Below are positions 1-64,000 of a stretch of DNA of 64,000 nucleotides, piece after piece; within the stretch, counting starts at the first letter, position 1; every line of letters begins with the position of its first letter. The notes under the pieces were generated by a model. That model made no database searches, was not told the origin of the DNA, and saw only the letters and a list, made by a program, of their open reading frames with translations. This DNA is from Kangiella sediminilitoris (GTDB lineage: Bacteria; Pseudomonadota; Gammaproteobacteria; Enterobacterales; Kangiellaceae), in NCBI RefSeq assembly GCF_001708405.1, contig NZ_CP012418.1:1116001-1180000 (forward strand), given 5' to 3'. The position numbers and the translations under genes were made by a program.

Positions 1-411
1 GCTGCACTGATGGGTGTGGTGAAGGAACCTGATTTGTACCAGTGCGCTATAGGTTACGCTGGAGCTTATGACATTGAGGTATTTAAATACTCTGATATTT
101 ATGAGCGAGAAAGCGGTAGAGAGTTTCTAAATGAAGCATGGGGCTATGATAATGCTGAATTTGCTTATGAACGCTCCCCTGTGAACTTTGTTGACAAGAT
201 TAAAGCTAATTTGTTGTTGATTCATGGTACTGGTGATAGAAGAACACCAATTGAGCATTATGAAGTTCTAACAGAGAAGCTGGAAGAAAGTAATATTGCT
301 TATGAGTCTTTGGTTAAGCCAAATGAAGGGCATGGTTTTGCAGATGAAGATAACCGTATTGAGGCATATACTAAAATGCTTGAGTTTCTCAACAGCAATC
401 TGAAAAAGTAA
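1..411 (+). CDS. S9 (prolyl oligopeptidase) family peptidase, C-terminal fragment
   Basis: The reading frame is open from the first base of the window, so the 5' part lies outside; about 136 C-terminal residues are present. They match the end of the alpha/beta-hydrolase catalytic domain of S9 peptidases. The segment LLLIHGTGDRRTP carries the acid residue region of the catalytic triad, and EGHGF carries the catalytic histidine near the C-terminus. The nucleophile serine would lie just upstream of the window. The family cleaves short peptides, often after proline or as acylaminoacyl-/dipeptidyl-peptidases. A strong intrinsic terminator follows 22 bases downstream, so this gene ends its transcription unit. 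Which S9 subfamily it belongs to cannot be decided from this fragment. Confidence 0.88.
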   Translation, partial: AALMGVVKEPDLYQCAIGYAGAYDIEVFKYSDIYERESGREFLNEAWGYDNAEFAYERSPVNFVDKIKANLLLIHGTGDRRTPIEHYEVLTEKLEESNIAYESLVKPNEGHGFADEDNRIEAYTKMLEFLNSNLKK

Positions 412-433
412 TGTCATAAGGACTCGTCAGAAT

Positions 434-460
434 AAAAAGCCGCATACAGCGGCTTTTTTT
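434..460 (+). terminator. Rho-independent terminator after S9 peptidase gene
   Basis: Stem AAAAAGCCGC / GCGGCTTTTT with a short ATACA loop is followed by a T run. It is a classic intrinsic terminator placed just after the stop codon. Confidence 0.9.
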
Positions 461-710
461 CTAGAAAACACACTTCAAGCAAGGTGTTTTGCATGAAAAT
501 TCGAGTATCCTTCAATAAATCACTAATGAAATAGCGGTTATGAACGCACCCTTCATGTTCACGATAAGAAAGTGGATAGTTTGCATATTTAGCTTCATCA
601 CTACGTTTCGTGGGTTTAACTGCTCGATAAGAAAATCGTAAGCTAAACCTTGTGCAATCAACAATCGGAAAAATTTTGGAGGAAACAATTTAACTTTTTA
701 ATATAGTTCT
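461..710. other. Intergenic stretch with an unexplained minus-strand open frame
   Basis: No gene with a normal start is visible in this stretch. One minus-strand frame is open from a TAA near 692 down to about 430 (roughly 85 codons) without an ATG, GTG or TTG near its 5' end. The reading is rich in charged and aromatic residues and runs through the terminator of the neighbouring gene. It may be chance or the remains of a decayed gene beside the tRNA. No repeats or att-like duplications of the tRNA 3' end were noticed here. Confidence 0.3.
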
Positions 711-716
711 TATAAT
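689..716 (+). promoter_or_regulatory. Putative sigma70 promoter of tRNA-Arg
   Basis: A perfect TATAAT -10 box at 711-716 has a weak TTTAAC -35 box at 689-694 (16-base spacer). It lies 18 bases before the mature tRNA 5' end. Confidence 0.6.
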
Positions 717-734
717 AGTGCAGTCTCTGTCAAC

Positions 735-810
735 GTCCCCATCGATTAACAGGATAAATCATGGGCCTCCTAAGCCTAAGCTCCTGGTTCGAGTCCAGGT
801 GGGGACGCCA
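735..810 (+). tRNA. tRNA-Arg (anticodon CCU)
   Basis: The cloverleaf can be read by eye. Acceptor arms GTCCCCA and TGGGGAC pair fully. The D stem is GATT/AATC. The anticodon stem TGGGC/GCCTA has one G-U pair and a seven-base loop CTCCTAA, giving anticodon CCT at 769-771. The T arm CCTGG-TTCGAGT-CCAGG has perfect stems. The discriminator is G and the CCA end is encoded. The tRNA reads the rare arginine codon AGG. It has its own promoter and no tRNA neighbours. Confidence 0.96.
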
Positions 811-874
811 CTTCTTGCTTTTAGCTTCTTATGCTATAACAATGGTCATATTGATTGTTTAAGGATAGAAGCTT

Positions 875-1555
875 ATGAAATTTTTAAAACTATTCGTCTC
901 GTTATTAGTAGTTCTGCCTCTAGTTTTCTCATGCCGAGAACAAAAAGTAGAAACTGTCTCTGATAACTTACCCCGTGATTTTACATTGAGTGCCGGGGAA
1001 CATGTATTAGTAAACGATATTGATTTTCAATTCGAACGTGTTGCTGAGGATTATCGTTGTCCAAAAGGCACCCAGTGCAACCAAGCTGGGGCGGCAAAAG
1101 TCTTAGTTAATTACACTGTGAAGAATAAACCAATTCAACAGGCATTATTAATTGGTGTTACCGACATACCAGAAAGTAAACTGGTGGTTGGAGATACTCA
1201 ATTTCTCCTCGCTTATTTGAAACCAAGCCCGGCAGCTAATATAAAAATTGATCCTGCCAGCTATGAAGCACATTTCATTGTATACAAAGAAGGTGATCTT
1301 TCTGATGCCACGGTTATTGACGTTCGCACAAAGGCTGAATATCAGCAGGGTCACTATGCAGATGCAACCTTACTTCCTCTGGCGACGTTAACTGAAAATA
1401 TTGATTCGTTAAAATTAGACAAATCTGATCAGATTGTAGTCTATTGTAGAAGTGGAAACCGAGCAGGTAAAGCGAAAGTGGCTTTAGAGAAACTTGGCTA
1501 TACCAATGTTATTAATGGTGTTAATCAGGATATTACAGGATACGTCACTCAATAA
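875..1555 (+). CDS. Rhodanese-domain lipoprotein
   Basis: This 226-residue protein starts with a lipoprotein-type signal (MKFLKLFV..LPLVFSC), with the likely lipidated cysteine at residue 20. Residues about 30-135 form a domain with a CPKGTQCNQAG motif, of a kind seen in small secreted proteins, and a beta-rich look. Residues 140-226 are a rhodanese domain: VIDVRTKAEYQQGH, then the active-site loop CRSGNR with Cys191. Rhodaneses move sulfane sulfur or act as thiol-redox modules; here it should work on the periplasmic side of a membrane. A good ribosome binding site (AAGGATAG) precedes the ATG. The combination with the N-terminal domain is uncommon. Substrate unknown. Confidence 0.8.
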   Translation: MKFLKLFVSLLVVLPLVFSCREQKVETVSDNLPRDFTLSAGEHVLVNDIDFQFERVAEDYRCPKGTQCNQAGAAKVLVNYTVKNKPIQQALLIGVTDIPESKLVVGDTQFLLAYLKPSPAANIKIDPASYEAHFIVYKEGDLSDATVIDVRTKAEYQQGHYADATLLPLATLTENIDSLKLDKSDQIVVYCRSGNRAGKAKVALEKLGYTNVINGVNQDITGYVTQ

Positions 1556-1573
1556 GGACTAATAGGATGTGTT

Positions 1574-1948
1574 ATGGGTAAAGTTATTGGTCTGGGCGGG
1601 GTGTTTTTTAAATCTAAAAACCGAAAGTCTCTAGCGGCATGGTATCGTGACACCCTAGGCCTTGAAATAGATCCAAGTTATGGTGGAACTCATTTCATGC
1701 AAGCCAATGCACCTAAGAATGCCTACACTGTCTGGAGTCCATTTACTGACAATACGGATTATTTTCAGCCTTCAAGCAAAGAGTTCATGATTAACTTTAT
1801 TGTGGATAATGTCGATGAATGCCTCACTCAGGTGGTTAGAAATGGAGGTCAAACAGTTGGTAACAAAACTGAGGATGAGTTCGGGATTTTCGGTTGGTTT
1901 ATGGACCCTGAAGGAAACAAGATTGAGCTGTGGCAACCCAATAAATAA
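1574..1948 (+). CDS. VOC (glyoxalase/bleomycin resistance-like) family protein
   Basis: This 124-residue single-module protein has the vicinal oxygen chelate pattern. It begins GKVIGLGGVFFKSKNRKSL, has the AAWYRDTLGLEID helix-strand element, and ends with FGWFMDPEGNKIELWQP, whose glutamate is the usual metal ligand. VOC proteins act as dimers on many small molecules: lyases, dioxygenases, or antibiotic-binding proteins. The sequence does not reveal the substrate. It starts 18 bases after the rhodanese gene and probably shares its transcript. The gene converges on aguB. Confidence 0.82.
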   Translation: MGKVIGLGGVFFKSKNRKSLAAWYRDTLGLEIDPSYGGTHFMQANAPKNAYTVWSPFTDNTDYFQPSSKEFMINFIVDNVDECLTQVVRNGGQTVGNKTEDEFGIFGWFMDPEGNKIELWQPNK

Positions 1949-1967
1949 GGGCAGTTTACTGCCCTTA
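1946..1967. terminator. Hairpin between convergent VOC and aguB genes
   Basis: Perfect nine-base stem TAAGGGCAG / CTGCCCTTA with a TTTA loop. On the minus strand it is followed by TTTATT, so it can end aguB transcription; the plus-strand tail is less T-rich. Confidence 0.65.
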
Positions 1968-1980
1968 TAATAGTTAGTGA

Positions 1981-2838
1981 TTATAACTGGGTTATTCTAC
2001 CGTAATACTCCGGTCTTCGGTCTCTAAACAGTCCCCACGAGGCTCTGTCTTTTGCCTGAGCATCCAGATCAAATTGGTGGATAATCACGCCTTTGCTGGA
2101 CTTATCCATTTCTACGACTTTATCGCCAAAATGATTGGTTATAAAAGAGGAACCGTAGAAGGTAAGCTCGCAGCTTTGACCTTGCTCTGTTCCTATTCGG
2201 TTAGATGCGATAACCGGAACCATATTGGCGCCACTATGACCCTGCATAACTCTTTGCCAGTGCCCACTTGAATCCCATGTTGGATCCTGGGGCTCGGTAC
2301 CAATAGCGGTGGGGTAGAAGAGAGCTTCGGCACCCTTCAAAGTCATAATGCGAGCCGCTTCGGGAAACCATTGATCCCAGCAAATTGCCGCGCCAAAGCG
2401 TCCAAACCTGGTATCCCACACTTTAAAGCCGGTATCACCAGGACTAAAATAAAACTTTTCCTGATATCCGGGACCATCTGGGATATGCATCTTACGATAA
2501 TTATCCAGAATTGAACCGTCAGCATCAATCATAGCCAAAGAGTTGAAGTAGGCATTATCTGAGCGTTCAAAGTAACTGATGGGTAGGACCACCCCGAGGC
2601 GTTTGGCTACGGTCTTAAAATGCTGTAAAACACGGCTAGTATTATAAGATTCTGCCCAATCAAAGTATTTTGGATCCTGATCCTTACACCAATAGTATCC
2701 TGCAAATAACTCCTGGAGCAAAATAACTTGCGCACCACGTTCAGCGGCCTCCTGGACTAGGCTTTCTGCAATCGATATATTTTCATCGAAGTTATCTGTA
2801 ACAGCAAATTGAGTAGCTGAAAAAGTAACGTTTCTCAT
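1981..2838 (-). CDS. aguB: N-carbamoylputrescine amidase
   Basis: This 285-residue nitrilase-superfamily enzyme hydrolyses N-carbamoylputrescine to putrescine, CO2 and ammonia in the cytoplasm. The Glu-Lys-Cys triad is visible: Glu43 in LLQELFAG, Lys116 in YRKMHIPD, and Cys153 in AAICWDQWFPE, which is the signature of the AguB subgroup. Length and start agree with the family. It is the last gene of speA-aguA-aguB and starts 23 bases after aguA. The neighbouring agmatine deiminase makes its substrate, which makes this call very secure. Confidence 0.96.
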   Translation of the reverse strand: MRNVTFSATQFAVTDNFDENISIAESLVQEAAERGAQVILLQELFAGYYWCKDQDPKYFDWAESYNTSRVLQHFKTVAKRLGVVLPISYFERSDNAYFNSLAMIDADGSILDNYRKMHIPDGPGYQEKFYFSPGDTGFKVWDTRFGRFGAAICWDQWFPEAARIMTLKGAEALFYPTAIGTEPQDPTWDSSGHWQRVMQGHSGANMVPVIASNRIGTEQGQSCELTFYGSSFITNHFGDKVVEMDKSSKGVIIHQFDLDAQAKDRASWGLFRDRRPEYYGRITQL

Positions 2839-2861
2839 GATGTTAACTCTTTATTAGGCAA

Positions 2862-3851
2862 TTATATTGCCGGTTGTTGCATGGTGATGCAGTGTATGCC
2901 ACCACCACCGATAATTATTTCATTCGCATTGACTTGAGAGACAGTGCGTTTTGGAAATAATTCCTGAATCAAGCTTCTTGCTTCGTCATCTTGCGAACAC
3001 CCAAAGCTGGGTATGATGATCTGCTCATTAGCCACATAAAAATTAATATAAGATAAAGGTAAACGCTTACCGTTATAGTAGCGCGGTTCTGGCTCATGGA
3101 TTTCAATAAGTTCAAAACCATGATCCTTTATGACGCCACTGTTGTTGTTATAAATGTCAGCATTTTCACTATCAGAGTGATTAACCCTCTGGCTTAGTAC
3201 TCTATGTTCATCGATAAAGCAGGCAATATTGTCGACATGACCATCAGTATCCTCATCTCCATATAATCCCTGTGGTAACCATATCATTTTTTCGGCACCG
3301 AACACTTCAAGTAATCTGTTTTCTAGTGCCTGCTTGCTTATCGCAGGGTTCCGGTTAGGGTTCAGCAAGCACTCTTCAGTTGTCATCAAGGTTCCTGCGC
3401 CATTACCATGTATCGCGCCACCTTCTAAAACAAAGTTCTGTTCCGAGAAAGGGTCCCCAACTTTATCAATGATAAAATCAGCAACTCCTGCATCATTAGC
3501 ATAAGGATAAAATTTTTCGCCCCAGGCGTTAAACATAAACCTTAGGGCTTTTGCTTTCTCTTCATGTGATATCCATATCGGAGAAAAATCTCTTGCCCAG
3601 CTATCATCCAGCGGATATTCAAATACTTCTACGTTTTCGCTTAGAATCTTTTTAGCAAAGCGTAAATGCTCCTTCCTAATCAACATACAAACGGGCTCGG
3701 ATTCCGAAATAGTATTGGCTACTTCAGCAAAAGCCCGCTGAGCTGTTTCAAGGCCATTTATCCAGATTGACTGACGACAGGGCCATGCCATCCAGGTCGC
3801 CTTATGAGGCTCCCACTCAGCGGGCCAGCGCCTATTTTCTTGAGATGCCAT
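2862..3851 (-). CDS. aguA: Agmatine deiminase
   Basis: This 329-residue guanidino-group-modifying enzyme converts agmatine to N-carbamoylputrescine plus ammonia. Family landmarks are the N-terminal PAEWEPHKATWMAWP, the DDSWARDFSPIW block near residues 82-93, EGGAIHGNG in the middle, and the C-terminal GGGGIHCIT with the nucleophile Cys321. It starts two bases beyond the speA stop codon, so translation is probably coupled. It feeds aguB directly downstream. Confidence 0.96.
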   Translation of the reverse strand: MASQENRRWPAEWEPHKATWMAWPCRQSIWINGLETAQRAFAEVANTISESEPVCMLIRKEHLRFAKKILSENVEVFEYPLDDSWARDFSPIWISHEEKAKALRFMFNAWGEKFYPYANDAGVADFIIDKVGDPFSEQNFVLEGGAIHGNGAGTLMTTEECLLNPNRNPAISKQALENRLLEVFGAEKMIWLPQGLYGDEDTDGHVDNIACFIDEHRVLSQRVNHSDSENADIYNNNSGVIKDHGFELIEIHEPEPRYYNGKRLPLSYINFYVANEQIIIPSFGCSQDDEARSLIQELFPKRTVSQVNANEIIIGGGGIHCITMQQPAI

Positions 3852-3853
3852 AA

Positions 3854-5782
3854 CTAGTCCTCAAGATAGCTGTAGCCATAGATTCCTTCCCGTAGCTCTG
3901 CCAGATATTGGCGCTGCTGCGTGAGCTCCAGGTTACTCGCTTTCAGTTGGCGACGATAGGACTCCAGCAGTGATTTAGCATCGAAATCTACATAATCAAG
4001 TAACTCATCAACCCCTGAACCATAATCTGTCCCATAGATATCCAGTTCACCTTGCTCTGTAACTCTTAAATCTATGGTATGGGTGTCCCCGAACAGGTTA
4101 TGCATATCGCCAAGGATTTCTTGGTAGGCACCTACAAGAAAGAATCCAAGTAAATATTCTTCTCCATGCGTATATTGTGGAAGCTGGATTGTTGAGGTGA
4201 TTCCAAAGTTATTGACATATTGATCCAATACTCCATCACTATCACAGGTTATGTCCTGAATGATGGCGCTCTCAGTCGGTTCTTTGTCTAAGCCCTGTAA
4301 AGGCATAACTGGGAATATTTGATCGATAGCCCAGGCATCGGGTAAAGACTGAAAAATCGAAAAGTTTACAAAGTATTTACTGGCTAACTGTTCATTTAAT
4401 TGAGCCAATATATTTTCCTGCTCTTGTGTTTCAGGCTGTAATCGTTGCTTTATAGCCATTAACACCAGGCGGTGTAGGCGCTCAGCGATAGCTCTTTCAG
4501 AAAGGCTAAGAACTTGATGGCTGAACATACCTTGGGCTTCATTTAGGTAGTAGCCTGCATCATGATGTGCTTGTATAAGTCGGGCGTTATCCCCCTGTAG
4601 GCTATCCTGATAGGTTACCCAAAGGTTGTGCAGTACAGTGGCACATTCATCCTGGGGTTTGCTGATATCGTGTTGTACAGGTGATTCTGCATCGATAACG
4701 TTCGCGACCAGTACAGCGTGATGAGCTGTTAGTGCTCGTCCAGACTCTGTAATGATATTTGGATGAGGTAAATTTTGCGAGATGGACACCTCATGAAATG
4801 CAGCTACTACATTATGAGCATACTCTTCAAGCGAGTAGTTCATTGAGCAGTGGCTTTGACTTCTTGTACCTTCATAGTCGACACCAAGGCCGCCGCCAAC
4901 ATCTACAGTTTTAATCGGTGCGCCTAACTGCTGTAGCTCAGCAAAAAAACGAGCACATTCTTTTAGAGCGTTCCGGATGTCATGAATAGAAGTGATTTGC
5001 GAACCTAGGTGAAAATGCAGTAGCTGGAAAATATCCAGTTGATCATTATCAATAAGCGTCTCTACCAGTCGAAGAATTTGGCTGGCCGATAAGCCAAATT
5101 TAGAGTGATCGCCACCAGAGGTTTGCCATTTTGATTCACCTTTAGAAGCCAGTCTCGCACGCACACCTATGGTAGGTTTAATCCCCATTACTTTGGATTC
5201 TTCTAGAAGTAGATGAAGCTCCGACAGTTTCTCAATAACGATATAAACGGTATGACCCAGCTTGCTACCAATTAATGCTGCGCGAAGATATTCCCGGTCT
5301 TTATAGCCGTTACAAACAATAGTTGAATTGGTATTTTCTGACATTGCCAGAACTGCCATTAATTCGGGCTTGCTACCAGCCTCTAAACCAATTTGTTTTT
5401 GTTGCTTATCAATCTTGGCCTGACTTTTAACTATTTCTTCAACTACTCGTCGCTGTTGATTGACTTTAATCGGATAGCAGATGGTGTAGTAGCCGTTGTA
5501 GTCAAACTCATCAATAGCTTTATTGAAAGCCTGGCAAAGACTATTTACACGATGGTGAATAATGTCTCCAAATCGTAAAAGAGCTGGCATCTGGAAGCCC
5601 CGCGCTTTTAACTCCTGACAAATAGATGACAAAGTGAACTGGAGCTCGGGTTTCGTTTTATCAGGTGAAACGGTCAGATCGCCTTGCTGATTAAGATCAA
5701 AAAAACCATCGCTCCAATAGGGCAGATTATAATAGGCTTTCGCCTGATCAACTGACCAGCTTGTATTTGTATTAGCAGTCAT
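3854..5782 (-). CDS. speA: Biosynthetic arginine decarboxylase
   Basis: This 642-residue PLP enzyme of the alanine-racemase-like fold (group IV decarboxylases) makes agmatine from arginine. The PLP lysine is Lys106 in CYPIKVNQQRRVVEEIV, and the glycine-rich VDVGGGLGVDY segment binds the cofactor phosphate. Length agrees with the bacterial SpeA family. There is a GGAGAGA ribosome binding site on the minus strand upstream of the ATG. A terminator separates it from speE, so it probably has its own promoter. It heads the arginine to agmatine to putrescine branch. Confidence 0.96.
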   Translation of the reverse strand: MTANTNTSWSVDQAKAYYNLPYWSDGFFDLNQQGDLTVSPDKTKPELQFTLSSICQELKARGFQMPALLRFGDIIHHRVNSLCQAFNKAIDEFDYNGYYTICYPIKVNQQRRVVEEIVKSQAKIDKQQKQIGLEAGSKPELMAVLAMSENTNSTIVCNGYKDREYLRAALIGSKLGHTVYIVIEKLSELHLLLEESKVMGIKPTIGVRARLASKGESKWQTSGGDHSKFGLSASQILRLVETLIDNDQLDIFQLLHFHLGSQITSIHDIRNALKECARFFAELQQLGAPIKTVDVGGGLGVDYEGTRSQSHCSMNYSLEEYAHNVVAAFHEVSISQNLPHPNIITESGRALTAHHAVLVANVIDAESPVQHDISKPQDECATVLHNLWVTYQDSLQGDNARLIQAHHDAGYYLNEAQGMFSHQVLSLSERAIAERLHRLVLMAIKQRLQPETQEQENILAQLNEQLASKYFVNFSIFQSLPDAWAIDQIFPVMPLQGLDKEPTESAIIQDITCDSDGVLDQYVNNFGITSTIQLPQYTHGEEYLLGFFLVGAYQEILGDMHNLFGDTHTIDLRVTEQGELDIYGTDYGSGVDELLDYVDFDAKSLLESYRRQLKASNLELTQQRQYLAELREGIYGYSYLED

Positions 5783-5869
5783 TTATTGCTATCTCTCCAT
5801 CGCCATGCTCTAAAGTATAGACGCTACAGCGTTAATAAAACAGTTGGATTAACTAATCCACCAGGTACA

Positions 5870-5900
5870 AAAAAGGCGGTGCCTTAGCCCGCCTTTTTGC
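5870..5900 (-). terminator. Intrinsic terminator downstream of speE
   Basis: GC-rich stem GGCGG / CCGCC, extended by a GC pair and flanked by A5 and T5 runs, lies 20 bases after the speE stop codon. It divides the polyamine cluster into two transcription units. Confidence 0.85.
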
Positions 5901-5919
5901 AATCTTTCTAATCGCACCT

Positions 5920-6768
5920 TCAATTGAGGGCATCGATGACGTATTGGGGCAGAGCAAAACTGGCTACATGAAGCTCCGGTGTGTAGTACCGTGTCTTCAT
6001 ATTAGCCTGGCTAAATCGCTCACGAATTTGCTCGACGGACTTTTGTCTCAAGCTAATATCATCGGTACCCCAGGCAAGTGTCATAATGCCGCCGACATAA
6101 GTTGGTACGGGGGCTGCATAAAACCAGCGATCCTTAAATAATCCTTCGAAACGATTATAAGTTGTCTGAACTTCCTCTATCTGCATAAAGCTAACGCCAT
6201 TCTGAGTGGCTAAAATACCGCCGTCAGTGAGACTGTTTTTACAACCTTGGTAGAAGCGGGAACTGAACAACACTTCGCCAGGTCCTTCAGGATCGGTAGA
6301 GTCAGAGATGATGACATCAAACTTTTCTTTATTATTGATGATAAAGTCAACGCCATCATCGATAACCAGGTTTACCCTGGGATCATCAAAAGCTCCATCA
6401 GAATGTTTAGGGAAGTATTTTTTACACATGTCTACCACGGCTTGATCAATTTCTACCATAGTCACATGTTGTACTTCAGGGTGACGTAATACCTCACGCA
6501 ATATGCCGCCATCACCACCACCTATGATGAGCACTCGATTAGCCTCCCCGTGCGCAAAAAGTGGAACGTGGGTTAGCATCTCATGGTAGATGAACTCATC
6601 TTTTTCGGTAGTCTGTATAACACCATCCAACGCCATAACACGCCCAAACTGATCGTTATTAAATATAATCAGATGCTGGTGCTCTGTTTTGCTCTCAAAC
6701 AGAATTTCATCAACAATGAAGCTCTGCCCATAGCTTTTATACAAAGTTTCGATAAAACGTTTGCTCAT
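5920..6768 (-). CDS. speE: Spermidine synthase (polyamine aminopropyltransferase)
   Basis: This 282-residue enzyme transfers the aminopropyl group of decarboxylated S-adenosylmethionine to putrescine. The Rossmann-like core has GGGDGG at 83-88 and VEID at about 105-108. The catalytic aspartates are in ISDSTDPEGPGE (Asp156 and Asp159). The N-terminal tetramerisation segment and the YHEMLTHVPLF motif are present. It lies 22 bases after speD, whose product supplies the aminopropyl donor, and a terminator follows. Confidence 0.97.
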   Translation of the reverse strand: MSKRFIETLYKSYGQSFIVDEILFESKTEHQHLIIFNNDQFGRVMALDGVIQTTEKDEFIYHEMLTHVPLFAHGEANRVLIIGGGDGGILREVLRHPEVQHVTMVEIDQAVVDMCKKYFPKHSDGAFDDPRVNLVIDDGVDFIINNKEKFDVIISDSTDPEGPGEVLFSSRFYQGCKNSLTDGGILATQNGVSFMQIEEVQTTYNRFEGLFKDRWFYAAPVPTYVGGIMTLAWGTDDISLRQKSVEQIRERFSQANMKTRYYTPELHVASFALPQYVIDALN

Positions 6769-6790
6769 AAGGTACTTTGGTTCTTATTTA

Positions 6791-7264
6791 TTAATTGTGC
6801 ACTTCGCCACGTAAAATTTCTTTCACCGACACTTCTGATGGTAAGAACGCTTTACGAAGAATTTCCGTAGCTTTATGTGGTTCTGCGTCGCCACACATAA
6901 ATACGTCAAATGCCGCATAGTCACGTTCAGGCCAGGTATGAACACTGATGTGTGATTCTGCTAGTACAGCAACACCAGAAATACCACCGTTAGGCGTAAA
7001 GTGATGCATGTGAATATGGAGCAGGGTAGCACCACATTCAATTACAGCTTCGCGGAAAGCTTGCTCCATTACTTGTAAGTCATCAAGTTTGGAAGCACCC
7101 CACAAATCAATAATAAGGTGTGTACCAGCAAACTGCTTGCCGTCTCTTTGGATGAAATGATCGTTTCGCTCATCGTTCTCATTGACGTTTTTAAAAGAAG
7201 GCCACTGAGTTTCTGTTGCGCCAGTAGGATCAATCTCTTGGTTATAGTCGAAGTCTTTATACAC
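6791..7264 (-). CDS. speD: S-adenosylmethionine decarboxylase proenzyme
   Basis: This 157-residue proenzyme becomes active by self-cleavage between Glu103 and Ser104 in LAESHISVHTWPE, making the pyruvoyl group from Ser104. His109 and Cys124 (DVFMCG) are the conserved processing and catalytic residues. The catalytic part resembles the short prokaryotic (Bacillus/archaeal-like) class. About 45 extra residues precede it, with a charged, low-complexity look. The start codon is GTG, placed about ten bases after GAGGAG. It is the first gene of a speD-speE transcript with a 185-base leader. Confidence 0.95.
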   Translation of the reverse strand: MYKDFDYNQEIDPTGATETQWPSFKNVNENDERNDHFIQRDGKQFAGTHLIIDLWGASKLDDLQVMEQAFREAVIECGATLLHIHMHHFTPNGGISGVAVLAESHISVHTWPERDYAAFDVFMCGDAEPHKATEILRKAFLPSEVSVKEILRGEVHN

Positions 7265-7437
7265 TTCTTTAATCTCCTCTCATGGGGAAGCCATAAACAA
7301 GCTTGTACATGTATTTTCTGGGGGCGTAACGACAGAAACTTCCCAGACCTACTGAGCAGGCTAATTTTCGTTATAGTTCAACGGGTTATCGACATTGTCT
7401 CAAGTGCTTTAATTGAGTTGACCGAGACTTATTAACC

Positions 7438-7457
7438 AGCACAATTTAGACTGTGCT
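7438..7457. promoter_or_regulatory. Inverted repeat at the predicted speD transcription start
   Basis: Perfect AGCACA-N8-TGTGCT repeat lying immediately downstream of the speD -10 box, across the expected start of transcription. It could be a repressor operator or the first hairpin of the leader RNA. Confidence 0.5.
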
Positions 7458-7484
7458 TTATACGCTTTTTTGCTGAAAATGCAA
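7457..7484 (-). promoter_or_regulatory. Putative sigma70 promoter of speD-speE
   Basis: On the minus strand TTGCAT (7479-7484), a 16-base spacer and TATAAA (7457-7462) form a good promoter. It predicts a start near 7450 and a leader of about 185 bases. Confidence 0.55.
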
Positions 7485-7759
7485 CACTTTTCGTTGAAAA
7501 TATGTATAAAAAACATACAGGGATATTTTTTTCCTTTTAAAGGCCGTTACCACTGAAGTTGAGAACATATTTCATGGGGAAACAGAAGTGCTGCTAACAG
7601 CTGAAACTTTGAGATATATTTACTCGTTTTTGAGAGATTGTTAAGTTAATGTTAGCTTTTTGGACTTGATGGACTATTTAGATATAGAAAATATAACAAT
7701 AATTTATCAATTAAATCAGTGAGATAGTATCTGTGCCGGTTATGTGATTATCTGGAATA

Positions 7760-7796
7760 TTTACATTTTGTACAAAATGCTACAATCTAGATAAAT
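7760..7796 (+). promoter_or_regulatory. Promoter with perfect 16-bp palindrome before the 7868 gene
   Basis: CATTTTGTACAAAATG at 7764-7779 is perfectly palindromic. It overlaps possible promoter boxes: TTTACA (7760-7765) with TACAAT (7781-7786), or TTGTAC (7768-7773) with ATAAAT (7791-7796). The position suggests an operator. Autoregulation by the downstream HTH-like protein is only an inference. Confidence 0.55.
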
Positions 7797-7867
7797 AATA
7801 ATGAGGCAAAACAAGGGTTGTTTGATAATAACTTGAGTTTGCATATGTCGCAGTAGTGGAGAGAGCC

Positions 7868-9088
7868 GTGAGTAAGACATTATCTCGTAAAGAATTATCA
7901 CTGATTGGACGCGAGGGGGAGCGTATTAAAATAGGGTTATCCAATCTTGTGGATGCTTTTCCGAACCATGCTAAAACCATAACTGGCATGTCGAAATGGC
8001 TAGGGGCTAATAAATCAACTTGCCAAAGAATGGTTGAAACCATTAATAAAGCCGATACTGGGCTGGAAGTTATAGATTCTCTACCGGGTCCCGCTGGGAT
8101 CAAAGGGTTTATTAAGCTTGCTGAGAGCAAAGGTAGTAATGAGAGCTTACTGGAAGAAGCAAGAAGTGTTGTCCAACGTTTCGAAAATTTGATTTATGAT
8201 TTTTCTCGAAGTCACTCAGCTTTAAAAAAACTCATCCGTGAGTCCTCTTCGGTAAAAGAAACCACCAATTCTAAAAGAGATAATCGTGCTGCGCTATTTG
8301 AGTCGGTTAAGAAGATAACTGGCGAAACGATGGAGAGCTCTTTCGCTGCTTTCATACTCAAGGAAAGTGAGCAAGATTCAAATTATATTCAACAGTTTAC
8401 GCTAACTTATTATGACTCATGTGAAACCTCAGAGCATTCGCGTCCACTTATGATGCCGATAGCACCTGTTGAAAACAAAATCTTGTCAGGTGAGCCTGAT
8501 ATAGTTTCACAGGAGCAGGTAAAAGGTAGTAACCTTCCTCTCTTTTCAGTGATCAAAGAATTTACCAGCTCTTCAATTACTGAAAATTTAGATAAGTTTG
8601 AGTTGGATGGAGACGTGATGGTTATTCCAACTAAGCTGGGGAGATCCAACCTGAATTTTGGTGCTATTCAGCATTACCCTAAACTGCAACAAAGTCCTTT
8701 TCATGGTGGGAAAAAGGTCAGTTGCGTCGGTTTACAGACACGTTACCCAACAAGAATTCAGTATATTGCCTGCTTTTTAGAGAAAACATTTGCGATGCGC
8801 AGCGTTGCCAATGCTGGCGTGTATGCTGGTGGTTCTGATATTGCTGGTATCTCAAGCTCAGACTTACTTTGGTATGACCGTTTCCATGACGAAGCTGATC
8901 TTCGTTTATCAGAGCCTTATGATGATTTTAATGAGAAACTGGATTATCCGTTAGCAAATGAGCTGGTAGATAACCTTTTCAGCATGTCTGGTTGCCAACG
9001 AGATCAGTATACGTGTTTTTTAATGAAAGTAGAGTATCCCATCTGGTCCGCCACCTACAGAATGTTTTTCCAATACGCCGTCGATTAA
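7868..9088 (+). CDS. Unrecognised 406-residue protein with HTH-like N-terminus
   Basis: I do not recognise this family. The GTG at 7868 is chosen because GGAGAGAG lies just before it; a GTG four codons upstream has no such site. The first 90 residues look like a winged helix-turn-helix. Helices precede GMSKWLGANKSTCQRMV, which resembles IclR-type recognition helices, followed by a basic stretch and a glycine-rich wing. The rest is a soluble mixed alpha/beta protein with no signal peptide or membrane segment, so a cytoplasmic ligand-sensing regulator is plausible. A perfect palindrome lies 90 bases upstream, and a CadC-like regulator gene follows. Confidence 0.6.
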   Translation: MSKTLSRKELSLIGREGERIKIGLSNLVDAFPNHAKTITGMSKWLGANKSTCQRMVETINKADTGLEVIDSLPGPAGIKGFIKLAESKGSNESLLEEARSVVQRFENLIYDFSRSHSALKKLIRESSSVKETTNSKRDNRAALFESVKKITGETMESSFAAFILKESEQDSNYIQQFTLTYYDSCETSEHSRPLMMPIAPVENKILSGEPDIVSQEQVKGSNLPLFSVIKEFTSSSITENLDKFELDGDVMVIPTKLGRSNLNFGAIQHYPKLQQSPFHGGKKVSCVGLQTRYPTRIQYIACFLEKTFAMRSVANAGVYAGGSDIAGISSSDLLWYDRFHDEADLRLSEPYDDFNEKLDYPLANELVDNLFSMSGCQRDQYTCFLMKVEYPIWSATYRMFFQYAVD

Positions 9089-9152
9089 AGACATAGTATT
9101 TCACAACGCACAGCTGTTCTGGTGTGCTTACTCCCAAACATTTTAAGTACCA

Positions 9153-9179
9153 CAAACTGTCGATAAAGTTGACAGTTTG
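9153..9179. repeat. Inverted repeat between the 7868 gene and the CadC-like gene
   Basis: Perfect nine-base arms CAAACTGTC / GACAGTTTG with a nine-base centre. No T run follows, so it is either a weak terminator or an operator for the downstream regulator gene. Confidence 0.45.
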
Positions 9180-9297
9180 AAGTTAAATCGTGCCAAAACC
9201 TAGTCATTTTTGCATTAATTCGTGGGCGTCCACACGAAATAAAAACACTAATATGGTTATAATCAGCAAGTTGCTGGATAAAGAGCTGGGGTTGCAA

Positions 9298-11115
9298 ATG
9301 GACAGGAATAGAGAGCATAAAACTGAGCCTATCGGTGAGGATTATATTGCTCTAGATGACTCTACTTATACCCTCAAATATGATGGCCAAAGTATAGCTT
9401 TACGTCCAAAAACATTTAAAGTTCTAAAAGTTTTCCTTTCCAATCCCAATAAGGTATTAACCAAAGATTCAATAATCCAAGACGTATGGCCCAGTACAGT
9501 TATTTCTGATGACTGCCTGACACAATGCATTGTCGAGATAAGGAAAGTGCTTAAAGATGATGGCCACAGTATTATCAAAACATTCCCCAAAAGAGGTTAC
9601 TCTTTCAATCCTGGTCAACTAAAGTACCCAGCGACTGATCAAAATAAACGTTTTCGACTTGCTGTTCTAAGCGTCAGCCTTGTGGTGTCCATAGTTTTCG
9701 CGATAATGGTGTGGCTATACGGTCCCGAGCGTAAAACAAAGCCAGTTCCTCCCTTAGTTCAGAATAGTATCGCTGTTTTACCCTTCAAGAGTCAGGCTGA
9801 CTCAGAGGTAGACTACTCTAATTTTGAATTCATTTCAGATGGAATCGTTAGTTTAGTCTCCGAACATACTCAGTTACAGGTTATTTCCAGTAATGCTGCC
9901 AGTGAATACTATGAAAAGCTCGATGGTGATCAGTTGATACTTGCTGATGAATTGAAGGCATCACATATAGTGACTGGAGTTTTTAATAAAGGGAGCGGTG
10001 GTGATATTCGATTAACAGTACAGCTCATTGAAACAGACGGCTTTCAGGTGGTTTTAACAAAAAGTTTCCATGATGCACTCGAGACTGCGGATTTGCTGCC
10101 TTTTTATATTGCTCACTTATTGGTGGAGCATTTTAAAACTGAGCATTTTGTAACTAAAGAAGTTGCTATCAATCAAACTGCCATAGAGCTTTATAAAGTG
10201 GGTGAATACTATCTCGATAAACGTGGTGATGATAACATTCTGACCGCAGAGCAGAAATACTCAGAGGCACTCAAGATAGAGCCTAACTATGCCGATGCTT
10301 TGGCTGGTTTATCTTCAGTATATTTCTTGAGAGGGCTATCAGGTGAGGATGTCGATGATGAACTCTTAACTAAATCTAAAGATTTTGCCGAGCAAGCGCT
10401 AGACATTGATCCCTATCACCCCGTAGCGAATATTAGATTCGCTGATAGTTTGTATCACCTTAATGACATTGGCTTAGAGTTTCAGAGAAACTCATTCGAG
10501 AAAGTGATGGTCTACGCACCCGATCATCCGCTGATCCTGGGACGGCTTGCGGGTAGTTATTTAATTCAAGGTGAAACGGTCAAAGCTCTTAGCATTATGA
10601 AGAAGCTTGTCGAGTTAAGGCCTGAGTCACTAGTGTTCAGAAACAACCTGGCCCATACGTATTATTATTCAGGCAAATATGAAGAGGCCATTGAAGAGTT
10701 CTATAAAATTGCTGATGAAAGCGATATTTTCAGGCAGGAAGTGATGATAGAAATAGCAAAGATTTTACTGATTCAAGGTAAAGAAGAAGAAGTGAAAGAA
10801 ATGCTAGTTTCGATGGAGCCTTCGGTCTTTAAAAGTTTTCTTGAAAAGTTTTTTAGTGAAGATAAGGTGGCCAGTATAGACTTGGATGACTGCCAGGTTA
10901 GATTAGCAATGGCTATATGTCTTGCGCTGGCTGAAATTTATGTTGCTTATGATCAGCAGCATGAATTTAATAAAGTATTGGCTATTTTAAAGCAGAAAGT
11001 TAACCTGGGACGCTCATACTCAGGTTATATTTATCTTCTCGTATCTCTAAAGAACTCACCTGTTTTAAGACAAAACCCTGCAGTAAAAGGAATACTCTCG
11101 GAACTGCAGGCATAA
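9298..11115 (+). CDS. CadC-type transmembrane transcriptional regulator with TPR repeats
   Basis: This protein of about 605 residues has three parts. First is an OmpR/CadC winged helix (residues about 15-105: FKVLKVFLSNPNKVLTKDSI through FPKRGYSF). A single membrane helix follows (FRLAVLSVSLVVSIVFAIMV). The periplasmic part begins with a TolB/FlgO-like domain (SIAVLPFKSQADSEVDYSNF) and continues in TPR-like helices (EALKIEPNYADALAGLSSVY, then KYEEAIEEFYKI). Such proteins sense signals outside the membrane and bind promoters directly. The ATG at 9298 fits the family; in-frame starts at 9190 (GTG) and 9253 (ATG) would add 36 or 15 unrelated residues. The target genes are unknown. It may pair with the unrecognised gene upstream. 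Confidence 0.85.
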   Translation: MDRNREHKTEPIGEDYIALDDSTYTLKYDGQSIALRPKTFKVLKVFLSNPNKVLTKDSIIQDVWPSTVISDDCLTQCIVEIRKVLKDDGHSIIKTFPKRGYSFNPGQLKYPATDQNKRFRLAVLSVSLVVSIVFAIMVWLYGPERKTKPVPPLVQNSIAVLPFKSQADSEVDYSNFEFISDGIVSLVSEHTQLQVISSNAASEYYEKLDGDQLILADELKASHIVTGVFNKGSGGDIRLTVQLIETDGFQVVLTKSFHDALETADLLPFYIAHLLVEHFKTEHFVTKEVAINQTAIELYKVGEYYLDKRGDDNILTAEQKYSEALKIEPNYADALAGLSSVYFLRGLSGEDVDDELLTKSKDFAEQALDIDPYHPVANIRFADSLYHLNDIGLEFQRNSFEKVMVYAPDHPLILGRLAGSYLIQGETVKALSIMKKLVELRPESLVFRNNLAHTYYYSGKYEEAIEEFYKIADESDIFRQEVMIEIAKILLIQGKEEEVKEMLVSMEPSVFKSFLEKFFSEDKVASIDLDDCQVRLAMAICLALAEIYVAYDQQHEFNKVLAILKQKVNLGRSYSGYIYLLVSLKNSPVLRQNPAVKGILSELQA

Positions 11116-11145
11116 AAAAAGCGAGCATTAAGCCCGCTTTTTTTA
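11113..11145. terminator. Bidirectional terminator between convergent genes
   Basis: A7-GCG-A-GC, then ATTAA, then GC-C-CGC-T7 makes a hairpin flanked by A and T runs. It serves both the CadC-like gene and the leucine-dehydrogenase-type gene. Confidence 0.88.
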
Positions 11146-11157
11146 TGTCTGAAAATA

Positions 11158-12204
11158 CTAGTGCTGTCTATTCTTTTTAGCTTCTGCTACACGCTGACGA
11201 GCAATTTCATCAGCAATGACGTTGGTTGGACGGCCAGAAGATTTCGAGGCATCAAACACCTCAGAAAGAGTACCGTAGATTTCATCTACTTTTTTCAGTG
11301 CGGCTGCCTGATCATAATTCTCTTCAAAAGATACGTTAATAATACCACCAGCGTTAATCACGTAGTCCGGTGCGTATAAAATACCTTTTTCCATTAGAAT
11401 TTGACCATGACGATCTTCGGCAAGCTGGTTATTAGCAGCACCAGCAACGACTGAAGCCTTCAGCTTTGGAATTGTATTATCATTTATGGTCGCTCCCAAA
11501 GCACAAGGCGCATAAACGTCAACTTCCTGATGATAAATTTCATCAGTATCAACAGCTTTCGCGCCAAACTCGTCTACAACACGATCAACACTTTCTTTGT
11601 TGATATCTGTCACTACCAACTGAGCACCTTGCTCGTGAAGGTGGCGGCAGAGGTAGTAACCTACGTGGCCAAGGCCTTGAACCGATACTTTCAAGCCATC
11701 CAAATCATCACGGCCTAAACGGTGATGAACTGCTGCTTTAAGACCAGTAAATACACCATAGGCTGTTACTGGAGATGGGTCACCTGACTTGCCTTCAAGA
11801 CCAAGTACATGATTAGTCTCTTTGTTGACGATAGCCATATCTTGCGGGTTAATACCAACGTCTTCTGCAGTAATATATTTACCGCTGAGTTTATCTACAA
11901 AGCGACCGAAGGCACGGAATAGCTCTTCTGATTTCATGGTCTTAGAGTTACCAATGATTACAGATTTACCGCCACCCATTTTCAGGCCAGCCATAGCATT
12001 TTTATAAGTCATGCCGCGAGACAGACGAAGTGCATCAATCAATGCGCCTTCATCAGAATTATAATCCCACATACGACAACCACCCACAGCAGGGCCAAGG
12101 TTAGTATCGTGGACACAAATAATTGCTTTTAGACCCGAGTCGACATCACGACAAAACACGATTTGTTCATGATCGTCATAGGCACGAAGGTTAAAAACCG
12201 CCAT
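11158..12204 (-). CDS. Leu/Phe/Val dehydrogenase family enzyme
   Basis: This 348-residue amino-acid dehydrogenase is of the Glu/Leu/Phe/Val superfamily and close to leucine dehydrogenase. It oxidatively deaminates a branched-chain or aromatic amino acid with NAD. Lys68 (MTYKNA) and Lys80 (GGGKSV) are the substrate-binding and catalytic lysines, and GLGHVG at 177-182 binds NAD. The substrate pocket cannot be read safely, so no gene name is given. There is a strong TAGGAG ribosome binding site, and a terminator separates it from the upstream aldehyde dehydrogenase gene. Confidence 0.92.
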
Positions 12205-12231
12205 ATAAAACTCCTATAAATAAGGATAAAA

Positions 12232-12254
12232 CAAAAGCCACATAACAAGTGGCT
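12232..12254 (-). terminator. Intrinsic terminator after the aldehyde dehydrogenase gene
   Basis: On the minus strand AGCCAC-TTGTTAT-GTGGCT is followed by TTTGTTTT, just after the stop codon at 12266. Confidence 0.75.
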
Positions 12255-12265
12255 ATCAAAAGAAT

Positions 12266-13786
12266 TTAGCCCAGGTCGAATTTAATACCTTGAGCTAGGA
12301 CTGGGGTTTCACCCCAGAAAATAGTATTAGTCTGACGACGCATGTATGCTTTCCAAGCATCAGAACCAGCTTCTCGACCACCGCCAGTTTCTTTTTCGCC
12401 GCCAAATGCACCGCCAATTTCCGCACCGGAAGTACCGATATTGACATTAGCTATACCGCAATCCGAGCCAATAGCTGACAAGAACCTTTCTGCATTCTTT
12501 ACGCTTTGTGTAAAGATCGCAGATGACAAACCAGCTTTTGATTGGTTTTGTAAAGCTAAAGCCTCATCAATCGTTTCGAAAGTCATTACATACAGAATGG
12601 GAGCAAATGTTTCTGTTTGTACTATATCCCAATGGTTTTCTGCACGAATAACAGTAGGTTCAACAAAGTGGCCTTTTCCTTCTATACGCTTACCACCTGT
12701 TAGAACTTCACCTCCAGCTTTTTTAGCTTCGGCTATAGTATTCTCAAAATTCTTAACGGCCTGTTCATCGATAAGCGGCCCCATCAATGTATCTGAATCT
12801 AGTGGGTTGCCAACTTTTACTTGCTTATAGGCGTTTACTATGGTCGGAATAACGTTATCTGCAATATCCTTGTGGACAATCAAACGTCTCGTTGACGTGC
12901 ATCGTTGACCAGCTGTACCTACTGCACCGAAAACTACCGCTGGAACTGCTAATTCAAGGTCTGCTGTTTCATCAATGATTAAAGCGTTATTGCCCGACAG
13001 TTCCAGTAGTGATTTGCCCATACGTTCGGCAACTTTCATTCCTACCATACGTCCCACTTCACTTGAGCCAGTGAAAGACATCTTCTTTACGCGACTATCT
13101 TCTATAAACTTTTTAGATAGCTTGTTTTCTTCGCTATCAATAAATAGGTTAAAAATTCCTTTGTAACCATTTCTTTCTAGAACCTTGTTACAGATATTTT
13201 GTACCGCAATACCTGTTAAGGGTGTTTTTGGAGATGGTTTCCATACAATAGTATTGCCGCACACTGCAGCAACGAATGCATTCCATGACCAAACGGCTAC
13301 CGGAAAGTTAAAAGCTGAAATTACGCCGGTAACGCCAAGAGGGTGCCACTGTTCATACATGCGATGTTCAGGGCGCTCAGAGTGCATTGTTTTACCATAT
13401 AGCATTCTTGACTGACCCACAGCAAAGTCAGCCATATCAATCATTTCTTGGACTTCACCATCACCCTCAGCCTTGATTTTGCCCATTTCGGCGCTGACTA
13501 GGCTTCCCAGTGCATCTTTATGGTCACGTAAGGCGTCTGCCATTTGGCGGACTAGTTCTCCACGAACTGGGGCTGGAACCATGCGCCATTCTGCAAAAGA
13601 TTCTTCAGCCATCTGAAGTACTTTATCGTAATCTTCTTCTGAAGTTACATTTACTTTTGCTATTAGTTCGCCTGTTGCAGGGTTAATCGAATCGATCGAG
13701 CCTGCGTCTTGAGTTTCGGTGTAGCCCTCACCCCAACTTGCCGATTGGTTGACAGCTTTGATACCTAACTCTTCCAAGAATTCCAT
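12266..13786 (-). CDS. Aldehyde dehydrogenase family 7 (aminoadipate-semialdehyde dehydrogenase type)
   Basis: This 506-residue NAD(P)-dependent enzyme resembles antiquitin and bacterial piperideine-6-carboxylate dehydrogenases, which oxidise alpha-aminoadipate semialdehyde in lysine breakdown. The catalytic Cys296 is in [12 protein letters not shown], the general base Glu262 in LLELSGNNA, and the cofactor region in [10 protein letters not shown]. The start at 13786 has AGGGG seven bases before it; an ATG six codons upstream does not. A lysine-dehydrogenase-like gene nearby supports a role in lysine catabolism. An operator-like inverted repeat lies about 35 bases upstream. Confidence 0.88.
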
Positions 13787-13818
13787 ATGAACCCCTAAAG
13801 TCATTAAATTCAGTGAAT

Positions 13819-13835
13819 GTGTTAAGAATTAACAC
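13819..13835. promoter_or_regulatory. Operator-like palindrome before the aldehyde dehydrogenase gene
   Basis: GTGTTAA-GAA-TTAACAC is a perfect repeat with seven-base arms, 33-49 bases upstream of the start codon, where a promoter is expected. The binding protein is unknown. Confidence 0.5.
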
Positions 13836-14073
13836 TTTCTGTATCTCAATTTTGCGCAGCAACCTTACCACTAGAGGCCGTTTTTAGCCAGAAAATTTTA
13901 GGTGTGTTGATTAAAGAATGAACAATATTGAGGGTGGTCGGACAAGTCTTTCAAGTATTCTCTATAAGAACTTGTTTTGTGATAAGAAATATTAATAGGT
14001 TGGGTGATATAGTCAGAATAATGGGTTTGTAGTGTTGGGTGTTTATTATTGAATTAGTTCGTGTTTTTAGTGA

Positions 14074-14093
14074 GGAGTATTCTTCAATACTCC
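14074..14093 (-). terminator. Hairpin over the end of the EF-hand gene
   Basis: Perfect eight-base stem GGAGTATT / AATACTCC with a four-base loop, overlapping the last codons and the stop codon. No T run follows, so termination is uncertain; it may protect the 3' end of the message. Confidence 0.5.
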
Positions 14094-14326
14094 CACCAGC
14101 AGGTTTTCCACCATGAAAGAAACTCATCAAACTCAATGTATCCGCTTCTATCGGTATCAATTAAGGCAAAGCCTTCCTGAGCTTGATCTGGGTTTGATTC
14201 AGGCGATAAAACCACTAGCAATTCAGTAAATTCATCAAGGTCAATTCGGCCATTCCCATCACTGTCAAAAAAGTCAAAGTGGCCTTTTATTTCTACAATT
14301 TGATCTTCAGTCAGGGCTTTCATCAT
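14084..14326 (-). CDS. Small EF-hand calcium-binding protein
   Basis: This 80-residue acidic, calmodulin-like protein has two canonical EF-hand loops, DSDGNGRIDLDE (about 21-32) and DTDRSGYIEFDE (about 57-68). All calcium-ligand positions are filled (Asp, Asp/Asn, Glu). There is no signal peptide, so it should be cytoplasmic. Two adjacent ATG codons follow AAGGAGC; the second has the better spacing. It lies 21 bases after the lysine-dehydrogenase-like gene and is probably co-transcribed with it. It could be a calcium sensor or buffer; its partner is unknown. Confidence 0.85.
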   Translation of the reverse strand: MMKALTEDQIVEIKGHFDFFDSDGNGRIDLDEFTELLVVLSPESNPDQAQEGFALIDTDRSGYIEFDEFLSWWKTCWWEY

Positions 14327-14347
14327 GCTCCTTCAGCTTGTGCTTTT

Positions 14348-15487
14348 CTAATCAAGGTTATTGACTTCAAGTCGGTATCGAACTTTACGTTCTTCCATAT
14401 AGTCAATAACTGTTTTACAACAGTCCGTATGACCACCAACATGTTCAGGTGCATACACACCGACCTTATCAAATTTGTCTTTCAATATCAGCCCTGCGAT
14501 GGCGTTAGCTGCAAAGCCAGTCGTTCTTGCCATAGAGGTTTCTTGTTTTATTTTGTCGTATTCATCATATAGGTCGTAGACGTACTCTTTACGCTTTCCA
14601 TTTTCAACTCCTCGAATACGAATTCTCATGATAGTAAACTCTTCTTCCTTACGTTTGAGTTTCCACTCGTTAATTAATACTTTGGAGGTGAACTCTATTG
14701 GGCTAATCTCCATACCGTTGACCATCACAGGATCAGAGTCAAAGAAACCGCTTTGCTTTAACGCTCTAATGGCCTCTACATGGCCCGGATATCTTAGCGT
14801 TTTCTCTTTCATGTTGGGAATGTGACTCATGGTATAAATAAGACTTCTTAGCCCGTCAGTATTAAATGCTTCGAGAGTACCAATTTGCTCGAACTCTATT
14901 AATTCTCGGTCTGTTAGAGGTTCTTTAACTAACTCACGACCATTTTCAAAGTAATGTACAGGCCTTACATATTCAGCAATGACGTCAAGAGGAGAGAAGG
15001 GTGCCTTGTATTCAAAAGGTTTACTGCGAATTTTGGGAAGTCCTCCAACAAAGCATTCAAAATCGGTGACTTCCATTTTAGTATTTAAGAATCCCAACAG
15101 TAGGTTGTCCATGCCCGGCGCAACGCCACTATCTATTACTGCAGTTACATTATGCTTTTTTGCAAGATGATCTAACTCAAGACAGTTTTCTGGAGCAAAC
15201 GATATATCGACCACATTTTTTCCAGCTTCTATAACATTCTTTAATGTCTTAAAGCCGAGGTTGCCCGGAACTGCGCATATGACAATATCAAACGGTTCAA
15301 CGATTCTTTTTAATGCCTCTCCATCCAGGACATTAAGCTCTTGGGTATTAATTGATGGCTGGCGCTTTTTTAGTAATTTTAACGTTTGGGTATCTATATC
15401 AGCTACAGTGACATCATATTTTTCGGAAATATCCCGAGCGATGACGTTACCCACCATTCCTGCACCCAGTACAATTACATTACTCAT
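14348..15487 (-). CDS. Saccharopine/lysine dehydrogenase-like NAD(P)-binding enzyme
   Basis: This 379-residue protein begins with a Rossmann motif (VIVLGAGMVGNVIARD) and continues as in the saccharopine dehydrogenase family, with DSGVAPGMDNLLLG and FVGGLPKI. The length and C-terminal domain resemble bacterial lysine 6-dehydrogenase, which turns lysine into aminoadipate semialdehyde/piperideine-6-carboxylate. The family 7 aldehyde dehydrogenase encoded downstream is the natural next enzyme. Carboxynorspermidine dehydrogenase-like or other saccharopine-type activities remain possible. It precedes the EF-hand gene in the same orientation. Confidence 0.8.
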   Translation of the reverse strand: MSNVIVLGAGMVGNVIARDISEKYDVTVADIDTQTLKLLKKRQPSINTQELNVLDGEALKRIVEPFDIVICAVPGNLGFKTLKNVIEAGKNVVDISFAPENCLELDHLAKKHNVTAVIDSGVAPGMDNLLLGFLNTKMEVTDFECFVGGLPKIRSKPFEYKAPFSPLDVIAEYVRPVHYFENGRELVKEPLTDRELIEFEQIGTLEAFNTDGLRSLIYTMSHIPNMKEKTLRYPGHVEAIRALKQSGFFDSDPVMVNGMEISPIEFTSKVLINEWKLKRKEEEFTIMRIRIRGVENGKRKEYVYDLYDEYDKIKQETSMARTTGFAANAIAGLILKDKFDKVGVYAPEHVGGHTDCCKTVIDYMEERKVRYRLEVNNLD

Positions 15488-15521
15488 AAAGGCTCCTTTT
15501 TATCCTCTGAGTGTAAAGAGA

Positions 15522-16268
15522 TTAATTTATAGCTCTTTGTTCTTCAAGGCTGGCTTGATAAGGGGTGACTTTAATCAGTATTCCCATTGTTGGGTGATCA
15601 ATATAATAGAGTTTATCCAATTTAACTTTCAGGGTTTCAGACATTTCAAAATAACCCTGAAGCTCATCTGGAATTTGCAGATTTTCTTGGAAGGTTTGAC
15701 TGTCCACCGTAGGTTTTTCTTCCGCAGTAGTGAAGGGTAGGTCCAGTTCTGGTTCGTTCTGATTCTTCTCACTGGTTACTTCTTCTGAGCTATCAGGCTG
15801 TATTTCGGCCGGCGTTTCATCCTGACGGTAGCCAATGACCTGGCTCTCGATGAGTAAGCCCTGATTACGGCTAAAGCGAATTAGCCCCTGGAATTCTTGT
15901 AAACCTTCTTGCCCAGGCTCATCTTCGATTTTAAAACCAAGCCATGGGGTCTCATCTTTATCATAAAGTGGCTGGCGCCAGCCAATATGGAGAAGGGGGC
16001 GCATATCGCTAGTAAGTTTTAGCCTACGGTAAACACCTTCCATCTTTTGCTGGCTCCGCTCTAAGACAGTGTATTCTGGAGGTAGCTCAATAATATCATT
16101 ACCGAGGAAGTATTCTGCTTCTGCTTCTAAAGGGATAGCAGTTTCCTGACCTTGCAGGTGCAATTCATTAATTCTCTTGAAGAATACAATTTCGATATCG
16201 AAAATACTCTGGGCTTGAGCCGAAGTAGTCACAAATAATATTGCAAAGCTAATTAAAGTTTTTAACAT
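15522..16268 (-). CDS. csiV: CsiV family periplasmic protein
   Basis: This 248-residue protein has a clear signal peptide (MLKTLISFAILFVTTSAQAQ). The mature start FDIEIVFFKR and the segment RPLLHIGWRQPL are typical of the CsiV family. CsiV proteins bind peptidoglycan-related targets and affect cell shape and division in gammaproteobacteria. The gene lies downstream of mfd on the same strand, an arrangement usual for this family. A glutamate- and proline-rich linker occupies about residues 150-195. Confidence 0.85.
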   Translation of the reverse strand: MLKTLISFAILFVTTSAQAQSIFDIEIVFFKRINELHLQGQETAIPLEAEAEYFLGNDIIELPPEYTVLERSQQKMEGVYRRLKLTSDMRPLLHIGWRQPLYDKDETPWLGFKIEDEPGQEGLQEFQGLIRFSRNQGLLIESQVIGYRQDETPAEIQPDSSEEVTSEKNQNEPELDLPFTTAEEKPTVDSQTFQENLQIPDELQGYFEMSETLKVKLDKLYYIDHPTMGILIKVTPYQASLEEQRAIN

Positions 16269-16367
16269 ACTGTAATGTCTTTGATATTTATAATAAATTC
16301 AGTGGCGTTAATCCGTGAATAAGCATTGAGTTTACCATGATTTTGATAGAAACCCAGAGCTAATTAG

Positions 16368-19300
16368 TTACTGTATTTTTTCAAAAACCAGTCGGATTGC
16401 TTTGAGTAATGGCTTTAACTCTTCTTCATCGGTTAAAATTTTAAGAACAACGCTATCTTCAAAGCGGTATAAAGCAGGGTTCATTTGAATCATCTTGATT
16501 AACTTCGTCGGATCGACCGGACTGTCTTGATTAAACCGGATTCTGACACCTGAGTGAACCAGATCTATTTTACCGATTCCTAAAGGCTGAGCTTCGAGAA
16601 TGAGTTCGTTGATGGCGAACAAATTCTTAAGCTCTATAGGTAATATTCCAAAACGATCAATGAACTCTATTTGAAGCGCGTCGAGCTCATCTTTCGTCTT
16701 AGCACTGGCAATTCGTTTATACAGTGAAAGTCGTGTGGCCACATCACCAATGTAGTCATCGGGAATAATGGCTGAAACTCCGAGCTCCACTTCCGTTTTT
16801 TGGCTTAAGGTTTGTTGCAAGCTAGGTTCTTTGCCGTCTTTTATATCTTTGATTGCCTGCTCAAGCATATCCATGAATAGACTGAATCCAACTGCCTGCA
16901 TCTGGCCTGATTGCTCTTCACCAAGTAACTCTCCGGCACCACGAATTTCTAAATCATGTGTGGCGAGTGTAAAGCCCGCACCTAAATCTTCGAGAGAAGC
17001 GATAGCATCGAGTCGCTTTTCTGCGTCACGGGTAATTTTACGTTCTGCTGGTGTCAGCAGGTAAGCGTAAGCCTGGTGATGGGAACGTCCTACCCGGCCT
17101 CGTAGCTGATGAAGTTGGGCTAAGCCAAATTTATCCGCACGATTAATGATCATGGTATTGGCATTAGGGTTATCTATACCCGTTTCTACAATGGTCGTAC
17201 ATACAAGCAGATTAAAGCGTTGGTGATAAAAGTCACGCATTACCTGTTCCAGTTCGCGCTCTCTCATCTGGCCGTGGGCTGAATTGACTCTCGCTTCAGG
17301 CAGTAGCTCCTGAAGCTCCTTAGCGGTTCGTTCAATACTTTCGACACTATTGTGCAAGAAGTAAACCTGACCACCCCGCAAAATTTCTCGGAGGACAGCT
17401 TCTCGAATAAGAGGTTTGTTATATTCGCGCACGAATGTTTTTACTGAAAGCCGCTTTGCCGGAGGAGTGGCAATAATAGATAGGTCACGCATACCTGACA
17501 TCGACATATTCAAGGTCCGAGGTATCGGTGTAGCGGTTAGAGTCAAGATATCAACTTCGGTGCGATATTTCTTAAGTTGCTCTTTCTGGCGAACTCCAAA
17601 ACGATGTTCTTCATCAATTATCAATAAGCCAAGACGTTTAAACTTTACATCCTGCTGAATGATTTTATGCGTACCAACCACAATATCTATGGTCCCGTTT
17701 TTGAGTCCTTCTAAGGTTGCTTTATTCTCTTTTGCTGTGGCAAAGCGAGATAAAGCAGCTACCTTAATTGGCCAGTCGGCGAATCGATCACTCAAGGTCT
17801 CAAAATGCTGTTGTGCGAGAAGGGTGGTAGGTACCAGCATGGCAACCTGTTTCCCACTGTTTGCAGCAATAAATGCAGCTCTTAATGCAACCTCGGTTTT
17901 TCCAAAGCCAACATCGCCACAAATAAGTCTATCCATTGGCTGTGGTGCGCACATATCTCTTATAACTGAGTTTATAGCGGTTACCTGATCGGGAGTCTCA
18001 TCAAATCGGAATTCACTGCAGAAGCGATTATACTCTGACTCGTCCAGCTGATAAGCGTGGCCTTCTTTTGCTTCCCGTCTGGCGTATACATCCAGCAGTT
18101 CAGCCGCAACATCTCGTGCTCGTTCCGCAGCTTTAGCTTTTGCCTTATCCCACTGTTCGTTACCGAGTTTATGCCAGGGGGCAAGCTCTGGGTTTGTTCC
18201 AGAATATCGACTGATGAGGTGCAGCGACTGTACAGGTATGTAAAGCTTATCTCCTCCTGAGTATTCAATCATCAGGTATTCAGCTTCAAGATCGCCACTG
18301 GTTAGTTTTTCAAGTCCTCGGTAGCGTCCAATTCCTTGCTCGACGTGAACTACAGGATCGCCTTCCTTAAGTTCAGCCAGATTGCGTATGACGTCTTCAG
18401 CCTGAATAGATGCTTTATTGTCTTTATTTGTTGTGCGGCGCTGGATGGCTTGTTCGCCAAACAGCTCCATTTCAGTAATGACGGCGAGGTTGCCAATAGC
18501 AAAACCTTGGGTCAGCGGTGCTACACCAATCTCCAGAGCTTTAGGAGTAATGTTTTTAATGGTTTCTTGCCAGCTGGCACTTGTACTCGCTGCAATATCA
18601 TGGCGTTCCAATAAATCTTTTAAAGCTTCGCGACGCCCCGGGGACTCCGTAGCAATTAGAACTTTACCTTTCCAGTGTGACAGGAAGTTACGCAGATGAT
18701 GGGCTGGATCCGATGCCTTGTGTTCTATTGGCATTTGAGGGATCGGTTGCGTAATATTCGAGTCAGCTGGTGAAGATGGCTCAAGACGGATTCTGAACGT
18801 TTCCTTGAGTAAGCTGTTTAACTCATCTTCATTCAGATATAGCTCTGAAGGTGGGAGTATGGGCCGTTCGATATCATGGCGTCTCTGCTCGTAACGCTCA
18901 GTTATTTCCGACCAGTAGTCTTCGATGGCTGAATCGTGTCGGCCCAGGGAGCACAGTAGACTGCCATCCGGAAGGTAGTCAAACAATGTACTGACTCCCT
19001 CAAAAAATAGTGGTAAATAATACTCAATCCCCGCCGGAGCATTACCATTACTAACTTCTTGGTATAGCCAGACACGTTGCAGATCAACGTCAAAAGTACT
19101 ACGGAAGTTTTGCCTGAATGTTTCTATGCCAGTTTTGTCGAGCGGAAATTCTTTGGCCGGCAACAGCTCGAACTTATTAATCGTTTCATCTGATAACTGA
19201 CTTTCGGGATCAAAATATCGAATTGTATCGATCTCGTCGTCGAAAAAATCGATTCTTAATGGTTTATCACACCCCATGGGAAATACATCAAGAATCGATC

Positions 19301-19838
19301 CTCTGACAGCAAATTCTCCGTGTGAGTAGACCTGGTTAACGGAGTGATAGCCATGTTGCTCGAACAAAGCTCTGACTTCATGCATATCAAGGTTTTGCCC
19401 TGTGTGCATGATTAAGCTGTTCTGTTCTATGTACTGACGAGGAGGTAGACGCAGTAATAAAGTACTCATGCTGATGAGAACAATACCCTGCTTCAAGCGC
19501 GGGAGCTGATATAGTGTCAGGAGTCGTTGCGAAACGATGTCCTGGTGTGGACTGAAGTTATCGTAAGGCAGTGTCTCCCAGTCAGGAAAACTGAATACCG
19601 GTATTTCTGTATGTTCGTCCGAATGACTTTTGCCTAAAAAGAACTCTATTTCCTGCTGCAAGTGCCATACTTGTGGGGCATCATTACAGATGACAATCAA
19701 AGGTTTATCAAATTGTCTTGCCTGTTCCGCCAAAGCAAGTGCACGACTGGAGCCTGACAATCCTTGCCAGTGGTTTATAAAATTCGATTTTTGTTTAATC
19801 TGGGGGAGTTCTAATAGCATGACTTTGGCTTTTGGCAC
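16368..19838 (-). CDS. mfd: Transcription-repair coupling factor
   Basis: This 1156-residue ATP-dependent translocase removes RNA polymerase stalled at lesions and recruits UvrA. The UvrB-like N-terminus is followed by the RNA-polymerase-interaction domain (GDPVVHVEQGIGRYRGLEKL). The RecG-like helicase follows, with Walker A GDVGFGKTEVALRAA, the DEEH box IIDEEHRFGVRQKE, LTATPIPRTL, and the QLRGRVGRSHHQAYAYLL motif. The TRCF C-terminal domain is complete. The start is a GTG after AAGAGA; an ATG six codons downstream is the alternative. Length is normal. Confidence 0.98.
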   Translation of the reverse strand: MPKAKVMLLELPQIKQKSNFINHWQGLSGSSRALALAEQARQFDKPLIVICNDAPQVWHLQQEIEFFLGKSHSDEHTEIPVFSFPDWETLPYDNFSPHQDIVSQRLLTLYQLPRLKQGIVLISMSTLLLRLPPRQYIEQNSLIMHTGQNLDMHEVRALFEQHGYHSVNQVYSHGEFAVRGSILDVFPMGCDKPLRIDFFDDEIDTIRYFDPESQLSDETINKFELLPAKEFPLDKTGIETFRQNFRSTFDVDLQRVWLYQEVSNGNAPAGIEYYLPLFFEGVSTLFDYLPDGSLLCSLGRHDSAIEDYWSEITERYEQRRHDIERPILPPSELYLNEDELNSLLKETFRIRLEPSSPADSNITQPIPQMPIEHKASDPAHHLRNFLSHWKGKVLIATESPGRREALKDLLERHDIAASTSASWQETIKNITPKALEIGVAPLTQGFAIGNLAVITEMELFGEQAIQRRTTNKDNKASIQAEDVIRNLAELKEGDPVVHVEQGIGRYRGLEKLTSGDLEAEYLMIEYSGGDKLYIPVQSLHLISRYSGTNPELAPWHKLGNEQWDKAKAKAAERARDVAAELLDVYARREAKEGHAYQLDESEYNRFCSEFRFDETPDQVTAINSVIRDMCAPQPMDRLICGDVGFGKTEVALRAAFIAANSGKQVAMLVPTTLLAQQHFETLSDRFADWPIKVAALSRFATAKENKATLEGLKNGTIDIVVGTHKIIQQDVKFKRLGLLIIDEEHRFGVRQKEQLKKYRTEVDILTLTATPIPRTLNMSMSGMRDLSIIATPPAKRLSVKTFVREYNKPLIREAVLREILRGGQVYFLHNSVESIERTAKELQELLPEARVNSAHGQMRERELEQVMRDFYHQRFNLLVCTTIVETGIDNPNANTMIINRADKFGLAQLHQLRGRVGRSHHQAYAYLLTPAERKITRDAEKRLDAIASLEDLGAGFTLATHDLEIRGAGELLGEEQSGQMQAVGFSLFMDMLEQAIKDIKDGKEPSLQQTLSQKTEVELGVSAIIPDDYIGDVATRLSLYKRIASAKTKDELDALQIEFIDRFGILPIELKNLFAINELILEAQPLGIGKIDLVHSGVRIRFNQDSPVDPTKLIKMIQMNPALYRFEDSVVLKILTDEEELKPLLKAIRLVFEKIQ

Positions 19839-19910
19839 AGTCTCTTTTGGTCGAATCGCTGGCGAATTATATCGATCTTAGCTCTAGGTTAATAGTATTT
19901 GAACAACAAT

Positions 19911-19939
19911 TTGCACAGAGCCTGGATTCTGGATAAGGT
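19911..19939 (+). promoter_or_regulatory. Possible promoter of the 19977 gene
   Basis: TTGCAC (19911-19916), a 17-base spacer and a weak TAAGGT (19934-19939) lie between the divergent mfd gene and the orphan gene. Confidence 0.35.
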
Positions 19940-19976
19940 ATTGTAATCAATCGTAAAAGCAATTAAATAGGTTTTT

Positions 19977-21293
19977 ATGAACATTTCTTTTAAGCAAGCG
20001 GAAGGCTTTTCAGTGACACCAACCATGTTCATCGCCGGATGGAAGGTATGGTTTAAACGTTTTTCTGATCATCCCACTCAATGGAAGTATGCAAAGATGC
20101 CGTTAGGGGAGAGCTCAGATACCCTCAGTGCTCTCATTCGGCGGAAACAAAGATTTTCAGTTGAGGTTCTTGCCAGAATGATGGTTCCCTGGGCTTATCG
20201 AAACTCTAGCCAGGTTAGCCTTGAGTTTGTAGAAACTTACTCCGAATGGCTTGAGTTAACGAGTCTCAGTGAAAACGATGAAACGTCTATTGATGCGGTT
20301 TGCTTAAGTGATAAAGCTGTAAAATACTGGGACAGTCTGGCCTTTGTGGTTCAGGATGATTTTATGAATTATGCTGAGGCCAGGGTTCAGGCGGATATTG
20401 AGGCTCCTTCAAGTGATCCAGTGGTGTTAGATGATCAGGGAATTGAGTTGATTGGTGAAGATACTTATCCACCATATGTTCCTGACGCAGATGCTAGCGA
20501 TGAAGAGTTTATACGAGCGCTTGTTCAGTGGATTGATGACGCACCTTATCAAGCATACTATCTGAAGCAGCCATCTGGTGATGCCGTGGCTGGTTGGGAT
20601 AACCGGTTATCAGCTTTTTTCTGGCCTAAACCCAGAATTGGTTACACATTATATCAGGCGATGATTGATCCACTATATTATCGTGCTACTGAATTAGCTA
20701 AAACGGTCGATGCTGGTGGTTCCTGGGATAAGGAGTGGGGAGAAATGGCAGTAAAGACAGCTATCGAACTATTTGATGTGAGTGGCACTCCTCAAAAAGG
20801 GGTGACTTTGGATAATGTTCACAAGGTCATTCAAACCGCACTGGCTGAAGACTTTGACTCCAGCGCTAAAATGAATAGCGGTTGGTCTTTCCTGGCATCA
20901 GCTGCTACGTCTTACCTTGATGGAGAAGAGGGACGTTTGCCAATGGTTTGGTGGTGTAGCAGAGTTGCAAGCTCAATCATTTCAAGACTTGATTTTTTAT
21001 TAGCAGAAGCAGGTGTTGAATCTCTCGATAAAAGGTTTCCTGATATTGGAACGGTTCCAGGCTATGGTGGCACTCGTCCGAGGCAGTATACCCTTGGCTG
21101 GCCTGAGGGTTATCGCTCTTGGAAAACCCAGATCGCTGCAAGCAATCTGGTTCAGGAAATGGTAAAAGTTCTTAATTCAGAACGCGATAAAAATGGTAAC
21201 AGGCTTTACTCTAGAATGCCTTTAGCAAATGGCAGTCATGGAGATTGGACAGTGCAAGGTGTTCAGACGGTATTATTTGCAGACGGCTATTAA
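19977..21293 (+). CDS. Unrecognised 438-residue cytoplasmic protein
   Basis: I do not recognise this family. The ATG is preceded by AGGTTTTT. There is no signal peptide, membrane segment or known motif. The protein is acidic and unusually rich in tryptophan (for example FIAGWKVWFKRF near the start and PMVWWCSRV in the second half). It looks mostly helical and has a charged middle linker (YPPYVPDADASDEEF). It stands alone, divergent from mfd and convergent with an antiporter gene, so context gives no function. Base composition resembles its neighbours, so recent transfer is not evident. Confidence 0.75.
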   Translation: MNISFKQAEGFSVTPTMFIAGWKVWFKRFSDHPTQWKYAKMPLGESSDTLSALIRRKQRFSVEVLARMMVPWAYRNSSQVSLEFVETYSEWLELTSLSENDETSIDAVCLSDKAVKYWDSLAFVVQDDFMNYAEARVQADIEAPSSDPVVLDDQGIELIGEDTYPPYVPDADASDEEFIRALVQWIDDAPYQAYYLKQPSGDAVAGWDNRLSAFFWPKPRIGYTLYQAMIDPLYYRATELAKTVDAGGSWDKEWGEMAVKTAIELFDVSGTPQKGVTLDNVHKVIQTALAEDFDSSAKMNSGWSFLASAATSYLDGEEGRLPMVWWCSRVASSIISRLDFLLAEAGVESLDKRFPDIGTVPGYGGTRPRQYTLGWPEGYRSWKTQIAASNLVQEMVKVLNSERDKNGNRLYSRMPLANGSHGDWTVQGVQTVLFADGY

Positions 21294-21314
21294 GCTTTTA
21301 CCGTTAACTCATAT

Positions 21315-21356
21315 ATGCTCAACCAGTAGTGTTTTTGTCATGGCCTGGTTGAGCAT
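21315..21356. repeat. Long perfect inverted repeat between convergent genes
   Basis: Twelve-base arms ATGCTCAACCAG / CTGGTTGAGCAT are separated by 18 bases. It sits between convergent genes but lacks flanking T runs on either strand, so it is an atypical terminator or another structured site. Confidence 0.6.
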
Positions 21357-21369
21357 CAGATATTAATGA

Positions 21370-23247
21370 CTAATCATCAATTTTCTTTTCTTTTTCCGCC
21401 AATGCCTTGAGTTTTTTCTGACCAGTTTTACTTGGTTTTTCGTTAGGCACTTTCTTCTTATCTTCAGGCTCAATTACCAAGGATATAATTTTGGTTCCGC
21501 GAGGAATGTTTTCACCAGTTTCAGAGCAGAAAATCTTCAGTGAACCACTTTTATCAATCATATACAGTGCCACATAGTTTTTATTATCTGCACGGTACTG
21601 TTCATAGCTGTAGTTATCAGTAATGTTGGTGATTTTAATTTTTGCATTATTGGCAATCATGCTTGCCAGTTTGCCATAGTTAATACTTTCACCAAATAGC
21701 CATGGTGACTGCCAATACTCATTTCGGTCCTGACGCTCGTTTTTGAATTTGTCATCGTTATACCTTAGGCGATAGATATTTTTCTTTCCAAAGGCGTGAC
21801 GATAATTAATTTCACATAGAGTATTCAGCTCACGGTCCATGCTCATGGCAAATAAATGACCAAAACCGACAAGATCCAGATGCCTGTCGGCATGGTCTGA
21901 AACCGGGTTACCGAAATAGGTTTTGATTCCTTCCATACGTGCACGAGAAATGTTGGTGTAGTTGTTGTGTGCCATGATGACATCAAAACCTGAATCTTTT
22001 AACGACTGAGCAACCTTTAAAGCAACTGGGTTGCTACCGATAATCAGCACGCCGTTATCAGAAGTTTCCCGTACTTTTAACAGATTACCAATTGGTTTTG
22101 CTGTCAGGCTCTGAATTAATACAGTACCGATTATTACGACGAAGACCAAAGGTACCAGATACTCAGTACCGGCAAGGTTGTATTCAGCCAACTTTATGGC
22201 AAATAGTGATGAAATGGCTGCCGCAACAATACCTCTAGGTCCTATCCAGCTAATCATCAATTTTTCATTAAACTTTAACCTTGAACCAATGCTTGAAGTC
22301 CAGACGGAAATAGGGCGGGCAACAAACATAACTACGGCCAATAAAATTAGGCTGGGAATCCCAATGGACATCAGGCTATCTAGATTAAGGCGGGCAGCGA
22401 GGACGATAAAGAGTACAGAAATTAATAGCAATGACAATGACTCTTTGAAATCCAGCAAATCTTCTTTTTCAAACTTTGGCCAGTTAGCTAGTGCAACACC
22501 AAGAATGGTTACTGTCAGTAGGCCTGACTCGTGTTCAATGTGATTCGATATTGAAAACAGCAGGAGTACGTAAGCAAGAGCGAAGACATTACGTAAATAT
22601 TCTGGTATCAAGTGTCTTTTGAACAACTGTGCAAGGATATAGGCTCCAATTAGTCCAATTAAAATACTTACTAATAGTATTTTTCCAAAGACTAATAGTG
22701 CGTGATCACCTGATCCCCCTGAAATAATATATTCATAGACCAGTACGACGGCAATGGCACCAATCGGGTCAATAATTATACCTTCCCAGCGGAGAATGTT
22801 ACTGATGTTTTTATTCGGTCTGAGACTTCTCAGTATTGGAACAATGACTGTGGGACCAGTAACACATACAAGGGCACCAAATAGGATTGCAATCTTAGGA
22901 TCCATGTCGAACAGGAAATAAGCTGCCACAGACACAATAATGATAGTTATCAGCACGCCTACTGACACCAGCATCTGTACCACCCGGCCATGACTTTTCA
23001 CTTCATGGAACTCGAGGGTTAAAGAGCCTTCAAATAAAATTACTGCTACACCAAGGGAGATAAACGGGAACAGTAGATCCCCAAGAGCTTCATCTGGATT
23101 AAACAGTCCCAGGATAGGGCCAATGATGATACCAATCAGTAACAAAAAAAGAATCGAAGGTTGTTTGAGGTACCATCCGAGCCATTGGGCACCAATGCCA
23201 AGGGCCAGGATACCGGATAAAATCAGGGCAAGATCAAGTGTTAGCAT
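21370..23247 (-). CDS. Cation:proton antiporter (CPA1/NhaP type) with TrkA-N-like domain
   Basis: This 625-residue inner-membrane protein has about twelve hydrophobic segments in residues 1-390 (Na_H_Exchanger fold). GPTVIVPILRSL and the conserved SWIGPRGIVAAAISSLFA are the core antiporter motifs. A cytoplasmic Rossmann domain follows (GVLIIGSNPVALKVAQSLKD) and may bind nucleotides to gate transport. The C-terminus is lysine-rich. It probably exchanges Na+ or K+ for H+ in salt and pH homeostasis. Ion preference cannot be read from sequence. Confidence 0.92.
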   Translation of the reverse strand: MLTLDLALILSGILALGIGAQWLGWYLKQPSILFLLLIGIIIGPILGLFNPDEALGDLLFPFISLGVAVILFEGSLTLEFHEVKSHGRVVQMLVSVGVLITIIIVSVAAYFLFDMDPKIAILFGALVCVTGPTVIVPILRSLRPNKNISNILRWEGIIIDPIGAIAVVLVYEYIISGGSGDHALLVFGKILLVSILIGLIGAYILAQLFKRHLIPEYLRNVFALAYVLLLFSISNHIEHESGLLTVTILGVALANWPKFEKEDLLDFKESLSLLLISVLFIVLAARLNLDSLMSIGIPSLILLAVVMFVARPISVWTSSIGSRLKFNEKLMISWIGPRGIVAAAISSLFAIKLAEYNLAGTEYLVPLVFVVIIGTVLIQSLTAKPIGNLLKVRETSDNGVLIIGSNPVALKVAQSLKDSGFDVIMAHNNYTNISRARMEGIKTYFGNPVSDHADRHLDLVGFGHLFAMSMDRELNTLCEINYRHAFGKKNIYRLRYNDDKFKNERQDRNEYWQSPWLFGESINYGKLASMIANNAKIKITNITDNYSYEQYRADNKNYVALYMIDKSGSLKIFCSETGENIPRGTKIISLVIEPEDKKKVPNEKPSKTGQKKLKALAEKEKKIDD

Positions 23248-23388
23248 AATGTTGGGCTTTGATAGTCCTTTATGAAGTGCTCGTTTTGCATACGACTATA
23301 TAATTCAATGGGTAGTATGATGATAGACATGGAGCTTGCTGTCCAGTAAAAGCTATAATTTTACAGTGATTATGTGTCGAAGTTCGGA

Positions 23389-24594
23389 CTAGCAGTTATG
23401 AGTTGACTGTATGTATTGACGCATATCAAATCCCAATGCTCCATCTGGAAGTGAGGCGGAGATTTTGTATTCCTCACCAAGGTGATCTTTGGGTGACTTT
23501 TTAAGATCTATGATGATCGAACGCTTAAGAGCGCCTTTCTTATTTTGTACCAGTTCGACTTTAGGCTGAAGCTTATGCTTGCTGTCAGTAGAGATTACGA
23601 TCCCAACTTCTCCATTCGACATTCTTACCAAGCTACCCGGAGGATAAATACCCATCATCTGAATAAACTTACCCACGAGTTTTCCATCAAACTGTTTATC
23701 TCGCTGTTCGAATAAAATTGTCAGTGCCTCACGAGGCGAGCGACTCAATTTATAAGGTGTTTCACTGGTGACTATGTCGTATACGTCAATAATGCTAACG
23801 ATACGGCAGTTTTGGCTAAGAGGCAGATGCAGAGAGTCTTTAGGATAGCCCTTACCATTAAAGTGAACATGGTGATTTTTGATGACGTCCTTTACCTCTG
23901 GGTCTATGTCCTTATCGTGCATGATAAGTTCGTAGCCTAGCATGCTATGCTTTTGCATGACACGATATTCAGCCTCATTCAAAGGCCCTTTTTTATCCAC
24001 GATATCCTGAGGGATCTGGCTTTGACCCAGGTCATGTAGTAGTCCGCATAAGCCTAGGAGTTCCAAGTCTTCCCGTTTCATACCGAGGTATTTACCGAAA
24101 GCAATAGAGAGAATGGAGACGCGCAATCCATGTTCGGCTGTGAACTGATTTCTGTCTTTTATTCGTGTCAACCAGAAAAGGGCGTTTGCGTTTGAAAGAA
24201 TACTGGTAATGCAACTATTAACAACTTGCTTACAAACCTTAATATCGACTTTTAAGCCAAGCTTTGCAGATTCAAATAACTCAATGGCAAGTTCCCTTGC
24301 TGACTCAAAAGTACTGGCTGCACGCGGTAATTCGTGATGAATTGGAGTATTTTCAGGAAGAGTCGGGCCACCAGCTTGCTTATTCAGCTCCTGCTTCTTC
24401 TTTTCCCAGAGAAAAGCATCAATTTCAATGTATACGTATTTACAGTATTCCCGTAATACTTTGAGTTCGTGTTCGGAGGAGACTTCAAATTTCTGGAATG
24501 CAAGAGGCACGTCGGTCCATGGTCTGTCGAGTTCAACGACAAACATACCGATATCGATACAATCAGCTGGTATTTTGGCTTTTATTAGCGCCAT
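23389..24594 (-). CDS. HD-GYP domain cyclic-di-GMP phosphodiesterase
   Basis: This 401-residue cytoplasmic protein has an N-terminal DUF3391-type domain (residues 5-130). The HD-GYP domain follows: His155 in TAEHGLRVS, the HD pair 187-188 in LLHDLGQ, HH at 241-242, and the GKGYP motif at 247-251. Key metal ligands are present, so it is probably active in hydrolysing c-di-GMP. With two GGDEF proteins in the same window it adds to c-di-GMP turnover. A symmetric site overlaps the putative promoter. Confidence 0.94.
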   Translation of the reverse strand: MALIKAKIPADCIDIGMFVVELDRPWTDVPLAFQKFEVSSEHELKVLREYCKYVYIEIDAFLWEKKKQELNKQAGGPTLPENTPIHHELPRAASTFESARELAIELFESAKLGLKVDIKVCKQVVNSCITSILSNANALFWLTRIKDRNQFTAEHGLRVSILSIAFGKYLGMKREDLELLGLCGLLHDLGQSQIPQDIVDKKGPLNEAEYRVMQKHSMLGYELIMHDKDIDPEVKDVIKNHHVHFNGKGYPKDSLHLPLSQNCRIVSIIDVYDIVTSETPYKLSRSPREALTILFEQRDKQFDGKLVGKFIQMMGIYPPGSLVRMSNGEVGIVISTDSKHKLQPKVELVQNKKGALKRSIIIDLKKSPKDHLGEEYKISASLPDGALGFDMRQYIQSTHNC

Positions 24595-24625
24595 TGTATT
24601 TCCAATCTCTCTAGTGGGACCCCAA

Positions 24626-24645
24626 TATTGTGAACTATCACAATA
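24626..24645. promoter_or_regulatory. Symmetric operator-like site upstream of the HD-GYP gene
   Basis: TATTGTGA-ACTA-TCACAATA is a perfect repeat with eight-base arms, 32 bases before the HD-GYP start. It overlaps a minus-strand -10 box TATTGT, which has TTGTGA 16 bases upstream. The four-base centre differs from the six-base centre of CRP sites. Confidence 0.5.
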
Positions 24646-24823
24646 ATAATTGTTAACTATATCACAAAAATGATGCTAAACAACAAAATATTGGTGCTTA
24701 TTCAGGTCGCTGATCCGGTGCTTGTCATTAACTCAGCTGTGTACGACAAGACATAATCATTTGCTGGATAATTGGTTCAAAATTTTGCATAATTGCCCCC
24801 AATTTCAGCTTGAGGTCTTTTGT

Positions 24824-25144
24824 ATGGGCTACTCACAATTTGTAGAAAACCTGACTCCAGATATGATTGAGCGGTTCACCAGTGCTGTTGAAACTGGTAA
24901 GTGGCCTGATGGTACTCCATTATCTGAAGAACAGAAAGAAACGTGTATACAGGCTATCATGCTTTATCAGGCTAAATTAAATCAGTCCGTAGATGAGCCC
25001 TTTACTATTACAAAGGATGGCGAGCTGGTAACAGGAAAGAAGATAAGACAGGAATACCCAGGCAGAGGTGAAAAAGACAAGAAACAAAACATGGGTATTA
25101 CTGTGGACCCTGATTTGATTATTCCAAATAAAAGCAAAGACTAG
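24824..25144 (+). CDS. DUF1315 (YeaC-like) family protein
   Basis: This small cytoplasmic protein of 106 residues has the family pattern NLTPDMIERFTSAVETGKW, PDGTPLSEEQKETCIQAIML, then YQAKLN. Function unknown. The ATG at 24824 is eight bases after TGAGG and matches the family start; the frame is open further upstream, but those residues are not family-like. The C-terminal third is charged and contains KGDKK-like basic residues. It stands alone between divergent HD-GYP and convergent ansA genes. Confidence 0.85.
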   Translation: MGYSQFVENLTPDMIERFTSAVETGKWPDGTPLSEEQKETCIQAIMLYQAKLNQSVDEPFTITKDGELVTGKKIRQEYPGRGEKDKKQNMGITVDPDLIIPNKSKD

Positions 25145-25188
25145 CATTTTGTTTATCACAATGAATCGCGCAGCTGATTGCTTAAGTT

Positions 25189-26202
25189 TTAATTGGTTAG
25201 TTCTCCTCTCAAGCTGACCACCATATTTTTTCGAATACTCTCGACATCCAGACCTCGACTAAACAGATAGTAAAGTTTAGCCAGTGCGGCCTCAGTCGTC
25301 ATGTCAAAACCAGAAGTTACGCCTGCATCCATCAGTATTTTACCTGTCTCATAGGTACTCATATTGACTGAGCCTTTTAAGCACTGAGTACAGTTGACAA
25401 TAACTTTACCCTGGCTGGTTGCTTGCCGGATGGCATTCATCAGCGGTTTGTTATTAACAGGCGCGTTTCCTGCACCATAACTTTGCAGTACCACTCCATC
25501 AATGTCTTGATTGAGGTAATCTCGAACCAGCTCCTCTGAAATACCCGGAAACAAAGTCAGTATGGCTATTTTGGGCGAATTAAAATGACGAACAGTCAAT
25601 TCTTTATGCTTGCGTTGCCAAATCAGATGCTCACGAACCTTGATAGTGCTTCCAATACTGGCAAGAGGTGGCATATTAGGGGAGCTAAAGGCTGCAAAAC
25701 CGTCAGCATCCGTTTTAAGCGTACGATTACCTCTATGCAGGTGATCATGGAAAAACAAACTGACTTCAGGAATTGGGTAGTTAGCAGCCAGATAGACCGA
25801 ATTAATCAAGTTATCCCGGGCGTCAGTTCTCAGCTGAGTCAGCGGTATTTGAGAGCCAGTAAAAATAACAGGCTTCTGTAGACCTTCTAACATGAATGAC
25901 AATGCAGAGGCTGTGTAAGCCATGGTGTCAGTACCATGTAGGATGACGAAACCATCATAATCCTGATAGTTTTTTTCGATATCATCAGCGATGTGATGCC
26001 AGTCTTTGGGTGACATGTTGGCTGAATCAATAGGCTCTTCATAATCATGAACCGTTATCTCTGGCATATCCGGATGATTGAACTCAGGAAAACTTTTGAG
26101 CGTATCTTTAAGAAAGCCTTTTTGAGGTACAAAGCCCTTATCACTGGGTTTCATGCCAATGGTGCCACCTGTGTACGCTATGTAGACTTTCTTTTTTTCC
26201 AT
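25189..26202 (-). CDS. ansA: L-asparaginase, type I (cytoplasmic)
   Basis: This 337-residue enzyme hydrolyses asparagine to aspartate and ammonia. Both catalytic signatures are present: YTGGTIGM with Thr14, and LHGTDTMAYTASAL with Thr91-Asp92. There is no signal peptide, which together with length points to the constitutive cytoplasmic type I enzyme. It is a single-gene unit convergent with the DUF1315 gene. Confidence 0.95.
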   Translation of the reverse strand: MEKKKVYIAYTGGTIGMKPSDKGFVPQKGFLKDTLKSFPEFNHPDMPEITVHDYEEPIDSANMSPKDWHHIADDIEKNYQDYDGFVILHGTDTMAYTASALSFMLEGLQKPVIFTGSQIPLTQLRTDARDNLINSVYLAANYPIPEVSLFFHDHLHRGNRTLKTDADGFAAFSSPNMPPLASIGSTIKVREHLIWQRKHKELTVRHFNSPKIAILTLFPGISEELVRDYLNQDIDGVVLQSYGAGNAPVNNKPLMNAIRQATSQGKVIVNCTQCLKGSVNMSTYETGKILMDAGVTSGFDMTTEAALAKLYYLFSRGLDVESIRKNMVVSLRGELTN

Positions 26203-26298
26203 ATTTGGATTCCCAATTACTTACGAGACTATTCAGGCGGGAAGTATAGCGGTTACCAGCGGAGATAAAAAGCTTCTATCACCGCTGGATGCAGAGAG

Positions 26299-27603
26299 TT
26301 ATTTGGAGTTTGCGTTCAAGTAGTCAATAGCCAGACGAGATAAAGCTTTAACCCCCAGCTTCATACCTGACTCATCAATGTAAAAGTCAGGCGTATGGTG
26401 AGGCGCTGCTTCTGAAGCGGGCAAGCCTTTGGGTTTGCCGCCAATAAAGAAGAATACACCTGGAATTTCTCTGGCATAGAATGAGAAGTCTTCAGCTCCG
26501 GTTATCGGTGGAATGATATTGACGTTATCCTCACCAGCAACTTCCATTAAAGTTGGCATCATCTGATCGGTTAACTCCGGATTGTTATAGGTTACAGGGT
26601 AGGAAGACGAGTAGGGTACTTTAACATCGACTTCAGCTCCCATTGACTCACCAACCAGAGTCGCTTTCTTTTTAACCAGACCTAGTATTCTCTCTCGATC
26701 TTCAGTACTCAAGGTTCTAATGGTGCCAGTCATTTCGGCTGTTTCAGGAATAATATTTGATCTGACGCCAGCCTCTATTGTGCCAACCGTAACCACGGAC
26801 GCCTGACGGGTTATTGGCATATGGCGACTGACAATGGTTTGCAGGCTGTTAATAATCTGGCTGGCAGTAACCACCGGGTCAATAGAGTCCCATGGGGTAG
26901 AGCCGTGTGCCTGCTTGCCCTTAATTGTGATTTTGAAATCATCCGAGCCAGCCATGATGCCTTTCTTACGTATGTTGATATCGCCGACATCGGTGCCAGC
27001 TGAGATATGCAGCCCGAAAATAACATCAACATCAGGGTTCTTTAATACACCTTCTTTAACCATCAGTTCGGCACCGCCTTCCTCACCGGGAGGTGCGCCT
27101 TCTTCTGCGGGCTGGAATATAAACTTAACTGTACCTGGCAACTCATCTTTCATACCAGTCAGAAGCTCTGCGACGCCCATTAGCATAGCTACATGTGTAT
27201 CGTGACCGCAGGCATGCATTACTGGGACTTCTTTTCCCAGGTACTCACCCACAGCTTTAGAAGCAAAAGGTAAGTCAACACGTTCTTTAACTGGTAGTGC
27301 GTCCATATCAGCTCTTAATGCGACAACTGGTCCCGGTTTACCGCCTTTTAAAACGGCCACTACACCTGTATGAGCAATCCCGGTTTTAACCTCAAGCCCT
27401 AGCGAGTTTAGGTGTCGCTCAATGTATTTACTGGTCTCGTACTCTCGGTTACTTAATTCAGGATTCTGGTGTATGTGACGACGCCAGTCTATGACTTTCT
27501 GCTCAAGAGCGTCTGCAGCAGCATTAATCTCTTGCTCAGTTTGTGCATCAGCTACTGGCAGTAAAAATGCTGACAGTAGTACGCTGATAAGTACTTTTTT
27601 CAT
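26299..27603 (-). CDS. Exported M20 family amidohydrolase
   Basis: This 434-residue metallo-hydrolase has a signal peptide (MKKVLISVLLSAFLLPVADAQ). It carries the M20D pattern: HACGHDTHVAML and FQPAEEGAPPGEEGG supply zinc ligands, and GGKPKGLP precedes the C-terminal HHTPDFYIDE. It is similar to hippurate, N-acyl- or aminoacylase-like amidohydrolases, which release amino acids from N-acyl compounds. Export suggests scavenging of acylated amino acids or peptides in the periplasm. Exact substrate unknown. Confidence 0.92.
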   Translation of the reverse strand: MKKVLISVLLSAFLLPVADAQTEQEINAAADALEQKVIDWRRHIHQNPELSNREYETSKYIERHLNSLGLEVKTGIAHTGVVAVLKGGKPGPVVALRADMDALPVKERVDLPFASKAVGEYLGKEVPVMHACGHDTHVAMLMGVAELLTGMKDELPGTVKFIFQPAEEGAPPGEEGGAELMVKEGVLKNPDVDVIFGLHISAGTDVGDINIRKKGIMAGSDDFKITIKGKQAHGSTPWDSIDPVVTASQIINSLQTIVSRHMPITRQASVVTVGTIEAGVRSNIIPETAEMTGTIRTLSTEDRERILGLVKKKATLVGESMGAEVDVKVPYSSSYPVTYNNPELTDQMMPTLMEVAGEDNVNIIPPITGAEDFSFYAREIPGVFFFIGGKPKGLPASEAAPHHTPDFYIDESGMKLGVKALSRLAIDYLNANSK

Positions 27604-27731
27604 AAGTGTCCTCCAGTTTTGAAACTACTTTTGTACAGACTTTCGCCACATAATGCAAACTTGCAAGTCCTTGTAAAATGGACAAACAGTCCTCAAAATA
27701 AAGCCAGCTACTGATTAATGAGAACCTTTAT

Positions 27732-28376
27732 ATGTTGCCACTATTAACTAATGGTCATTACGCTATATTTGCTATTGTACTGTTCGTGATCATTTTTTCT
27801 CTGACTTTACATGAGTTCGGTCATGCCTATTCGGCCAAACTTTTGGGTGATGACACCGCAGCAAAAATGGGTCGGCTTAACCTGAACCCCATTAACCATA
27901 TCGACCCAGTGGGCTTGCTTGCGGTGATTTTGATTGGATTTGGCTATGCAAAGCCCGTTCCTGTGACACACAGAAAACTGAAAACTACCTGGGGTAGTGC
28001 GGCCGTTGCGGCGGCTGGACCGTTAATGAACTTCCTGATAGCACTGATAGCAGTAAATTTACAGGCAGCGGCCTGGTATCTCGATATCACATCTCTGCAA
28101 TCTCAGGTGGCGCAAACCTCGCTGAGCTTCCTGGCCATGATTAACATTCTTCTAATGCTGTTTAACCTACTGCCCATAGGACCATTAGACGGACACTACG
28201 TTATGGAGTGGTTATTACCCAGAAAATATAAATATCAGTACACTCAGTTTAATGCTAAATATGGCACCATGTTTTTCCTGGCGCTTATTGCTTTAAGTAT
28301 TCTTGGAGTACCAATATTCAGTTTCTTGTGGAAAGCGGCACAGACCATGTCGGGATGGATTAACTTTTTTGTGTAA
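27732..28376 (+). CDS. Site-2 protease family (M50B) membrane metalloprotease
   Basis: This 214-residue polytopic membrane protein carries the zinc motif HEFGH at about 27-31 in the first membrane segment and the second motif NLLPIGPLDGHYV in the third. These are typical of minimal M50 proteases without a PDZ domain. NPINHIDPVGLLAVILIGFG and AKPVPV are conserved in the group. Members are intramembrane proteases with mostly unknown substrates. It is divergent from the M20 gene. Confidence 0.9.
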   Translation: MLPLLTNGHYAIFAIVLFVIIFSLTLHEFGHAYSAKLLGDDTAAKMGRLNLNPINHIDPVGLLAVILIGFGYAKPVPVTHRKLKTTWGSAAVAAAGPLMNFLIALIAVNLQAAAWYLDITSLQSQVAQTSLSFLAMINILLMLFNLLPIGPLDGHYVMEWLLPRKYKYQYTQFNAKYGTMFFLALIALSILGVPIFSFLWKAAQTMSGWINFFV

Positions 28377-28497
28377 TTCAAACATTCTTTTACAATATGA
28401 ATGAATAGAGTTTCTATCGAATGAGTTTCTAATTTCAGCCATCCAAAATGACTTGGCGTGATAGTGGTTTTATATGGAGACTTGCGAAACTTAAGGA

Positions 28498-28534
28498 ACA
28501 AAAAAATGCCGTTTACTTTTCAGTAAACGGCATT
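28498..28534 (-). terminator. Strong intrinsic terminator after fadE
   Basis: Perfect 13-base stem AATGCCGTTTACT / AGTAAACGGCATT with a four-base loop, followed on the minus strand by seven T residues. Confidence 0.92.
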
Positions 28535-28563
28535 AAATCGAACACTAGGGTGAAGCTATTATA

Positions 28564-30978
28564 TTAGTTCTCAGAGAGGTGATGCTTCATCTCTTCTGGA
28601 GCGAAGTCGTCGACATTGACGATATCCAGTCGAGCTTCTTCCGCATCAATCACCAGCTGGTATTCATCCTGAGTGATATGTCCCGCATCCAGTGCTTCCT
28701 TAGCAAACGGTACAACCTGATGGTTTGCAGCACGTTTACCCAAAGCTTCTGAGAACTTTTTAACAATGGGCTCCATTTCAAGCTGAAGGCGAAGAGCTCT
28801 ATCAACCTTATAAAGGTTGCTGGCTTCGGATTCTGACTTGAAAATTCCTAGAGTCAGCTCTTCACGCATCGCTGTTGGTTCTTGTAGTTGACGCGCTAAT
28901 TTACGACTCAACTTGTCTGATGGCGGCGACAGTGGCAAACCTAATGGGAATACCACTAATCGAAGTACTTTACCCATCCAGCTAACCGGGAAGTTTTTCA
29001 GTGCACCATCTGCAGCCATCTGCGTTTCATATAGACAATGTTCAAGAGCCCACTGAACAATTTCTTTGTCATGCTCGGGGCGACCCTTATCATGGAACAT
29101 TTTCAAAACGGCTGAAGCAATATAAAGATTACTCAGCATGTCACCAAGGCGACCTGATATCATTTCACGTCGCTTTAATTCACCACCAAGCACGCCCATT
29201 GTTACGTCTGACAAGAAGGCAAGGGCGCTTGAGAAGCGAGTAATACGTTGGTAGTAGCGACCAGTAAAGTCTGACTGAGGCTTCTTGACTAGTCGACTGC
29301 CAGTTAACCCTAACCAGAAAGTTCGAATCTTATTGCTCATGGCAAAGCCTAAATGACTGAACAGAGCTTTGTCGAAATCTTTAATAGCTTCTTTACGGTT
29401 TTCGTTCTGTGTTGCCTGAATTTCTTTTAGAACATAAGGGTGGCAACGGATCGAACCTTGTCCGTAAATAATTAAGCTACGCGTAAGAATGTTAGCTCCT
29501 TCAACAGTGATTGAGATTGGAGCTCCTTGATAGGCTCGAGCCATATAGTTTTTCGGACCCATCATGACCGCTTTACCACCATGCACATCCATACCGTCGC
29601 AGGCTGTTTCGCGAGCCAGGTTGGTGCTATGGCATTTGACGATGGCTGAAGCAACAGATGGCTTTTCACCGCTATCAATACCCGAAGCTGTAAAGGTTAA
29701 CATCGAGTCGACCATATAAGCTTTACCCGCTATACGAGCTAGAGCTTCCATGACGCCTTCCATGTAACCCACCGGTACGTTGAACTGTCGGCGGATTCGA
29801 GCATAGGCACCCGTCGTATAAGCAGCCATTTTTGCGCCACCATTTGCACTTGACGGTAGAGAGATTGCTCGACCTGCAGATAAGCAGTCGACCAGCATTC
29901 TCCAGCCTTGACCGGCGTTCTTTGGACCACCGATGATGTAATCTAAAGGAACAAATACGTCCTTACCCGAAGTAGGGCCATTTTGGAATGGCGTACTTAA
30001 TGGGTAGTGGCGACGACCAATGTTAACACCGTCAGTATCCGTTGGGATTAGTGCACAAGTAATGCCTAAGTCCTCTTTATCGCCTAGTAAACCTTCTGGG
30101 TCATACAGCTTAAAAGCGAGGCCCAGAATCGAAGCTACTGGAGCTAAAGTGATATAACGCTTGTCCCAGGTAAGTTTCATGCCCAGAACTTCTTCACCGT
30201 TCCACTGACCTTTGCAAATAACACCCTTATCCGGGATACCACCTGCGTCGGAACCAGCTTCTACTGCCGTAAGGGCAAAGCAGGGTACCTCTTCACCTTT
30301 TGCTAAACGCGGCAGATAGTGGTCACGCTGTTCTTGTGTACCATAGTGCATTAACAGTTCGGCAGGGCCTAATGAATTAGGCACTGAAACAATACTGCCC
30401 GCGGTTGCACTGAGAGAGTTAATTTTAGTCAGTACACGAGACTGGGCATAGGAAGAGAAGCCAAGACCACCATATTCCTTAGGAATGATAAAGCTGAAAA
30501 ACCCTTTCTCTTTAATGTAGTTCCAAACTTCAGGTGGTAGATCACGATCGATGTGAGTAATCTGCCAATCGTTGATCATGCTGCATAGTTCTTCCAGAGG
30601 ACCATCGATAAACTCTTGCTCTTCTTTTGAAAGCGTTGCTTTTTCAAAGCTATGCAGTCGTTTCCAGTCCGGTTTTCCGCCAAAAACTTCAGCCTCCCAC
30701 CAAACAGTACCAGCATCTAATGCTTCCTGTTCAGTAGCCGAAATTTTAGGCATGATGCCTTTGAACACATCCAATAGCTTGGCTGAAATTGTGCGGCGCA
30801 CAACAGTAATATTCAGAGGAAGGAAAATGGCAAGGAAAACTATCCCGTGTACATAAGGAATACCTTCTACCAGACTCCAGGCCACAAGAATAGCTGCCAG
30901 AACCAAGCTAGTTATTTTCAGGCTGGCTCTGTGATAAAGCGTAATCATCAGTGCCAACAGTAAAATTATTGTGAGCAT
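28564..30978 (-). CDS. fadE: Acyl-CoA dehydrogenase, FadE type
   Basis: This 804-residue membrane-associated enzyme performs the first step of fatty-acid beta-oxidation. Two N-terminal hydrophobic segments precede the acyl-CoA dehydrogenase core: FIIPKEYGGLGFSSYAQS, LTAVEAGSDAGGIPDKG, and ITVEGANILTRSL with the catalytic-region glutamate. The FadE-specific C-terminal DUF1974 region is present. Length agrees with gammaproteobacterial FadE. A FadR-like operator lies 40 bases upstream, and a strong terminator follows. It is a single-gene unit. Confidence 0.96.
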   Translation of the reverse strand: MLTIILLLALMITLYHRASLKITSLVLAAILVAWSLVEGIPYVHGIVFLAIFLPLNITVVRRTISAKLLDVFKGIMPKISATEQEALDAGTVWWEAEVFGGKPDWKRLHSFEKATLSKEEQEFIDGPLEELCSMINDWQITHIDRDLPPEVWNYIKEKGFFSFIIPKEYGGLGFSSYAQSRVLTKINSLSATAGSIVSVPNSLGPAELLMHYGTQEQRDHYLPRLAKGEEVPCFALTAVEAGSDAGGIPDKGVICKGQWNGEEVLGMKLTWDKRYITLAPVASILGLAFKLYDPEGLLGDKEDLGITCALIPTDTDGVNIGRRHYPLSTPFQNGPTSGKDVFVPLDYIIGGPKNAGQGWRMLVDCLSAGRAISLPSSANGGAKMAAYTTGAYARIRRQFNVPVGYMEGVMEALARIAGKAYMVDSMLTFTASGIDSGEKPSVASAIVKCHSTNLARETACDGMDVHGGKAVMMGPKNYMARAYQGAPISITVEGANILTRSLIIYGQGSIRCHPYVLKEIQATQNENRKEAIKDFDKALFSHLGFAMSNKIRTFWLGLTGSRLVKKPQSDFTGRYYQRITRFSSALAFLSDVTMGVLGGELKRREMISGRLGDMLSNLYIASAVLKMFHDKGRPEHDKEIVQWALEHCLYETQMAADGALKNFPVSWMGKVLRLVVFPLGLPLSPPSDKLSRKLARQLQEPTAMREELTLGIFKSESEASNLYKVDRALRLQLEMEPIVKKFSEALGKRAANHQVVPFAKEALDAGHITQDEYQLVIDAEEARLDIVNVDDFAPEEMKHHLSEN

Positions 30979-31017
30979 AGCAACCTCTTTAATAATGAAT
31001 TAATAACAGTCTAACAC

Positions 31018-31034
31018 AACTGCTCGTACCAGTT
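31018..31034. promoter_or_regulatory. FadR-like operator upstream of fadE
   Basis: On the minus strand the site reads AACTGGTACGAGCAGTT. It agrees at 14 of 17 positions with the E. coli fadBA FadR operator as I remember it (ATCTGGTACGACCAGAT). It lies between possible -35 (TTCAAC) and -10 (TAGACT) boxes of fadE, as expected for repression relieved by long-chain acyl-CoA. Confidence 0.6.
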
Positions 31035-31144
31035 GAAGTGAATTTATAATGCTTTATGTTTGAGATCAACACTTAAATACTTGATGTTAAACTAAGATTG
31101 TAAGAGTATGTGACAGTTTTACGGCTGAAAATTGGGGAAGTAGC

Positions 31145-32002
31145 ATGAAGCGCTTAGCGGTCGCCATCATTCACGGCATTGCCTCGGAAGATAAACATTA
31201 TTCGACCGAGTTTAAACATAGAGTTGTTGAGCAATACTTAAAAGGCGACAAAAAGAATCGAATGGAAGATGATTTGCTATTCCATGAAATCTATTGGGGT
31301 GATCTGATACAGGATATAAATGATGACCTTCTTAACCGTCTGGACTATAGAAATGAGTTAACTTACGGTACCGTCCGTCAGCTCTTTATTAACTTCATGA
31401 ATCTTGGGTTGGCTTATCACAACAATTCCGATTTATATCAGGCAATACATCGAAGAATCGCAGAGAGTATGAAAAAGTTAGCCGCTCACAGGCACGTCGA
31501 TCCAGATGAGACACCAGTCGTCTTACTGGCACACTCCTTCGGGTCAGTCATTATGTCGCATTACATCCAAGATCTGAGAAGTTCAGATTCTACGGAGGGT
31601 GGTGCACAGAAACTAACAAACATTGAACGCTTTGATACTATGGCAGGCTTTATTACCTTTGGTAGTCCCTTAGCCATATACGATTGTTTGACTGAGCGGC
31701 TACCGTCACCAATAGATACAGTTGGAAAGAAGTTAAATCCAGAATTGAAGCAGCGTGTTAAGTGGCTTAACTTTTACGATAAAGATGATATCGTGGCATA
31801 TCCGATGAAAAACATAAGTGACGACTATGAGCATGCGGTTACTGAGGATTATGAAATTAATGTGGGAAGCGCAGCAACTTCATGGAATCCTGCATGCCAT
31901 ACAGGTTACTGGGAAGATAAAGACTTTTACCGGCCAGTAGCAAATTATTTAGGTGAGATTAGAGCTTCTCATCCATTTTGGGATTTGCCTGATACACTGT
32001 AA
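31145..32002 (+). CDS. Alpha/beta-hydrolase-fold protein, lipase-like
   Basis: This 285-residue cytoplasmic protein opens with a strand and oxyanion turn (LAVAIIHGIAS) and has a nucleophile elbow AHSFGS with Ser131. Probable later triad residues are in FYDKDDIVAYP (Asp) and PACHTGYW (His). There is no signal peptide. The family contains poorly characterised hydrolases; the substrate is unknown. It ends 24 bases before hrpA on the same strand, so the two are probably co-transcribed. Confidence 0.75.
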   Translation: MKRLAVAIIHGIASEDKHYSTEFKHRVVEQYLKGDKKNRMEDDLLFHEIYWGDLIQDINDDLLNRLDYRNELTYGTVRQLFINFMNLGLAYHNNSDLYQAIHRRIAESMKKLAAHRHVDPDETPVVLLAHSFGSVIMSHYIQDLRSSDSTEGGAQKLTNIERFDTMAGFITFGSPLAIYDCLTERLPSPIDTVGKKLNPELKQRVKWLNFYDKDDIVAYPMKNISDDYEHAVTEDYEINVGSAATSWNPACHTGYWEDKDFYRPVANYLGEIRASHPFWDLPDTL

Positions 32003-32025
32003 CCTCTGAAAACGTAACATACTGT

Positions 32026-35000
32026 ATGACTGATAATATTACCTCGGGAACTAGTCTCGAGGACTGTCTATTAAGCGACATTGATACTATAAAGAAACTC
32101 AAGCAGGCAATTGCTAAAAGACAGAAGCAAGGCCAGCCTGCGTCTAAGCTTGAAGACAAGCTGGAACGGATTTTGCAAACCTCATCCAACATAGTTCAGG
32201 GCAGGAGTAATGCAATCCCTTCTGTCATCGAGTTCGATGATTCTCTTCCAGTTTCACAGTCACGTCAGAAAGTTGCACAACTTATAAGGGATAATCAAGT
32301 TGTTGTAATTGCCGGGGAAACTGGATCCGGCAAAACAACTCAAATTCCAAAAATATGTCTGGAACTGGGTTTAGGCAGAAGAGGGCGAATTGGTCATACA
32401 CAACCAAGACGAGTCGCTGCTACCAGTGTGTCTAGAAGAATAGCCGAGGAACTTAAAACTGATATAGGGCATGTGGTTGGCTTTAATATTCGATTTAATG
32501 ACCAAACCAATTCCGTCACTCCGGTTAAGGTTATGACTGATGGAGTTTTATTGAATGAAATTATTCATGACCCTTTATTGTTGCAATATGAAGCAATCAT
32601 CATCGACGAGGCCCATGAACGTAGTTTAAATATTGATTTCTTATTGGGCTACCTCAAACGTTTACTTAATAAGCGTCCCGATCTGAAACTAATTATTACA
32701 TCTGCAACAATAGACGTTGAAAGCTTTGCCAGGCACTTTGGTCAAAAAGGTGAACCCGCGCCTGTACTTGAAATTAGTGGACGAACTTATCCCGTTGATG
32801 TCTGGTATCGTCCAAATGATGAGGAAAATCCGTTACCCCAGACAGATCAAATTGGGCATGCCGTACAAGAAATAATGGCATACGGGCCTGGAGATATACT
32901 GATCTTTTTACCCGGGGAAGCTGATATCCGTGATACAGCTAAATTACTCCGCAAGGAGTCGTATCAGCAGTGTGAGGTGCTTCCTTTATATGCTCGGCTT
33001 TCAATTTCGGAACAGGAAAAAATATTTAAGCCTTCAGGAGGCAAACGTCGAATCGTCCTGGCAACCAATGTTGCAGAAACTTCCATCACAGTCCCCGGTA
33101 TTCGTTACGTCATTGATCCGGGTTTAGCGAGAATTAGCCGGTACTCTGTGCGCAGTAAAATCCAGCGACTACCCATAGAAAAAATATCACAAGCTAGCGC
33201 CAATCAGAGGAAGGGACGGTGCGGACGTGTTGCGGAAGGTGTTTGTATAAGGCTTTACAGCGAAGAAGACTTTGATGAACGTAAAGAGTTTACTGACGCT
33301 GAAATTTTGAGAACGAACTTAGCTGCTGTCATATTACAAATGAAGCAGCTCAAGTTAGGTGATGTCCAGGATTTCCCTTTTATCAACCCGCCCGAAGAGC
33401 GACAGGTCAGTGACGGTCTGACCCTATTAAATGAGCTACAGGCGCTGGAGAGTAATAAAAAGCTGACACCTATTGGCAAGAAGATGGCTCGCCTTCCCAT
33501 TGAACCACGTCTGGCCAGAATACTATTAGCCGGAGAAGAAAAAAAATACTTAAACTATGCCTTAGTTCTAGCAGCTTTTTTGTCCGTCAAAGACCCACGA
33601 GAATGGCCCTTTGATAAGAAAGAGAAGGCACAGCAGAAACATTCTAAATATAAGCATAAAACGTCTGACTTTATCGCTATTATTAACCTATGGAATTACC
33701 TGCATGAGCAACAGTCGGATCTTAGTAACAGTGCTTTTAGACGCTACTGTAAAGAAGAGCTGATCAATTTTAATGCTTACCGAGAATGGAAAAGTACTTA
33801 TCGTCAGCTGAAAAGTCTGATGCAAAATCAGACTGGGAAACATAAAAACCCAAAGGAATGGAAAACCGCTGAATTTGATCAGGAAGACCCTGTGTTTTAC
33901 CAGCAACTGCATCAAGTTTTGTTGACAGGTTTACTCAGTTTTATCGGGCAAAAGGATATTGAAAAGGGGTACCTTGGTACACGCCAAAGTAAGTTTATGA
34001 TACACCCTCAGTCAATAAACTTTAAAAAGCAGCCACCCTGGCTGGTCACTTTTGAAATTGTAGAAACTACACAACCTTATGCGCGAATGACCGCAGCAAT
34101 AGAACCAAATTGGTTGGAGCATATCGCCAGTCATTTGATCAAAACTCATTATTATGATGCTCACTGGAGCAAGAACCGGGGCGCTGTTGTTGCTAATATG
34201 CAGCAAACATTATTGGGTTTGAAAATTGTAAGTAATAGAACCGTTAATTATAGTTCAGTTGAACCTGACTTATGTCGAGAGTTATTTATTCGTCACGCCC
34301 TTGTGCGTCAGGAGCTTGATTCAAAACAACCTTTTCATCAGCATAATGTTGAGGTCAAAAAGCAAGTCGAGCAAGAGATCGCAAAAGCCAGGCAGGCGGA
34401 TTTATGGGCGGATGAGCACGACATTGTAAATTGGTTTGAGCTTCAATTACCGAAGTCAATCATTAACGTCAAAACGTTAAATAAATGGCTTAAAAAAGAT
34501 CCACAGAAGAATAACAAGATGCTCAGCATAACCCCCAAGGTATTATTACCTGAAGAGCAGGAAGATAAGGGGCTTTATCCTGAATCAATAGAGGTTAAAG
34601 GTGTTGAGCTTAAGCTTAAATATCACTTTGAACCAGGACATGAAAAAGACGGGGTAACAGTAAAACTTCCGCAAAGTCTAACAAGTCAATTTACTGATGC
34701 AGATTTTGAGCGCCTGGTACCAGGTTTGTTAGAGGAGAAAATCGAATTTTTAATTCGTTCCTTGCCTAAGCGCTTCCGCAAGAATTTTGTTCCGATTCCT
34801 CAGTTTGCCAAAGCTTGTTATGAGAAGGTATTAACAAGTAAGGGGCGACTGATTGATATTATAACGCATCACCTGTTTACAATGACGGGTGTAATTTTGC
34901 CAATGGAGGCATGGTCTGAGTTAAATTTACCTGAACATTTTTTAATGCGTTTCGAAGTAGTAAATGATGAAGGGAGTTTACTTTATAGTACTCGTACCCT

Positions 35001-35910
35001 GGAAGAGAAACCCAAAAAAGTAGCTAAGACCAAACAAAGGAAAAAAGCGAAATTAGAGAATGTGACTTATACCGACTGGCCTACCGAATATACAAGAGAG
35101 TCCAGTATGGAAGAGGCGGGCGTTGATTTTCCTGTATTTAACGCTTTGGAAGATGCGGTTAATAAAGTCCGTATTGTACCGGTAGTTAACAAGAAACAGG
35201 CAGAAAAAATTCATATCAAGGGTGTATGCAGGTTAATCGCTCTGGCTGAGCAAAAGACTTTTGGTTATTTGCAGAAAAAATATCATAATCGTCAGCAGCT
35301 CATGCTCGCCTGTGCTTCGCTGTATTCAGCTGAAGACCTGATAAATGATGTAATGATGTCCGTGATTAAGAGTTATGTTTCTGACAATGTTCCTTATGAT
35401 GAAGATGCATTTAATGAATGCCTTAAACAAGTCGAAAAAATGCTGGTACCAGAGGCCAATAAAGTTCTTGATCAGTTAGTTGGTACTTTGAAAGCAAGAA
35501 ATAGCTGTCTAAGTAATATCAAGGCCATGGGAAAAAACTTTAAGGCAGCATATGATGACATTAAGGTTCAACTGGACTATCTATTCCAGCCTGGATTTTG
35601 CTATCGATTTGGTGTTGACCACATTCGTGACTATGCACGTTACCTCAAGGCAATTGAGCTGAGAATTGAAAGAATACAACACAACCCTCTCAAAGATGTG
35701 CAATTACAGCAAACGTTTAAACCATGGCAAGATGAAATGCTTGAGTTGGAAAAGGATAATAAGATTCCACAGTTTGAGGTAGATGAGTATGGTTGGATGT
35801 TGCAGGAGTTCAGGATTTCTCTATTTGCTCAAGGGCAGAAAACTCGTTTTCCTATTTCTCATAAACGACTGCAAAAGTTTCTGGACCGTCTCAATAAAGA
35901 ATATATTTAG
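32026..35910 (+). CDS. hrpA: ATP-dependent RNA helicase HrpA
   Basis: This 1294-residue DEAH-box helicase has Walker A AGETGSGKTTQIPK, the DEAH box IIDEAHERSLN, SAT motif ITSATID, and motif VI QRKGRCGRVAEG. It then has the HA2 and OB-fold domains and the long HrpA-specific DUF3418 C-terminus. Length is close to the E. coli protein. HrpA proteins act in mRNA processing and ribosome rescue. The final four bases overlap the end of the convergent diguanylate cyclase gene. Confidence 0.97.
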   Translation: MTDNITSGTSLEDCLLSDIDTIKKLKQAIAKRQKQGQPASKLEDKLERILQTSSNIVQGRSNAIPSVIEFDDSLPVSQSRQKVAQLIRDNQVVVIAGETGSGKTTQIPKICLELGLGRRGRIGHTQPRRVAATSVSRRIAEELKTDIGHVVGFNIRFNDQTNSVTPVKVMTDGVLLNEIIHDPLLLQYEAIIIDEAHERSLNIDFLLGYLKRLLNKRPDLKLIITSATIDVESFARHFGQKGEPAPVLEISGRTYPVDVWYRPNDEENPLPQTDQIGHAVQEIMAYGPGDILIFLPGEADIRDTAKLLRKESYQQCEVLPLYARLSISEQEKIFKPSGGKRRIVLATNVAETSITVPGIRYVIDPGLARISRYSVRSKIQRLPIEKISQASANQRKGRCGRVAEGVCIRLYSEEDFDERKEFTDAEILRTNLAAVILQMKQLKLGDVQDFPFINPPEERQVSDGLTLLNELQALESNKKLTPIGKKMARLPIEPRLARILLAGEEKKYLNYALVLAAFLSVKDPREWPFDKKEKAQQKHSKYKHKTSDFIAIINLWNYLHEQQSDLSNSAFRRYCKEELINFNAYREWKSTYRQLKSLMQNQTGKHKNPKEWKTAEFDQEDPVFYQQLHQVLLTGLLSFIGQKDIEKGYLGTRQSKFMIHPQSINFKKQPPWLVTFEIVETTQPYARMTAAIEPNWLEHIASHLIKTHYYDAHWSKNRGAVVANMQQTLLGLKIVSNRTVNYSSVEPDLCRELFIRHALVRQELDSKQPFHQHNVEVKKQVEQEIAKARQADLWADEHDIVNWFELQLPKSIINVKTLNKWLKKDPQKNNKMLSITPKVLLPEEQEDKGLYPESIEVKGVELKLKYHFEPGHEKDGVTVKLPQSLTSQFTDADFERLVPGLLEEKIEFLIRSLPKRFRKNFVPIPQFAKACYEKVLTSKGRLIDIITHHLFTMTGVILPMEAWSELNLPEHFLMRFEVVNDEGSLLYSTRTLEEKPKKVAKTKQRKKAKLENVTYTDWPTEYTRESSMEEAGVDFPVFNALEDAVNKVRIVPVVNKKQAEKIHIKGVCRLIALAEQKTFGYLQKKYHNRQQLMLACASLYSAEDLINDVMMSVIKSYVSDNVPYDEDAFNECLKQVEKMLVPEANKVLDQLVGTLKARNSCLSNIKAMGKNFKAAYDDIKVQLDYLFQPGFCYRFGVDHIRDYARYLKAIELRIERIQHNPLKDVQLQQTFKPWQDEMLELEKDNKIPQFEVDEYGWMLQEFRISLFAQGQKTRFPISHKRLQKFLDRLNKEYI

Positions 35911-37181
35911 TTAGCGCTCTGAGCGACTCGACCAGTGATCACTCGGTTACGGCCAGACTCTTTAGCCTGGTAAAGTCGCCTGTCCGCTTCCTCTATCATG
36001 CTTCCTAAATCTCTCTCGAGTGTTGAATTAATGCCAATGCTTACCGTCACCTGTAATGTGTAGTCTTCTGCTCTTATAATTGTTTCTGAAATTTTCTGGC
36101 GAAGCTTTTCAAAGTACATATTCGCATGCTCAGCCGGCATGCCTGTCATATACATGCAGAACTCTTCACCTCCAAATCGGGCAACGATATCTGACTTACG
36201 TACCGATTTTTTTAAAATTTTAGCGACTTCTCTCAGTACCGCATCACCCACTGTATGCCCATAGGAGTCATTAACATCTTTAAATTTATCTATATCGATC
36301 ATAGCGCAGGTAACCGCAGCATTCTGGCGTACCATTGAGTCATGCATAGTATCGGTAACGTCGAAGAAGTGTCTACGGTTAGGGATGCCGGTTAAGTAAT
36401 CGTTACTAGCCGCTGTGGCAAGTTCTTGGTAAGTGTTTAGTCGATCCATATAAGAGTTAACTCTCAGGTAAAACTCCTCAGCCAAAAAGGATTGTTTGAT
36501 AATAAAGTCATCCGCTCCATGTTTAAGAAACGTTGCAGCCATAAGACTCTGACCTGCGCCTGATACGCCTAATATGGCCAGTTCCTGTTTACTGTATATA
36601 CGACGTAATTTCCTTGTAAGTTCACATCCATCCATACCCGGCATATGAAAGTCTGTGATAACCATTTTGACATCTTGGTGGTACTTGACGTAATCAAATG
36701 CATCCTTTGGGCTAGTAAAGTGAATCAGCTGGTATTGGTGTACCTGTAGCAAGGACTCGAGTACCTTTGCAGATGTTTTTGAGTCATCAACAATAACAAT
36801 TTTATTATTAGGATTCCTATCCAGTCGTTTGATAGTCTCGACTATTTCGTGAGCCACATGCTTATCATTCTTAATAAAGTAATCAATAATCTTTAGGCGC
36901 CAAAAATGCGTACGTAACTTTGCCGTAATATCACTGATAAGCACCATCGTAGGCACTTTGTGCTTTCTGAATAAGTCGACCGACTCACCATCGTTAGATT
37001 CTCTCAGACGATAACTGACTAAGCAGGCATGAATCGTGTTCTTGTCAATTCTTGACAAAATAATTCTTGCTTCATCCAGGCTGTTACAGGTCACGACACC
37101 AAAAGGGGTGTTGTCGATTATTTGCTTCTCTATGAGGGCGCAGAAAAACTTGCTGTCATCTACTATGATGATTTTCTTCAT
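35907..37181 (-). CDS. Response-regulator diguanylate cyclase with two receiver domains
   Basis: This 424-residue protein has the order REC-REC-GGDEF. In the first receiver (1-120) the acidic pocket VDDSK is kept, but the phospho-acceptor position is serine (LVSYRL, residue 56), so it should not be phosphorylated there. The second (about 125-245) has the normal aspartate in VITDFHMPGMDG. The GGDEF domain has the active motif GGEEF and an RKSD inhibitory site five residues before it, so it should make c-di-GMP under feedback control. The ATG at 37181 follows AAGGA; a TTG one codon upstream is less likely. No histidine kinase gene is adjacent. Confidence 0.93.
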   Translation of the reverse strand: MKKIIIVDDSKFFCALIEKQIIDNTPFGVVTCNSLDEARIILSRIDKNTIHACLVSYRLRESNDGESVDLFRKHKVPTMVLISDITAKLRTHFWRLKIIDYFIKNDKHVAHEIVETIKRLDRNPNNKIVIVDDSKTSAKVLESLLQVHQYQLIHFTSPKDAFDYVKYHQDVKMVITDFHMPGMDGCELTRKLRRIYSKQELAILGVSGAGQSLMAATFLKHGADDFIIKQSFLAEEFYLRVNSYMDRLNTYQELATAASNDYLTGIPNRRHFFDVTDTMHDSMVRQNAAVTCAMIDIDKFKDVNDSYGHTVGDAVLREVAKILKKSVRKSDIVARFGGEEFCMYMTGMPAEHANMYFEKLRQKISETIIRAEDYTLQVTVSIGINSTLERDLGSMIEEADRRLYQAKESGRNRVITGRVAQSAN

Positions 37182-37303
37182 CAATTAACGGTCCTTATTG
37201 TTATTACCCAAAGATTATAAAGCGACGTAACTGAGTATTCCTTAAACCGTGTTCGCTTTTGAGTATTTTTCATTAATGCTTACTTTCATATCGCCACAAT
37301 AGG

Positions 37304-37332
37304 TTTTTTTCATTTTTTTTCATTTTTTTTCA
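37304..37332. repeat. Three helically phased T-tracts (predicted curved DNA)
   Basis: T7-8 tracts are separated by CA, repeating every ten bases: positions 37304-37310, 37313-37320 and 37323-37330. In-phase A/T-tracts are the known signature of intrinsic DNA curvature. Confidence 0.8.
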
Positions 37333-37591
37333 GCTGAATTGTAAAATTTCAGCCAAAATTTGTCACTGGTTAGACCAAGGAATTGTATAGATATACGACA
37401 CAACATGTTGTAAAAAAGTTCATCACTTGTAAATTTGTGATGCGGTTTTCTTTTATTTTGAGAACTAGCAAGGTATTGATCGTTATTGTTTTTCTTCATT
37501 TATGCATTCCTCTATCGAGGATTCAATAATTCTCAAACCCTATCTTTGACACATCTCGACGTGTGTAAAAAGATCTTTTCAATCCCTTTAA

Positions 37592-37628
37592 ATCCAGTGA
37601 CTTAGGCCTATGACTGGGTCCCTTTTTG
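37592..37628 (+). terminator. Possible attenuator hairpin in the collagen-gene leader
   Basis: ATCCAGT pairs with ACTGGGT around a loop of about 14 bases and is followed by CCCTTTTTG. It lies about 190 bases before the collagen-like gene and downstream of a TTGACA box, so it could prematurely end its transcript. Confidence 0.35.
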
Positions 37629-37811
37629 TCTAATTTCTGGACAATAGACAGGTGATAAAACTCTTAATATATTGAATGCTGAATTACTAACTAATGCTTT
37701 TGTGCATTACAGCGTAATGGGTAAAGGATTGCCAACTTCAGCTTCGTCGTAATGGCTAAAGTCGCGCAAAAAACATGTTCAATAAAGGTATTCAGCGGAG
37801 GGATTTTCCCA

Positions 37812-40055
37812 ATGAAACGTTATCTAGGATTAACTGCGAAAACTGGGGCAGTGCTAGGGCTGCTCCTAAGTTCACAGTTAAGTATTGCAGGCCCCAAAAT
37901 TCATGAGGTTCAACCTTATCCTGCAGCAGAACCCACAAATCTAGTCATCTGGGGGACCGGGTTTGATGATCCAAGTATTTTCTTCGGTACGTATCCTGAT
38001 CCATTAGTGATCAGTGCAGATCAGAGCCCCTGCTCTGATATGGAGTTCAATCCAGCACCACCATTAGATCCAACTGATTTTGATTGTGTGGTTGTGGATC
38101 TTCCTTATGTAAATAATGGTGCTCCAGCAGTTCCATCAGGAGATTATTTATTAAAAATCGTAACTGAAGGAACAAATATTTGTGGAACAAAACCAAGTTC
38201 ATTGACCTTTGAATACATACCTTCAGATTGCTCAGGAGTAAATGCTCAAAATGTATTCTGTTCTGGCGATATGACTGGAGCGGTTGGGGCAACTAACGTT
38301 AGCCTATCCAATCAAGCTAGTAAATGGTCATTCCCAAGCCAGATATACCCTGGTGAATTGGTGACTTTTACTGCTAATCAACCATCAGCTAATGAACTTG
38401 CAATTAACCTGGATGAAGCTAACCTTCATCAGGGATTTGTTATTCACACTTCATGCTCACAACCCCTTCTTTTAGGAGATATATTCGGTAGTTTTGAGTT
38501 AGTTGATTATGTGGGCGATGATTCATCTCAAATTGAAGAAATTGACTTATATGATCTGACTCTTGGTGGAGTAGGTCCACAAGGTCCTGAAGGTCCTCAA
38601 GGCCCACAAGGTAAACAAGGTGAGCAGGGTGACCAGGGTCCTCAAGGTAAAGTAGGTCCTCAAGGTGAAGCTGGTGCTCAAGGTCCTCAGGGTAAAGTAG
38701 GTCCTCAAGGTGAAGCTGGTGCTCAAGGCCCTCAAGGTAAAGTAGGTCCTCAAGGGGAAACTGGTGACACAGGTGCCCAAGGTCCTCAGGGTAAAAAAGG
38801 TGATACTGGTGATACTGGTGCCCAAGGTCCTCAAGGTAAAGTAGGTCCTCAGGGTGAAACCGGTGCCCAAGGTCCTCAAGGTAAAGTAGGTCCTCAAGGG
38901 GATACTGGTGAAACAGGTGCCCAGGGTCCTCAAGGTAAGAAAGGTGACACTGGTGATACTGGTGCTCAAGGTCCTCAAGGTAAAGTAGGTCCTCAGGGTG
39001 AAACTGGTGCCCAGGGTCCTCAAGGTAAAGTAGGTCCTAAAGGTGATACTGGTGACACAGGTGCCCAGGGTCCTCAAGGTAAAAAAGGTGACACTGGTGA
39101 TACTGGTGCCCAAGGTCCTCAAGGTAAAGTAGGTCCTCAGGGTGAAACCGGTGCCCAAGGTCCTCAAGGTAAAGTAGGTCCTAAAGGTGATACTGGTGAC
39201 ACAGGTGCTCAAGGTCCTCAAGGTAAGAAAGGTGACACTGGTGATACTGGTGCTCAAGGTCCTCAAGGTAAAGTAGGTCCTCAGGGTGAAACAGGTGCCC
39301 AGGGTCCTCAAGGTAAAGCCGGTCCTCAGGGTGAAACAGGTGCCCAGGGTCCTCAAGGTAAAGTCGGTCCTCAAGGGGAAACTGGTGATACTGGTGCTCA
39401 AGGTCCTCAAGGTAAGATCGGTCCTAAAGGTGACCAGGGTGACCAAGGTCCTCAGGGTAAAGCCGGTCCTCAAGGGGAAACTGGTGCCCAGGGTCCTCAA
39501 GGTAAAGTAGGTCCTCAAGGTCTGCAAGGTCCTCAAGGTAAGAAAGGTGATACCGGTGACACAGGTGCCCAGGGTCCTCAAGGTAAAGTCGGTCCTCAGG
39601 GTGAAAAAGGTGACCCAGGGGCAGATGGAATCGGATCCAACCTAATGTGCTTCAGTACTGACCAAACTATTGGTAGCCAAGGTAAATTCATGGGCTTAGG
39701 TCAACAGGCAGGAGAGCACGATAGTGTAGGTGTTATCAGTCCGTTTGCCGAAGGAGCTGAGGTACTAACCCTGGTTGTTAAAGCTGCACAGGGCAATAAC
39801 CCTAACTCCGGTATAGCGATGCTCTACCATGACGACCCTAATGGAGCTCACGGTGGTGTACCTGTAGGTTCCTCACCAAATAATGAATGTATTTTAGCTG
39901 ACACTCCTGTAAAAAGTGTCTGTAAAATTACATTCGCCACTAATAACGACCTAGATGTGTTTGATAGCTTAAGTGTGTTTATTCAAACCACTGGTGGTGG
40001 TAGCTTCGAGGGTGGATCAGCGTGTATCTTGATCGACCCAGATGGAACTGAGTAA
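37812..40055 (+). CDS. Exported collagen-like protein with 117 Gly-X-Y triplets
   Basis: This 747-residue protein has a signal peptide ([20 protein letters not shown], ending SQLSIA). The N-terminal domain (about 30-254) starts like an IPT/TIG domain ([17 protein letters not shown]) and has many cysteines. Residues 255-605 are uninterrupted Gly-X-Y triplets dominated by GPQ, GKV, GDT, GAQ, GET and GKK. The C-terminal globular domain (about 606-747) has several cysteines and may nucleate trimers. A triple-helical surface or matrix fibre is expected. No sortase, lipobox or membrane anchor is visible. The ATG at 37812 follows GGAGGG; the frame is open 20 codons further without a ribosome binding site. 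A strong terminator follows. Confidence 0.93.
38574..39626 (+). repeat. Gly-X-Y coding repeat with 144-bp higher-order units
   Basis: The stretch is 1053 bases of nine-base units coding 117 triplets. Superimposed is a 144-base (16-triplet) unit starting at 38790, 38934 and 39078, with a partial fourth at 39222; each starts at GGT-AA(A/G)-AAA. Units differ mostly at third codon positions. The array probably grew by unequal exchange or slippage. Confidence 0.9.
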
Positions 40056-40074
40056 GTCCCTCGCGTGAAGAAGG

Positions 40075-40102
40075 AAGGGCCCAGCTTTTGCTGGGCTTTT
40101 TC
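40075..40102 (+). terminator. Intrinsic terminator after the collagen-like gene
   Basis: GCCCAGC-TTTT-GCTGGGC followed by TTTTT, 20 bases after the stop codon. It separates the gene from the downstream LVIVD-repeat gene. Confidence 0.92.
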
Positions 40103-40182
40103 TCGTAGACTTACTTAAATAATAGTGCTATAGATAAATCGTTAGGCATGAATCATTTCTGAGTAATTAAGGTGGTTTGCAA

Positions 40183-42120
40183 ATGAGGGATATATTTGTG
40201 TTACTTCAAAGGGGCAAATTAAGCATACTTTTTATTTTGTTTCTATGTGGCTTCTTAATATGCTTTTCTCCAAACATAGCTTTTTCAAAAGCTTCTGAAA
40301 CTCCTGTTGCAAGTAGTGGCCCTTCCAGTATTGACCTGGCAATGTCCGGACGCTGGAATCAAGGCCCGGTATTCGCCAGTGCCGTCTCTGGTCATTACAT
40401 GTACTTTGGTTCGTCCGGTACTGTTCGTGTTGTAGAGGTTGAAAAAGATTCCAGCGGTAATGCAACGGCATGGCAGGAAGTGGCTTCTATTAGCACTGAC
40501 GGAGTAGTCAGAGATATGTTGATAGAAGGAGATTACCTCTACATAGCAGATGGTTCAGGTTGGATGCGGGTGATTAACGTCAGGAATCCTGCTAACCCAA
40601 AGCTAAGTGGAAAAGTTCGCCTGAATAGTGAAATCAAATCCATTCATTTTCATGATAATAATATTTATATCGCTGCAGGGTGGACCGGTATTCATATTAT
40701 TAATGTTTCTAATGCCGAAAAGCCTATTTTGGTGAACACCTATAAATCTGGTGGTTATGTGCTAGACATCGTTGTTGCCAAAAACACCGGCTTTATTGCC
40801 GCAGGTCAGGATCATGGTTTACAAATTGTAGATTTGGCAGACTTAAGCAATCCAAAGTTATTATCTTCTCATGAGATATCGGGTAGTGCCGCGGGTATAG
40901 ACTCTAACGGTGAATATGCATACGTTGTTAATATGGACGATGAAGAGCCAGGCTTGCATATTTTTGATGTAACCGTTCGAGAAAAGCCAGTAAAAATAGC
41001 CGTTCAGCCATTAATCTACGGTGCTGAAAGGGTTCGCCTGGAAGGTAATATGGTTTATGTTGCTGGAGTAGCCAATGACGCTGGTTTAATCGTAATAGAT
41101 GTATCTAACCCGGAAAAGCCTAAGAAAATGGGTTCCTGGTGGGACTCTACCTGTTCAGAATCAGTAACCATTGATAACCAAATTGCATACCTGGCTCATG
41201 GCGATCAAGGTTTGGAAATATTGGATGTTCGTGACCCAAACGATCCCTCTGTGATCAAGCATTTCTCAGCTGCCGGACGTGTCAGAGGGGTGGATACGCA
41301 GGGTCAGTTAGCTTTTGTAGCAAATGGCTATCGGGGTTTAAAGATCGTCGATGTATCTAATCATGCTAATCCTGTTGATTTATCTGAGCTCAAAACCTAT
41401 CGAGCACTTGATGTTGATGTGGCAGGACCTTTTGCTCATGTAGCCGATGACTGGGCGGGGTATAAACTCATAGACATCTCAAACCCTAAGGCGCCAAAAC
41501 TAGTTGCTGAACTAGATACTCCCGGCTATGCGGAAGACATATTCGTTCTTCAGAACATGGTCTACATTGCCGATGGAGAGGGGGGGCTGCGTATATTGGA
41601 TCTGTCGGATCCCTCTAGTCCAAAAGAGGTATCATCAGTACCAGTAGAAGGCGGTTATGCCTATGAAGTTTATGTGGCCGGTGATTTCGCATATTTAGCC
41701 GCAGGTGAGGCTGGTCTTTTAGAGATCAATGTTTCTAATCCTAAAAGGCCTATTGTTTATTCACAGTACAAACTGGATAACAAGAAATTTGAAGTTAGAG
41801 GAGTGGCCGTAGAGGGCTCTCGGGTCTATGTTGCGGGTGGTTATACTGGTATGACTATTCTAGATATTTCGATTCCTTCCGAGCTCCGGCTGGTGGGGCG
41901 ATTCGAAACTAAAAAACGCGCAAACAATGTTAGTGTGGTTAATAATAAGGCTTATCTCGTCGACTCAGATCACATTAGAGTAATTGATGTTTCGCAGCCA
42001 AGTTTGCCTAAGGAAATTGATGATCATCCTGTCCCGGCGAGCGCCGCTAAAATTCACAGCAGCCTGAAAGGCGTCTTTGTTGCCGGTATGGAGTCAGGAT
42101 TGCTGATATTTGAGCCTTGA
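40183..42120 (+). CDS. Exported LVIVD-repeat (beta-propeller-like) protein
   Basis: This 645-residue protein has a long signal peptide (hydrophobic core ILFILFLCGFLICF, likely cleavage near AFSKA). The mature part is built from about 13 repeats of roughly 43 residues. Each has the pattern of a hydrophobic strand, YIADG or YVAGG, then a G-(L/I)-x-I-(V/I/L)-D-(V/I/L)-S-(N/D)-P-x-x-P turn, for example GLKIVDVSNHANP and GLRILDLSDPSSP. This is the LVIVD repeat, predicted to form a beta-propeller on the cell surface or in the periplasm. The ATG at 40183 follows AAGGTGG; a TTG two codons upstream is less likely. Its neighbour is the collagen-like gene on the same strand. Confidence 0.9.
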   Translation: MRDIFVLLQRGKLSILFILFLCGFLICFSPNIAFSKASETPVASSGPSSIDLAMSGRWNQGPVFASAVSGHYMYFGSSGTVRVVEVEKDSSGNATAWQEVASISTDGVVRDMLIEGDYLYIADGSGWMRVINVRNPANPKLSGKVRLNSEIKSIHFHDNNIYIAAGWTGIHIINVSNAEKPILVNTYKSGGYVLDIVVAKNTGFIAAGQDHGLQIVDLADLSNPKLLSSHEISGSAAGIDSNGEYAYVVNMDDEEPGLHIFDVTVREKPVKIAVQPLIYGAERVRLEGNMVYVAGVANDAGLIVIDVSNPEKPKKMGSWWDSTCSESVTIDNQIAYLAHGDQGLEILDVRDPNDPSVIKHFSAAGRVRGVDTQGQLAFVANGYRGLKIVDVSNHANPVDLSELKTYRALDVDVAGPFAHVADDWAGYKLIDISNPKAPKLVAELDTPGYAEDIFVLQNMVYIADGEGGLRILDLSDPSSPKEVSSVPVEGGYAYEVYVAGDFAYLAAGEAGLLEINVSNPKRPIVYSQYKLDNKKFEVRGVAVEGSRVYVAGGYTGMTILDISIPSELRLVGRFETKKRANNVSVVNNKAYLVDSDHIRVIDVSQPSLPKEIDDHPVPASAAKIHSSLKGVFVAGMESGLLIFEP

Positions 42121-42146
42121 GTGAAATGATTGTAGAGGTGGTAGTA

Positions 42147-42167
42147 GGCTCACTGCTTTACTGAGCC
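42147..42167. terminator. Weak hairpin between convergent genes
   Basis: GGCTCA and TGAGCC pair around a nine-base loop between the LVIVD-repeat gene and cysZ. There is no T run on either side, so efficiency is doubtful. Confidence 0.35.
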
Positions 42168-42179
42168 CACGGCTTGCTA

Positions 42180-42965
42180 CTAATTGTCTGGTAAATGTTT
42201 TTGGCGATAGTTTTCGTACCATAACTGTGTAGCACCACAGACAGCGGCGGGCATGACCAGCAGATTCAGTATGGGGATCATAGTACATAACATGACCAGG
42301 CTACCAAAACCCAAAGTTCCACTGCGACTGGTTTGCAGTGTTTTAAGCATGTCGTCAAAAGCAATCTTGTGGTTATCCATAGGGTAATCGACGTATTGGA
42401 CCGACATCATCCAGGCGTTAAAAACAAACCAGATAATCGGGAATGCAATTGCACCAATTATAGGGACGAACAGTACTAATAAACACAATATTGCTCGGGG
42501 TATGTAATATTTGAGTTTTATCCATTCCCTCTTTAGAAGTCGGGGTGTATCTTTAATCAGGTCTTTGAAGCCTTGATCTTCAATTGGCTTATCGGTATGT
42601 CCCTCTTCAGCATGAAGTTTACGCTCGACAGCTTCAGCAAGAAGGCCATTAAACGGAGCCGCAATCCAATTTGCTAACATGGAGAAAAAGAAAAAAATGA
42701 AAAGTACTGCACCCACAATGACAATTGGCCAAATAAGCCAGGCTAAGGCTGTTCCTAGCCACTCCCAGGCCCCCCAGCTTGTTACTGTGTTTTCAACCCA
42801 GGCTGCCCAATAAGAAATTTGATTTATAAGGTAAATCAATGCGATAGTTAGAAAAACTAAATTAATACCTAAAGGAATAAAAACGTACCGTTTAATCCCT
42901 TTTTGTAGAAGCATACGGAAGCCGTTGGCTAAATAATGAGCACCTTCAAAACTATTTTGAGCCAT
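42180..42965 (-). CDS. cysZ: Sulfate transporter CysZ
   Basis: This 261-residue inner-membrane protein has the CysZ/EI24 pattern. It starts with GAHYLANGFRMLLQKGIKRY, has long hydrophobic segments (about 25-50, 65-100, 150-180, 210-240), and the conserved FPIIWFVFNAWMMSVQYVDYP. It supplies sulfate for cysteine synthesis. The gene lies beside, and divergent from, smc-zipA-ligA, as in many gammaproteobacteria. Confidence 0.95.
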   Translation of the reverse strand: MAQNSFEGAHYLANGFRMLLQKGIKRYVFIPLGINLVFLTIALIYLINQISYWAAWVENTVTSWGAWEWLGTALAWLIWPIVIVGAVLFIFFFFSMLANWIAAPFNGLLAEAVERKLHAEEGHTDKPIEDQGFKDLIKDTPRLLKREWIKLKYYIPRAILCLLVLFVPIIGAIAFPIIWFVFNAWMMSVQYVDYPMDNHKIAFDDMLKTLQTSRSGTLGFGSLVMLCTMIPILNLLVMPAAVCGATQLWYENYRQKHLPDN

Positions 42966-43099
42966 ACAATGTTTTTTTACACTTACTGTGTGCTAAATGA
43001 TGAAAAATAATTTACACTTAAACGCTTTAGATTGTAACCCTAAGAAATGTAACAGAGCCTTACAAACTCATTCCTAAGAGAATAAGACGTAAAAGATAA

Positions 43100-46000
43100 A
43101 TGCGATTAAAACAAATAAAATTAGCGGGATTTAAATCATTTGTTGATCCAACCACGGTTTCCTTTCCGAGTAATCTAACTTCGGTTGTTGGACCCAACGG
43201 TTGTGGTAAGTCTAACCTGATTGACGCGGTGCGCTGGGTGATGGGGGAGTCATCTGCTAAAAACCTCCGTGGTGATGCCATGACTGACGTCATCTTCAAT
43301 GGTTCAACAGGGCGAAAGCCAGTTGGTCAAGCTAGTATTGAGCTGGTGTTTGATAATTCCGATGGTACTGTTCAGGGTGAATACGCTAATTATAATGAGA
43401 TATCCGTTCGTCGTGTGGTTAATCGTGAGGCTCAGTCTTCCTATTTTTTAAATGGGACTCGTTGTCGTCGTAAAGACATCACCGATATATTTCTTGGAAC
43501 AGGTCTCGGACCAAGAAGTTATGCCATTATCGAGCAGGGCATGATTTCGAAACTCATTGAATCGAAACCTCACGAGCTAAGAATTTTCCTCGAAGAAGCT
43601 GCCGGTATCTCTAAATATAAAGAGCGTCGTAGAGAAACAGAAAATCGTATTCGTCATACGCGAGACAATCTTGACCGCCTTAACGATTTAAGAGAAGAGT
43701 TAGGGAAGCAGCTTTCTCATTTAAAGCGTCAGGCTACTTCTGCTGAACGTTACAAAGAATATAAAGCCCAGGAGAGGGAACTTAAAGCTCAACTGGCGGC
43801 TATTCGTTGGCATCAATACGACGAAAAGATTGAGTCGTTGGATGAGGCTATTCATAAAATGGAAACAGAAGTTGAGGCTAAGGTCGCTGACCAGCGTCAT
43901 TCTGATGCCGAAATTGAGAAGTCTCGAGAGCTTCATATTGAACTGACAGACGCACATAACGAAGTTCAGGGACGTTTTTATGGTATAGCTGCAGATATTG
44001 CTCGGCTCGAACAGGCCATTGAGCATGCACGTCAGCAAAAGTCACAGCTACTGGAAGATAAGACTCAGGTTGAAGCCTCTTTAGATAAACTTAGAGATCA
44101 ACTTAAATTTGATGAGTCTAAGCTTGAGGAGCTTATGACTGAGTTACTTCAAGCAGAGCCTGATCTTGAAATGAACTCTGAACAGGTTGAAGAACAGCAG
44201 CAACAGCTTAATGATCTTGAAGAAGATATGCGATTATGGCAGCAGGATTGGGATATTTTTAATCAGCAAGCCAGCGCTAATGCTCAAAAGACAGAAGTTG
44301 AAAAAACGCGAATCCAACATTTAGAGTCACATCTTTCTCGTCATCAAAAACGTCTAGAAGAAATTAAAGATGAGATCGGTCAGCAGCAGTCTGGTCCGAT
44401 GGAGTCTGAGCTAATGAAAGCTGCTCAGGAGCTTAGTATCGCTGAAGAACAGGCAGAAAAGCTTGAAGAAGAAGTGAGCCTCTCCGTTGAAAAAATTAAT
44501 GAAAGTCGGCAGCAGCAGCGCCAACATAACCAAAAGTTGGAAGAGACTCGAAGAGAGCTAAGGACTTTTGAGTCCAGAAAACTCTCCCTTGAAGCTAAGC
44601 AGAGCGCAGCTTTAGGCAGTGATAATGAGGATGCTGTGTCATGGATGGAGTCAAAAAATCTCAGTAATAACCTGCGTTTAGCTCAGAATCTTCAGGTTGA
44701 GTCTGGGTGGGAGATTGCTGCTGAAACAGTACTAGGCCAGTATCTTGAGGCTGTTGTTGTAGACTCTGTAGATGATTATGCCACCAGCCTCTCAGAGCTT
44801 GCCGCCGGATCCGTTCTTCTGGTTAATTCCGAGGCAACGTCTAAGTCTGAAGCTGGGAAGCTCTCTGATAAGGTTAAAGGGGCTGAGTCTCTGAATGGCA
44901 CCCTTAACCATGTCTTAATAAGCGATGACTTGCAGACGGCACTGGCTCAGCGAGCCCAGCTTGAGCCGCATGAGTCAGTTATAACAAAAGATGGAGTCTG
45001 GTTAGGTAAAGACTGGCTTAGAGTCTCGCGGCCTAGCGATAGCGAATCCGGCATTTTGGAGCGAGAAGCAGAGTTAAATGACTTATATCAGAAAATAGAG
45101 CAGCAGGAAGCTATATTAGAACAGCTCGAGCAAACTAAAGACCAGTTGTCAGAACAACTTGCTGAGCATGAAGAAACCTGGCAAACGAAACAGTCTCAGC
45201 TGGCGCAGGCTAACAAGAAACATAGTGAGCTAAGGGCTAGTGTTGGTACCCAGCAAGCTAAGTTAGAACAGGCTCAGAATCGCTTGGAGAGACTGAAAAA
45301 AGAGCAACAAAACATTATTGAGCAAGTTCATGATGATGAGGCTGCTCTTGCTAAAAGTCGTCAACTTATCGAGCAGCTCCTCGATGCAATGGAAAAGGAC
45401 AGTGACAAACGTGACTTATTGACGGCTCAAAGAGAGGAGCGACGCGCACAGCTTGAATCAAGACGTGCTCAAGCTCGAGAAGCAAAAGAGACAGAACAGA
45501 AACTAGCAATCAGAGTCAGTGCACTCAAAGCAGAAGTAAATTCTACTCGCTCAGGATTTGAGCGTGTGAACTCACAAATTGGAGAATTAACTTCAAGAAA
45601 GGTTGAGTTGGAAAATAGACTGAGTAGTGACAGTGACCCTACGGAAGAATATACAATAGAGCTTGAAGAAGCTTTAGAAAAGCGTCTCGTAGTTGAAGAA
45701 GAAATGAAGCAGGCGAGAAATAAATTGAGCGAAGTTGACGAAAAAGTTCGTAAACTTGAACGCCTACGGCATGAAGCAGAGCAGGGAGCACAAGGTGTTC
45801 GCTCTCGTCTGGAAAAATTACGCATGGACTGGCAAGAAGCCAAAACCAGACAGAACACCCAGTCTGATATTTTGAAGGAAGCTAAAAAAGATGTTGAAGA
45901 CGTGCTTGAATCGCTGCCTTCTGATGCTAATGAGCCAGATTGGTTGAAAGAGATAGATGAAGTCAGTGGACGTATTCAGCGACTGGGGGCCATTAACTTG

Positions 46001-46597
46001 GCGGCTATCGAAGAATATAAAGCGGCTGAAGAGCGAAAAATTTACCTGGACTCGCAAAATGATGATCTAGAAGCTGCACTGGAAACTCTCGAAAGTGCGA
46101 TTCGAAAAATCGATCATGAAACTCGTACCCGCTTTAAAGAAACCTTCGATAAAGTTAACAAAGGTGTTCAGGAATTGTTCCCGAAAGTTTTCGGCGGTGG
46201 TCATGCCTACCTCGAGTTAACGGGTGAGAACTTGTTGGATACTGGCGTTGCTGTCATGGCGCGTCCCCCGGGTAAAAGAAATTCGACCATCCACCTGTTG
46301 TCAGGTGGCGAAAAAGCATTGACTGCAATCTCCCTGGTTTTTTCTATATTCCAGCTTAACCCAGCACCTTTCTGTATGCTGGATGAGGTTGATGCTCCCC
46401 TGGATGATGCCAATGTGGGACGTTATGCGAACCTGGTAAAAGAAATGAGTGAACATTTGCAATTTATAGCTATTACACACAATAAAATTGCAATGGAGAC
46501 AGCGGATACTCTTCTCGGGGTAACTATGAGTGAGCCCGGTGTATCACGCGTTGTATCGGTTGATGTGGACGAAGCAGCAGCTTTAGCGGCTTCCTGA
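43100..46597 (+). CDS. smc: Chromosome segregation protein SMC
   Basis: This 1165-residue condensin subunit has an N-terminal ATP-binding head with Walker A GPNGCGKSNLIDAVRW. Two long coiled coils (about 170-500 and 650-1000) flank a hinge (about 515-640) containing glycine-rich turns. The C-terminal head has signature LLSGGEKALTAISL and Walker B FCMLDEVDAPLDD. It starts MRLKQIKLAGFKSFVDP, as is normal for SMC. Interestingly the organism carries SMC rather than MukB, in line with gammaproteobacteria outside the enteric group. zipA follows after 26 bases. Confidence 0.97.
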   Translation: MRLKQIKLAGFKSFVDPTTVSFPSNLTSVVGPNGCGKSNLIDAVRWVMGESSAKNLRGDAMTDVIFNGSTGRKPVGQASIELVFDNSDGTVQGEYANYNEISVRRVVNREAQSSYFLNGTRCRRKDITDIFLGTGLGPRSYAIIEQGMISKLIESKPHELRIFLEEAAGISKYKERRRETENRIRHTRDNLDRLNDLREELGKQLSHLKRQATSAERYKEYKAQERELKAQLAAIRWHQYDEKIESLDEAIHKMETEVEAKVADQRHSDAEIEKSRELHIELTDAHNEVQGRFYGIAADIARLEQAIEHARQQKSQLLEDKTQVEASLDKLRDQLKFDESKLEELMTELLQAEPDLEMNSEQVEEQQQQLNDLEEDMRLWQQDWDIFNQQASANAQKTEVEKTRIQHLESHLSRHQKRLEEIKDEIGQQQSGPMESELMKAAQELSIAEEQAEKLEEEVSLSVEKINESRQQQRQHNQKLEETRRELRTFESRKLSLEAKQSAALGSDNEDAVSWMESKNLSNNLRLAQNLQVESGWEIAAETVLGQYLEAVVVDSVDDYATSLSELAAGSVLLVNSEATSKSEAGKLSDKVKGAESLNGTLNHVLISDDLQTALAQRAQLEPHESVITKDGVWLGKDWLRVSRPSDSESGILEREAELNDLYQKIEQQEAILEQLEQTKDQLSEQLAEHEETWQTKQSQLAQANKKHSELRASVGTQQAKLEQAQNRLERLKKEQQNIIEQVHDDEAALAKSRQLIEQLLDAMEKDSDKRDLLTAQREERRAQLESRRAQAREAKETEQKLAIRVSALKAEVNSTRSGFERVNSQIGELTSRKVELENRLSSDSDPTEEYTIELEEALEKRLVVEEEMKQARNKLSEVDEKVRKLERLRHEAEQGAQGVRSRLEKLRMDWQEAKTRQNTQSDILKEAKKDVEDVLESLPSDANEPDWLKEIDEVSGRIQRLGAINLAAIEEYKAAEERKIYLDSQNDDLEAALETLESAIRKIDHETRTRFKETFDKVNKGVQELFPKVFGGGHAYLELTGENLLDTGVAVMARPPGKRNSTIHLLSGGEKALTAISLVFSIFQLNPAPFCMLDEVDAPLDDANVGRYANLVKEMSEHLQFIAITHNKIAMETADTLLGVTMSEPGVSRVVSVDVDEAAALAAS

Positions 46598-46623
46598 TAA
46601 ATAAAGTTTGAAAGGGTGATCTA

Positions 46624-49634
<3,011 letters not shown>

Positions 49635-49636
49635 CC

Positions 49637-51799
49637 TTATTTAGCCAGGTTGATCTGTGCCTTGCCTCCATGTTTAGAGACATATAGCGCTTTATCAGCT
49701 TCACGGATAAGATGAAGAGTATCTTTTGTTTCATTAGTTAGACCGGATATCCCGATGCTTAAAGTATAACGGCAGGATCGGTTTTCAACTATGAGCGGAA
49801 TAATTCGCTCTGACACATTCGACAAGTAGTTCTTGGCAATATCCACACTTGTATCAGGAAAAATAACTAAGAACTCATCACCACCATAACGACCAATCAA
49901 GCAAGTACTGGGCAGCTCTTCCAAGAAAAGATTGGCTAAAGTTTTCAGGCATAAATCTCCAGCAGCATGCCCAAAGGTATCATTGACTTGTTTAAAGTCA
50001 TCAATATCAACGAAGGCTATGGCCAATTGCTGGCTACTCTTTTTCGCCAAATTAAAATTAGACTCAAGACGGTGTAATATTGCACCACGGTTCATCAGAT
50101 TTGTTAGCGCATCGGTTTCCGCTTTATCCTTAATAGAGCGCAGGCTTTCAGTATTTAACAGACACCTGATAAGCTCTGTCGCATAGTGCTGAAGAAAATC
50201 AAGCATCGAGTCTGTTGGATGAAAATTTTCAGGAACCTCAAGAATTAAGCAACTCCACTCGTGACTTCTCATCAGAACTGGAATGACAAACATATTTTGA
50301 TAAGGAGATGTAGACTCTAGTTTTTGGGGGTGACCAATGTTGCAAAGCCGACTGATTTGTAGTCCGTTATGTCTGATGACACGGCTATACTTCGCCTTTT
50401 CATGATCTTTCTCAGTGTAGACATGAAGTTTGCTGTCTAACTGATAGATAGCTGCTGCACTATTGAAGTTTAACTTCTCTCTGAGTTCAGTCAGGAAGTC
50501 TTTAACTATAATGTTTTCATACTCGCTACTTTCACTGCTGTGCAGCTTGGTAGTAATTCTATTGAGTAACGTTGAAAAGTCCTTTTGTAATTCATAAGCT
50601 TGTGAGCGCTCTATGGATTCTTTTTGAGCACTATCACGTTGATGCTTCAGTTGTAATACTCGGTCAGCCAAACCCAGAGTAAAAATAGTGGCTTCCAGTA
50701 AAGAGGCAACAGCAAAACCATGATTGAAAATAAATTTTTCAGGAAGGATTGAGAACGTGGTTAATACTCTCAATACGGCAGTAATAATGAGTAGGGCAAA
50801 GGCCAATGCAAAAAAGAAAGCCTGTCTATTACCTTTATAAAGAAGTTTAGCGACCATCCAGACATAAAGTGGAACAGCTAGAACGACAAGTAGATTGGTA
50901 AGCTGCACCAACAGCTGAGGGATAGGAATCAAGATAAATGACAATACAAAAAGTGTTATGTAGGAGTATTTGAAAGCATTGATTACCTTGTGCTCAGCGG
51001 GTGCTTCCTCCTGCGTTGACATAAATTCTTGAGAAAAATTATATAGCGCGTAAAGACTCAGTGTGAAAATAGCAAATAGTATATTTTTATTATTGGCCAG
51101 TAATGATAGCGCTGGAAATTGATAGATGTAGCCACTGGAACTCATTAGGAATAGCAGGAAGCAGCTGTTATAAAATATGTATAGTAGGTATTCTTTTCGT
51201 TTAAATATCAGATAGAAAAAGGAGTTAACCAGTAGTAACAAAAATATCCCAAAAAATATCGCCGTGAAAAGCTGGTTATATTGGTTATCAACCCGGTTAT
51301 AGGCGGCGTACGACCATACCGCTAAAGTGGGCTCTGTTTCCCTGTCGTGAGTGATGTTCAGGTATAAGTTTTGATCCTTATATAAACTTAAGTCAAATGT
51401 TTTAGCATGCCCCATAAACTCGGGAGCCCTGCGAAAGTCATATCGGGACTTAGTGGCGACCTTTTGCAGACCATTGTCAGTTAGAGAATAGAGAGTCGCC
51501 CGGGACAGGTGACCAGGGTTAACAACTAATAATGGGTTTTCGGGAAGACGGTCTGTATACGATATTTTATAAAGTATATTTAATACTTTCTCTGGATCAT
51601 TTCCATCAATTAGAGAGTCAAGGTTTTTAATACTTTGAAATATTGGAGGTGGTGGAATATTCTGATTTAGGTTTATTTTATGGAAGCTGGTTTGTGAGGG
51701 AGTTAATTTATCTTTTGAAAAAATGAGAGAGACTGCAGAGAGTATTGCCACCAGTATTATACTGATGGCAATAGTCGCGTAGTGCAGTCTACCGATCAT
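49637..51799 (-). CDS. 7TMR-DISM diguanylate cyclase
   Basis: This 720-residue membrane protein has an N-terminal membrane helix. A periplasmic ligand-binding region (about 40-175, 7TMR-DISM extracellular type) and a block of seven hydrophobic helices (about 180-385) follow. After a cytoplasmic helix and GAF-like region (about 400-540) comes a GGDEF domain with the intact motif GRYGGDEFLVIF. There is no RxxD inhibitory site before the motif (LPSTCLIG), so product feedback may be absent. It overlaps the upstream hydrolase gene by four bases (ATGA), so the two proteins are translationally coupled. Confidence 0.92.
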   Translation of the reverse strand: MIGRLHYATIAISIILVAILSAVSLIFSKDKLTPSQTSFHKINLNQNIPPPPIFQSIKNLDSLIDGNDPEKVLNILYKISYTDRLPENPLLVVNPGHLSRATLYSLTDNGLQKVATKSRYDFRRAPEFMGHAKTFDLSLYKDQNLYLNITHDRETEPTLAVWSYAAYNRVDNQYNQLFTAIFFGIFLLLLVNSFFYLIFKRKEYLLYIFYNSCFLLFLMSSSGYIYQFPALSLLANNKNILFAIFTLSLYALYNFSQEFMSTQEEAPAEHKVINAFKYSYITLFVLSFILIPIPQLLVQLTNLLVVLAVPLYVWMVAKLLYKGNRQAFFFALAFALLIITAVLRVLTTFSILPEKFIFNHGFAVASLLEATIFTLGLADRVLQLKHQRDSAQKESIERSQAYELQKDFSTLLNRITTKLHSSESSEYENIIVKDFLTELREKLNFNSAAAIYQLDSKLHVYTEKDHEKAKYSRVIRHNGLQISRLCNIGHPQKLESTSPYQNMFVIPVLMRSHEWSCLILEVPENFHPTDSMLDFLQHYATELIRCLLNTESLRSIKDKAETDALTNLMNRGAILHRLESNFNLAKKSSQQLAIAFVDIDDFKQVNDTFGHAAGDLCLKTLANLFLEELPSTCLIGRYGGDEFLVIFPDTSVDIAKNYLSNVSERIIPLIVENRSCRYTLSIGISGLTNETKDTLHLIREADKALYVSKHGGKAQINLAK

Positions 51800-52692
51800 T
51801 TTAGTGATATGTCTCCGACATGACGTAGTTCAGGGCAGTGCCTCAGTAAGTCACCGGGAGTAACAAACATAGAGGACTGTGCTTGCAAAATTGCTAACCC
51901 CTGCCTAGGATCGGCTTTAGCTAATTCTAGCTCCTGACTGACTGCGTGAAGCGTTTGCGCAAAGTCATGTATGGAGTCCAGCAATTCGTCAGAAACAACA
52001 CCTGAAGCGAGAAGTGTTTCATCGTTCATCGCATGATAAAGTTGTTTAGCCAATTGTTCGTCATCACTTTCGGCTCCCGCACTAAGGTTTGCTAGCTGAG
52101 AATTTTTGCGAGTATGCTTAAAGGCCTTAGTAATTAAGTTTGGACGAGGGCTATCAGATTTAAGGACTCCGTCCTTAATGCTCAGACGGTATGCTTTACC
52201 TGCTTCGAGATAGCATTCGAAAACAAACTGAGAGCAAACCATTGGATGTTTGTCGGGATATTTCATTTGATTGATAGCATCCAGTAGTCTTTCTGTAAGG
52301 CTCTTCAGTATTTTTAGAATGATTTTTTGTGTTTCGTCGTTTGGCGTAAACTTTTTATATAACAACAGAATACCCAGAAGGTATAGGTTGTTCATTGAAT
52401 AGGGTGCCTGGCCATTCAAATACTTTGCTGCCACATCCATAACTGGCTTGAAGTCATCCACAGGTTTGTTTAGCCGCATTACGTGCACAGTTCGATCGAC
52501 AAAGCGAAGCGTTGCGTCGGCAATACGGACTGCAGGTGGGGTTTCCTCCACAAGTTTTGTGGGTAACTGGTAGGTCATTGCGGCATGACTGACGGGCGCG
52601 TCAGTAAGCCAGGTTATGGCTTTTGATATCCAGCTGCCTTCTTCTGGTGAAAATAAAAGGACATCACCAGGTTTTAAGTCTCTAACGTCCAT
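51796..52692 (-). CDS. YiiX-like (permuted NlpC/P60) cysteine hydrolase
   Basis: This protein of about 298 residues has the permuted papain-like arrangement: DLKPGDVLLFSPEEGSW, then the histidine in APVSHAAMTY, and the cysteine downstream in HPMVCSQFVFECY. The family includes YiiX/YebB-like amidases and lipid- or peptide-cleaving enzymes of unknown substrate. There is no signal peptide. The ATG at 52692 has GAGG eight bases upstream; an ATG two codons earlier is too close to it. The gene is coupled to the 7TMR-DISM cyclase gene downstream. Confidence 0.85.
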   Translation of the reverse strand: MDVRDLKPGDVLLFSPEEGSWISKAITWLTDAPVSHAAMTYQLPTKLVEETPPAVRIADATLRFVDRTVHVMRLNKPVDDFKPVMDVAAKYLNGQAPYSMNNLYLLGILLLYKKFTPNDETQKIILKILKSLTERLLDAINQMKYPDKHPMVCSQFVFECYLEAGKAYRLSIKDGVLKSDSPRPNLITKAFKHTRKNSQLANLSAGAESDDEQLAKQLYHAMNDETLLASGVVSDELLDSIHDFAQTLHAVSQELELAKADPRQGLAILQAQSSMFVTPGDLLRHCPELRHVGDISLK

Positions 52693-52814
52693 CGTCATTC
52701 CCTCACTTAATGTTTAAATATAGCGATTTCATAAAAAAAAGTATAGTGCTAAGTAAAATGCAATTTGCTAGGGTAGCATATGAGTCAAGACCAAATACAA
52801 TACAAGGAGTATTC

Positions 52815-53378
52815 ATGACATTAATTTTTCGTGTAGTTGTGCTGTTTGCCTTTCTAACATTCTCCTTAGGCAGTGTTGCCGCTGAAGACAGTTTACGGTG
52901 CACCGATTACGATGTGTTTGTTGTACGACACTTTGAAAAACAGATGACTGAACAACAAGATCCAGAACTGAGTGAGTTAGGGATGAAGCAGGCCAGAAAA
53001 TTCTCTCAGCTCGAGCCCATAAAGAATGTTAAACATGGCTTTTATACTCCCTTTAAAAGAGCAAAACAGTCATTACAGTTCTTGGATGCAGAAACAAGTG
53101 AATATTCCCCAGGCGAATTGAGCCAACTCGTCACTAAAGTCAAACGTGATTTTTGTGGTGAAAGTGTAGTAGTGGTAGGGCATTCAAATACAGTCCCGCA
53201 GATTATCAAAGCCTTTGGTGGTAAGTTCAGTGTAAGTTATGCTGGTGTGGCTTTATCTAAAGAGCCCAAAATTACTTTAAATGAGTCTGACTACGGAGAT
53301 GTATTTAGAATCACTTATCACAACGAGAGAGTACATCAACAGCTATACCAGATAAAGATAATGAAAAGTGAAGAATAG
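52815..53378 (+). CDS. Exported histidine phosphatase family protein
   Basis: This 187-residue protein has a signal peptide (ending LGSVAA). The histidine phosphatase core has the phospho-accepting His39 in VVRHFEKQ, the SELGMKQARKF helix and the second histidine in VVVVGHSNTVP. The usual RHG motif is RHF here. Its substrate in the periplasm is unknown. The ATG at 52815 is six bases after AAGGAG; the open frame extends 35 codons further with no ribosome binding site. It is divergent from the YiiX-like gene. Confidence 0.9.
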   Translation: MTLIFRVVVLFAFLTFSLGSVAAEDSLRCTDYDVFVVRHFEKQMTEQQDPELSELGMKQARKFSQLEPIKNVKHGFYTPFKRAKQSLQFLDAETSEYSPGELSQLVTKVKRDFCGESVVVVGHSNTVPQIIKAFGGKFSVSYAGVALSKEPKITLNESDYGDVFRITYHNERVHQQLYQIKIMKSEE

Positions 53379-53384
53379 AATAAA

Positions 53385-53416
53385 TAAAACCCGCAAAGCT
53401 TTTTGCTTTGCGGGTT
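53385..53416. terminator. Terminator shared by the phosphatase gene and rne
   Basis: Twelve-base perfect stem AACCCGCAAAGC / GCTTTGCGGGTT with a five-base loop. On the minus strand it is followed by TTATTTATT, giving a good rne terminator. Confidence 0.85.
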
Positions 53417-53429
53417 AAACGCTTATAGC

Positions 53430-56261
53430 TTAATCGCTCGTTTTAGCTGCTTGCGAGGAGCTGTGTTCTCGTGAGCTGTCCTTAGCTTTTGATGTAATAC
53501 TACCATCAAAGCTGTAGGGTTTTGGAGCAAATGTCATTGCCTGGATTGGCTCGTTAACAATAGCTTTACTTGCAGGAGCACTAGAGCTCGAGCCTTTAGC
53601 AGGTGTAACTGAAGAAGAAGGCGCAATAACTTTAGCTCTTGTTTGTTCCATATTGAGCTCTTCGCTTTCACTAGCCTGTGCTGGTGTTGCTTCTTCTGCT
53701 TCCTTTTCGTTCTCAGACTGTTGAGTGTAATCCAAACCAGGAACACTCTCAGCAGGTTTTTCAGCAACGTTATCGTTTTGTTGCCCATCCTGTTGTTTAA
53801 CTGAAGGTGCAGTAGAAGCCTCGGCTTCGGTATTATCTGAGGTTGCTTGCTTCTCGTTGTTTACAGGTTGCTCTTTATTCACATTGTCCTGTAAAGGCTG
53901 AGCGCTGGCTTTTTCAGTATCTACAGATTGCTCTTTAGCTACAGGACCCTCTGGACTTTCCTTTGGTGTCTCATCAGAAAGAACTTCGGCAATGCTACGT
54001 TCTAGCGACTTATGCGCTTTATAGACCATAATATCCTCAGGATTGGCTTTATGCCTTTTCTGATTCTGAGGTTTGCTAGTTTGTGAGTTTTGTTTCTCGC
54101 TGGCTTGCTGCGTCTTTTGCTGAGGCTGATCCTGTACTTTATTAACTTGAGTTTGCTCAGCCTGTGGCTTAGTGCCATTCGGTTGCTGCTGCTCTACAGA
54201 TGCCATTCTTTCAGCACGTGACTTTCTTGGCGGACGCTTTTCAACAGGCTGCTGTTTTGGAGCTTGCTGCTGCTTCTGTGTCTGCTGCTGCTTCTGGCGT
54301 TTATCTTGTTGTTGCGGCTTATTGCGGCCACGGTTGTACTGGCTACCTTTTGCTTGTTGCTGGCCTTTACTTTGGCTTTGATTTTGCTTTTGGCGATTGT
54401 CCTGCTGTTTACGATCATCCTGTTTGCGGTTATCAGGGCGACGGTTGCGATTGTCATAACGGCCACGATTTTTTTGTTGTCCACCACGTTGATTTTGGTG
54501 TTTACCTTTGTAGTTTTTGCTGTGCTTTTTATGGCCTTTGCCTTTATTCTGCTTTTTCTTCTTATCGCCGAACAGGGCTGTCCATAAACGCTTAAATAGA
54601 CTTGGTTTCTTCTTTTTAGACTTCTTCTTTTTCGGTTTTTTAGCCGTTGAAGGAGCTGGTGGCGGGGCACTATGCTTCAAGCCTTTTAGAGCAGGCTCAT
54701 CAAGGGGTGCTACCGGTTGAGTCGTACTCTTCACAAGTTCAACTTCAGGCGGTTTGCCAATCAGGCTATAGCTACTATCTTCAAGAGTTTCGCCACCTTT
54801 AACACGTAGTACTTCGTAGTGAGGGGTCTCCATATGTGGATTAGGCACTACTACTAGTCTTACTTTCTGGCGTTTTTCTATCTGCTCGATTTTGCGACGT
54901 TTTTCGTTTAGAAGGAATGTTGCAACTTCAACTGGTAGTACAGCTTGTACCTCGGCTGTAGATTCCTTCATAGCTTCGTCTTCCATTATACGAAGAATTG
55001 AAAGAGCCAGGGAATCTGTACCTCGAATCACACCAGAACCACTACAACGTGGACATACGTGCTGACTTGACTCTTCAAGAGAAGGGCGCAAACGTTGGCG
55101 AGACATCTCTAATAGTCCAAATCTTGAGATACGGCCGATCTGTATACGAGCTCGATCTCGCGCTACTGACTCTTTTAGAACCTTTTCAACTTCACGTTGA
55201 TTTCGGGGCGGTCCCATATCGATAAAGTCAATAACAATAAGGCCACCAATATCACGAAGACGTAATTGGCGTGCAATTTCTTCAGCTGCTTCTTTGTTTG
55301 TATGAAGAGCTGTTTCTTCGATATCGCCACCCTTAGTTGCTTTAGCGGAGTTGATATCAATAGAAAGAAGCGCTTCTGTTTGGTCAAAAACTACCGAGCC
55401 ACCCGAAGGTAGGCGGACTTCTCTCTGGAACGCACTTTCAATTTGGCTTTCGACTTGATAACGATTAAATAATGGAATCTCGTCTTTGTAATATTTTACT
55501 TTGTGTACAAAGTCAGGTCGCTGGTACTGAAGTTCAGTTTTAATGCGATCATGAATTTCCTGGCGGTCGACGATGATTTCGCCAATGTCCGGACGCAAAT
55601 AATCACGAATTGCACGTGTTACAACATCCGACTCCTGTGTAATCAGGAATGGGGCGGAGCGTTTACTGGAAACATCTTTAATATTCTTCCAGAACTCCAG
55701 AAGGTAGTTGAAATCATAATTAATTTCTTCAAGGCTTTTACCAACACCTGCGGTACGGACAATGCAGCCCATACCCTTCGGCACCTGAAGTTGGTTCATG
55801 ATTTGTTTCAACTCAGAACGTTCTTCACCTTCAATACGACGTGAGATGCCGCCTGCTCGTGGGTTATTTGGCATCAATACCAGATAACTACCAGCTAAAC
55901 TGACTGAAGTGGTTAATGCTGCACCTTTATTGCCACGTTCTTCTTTATCAATCTGGACAATAATTTCCTGGCCTTCTTTAAGTGCGTCCTTGATTGTTGG
56001 GCGGCCTTTGTGCGGAGGGTTGTGCATGTATTCACGCGCAACTTCTTTTAGAGGGAGGAAGCCATGGCGTTCAGCGCCATAGTCTACAAAAGCTGCTTCA
56101 AGACTCGGTTCGATCCGTGTCACTTTACCTTTGTAGATATTACCTTTTTTCTGTTCTCTTCCTGCTAACTCAATATCTAAATCATATAGGCGCTGGCCAT
56201 CGACCATCGCCACACGCAACTCCTCATTGTGGTGAGTTGCGTTTATTAACATACGTCTCAT
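53430..56261 (-). CDS. rne: Ribonuclease E
   Basis: This 943-residue endoribonuclease is the core of mRNA decay. It has the S1 domain (about 35-120), 5'-sensor and RNase H-like parts. Catalytic aspartates lie in [10 protein letters not shown] and [10 protein letters not shown], and the zinc-link in CPRCSGSG. The C-terminal half is disordered and rich in Lys, Gln, Arg and Asn. An amphipathic [13 protein letters not shown] at about 553-565 lies at the place of the E. coli membrane-targeting helix. The extreme C-terminus probably carries degradosome partner sites. The start [11 protein letters not shown] matches the family; a GTG 12 codons upstream is unlikely. Its promoter is about 460 bases upstream. 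Confidence 0.96.
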
Positions 56262-56717
56262 TGTATAAAAATCTCTCTTTTTATGTACTGCGGACACAGT
56301 GAGAGTTAGAACAGAACTTTAGGAACAGGTTGAAATCCCCGCATTAACATGTTGTTAATAGGGTGTTTTTACTTCTGGATTAAACAATTTCGACTAAAAT
56401 AGTCTGCCATATTGTTGTTATTCCACGCTTAATAAATAAACCATTTTCCTGTTTGGCTATTTCACGTCTTACCGCCTTTGTGCGTAAAAGAAGCCAAACC
56501 AACCGAGCTTTTCTTGTTAGCCCTACTATTCTGCTAATTCACCGGTCCGGTGTTATAACTATAAAATTCTTTCTTGGGGTATCGGTATCACCCTGTACAG
56601 CTTCCTGCACTCAATGGAATTACATCCAATACCATAATATATGAGGCTCACTTTCTGTCGATTGTCTTAATTTTCAATCAACTAGCCTCGCTTCTGATCG
56701 GAGCTCTACAGCCCCGC
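56262..56717 (-). promoter_or_regulatory. Long 5' leader of rne
   Basis: About 455 bases lie between the predicted transcription start and the rne ATG, and no gene is seen in them. Small hairpins are possible (CACCG-GTC-CGGTG near 56540-56552, and GGTATC-type repeats near 56577-56592). E. coli rne also has a leader of several hundred bases through which RNase E regulates its own mRNA. Confidence 0.55.
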
Positions 56718-56723
56718 ACCGAT

Positions 56724-56752
56724 ATTATAGACAGTTATACTATCACGGGCAA
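56724..56752 (-). promoter_or_regulatory. Putative sigma70 promoter of rne
   Basis: On the minus strand TTGCCC (56747-56752), exactly 17 bases, and a perfect TATAAT (56724-56729). Confidence 0.7.
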
Positions 56753-56830
56753 TAACTATTTGATTTAACTTATTGATTTTGGTTGTTTTAAGGTGTTGTT
56801 TTATTCAATTTTAGGGTATAGTTGCGGCCG

Positions 56831-57784
56831 ATGAATAAAGATTCCCGTCCAAAAGTCCGGTTTGTCGAGGTGAGTCCTGAAGAAGAAGGGCAAAGAATCG
56901 ATAATTACCTGGTCAAGAAGCTTAAAGGTGTCCCCAAATCGCGTATCTATAAGATGTTGCGAAAAGGAGAGGTGCGCGTTAATAAAGGACGAATAAAAGC
57001 CGAATATAAAATAGAGGCGGGTGATTCGGTCAGAATACCACCCGTTCAGACTGCCGAACGAAAGCAAGAGGTTCCTGTAAAGCTCAACATAGTTCAGTCA
57101 CTAGAGGATGCAGTTATTTATGAGGACGATAGGGTTATCGTACTTAATAAGCCATCAGGCATGGCTGTCCATGGTGGAAGTGGTATGAGTTTCGGCGTAA
57201 TTGAAGCCTTGCGCGCCCTCAGGCCAAAAGCACCATTCCTTGAATTGGTACACCGTCTGGACCGCGACACCTCTGGCTGCTTGATGATTGCAAAGAAACG
57301 CAGCGCTCTGCGTTATATTCATAAGCAGTTACAGGAAAAGACCATCAAAAAGCGGTACTGGGCTTTAGTCAATGGCATTTGGCCGGCCAAACTTAAGTTT
57401 GTTGATGCACCTTTAAAAAAGCACCAGGTTAAATCTGGTGAACGTCTGGTACGTGTTTCCGAGAGTGGAAAACCATCATTAACCAGTTTCAGAGTCATCG
57501 AACGTTTTAAAGATTTGAGTTTAGTGTCTGCCGAGCCAGTTACAGGCCGTACCCATCAGATCCGCGTCCACGCCCAGTCGGTCGGACACGGTCTCGTCGG
57601 TGATGATAAGTATGGTGATGATATGGTAAATCAAAAGTTCAAGAAAAATGGACTATGTGACCGCCTTTTTCTACATGCTTATTCTCTCGAATTTAAAGTA
57701 AAGCCTGATGCAAAGCCGATAAAAGTTAATGCTCCTTTACCCGATAATCTTGATAATACGCTTCTTCAATTAAGGAAGTCGTAA
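56831..57784 (+). CDS. rluC: 23S rRNA pseudouridine synthase RluC
   Basis: This 317-residue RluA-family enzyme modifies 23S rRNA (in E. coli positions 955, 2504 and 2580). It has an S4 RNA-binding domain (about 15-75: RIDNYLVKKLKGVPKSRIYK) and the catalytic HRLDRDTSGCL motif with the active aspartate. EPVTGRTHQIRVH and the C-terminal FLHAYSLEF are also present. The ATG at 56831 fits the family start. A TTG three codons upstream has AGGG at good spacing, and a possible -10 box TATAGT overlaps it, so the true start is open. Divergent from rne, as in E. coli. Confidence 0.95.
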   Translation: MNKDSRPKVRFVEVSPEEEGQRIDNYLVKKLKGVPKSRIYKMLRKGEVRVNKGRIKAEYKIEAGDSVRIPPVQTAERKQEVPVKLNIVQSLEDAVIYEDDRVIVLNKPSGMAVHGGSGMSFGVIEALRALRPKAPFLELVHRLDRDTSGCLMIAKKRSALRYIHKQLQEKTIKKRYWALVNGIWPAKLKFVDAPLKKHQVKSGERLVRVSESGKPSLTSFRVIERFKDLSLVSAEPVTGRTHQIRVHAQSVGHGLVGDDKYGDDMVNQKFKKNGLCDRLFLHAYSLEFKVKPDAKPIKVNAPLPDNLDNTLLQLRKS

Positions 57785-57786
57785 AT

Positions 57787-58431
57787 ATGCTATCTCTCGA
57801 AACACCCCTTATCGTGTTTGACTGGGACGGAACCTTGATGGATTCAACGGGACGAATTGTTTCTGCCATGCAGACTACAGCGCGAAACCTGGAGTTGCCC
57901 GTACCAAGTGATGATGAGGTCCGATCCATTATTGGTTTGAGTTTGGGTGTTTGCTATGAAAAACTTTTTCCTGGAGTTGATGATCACGATTGGATTACTG
58001 AAGAATACCGCTATCAGTATGTAGAGGGTGATCGCACGCCAAGTCCAGTCTTTGAGGGTGTTGTTGATGTGCTTACCAGTCTGAAAGATCAGGGTTATTA
58101 TCTGGCTGTTGCTACGGGTAAGGCCAGATATGGTATAGACAGAGTCCTGAATGAGTCAAAACTGAAACAATTTTTTGACAGGACCATCGCCAGCGATGAG
58201 GCTCAGGGAAAACCTCATCCTGAAATGCTTCATACTCTTTTAAAACACTTTGGATTGGTTTCAGAACAAGCTGTTATGGTGGGGGATACCAGTCATGATT
58301 TAAAAATGGCTCAAAATGCTGGAACTCATAGTGTTGGAGTCAGTTATGGGGCTCATAGGGTTGAGCTATTAAAGCAGCACTCACCTATGGCAATAATCGA
58401 TGATATTCGTGAGCTTATAGGCAAGCCTTAA
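57787..58431 (+). CDS. HAD-superfamily hydrolase, phosphoglycolate-phosphatase-like
   Basis: This 214-residue HAD-IA phosphatase has motif I FDWDGTLMDS with the nucleophile aspartate, motif II AVATGKARYG, lysine in QGKPHPEML, and motif IV MVGDTSHDLKMA. The cap is the small helical Gph-like type. It starts two bases after the rluC stop, so it is co-translated with it; HAD genes beside rluC are common in gammaproteobacteria. The substrate is a small phosphorylated metabolite, not identified. Confidence 0.92.
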   Translation: MLSLETPLIVFDWDGTLMDSTGRIVSAMQTTARNLELPVPSDDEVRSIIGLSLGVCYEKLFPGVDDHDWITEEYRYQYVEGDRTPSPVFEGVVDVLTSLKDQGYYLAVATGKARYGIDRVLNESKLKQFFDRTIASDEAQGKPHPEMLHTLLKHFGLVSEQAVMVGDTSHDLKMAQNAGTHSVGVSYGAHRVELLKQHSPMAIIDDIRELIGKP

Positions 58432-58462
58432 CCTGTTCGGCTAAGGCTGTTTACTACAAAAC

Positions 58463-58990
58463 CTATTGGTATAGTTCTTTTTGTAACTGAGTTAACTGAC
58501 TTAAAACCTCTTCAGCATGTGTATCTGGGTCTACATCAGAGTAGTGATGCACAATGTTACCTTCAGGATCAATTATGAATGTTTCTCTCTCTGCATATTC
58601 CATTGGACCAAAACCTCCTAACACCTTATAGGCTTCACTGACTGTCTGCTCAGTATCTGACAGTATAGTGAAAGGTAGCTTATAAGCAGCTGCAAAGTCT
58701 TTGTGAGACTCTACATCATCGAGAGATATGCCTACGATGTCCGCATTGATTGCTTGATATTGCTTATACTTATCACGGAAGTTTTTTGCTTCTGTGGTGC
58801 AGCCAGGAGTGTCATCTTTTGGGTAAAAGTACAAAACTAACCACTTATCCTCGAAGTCTTTTAAACTCTTCCATTCTCCACTTTGATCTTGAAGTTTGAA
58901 GTCTGGAGCTAAGGCTCCAACCCATTGAGAATTTGCTGCAACAGTTGCGCTAAAAACCAGCCCAATTAGTAGTAATAATATACGTGACAT
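58463..58990 (-). CDS. Exported peroxiredoxin (Bcp/PrxQ-like)
   Basis: This 175-residue protein starts with a signal peptide (MSRILLLLIGLVFSATVAA). A thioredoxin-fold peroxidase domain follows, with the peroxidatic Cys64 in YPKDDTPGCTTEAKNF. The second cysteine five residues later of many PrxQ proteins is absent, so it may work as a one-cysteine enzyme. It should reduce peroxides in the periplasm. The ATG at 58990 follows AGGAAAG; the frame is open 19 codons further upstream. Confidence 0.9.
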   Translation of the reverse strand: MSRILLLLIGLVFSATVAANSQWVGALAPDFKLQDQSGEWKSLKDFEDKWLVLYFYPKDDTPGCTTEAKNFRDKYKQYQAINADIVGISLDDVESHKDFAAAYKLPFTILSDTEQTVSEAYKVLGGFGPMEYAERETFIIDPEGNIVHHYSDVDPDTHAEEVLSQLTQLQKELYQ

Positions 58991-59088
58991 AAGCTTTCCT
59001 ATGGTTAAGATAGACACTATTTGCATAGCATAGCAAATCCTCATCAATTTTGCGTGAATGAACTACTGAAAATATAGAGAACAATAAT

Positions 59089-59637
59089 ATGTATCCGGTT
59101 GAAAATATTAGTATCCCAACGATTGAGACTGAGCGCTTAATATTAAGGGCTTATAGAAGTGATGACTTAGATAAATATTACGAGATGATGGCTGATCCTG
59201 ATATTAACCGGTTTTTGATGTCTGGTGAACCTATGAGCCGTCATGAGGCCTGGCGAAGTGCTGCTACAATGGCGGGGCATTGGATGCTTCATGGCTTTGG
59301 TCAATGGGCTATTGAAGAGAAAAGTAGCGGGGAGTTTATCGGTCGTTGCGGCATGATTGAGCCTGAAGGATGGCCAGCTAAGGAGATCGGCTGGGTACTG
59401 CATAAAAGTGCCTGGGGTAAAGGGTATGCTACTGAAGCAGCCAAAGCGGCATTGAAGTACGGGTTTGAAACAATGAAGTTGGATAAAATTATCAGTTTAA
59501 TTCAACCCGATAATATAGGCTCTGTTGCTGTTGCCAAGCGTATTGGCGAGTCCTATAGTAAGAAAATAACACTATTCGGTAAGGATGCTGATGTATATCA
59601 AATTTCCAAAGAAGAGTTTCAGGCACTAAAGGAGTGA
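59089..59637 (+). CDS. GNAT family N-acetyltransferase (RimJ/RimL-like)
   Basis: This 182-residue acetyltransferase has an N-terminal [20 protein letters not shown] and a core [20 protein letters not shown], with the acetyl-CoA phosphate loop. [20 protein letters not shown] follows. The RimJ/RimL type acetylates protein N-termini or small amines. It is the first gene of a tight three-gene run: the macrodomain gene starts one base after its stop codon. Substrate unknown. Confidence 0.9.
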
Positions 59638-59638
59638 T

Positions 59639-60142
59639 ATGTTAAAGGTCGACCACGGTGATATCACGCAATTAGATGTTGATGTAATTGTAAATGCTGC
59701 CAATAAAAGCTTATTGGGAGGCGGTGGCGTCGATGGTGCTATTCATCGAGCTGCTGGCCCAGCTTTGTTAAAGGAGTGCGAAAGTCTTGGTGGCTGCGAA
59801 ACAGGTGACGCAAAAATCACAAAAGGATATAACTTACCCGCCCGATACGTTATACATACGGTAGGTCCTGTCTGGCATGGTGGGGATGCTAAAGAGCCCG
59901 AGCTTCTTTCTAGCTGTTATAAGCGATCCCTGGAAATTGCAGAAGAGAAGGGATTGAAAAGCATTGCTTTTCCCTGCATCAGTACTGGTATCTACGGTTA
60001 CCCAAAAGAGCAGGCGGCTGCAGTTGCAGTAAATACCTGCCGTCAGCAGACTGCGTCACTGAGGTCTGTTGAGTGCATTATTTTTTGCTGTTTTGATACA
60101 GAAAGCGTTATGATTTATAAGGAGCTATTGAAAAAGGCATAA
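59639..60142 (+). CDS. Macrodomain protein (O-acetyl-ADP-ribose deacetylase-like)
   Basis: This 167-residue MacroD-type protein has INLITQ-like [20 protein letters not shown] near its start and the ribose-binding loop [16 protein letters not shown]. MacroD and YmdB proteins remove ADP-ribose or acetyl groups from O-acetyl-ADP-ribose or modified proteins. All key loop residues are present, so it should be active. It lies between the GNAT gene (one-base gap) and a kinase gene (five-base gap). Confidence 0.93.
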
Positions 60143-60147
60143 GCCAC

Positions 60148-60900
60148 ATGAGTTTTGTTAAACATAACAGTTCTCAATACCCGCAACAGCTTATCAGAGA
60201 AGCTGATGGCTTAGAGCTTCTTCGTGAAACGATAAAGCAACATAAGGTACCACATCTTAGAATCCCCACCGTAAAATCAGTCAATGAGACAGAGCTTGTT
60301 CTGCAACGAATTACAGCTACCCCTTCGACCTCGGAAGCCATGCAGAGCTTGGGGGAGGGGCTTGCTAGACTCCATATGATAGAGTTCAAGGAATATGGGT
60401 TGGAACAAGATAATTACATTGGCCTAAACCCACAAATGAACGGTATCTTTAAAACCTGGGGTGAGTTCTTTTACGAGCAACGCTTGTTGTATCAAGTCAA
60501 CTTAATTAGTCAGTCTGTTATTAAGAACAACTTTTTGATGATTTTGCATGAACACAAAGAGGCTTTAATTAGCTGGCTTGATGACAGTTGCCAATATCCC
60601 AGCTTAGTTCATGGTGACCTCTGGTCAGGTAATGTTTTGTTTGATGAAAAAGGGCCATGGCTTATTGATCCCGCTGTTTATCACGGTGACAGAGAAGTTG
60701 ATCTGGCAATGAGTGAAATGTTTGGTGGTTTTAACCATCATTTCTATGATGCTTACGATGAAGTTTTCCCTCGAACCTCAGAATATGATACAAAGAAAAA
60801 AGTTTATAACCTCTATCACTATTTGAACCATTTTAACTTATTTGGTGAGGGGTACCTATCCGAATGTCAGAGAGGTATGGATGTCATTAAAGAGTTATAG
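60148..60900 (+). CDS. Fructosamine kinase family protein
   Basis: This 250-residue member of the fructosamine/ketosamine-3-kinase family has the kinase-like core SLVHGDLWSGNVLF with the catalytic aspartate and LIDPAVYHGDREVDLAMSEM with the metal-binding aspartate. It phosphorylates sugar-amine adducts, which then break down and repair glycated molecules. The protein is about 35-40 residues shorter than E. coli YniA, mostly at the N-terminus, where the nucleotide-binding start looks reduced. It is the third gene of the GNAT-macrodomain run. Confidence 0.85.
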   Translation: MSFVKHNSSQYPQQLIREADGLELLRETIKQHKVPHLRIPTVKSVNETELVLQRITATPSTSEAMQSLGEGLARLHMIEFKEYGLEQDNYIGLNPQMNGIFKTWGEFFYEQRLLYQVNLISQSVIKNNFLMILHEHKEALISWLDDSCQYPSLVHGDLWSGNVLFDEKGPWLIDPAVYHGDREVDLAMSEMFGGFNHHFYDAYDEVFPRTSEYDTKKKVYNLYHYLNHFNLFGEGYLSECQRGMDVIKEL

Positions 60901-61048
60901 CAACTAATCAGCAGATAAATGCTTAGCAACTTTAAGAAGAATTAAAATATTTGCTTTTCTCTGGTTATACCGACAGATACCATACAATTAGAACAGGCAT
61001 CAACATTATTGGCATACTTTAAAAAGAGTTTTGGGGAGCCCATAAACC

Positions 61049-61954
61049 GTGAGTCACAACATAGAATCATCCCATGAGAACAAAACCGTCTCTTTAGTGC
61101 TAGGCAGCGGTGGCGCGCGTGGTCTTGCGCACATTGGTGTTATACATTGGCTTGAAGAGCATGGGTATGAAATTAAGTCCATAGCTGGTAGCTCAATGGG
61201 AGCTGTGATTGGCGGAATTTACGCGGCTGGGAAGCTGGATGTATACGAGGAGTGGATTCGCACGCTAAACAAAGTCGATATCGTTAGGCTGCTAGACGTT
61301 TCCTGGAGAGGGAAAGGCCTGGTTAAAGGTGATAAGCTGTTTAACAAACTCATTGATCTCGTTGGGAATGAGCACATTGAGAACCTCCCAATATCCTACA
61401 CGGCAGTGGCTTCGGATATTAAAAATGAAAAAGAAGTCTGGATGAATTCGGGCAAGCTGTTTAACGCCATCCGAGCATCAGTATCCATACCTTTATTTTT
61501 TACACCGTACAACTATAGGGGCGTTATCCTCATAGATGGGGGAGTTCTAAACCCAATACCTATTGCTCCGACGTTCAGTGATGAGACAGACCTTACTATT
61601 GCCGTAAACCTGGGGGGCGATGTGGAGCGTCTTGAAGAAGAGGAAGAAGAAAACCGCCCGGTAAAACAGTATCTGACATCTTTTGCCAGTAAGTTTTCTG
61701 GCTTTACTGAGTGGTTTAAAAAGAAGCTCAAAACTACAGAGAAACTGGACTGGAGTGCTTATGATATTGCCAATCAGGCTTTCGATGCGATGCAGAGTAC
61801 GATTGCTCGACAAAAGTTAGCAACTTATCCACCCGATTATGTTGTAGAGATTCCAAAAAACGTATGCGGTACTCTGGAGTTTGATAGAGCTAAAGAAGTC
61901 ATTGAGCTGGGCTATAAAAAAGCTGAAGAAACATTTGCTGTTAAAAAGAAGTGA
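61049..61954 (+). CDS. Patatin-like phospholipase family protein
   Basis: This 301-residue lipid acyl hydrolase has the oxyanion loop LGSGGARGLAHIGV, the nucleophile in GSSMG (Ser49) and the dyad aspartate in DGGVLNPIP. It resembles RssA-type cytoplasmic patatins. The start codon is GTG with GGGGAG about 12 bases upstream, which is wide. It should cleave phospholipid or lysophospholipid acyl chains. The physiological role is unknown. Confidence 0.9.
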   Translation: MSHNIESSHENKTVSLVLGSGGARGLAHIGVIHWLEEHGYEIKSIAGSSMGAVIGGIYAAGKLDVYEEWIRTLNKVDIVRLLDVSWRGKGLVKGDKLFNKLIDLVGNEHIENLPISYTAVASDIKNEKEVWMNSGKLFNAIRASVSIPLFFTPYNYRGVILIDGGVLNPIPIAPTFSDETDLTIAVNLGGDVERLEEEEEENRPVKQYLTSFASKFSGFTEWFKKKLKTTEKLDWSAYDIANQAFDAMQSTIARQKLATYPPDYVVEIPKNVCGTLEFDRAKEVIELGYKKAEETFAVKKK

Positions 61955-61999
61955 TGCAAGTAAGCAGGATTAGCTAATACAACTACCGAGCTAACTGAT

Positions 62000-62866
62000 A
62001 TGGATAAAAAATCTCAAAGGGACAAAGCTGTAGAGCGGGTTATCATCATCGAAGGTTTGGCAAACCTTGTGGTTCTTATTGCTAAATTTTTCGTCGGCAT
62101 AATGACCGGCTCCCTGGCCATTATCGGTGACGCCATCCACTCTCTGACAGATGTAATCAATAATATCGTTGCATGGATGGTTATGCGGGTATCTAGTGCT
62201 CCACCAGATAGAGAACACCCCTATGGGCACAGAAAGTTTGAAACTCTGGCAGTATTTTTTCTCGCTTCATTGCTGATTGTTTTAGCATTTGAGCTAGCAA
62301 TGCACGCGGTTAATAAAGAAAGTACCGTGATAGTTAGCTCGGGTTGGGGTTTAGCTATTATGCTGGGAATCTTAGTTGTTAATATTGCTCTCGCCACCTG
62401 GGAGCGGAAAAAAGCTAAGGAACTTAATTCTGATATTCTTCTTGCTGATGCCAGTCATACATTCGCGGATGTTATGACAACCATTGCTATCATTGTGGGT
62501 TGGCAGCTATCAGCGATGGGCTATTACTGGTTAGATAGAGTCGCTGCTTTAGCAGTATCTGGCTTTATTTTTTATCTTGCCTACACATTATTCAAAAGGG
62601 CACTACCAGTGCTTACAGATAAATACGCACTGGATCCTGAGACGCTATCAAGTGCAGTGATTGAGGTGAATGGAGTTCTGAAGGTGAGTAAAGTGCGTTC
62701 TCGCTGGATTGGCGATGAGAAGTTAGTCGACCTAGTGATAGCCGTGGCTCCACAGCTATCAACTGAAGAGTCTCATCAAATAACAAATAATATAGAAACA
62801 ATGTTAGCCGATAAGTTTGATGTGTCTGATATATCCATTCACGTTGAACCTTATCGGCCTATGTAA
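62000..62866 (+). CDS. Cation diffusion facilitator family transporter
   Basis: This 288-residue inner-membrane CDF exporter has six hydrophobic segments in residues 12-205. It carries the metal-binding HxxxD pairs in GDAIHSLTDVIN (His47, Asp51) and DASHTFADVMTT. A cytoplasmic ferredoxin-like domain follows (from about 215). It exports divalent metals such as zinc, iron or manganese in exchange for protons. Metal preference cannot be read reliably. It starts 45 bases after the patatin gene on the same strand. Confidence 0.93.
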   Translation: MDKKSQRDKAVERVIIIEGLANLVVLIAKFFVGIMTGSLAIIGDAIHSLTDVINNIVAWMVMRVSSAPPDREHPYGHRKFETLAVFFLASLLIVLAFELAMHAVNKESTVIVSSGWGLAIMLGILVVNIALATWERKKAKELNSDILLADASHTFADVMTTIAIIVGWQLSAMGYYWLDRVAALAVSGFIFYLAYTLFKRALPVLTDKYALDPETLSSAVIEVNGVLKVSKVRSRWIGDEKLVDLVIAVAPQLSTEESHQITNNIETMLADKFDVSDISIHVEPYRPM

Positions 62867-62877
62867 ACACTGCTTAA

Positions 62878-63474
62878 TTAGATTACCCGGATGCCAAGTT
62901 TTCGTAAGCTCTCGCTTAACGTAATGAGTGGTAAGCCAATTAGGGCTGTGGGATCTTTGGAGGACAAAGACTCAAATAGAGCGATGCCCAGACCTTCGCA
63001 CTTAAATGAACCGGCACAGTCAAGAGGCTTCTCACGCTGAACATATCGCTTTATTTCTTCATGAGTTAAGTCTCTGAATTTAACCTCTGTCAGTACTACG
63101 CTGAGATCCTTGTCTTCTTTTTCTGACTCCATTACGCAGAGTGAAGTATAAAAAGTAACTGTTTTACCACTACAGCCCATTAGTTGTTGAATGGCTTTCT
63201 CTTCGGTGTACGGCTTACCCAGAATTTTGCCATCGAGCACGCAAACCTGATCAGAACCAATAATAATGCTGTCAGGGTGGTTTAGCGATACAGCTAAGGC
63301 CTTTTGCTCCGCCAGACGCGCTACATGCTCCACTGGCTCTTCATCTGGGAAGGGCGTTTCATCTATATTCGGCGACTCGCAGCTGAAGCTTTCTACAACT
63401 CTGCTGAGCAACTCCTTACGATATGGAGAGGAGGAGGCGAGAACGATATTGGTAAAGTTTCTAAGATTTGTCAT
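62878..63474 (-). CDS. Maf family nucleotide pyrophosphatase (YceF-like)
   Basis: This 198-residue protein has the Maf signature SSSPYRKELLSRV at the N-terminus and SDQVCVLDGKILGKP in the middle. DCAGSFKCEGLGIALFE and the SLSSKDPTALIGLPL block follow. Maf proteins hydrolyse non-canonical or modified nucleoside triphosphates; YceF is the 7-methyl-GTP type, which matches its position next to yceD. The subtype is inferred mainly from context. Divergent from yceD. Confidence 0.92.
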   Translation of the reverse strand: MTNLRNFTNIVLASSSPYRKELLSRVVESFSCESPNIDETPFPDEEPVEHVARLAEQKALAVSLNHPDSIIIGSDQVCVLDGKILGKPYTEEKAIQQLMGCSGKTVTFYTSLCVMESEKEDKDLSVVLTEVKFRDLTHEEIKRYVQREKPLDCAGSFKCEGLGIALFESLSSKDPTALIGLPLITLSESLRKLGIRVI

Positions 63475-63607
63475 ATAGGTACTTGTTGTTGGGGCCGAAA
63501 AGCCTTAGAATTTCAGCTAGATAGAGCACATTTTGTGGCAATTAGCCAAAAAATCAACCGAATGTTGGAATTTAAGGCAGATTTTCACTAAAAGTTGTGT
63601 GTTTACT

Positions 63608-63636
63608 TTGACTAAAACCCAAGATAACTGTATTAT
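63608..63636 (+). promoter_or_regulatory. Near-consensus promoter of yceD
   Basis: TTGACT (63608-63613), exactly 17 bases, then TATTAT (63631-63636). The ATG lies only nine bases beyond the -10 box, so transcription should start within a few bases of it. Confidence 0.7.
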
Positions 63637-63645
63637 TGCGCGCCT

Positions 63646-64000
63646 ATGTCAAGTCGCAGGTTACCGGCGTCAATTGATCCATATAAATTTGCGGATCAAG
63701 AGAAAGAGATAAACGCCACACTCGATCTGGAATACTTAGACAGATTTCGTAAGGAACTAGCTTCCGATAAAGGCGAAATTGTCTGCAGTATCAAAGGAGA
63801 TAGAGTTGAAGACACTCGAATCACTTTGCTTGAGCTTAGTCTCAAAGGCAAGGTATCTCTCGTTTGTCAGGGCTGTTTAGAGCCTTTTGATTACGAGTTG
63901 AACCACGACGTGATTATTTATCCCGTCTACTCAGAAGAGCAGATGGATAGGGTACCCGATGATGGTGACCCGGTTTTAGTCGATGACGATGGCTTACATT
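63646..64000 (+). CDS. yceD: YceD family protein (DUF177), N-terminal part
   Basis: The frame is open to the window's end (118 codons), so the gene is cut. The translation starts MSSRRLPASIDPYKFADQ, contains LELSLKGKVSLVCQGCLEPF with the conserved CxxC pair, and continues into an acidic stretch. This is the DUF177/YceD pattern; the protein affects 23S rRNA levels and normally precedes rpmF. The maf-like gene beside it supports the call. No ribosome binding site is visible before the ATG. Confidence 0.93.
   Translation, partial: MSSRRLPASIDPYKFADQEKEINATLDLEYLDRFRKELASDKGEIVCSIKGDRVEDTRITLLELSLKGKVSLVCQGCLEPFDYELNHDVIIYPVYSEEQMDRVPDDGDPVLVDDDGLH

Follow-up and report, generated by a model that had tools for sequence, protein, structure and literature searches.

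The diguanylate cyclase and collagen-like gene region

The DNA analysed here, referred to as the window, is a 64,000-nt stretch of the Kangiella sediminilitoris genome (one contig of 2,496,140 bases), corresponding to contig positions 1116001–1180000; all coordinates below are those of the window. A 630-bp intergenic region (37182–37811) separates a minus-strand diguanylate cyclase (DGC) gene from a divergent gene for a collagen-like protein, and it holds a series of T-tracts. The features of the locus are as follows.

35907–37181, minus strand: DGC gene, with profile matches to Pfam Response_reg and GGDEF and an ATG at 37181
37215–37220, minus strand: predicted −10 box of the DGC gene, TATAAT
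37304–37332, no strand assigned: phased T-tract repeat T7CA T8CA T8CA (10-bp unit, 2.9 copies), from Tandem Repeats Finder, a run search and genome uniqueness
37304–37361, no strand assigned: segment with predicted intrinsic curvature, made up of the three T-tracts and, roughly in phase with them, AATT, AAAATTT and AAAATTT, from its curvature maximum
37384–37400, minus strand: DGC-side 17-bp motif TGTCGTATATCTATACA (TGTC-N10-ACA), from a pattern scan
37627–37643, minus strand: collagen-side 17-bp motif TGTCCAGAAATTAGACA, from a pattern scan
37627–37650: 24-bp site TGTCTATTGTCCAGAAATTAGACA, containing the collagen-side motif and overlapping the predicted −35 box of the collagen-like gene
37645–37673, plus strand: predicted promoter of the collagen-like gene, TAGACA-17-TATATT, from a promoter scan
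37812–40055, plus strand: collagen-like protein gene, divergent from the DGC gene, with profile matches to Collagen repeats and DUF7467

The DGC resembles the CbrR and PleD models, with scores below their cut-offs. Its putative −10 box suggests that transcription starts at about 37208. Among the related genomes, the similarly placed box reads TATAAT in G018, G014 and G009 and TACAAT in five species of a distant clade, and it is weaker or differently placed in G001, G005 and G007.

The T-tract repeat reads T7CA-T8CA-T8CA at exactly 37304–37332, with letters and coordinates as given by the first-pass annotation: T7 (37304–37310), CA, T8 (37313–37320), CA, T8 (37323–37330) and CA (37331–37332). 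Tandem Repeats Finder returned a 10-bp unit in 2.9 copies with 100% matches, and the tract centres are spaced by 9.5 and 10 bp, so that the three tracts stand in helical phase. The distance to the DGC start, earlier put at about 110 bp, is 123 bp from the tract to the ATG. Measured from the putative transcription start, the tracts lie roughly 96–124 bp upstream, between the core promoter and the DGC-side 17-bp motif.

In the 64-kb window this is the sole triple of A or T runs of at least 5 with centres 9–12 bp apart. Dinucleotide shuffles of the window contained same-letter phased triples in 14 of 600 cases for runs of at least 5, in 1 of 600 for runs of at least 6 and in 0 of 600 for runs of at least 7. 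The T8CA-T8CA pair CATTTTTTTTCATTTTTTTTCA, with up to 2 mismatches allowed, occurs a single time in the whole genome. Looser in-phase triples (T5-N4-6-T5-N4-6-T5) are found at 6 distinct places in the genome versus 5 for an out-of-phase spacing, and we therefore rejected phased T5 triples as a genome-wide code; across 20 genomes of the genus there are 138 in-phase versus 98 out-of-phase match rows, overlapping matches counted. Because such triples are hardly commoner in phase than out of phase in this genome, the tract is unusual by its length and regularity more than by phasing alone. The T8CA repeat, even when relaxed to runs of 5, was found in none of the 700-bp regions upstream of the 13 other DGC orthologues in the genus. 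The perfect repeat, a lineage-specific form, probably arose by slippage or duplication in a bend already rich in A/T-tracts. Phase variation through slippage, proposed earlier for these repeats, is not supported by their place far ahead of the predicted core promoter, in a comparison of one genome per species.

No terminator-like site was found at the T-tract. The inverted repeat GCTGAA...TTCAGC beside it was rejected as a terminator since its minus-strand reading is followed by A's and not by T's, and the fold around the tract is no better than that of shuffles (z = −0.26). A known RNA was also rejected, as the three matches in 36900–38000 all fell far below their gathering scores.

Predicted curvature in the window and across the genus

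Curvature was computed in three ways, with two wedge-type tables and with an AA/TT-only version. The full wedge table gave a 63-bp maximum of 126 degrees centred at 37330, the highest of the window, and the top 63-bp and 125-bp values of the window both fell at 37330–37332; at 31 and 42 bp, other places in the window equal or exceed the tract. The AA/TT-only version placed the tract ahead of the rest of the window at 42 and 63 bp and not at 31 and 125 bp, and by the second wedge table the DGC-upstream gap is the most curved of the 8 gaps of at least 150 bp. When the steps of the tract were set straight, the peak fell to about half in two models (from 126 to 65 and from 109 to 55), and when its 29 letters were shuffled the real peak was reached in 1 of 500 and 0 of 500 cases. 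Bent DNA, as suggested in the first-pass annotation, is supported as a prediction by all three calculations. The predicted curved stretch is in fact longer than had been stated, because an AATT (37337–37340) and two AAAATTT (37343–37349 and 37355–37361) roughly extend the phase beyond the T-tracts.

For comparison across the genus we used the DGC, which had matches in 41 of 41 genomes and full-length orthologues of at least 45% identity in 14 of the 20 genus genomes, K. sediminilitoris included; the closest named relatives by DGC protein are K. shandongensis (82%) and K. taiwanensis (74%). This gave 14 DGC upstream regions, our own and those of 13 orthologues. In 10 of them a divergent collagen-like gene is the neighbour of the DGC. 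Gly-X-Y repeats show this directly for seven regions, each in a large stretch; the three remaining cases were judged from loci whose upstream region is identical, one such locus being truncated. The other four had no Gly-X-Y frame in the 1.5 kb upstream of the DGC.

Curvature peaks between −280 and −30, with p-values against dinucleotide shuffles in parentheses, were 124 (0.004) in K. sediminilitoris and 130 (0.001), 102 (0.032), 128 (0.001) and 123 (0.002) in the close relatives G018, G001, G005 and G007. The distant clade gave 85 (0.085) in G011, 86 (0.087) in G013, 67 (0.53) in G003, 103 (0.015) in G006 and 103 (0.010) in G019, and the species without a collagen-like neighbour gave 89 (0.033) in G014, 81 (0.034) in G009, 69 (0.52) in G010 and 50 (0.95) in G012. 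All 4 close relatives, 2 of the 5 distant-clade species and 2 of the 4 species that lack the collagen-like neighbour therefore reach p < 0.05; these p-values are uncorrected and are not independent tests, because the region was chosen after the peaks had been seen and the species are related. As two of the four species without the neighbour also reach p of about 0.03, the curvature signal is not specific to the DGC/collagen-like arrangement.

In seven genomes we also ranked by curvature the intergenic gaps of at least 150 bp in the 60–64 kb around the DGC. The DGC-upstream gap came 1 of 8 in K. sediminilitoris, 1 of 9 in G018, 3 of 13 in G001, 1 of 9 in G005, 1 of 11 in G007, 2 of 14 in G013 and 2 of 15 in G019, that is, within the first three in 7 of 7 genomes and in both models, a rank that is helped by the length of the gap, which inflates its maximum. 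When the 700 bp upstream are taken as a whole, 7 of the 10 DGC/collagen-like regions have their top peak between the DGC-side 17-bp motif and the DGC start. G001, G011 and G013 have it elsewhere, and in G001 and G013 the curvature maximum of the gap is on the collagen side. At the spot where K. sediminilitoris has the repeat, K. shandongensis carries A7, A3TA4, A8 and A5. By these models, the close relatives seem to keep a bend at about the same place though the letters differ.

The paired 17-bp motif and the collagen-like gene

The pattern [TC]GTC-N9-[ATG]ACA, read on the DGC-sense strand over the 600 bp that precede the DGC, has exactly two matches in each of the 10 DGC/collagen-like regions, versus shuffle means of 0.01–0.075, and none in the four regions without the collagen-like neighbour; since the pattern was derived from the same sequences, the 10/10 count describes them and does not test it. 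The two copies are 234–258 bp apart, one adjoining the predicted collagen-like promoter and the other 192–233 bp before the DGC start. The TATATT of that promoter is invariant in the 9 of 10 regions that were aligned.

The 24-bp collagen-side site, with up to 1 mismatch, gave 30 match rows in 15 of the 20 genus genomes versus 26 for a reversed control, and we rejected it as a marker of a wider regulon. Its 6 exact matches are all at collagen-like genes, and none of six other loci with the site (L065, L074, L075, L077, L078 and L084) has a Gly-X-Y frame. In two further loci, L072 in G008 and L076 in G015, the site precedes a collagen-like gene, with 0 and 1 mismatches, respectively. In the place of the DGC their collagen-like gene has a neighbour that looks lipoprotein-like by eye, and no DGC was found within these 2.5- and 2.9-kb loci. 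Both 17-bp motifs occur in G008, at a distance of 230 bp, together with two curves of 117 and 94 degrees in the intergenic DNA; G015 has a single 17-bp motif, and its five highest curvature peaks all fall outside intergenic DNA.

Several further elements were seen in the region. A perfect 12-bp palindrome, ACAACATGTTGT (37400–37411), adjoins the DGC-side motif. Nine of the 10 DGC/collagen-like regions share a ATGCAAAT-like element located 310–351 bp ahead of the DGC start; in K. sediminilitoris it is the minus-strand AATGCATA (37501–37508), and the G013 version is the palindrome AATGCAAATATGCATT. Within the collagen-like gene, the Gly-X-Y part (38616–39617) is a large tandem array with periods of 45, 99 and 144 bp, and the number of residues in Gly-X-Y runs varies by species, from 219 to 405 in nine untruncated loci. 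The long leader of this gene (37680–37811) contains GGA stretches (AAGGATT at 37724, GGAGGG at 37797) that CsrA might bind, and the genome has two csrA-family matches about 500 bp apart. CsrA sites were rejected, as an AGGA hairpin spotted by eye is absent from the minimum-energy fold and the leader folds no better than its shuffles (z = 0.28).

Possible roles of the bend

These predictions are best read as an upstream promoter region with an intrinsic bend, an element of a familiar kind: we give a probability of roughly 0.45 to the T-tracts forming the centre of a stretch of intrinsic curvature within the regulatory DNA upstream of the DGC gene. What is predicted is the bend and where it lies; the DGC promoter, a regulator and any effect on transcription are inferred. 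Ahead of the DGC core promoter, a static bend would most likely act architecturally: DNA from further upstream could fold back onto RNA polymerase at this promoter, and the folded-back DNA could carry a protein on the 17-bp motif or a protein of the HU/IHF type. The upstream promoter element proposed in the first-pass annotation is plausible as a prediction in this broad form, because a DGC −10 box is predicted and a predicted curve is similarly placed in close relatives. The narrower UP element, the site of the alpha-CTD, is located at about −40 to −60; it is not supported here, as the tract lies outside that range when counted from the putative start.

The suggestion of a nucleoid-protein site divided into two parts. 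H-NS is unlikely, as none of the 20 genus genomes, which include one that is 55% complete, has a PF00816 match, with a positive E. coli control. The MvaT domain had no match in the K. sediminilitoris genome and none in the control genomes either, and an H-NS analogue may be present. For IHF, the protein is plausibly present and the exact site is missing: the genome has four HU/IHF-family matches, with IHF-alpha above its cut-off, whereas a search for exact matches to WATCARNNNNTTR, which we take to be the IHF consensus, gave 11 in the window versus 9.3 expected and none in 37182–37811. The same region offers a possible second upstream DGC promoter, GTGACA-17-TACAAT (37366–37338, minus strand), which scores 10 of 12; a transcript from it would begin shortly ahead of the A-tracts, where it could stutter. 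However, the three promoter-like matches found equal the shuffle mean of 3.0, and the GTGACA hexamer is present only in the nearest relative among nine compared. We regard it as very unlikely that the tract is an HU/IHF-like site or belongs to such a promoter.

The main rival places the bend in the regulation of the collagen-like gene, with a single regulator bound to both 17-bp motifs, which are separated by about 245 bp, looping or bridging the DNA with the help of the curves next to the motifs, and with the DGC merely adjacent or co-regulated. The confinement of the motif pair to regions with the collagen-like gene (10/10 versus 0/4) and the overlap of the collagen-side site with the predicted −35 box are consistent with it, and G008 strengthens it further: motifs and curves kept at a 2.5-kb locus without a DGC imply that both may serve the collagen-like gene. 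Yet the motif pair does not enclose the tract, which is some 480 bp away from the collagen-like start; the spacing of 234–258 bp is no constant number of helical turns, and G015 has its collagen-like gene with a single motif and its top five curvature peaks all outside intergenic DNA. We consider this reading doubtful on balance, while holding it to be the strongest competitor. That the tract is instead a neutral simple repeat in A/T-rich intergenic DNA, with no function beyond general intergenic curvature, would fit the absence of T8CA upstream of all 13 other orthologues, the near-equal numbers of loose in-phase and out-of-phase triples in the genome, and the higher mean curvature of non-coding than of coding DNA in the window (35.9 versus 29.2). 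Against it, the close relatives have a predicted curve made of different letters that stands above composition-matched shuffles, and in-phase triples outnumber out-of-phase ones genus-wide when overlaps are counted. We judge a neutral repeat to be unlikely.

The bent upstream region favoured here has relatives among known systems. Katayama et al. (2013), a paper cited in PMC4132750, reportedly described three A/T-tracts that are spaced by about one helical turn ahead of a promoter and bound by the RNA polymerase alpha subunit; the tracts are similarly spaced in Kangiella, but those of Katayama et al. are said to abut the −35 box, whereas the Kangiella tracts lie about 96–124 bp upstream of the putative start. 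Intrinsically curved DNA upstream of promoters has long been known; the sources consulted are PMC6070653, PMC3940949 and PMC4132750. One of them describes a putative curved region upstream of the E. coli regulatory gene rcsA that is involved in repression by H-NS (PMC6070653), a similar location for a curve but with a protein whose PF00816 domain was not found in the 20 Kangiella genomes. Another ties A/T runs at the helical period in prokaryotes to intrinsic curvature (PMC3940949); the Kangiella tract shares that period, although there the signal is statistical and genome-wide and here it is one local, near-perfect repeat. A search of a literature collection with few subscription journals found no paper on Kangiella with collagen-like proteins or with diguanylate cyclases.

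By itself, a bend made by phased A-tracts ahead of a promoter is nothing out of the ordinary, and the Kangiella tract is a good example and no new kind. A bolder proposal, which we offer as speculation and think improbable, makes the intergenic region a compact switch in which one regulator, bound to both 17-bp motifs at a distance of about 245 bp and aided by the bends beside them, would jointly control a c-di-GMP synthase and a collagen-like adhesin, selection keeping the bend while its letters change. The paired 17-bp motif provides a concrete handle for finding the regulator. If true, this would be a natural case of a bend under selection despite sequence turnover, at the promoter of a second-messenger enzyme beside a collagen-like protein.
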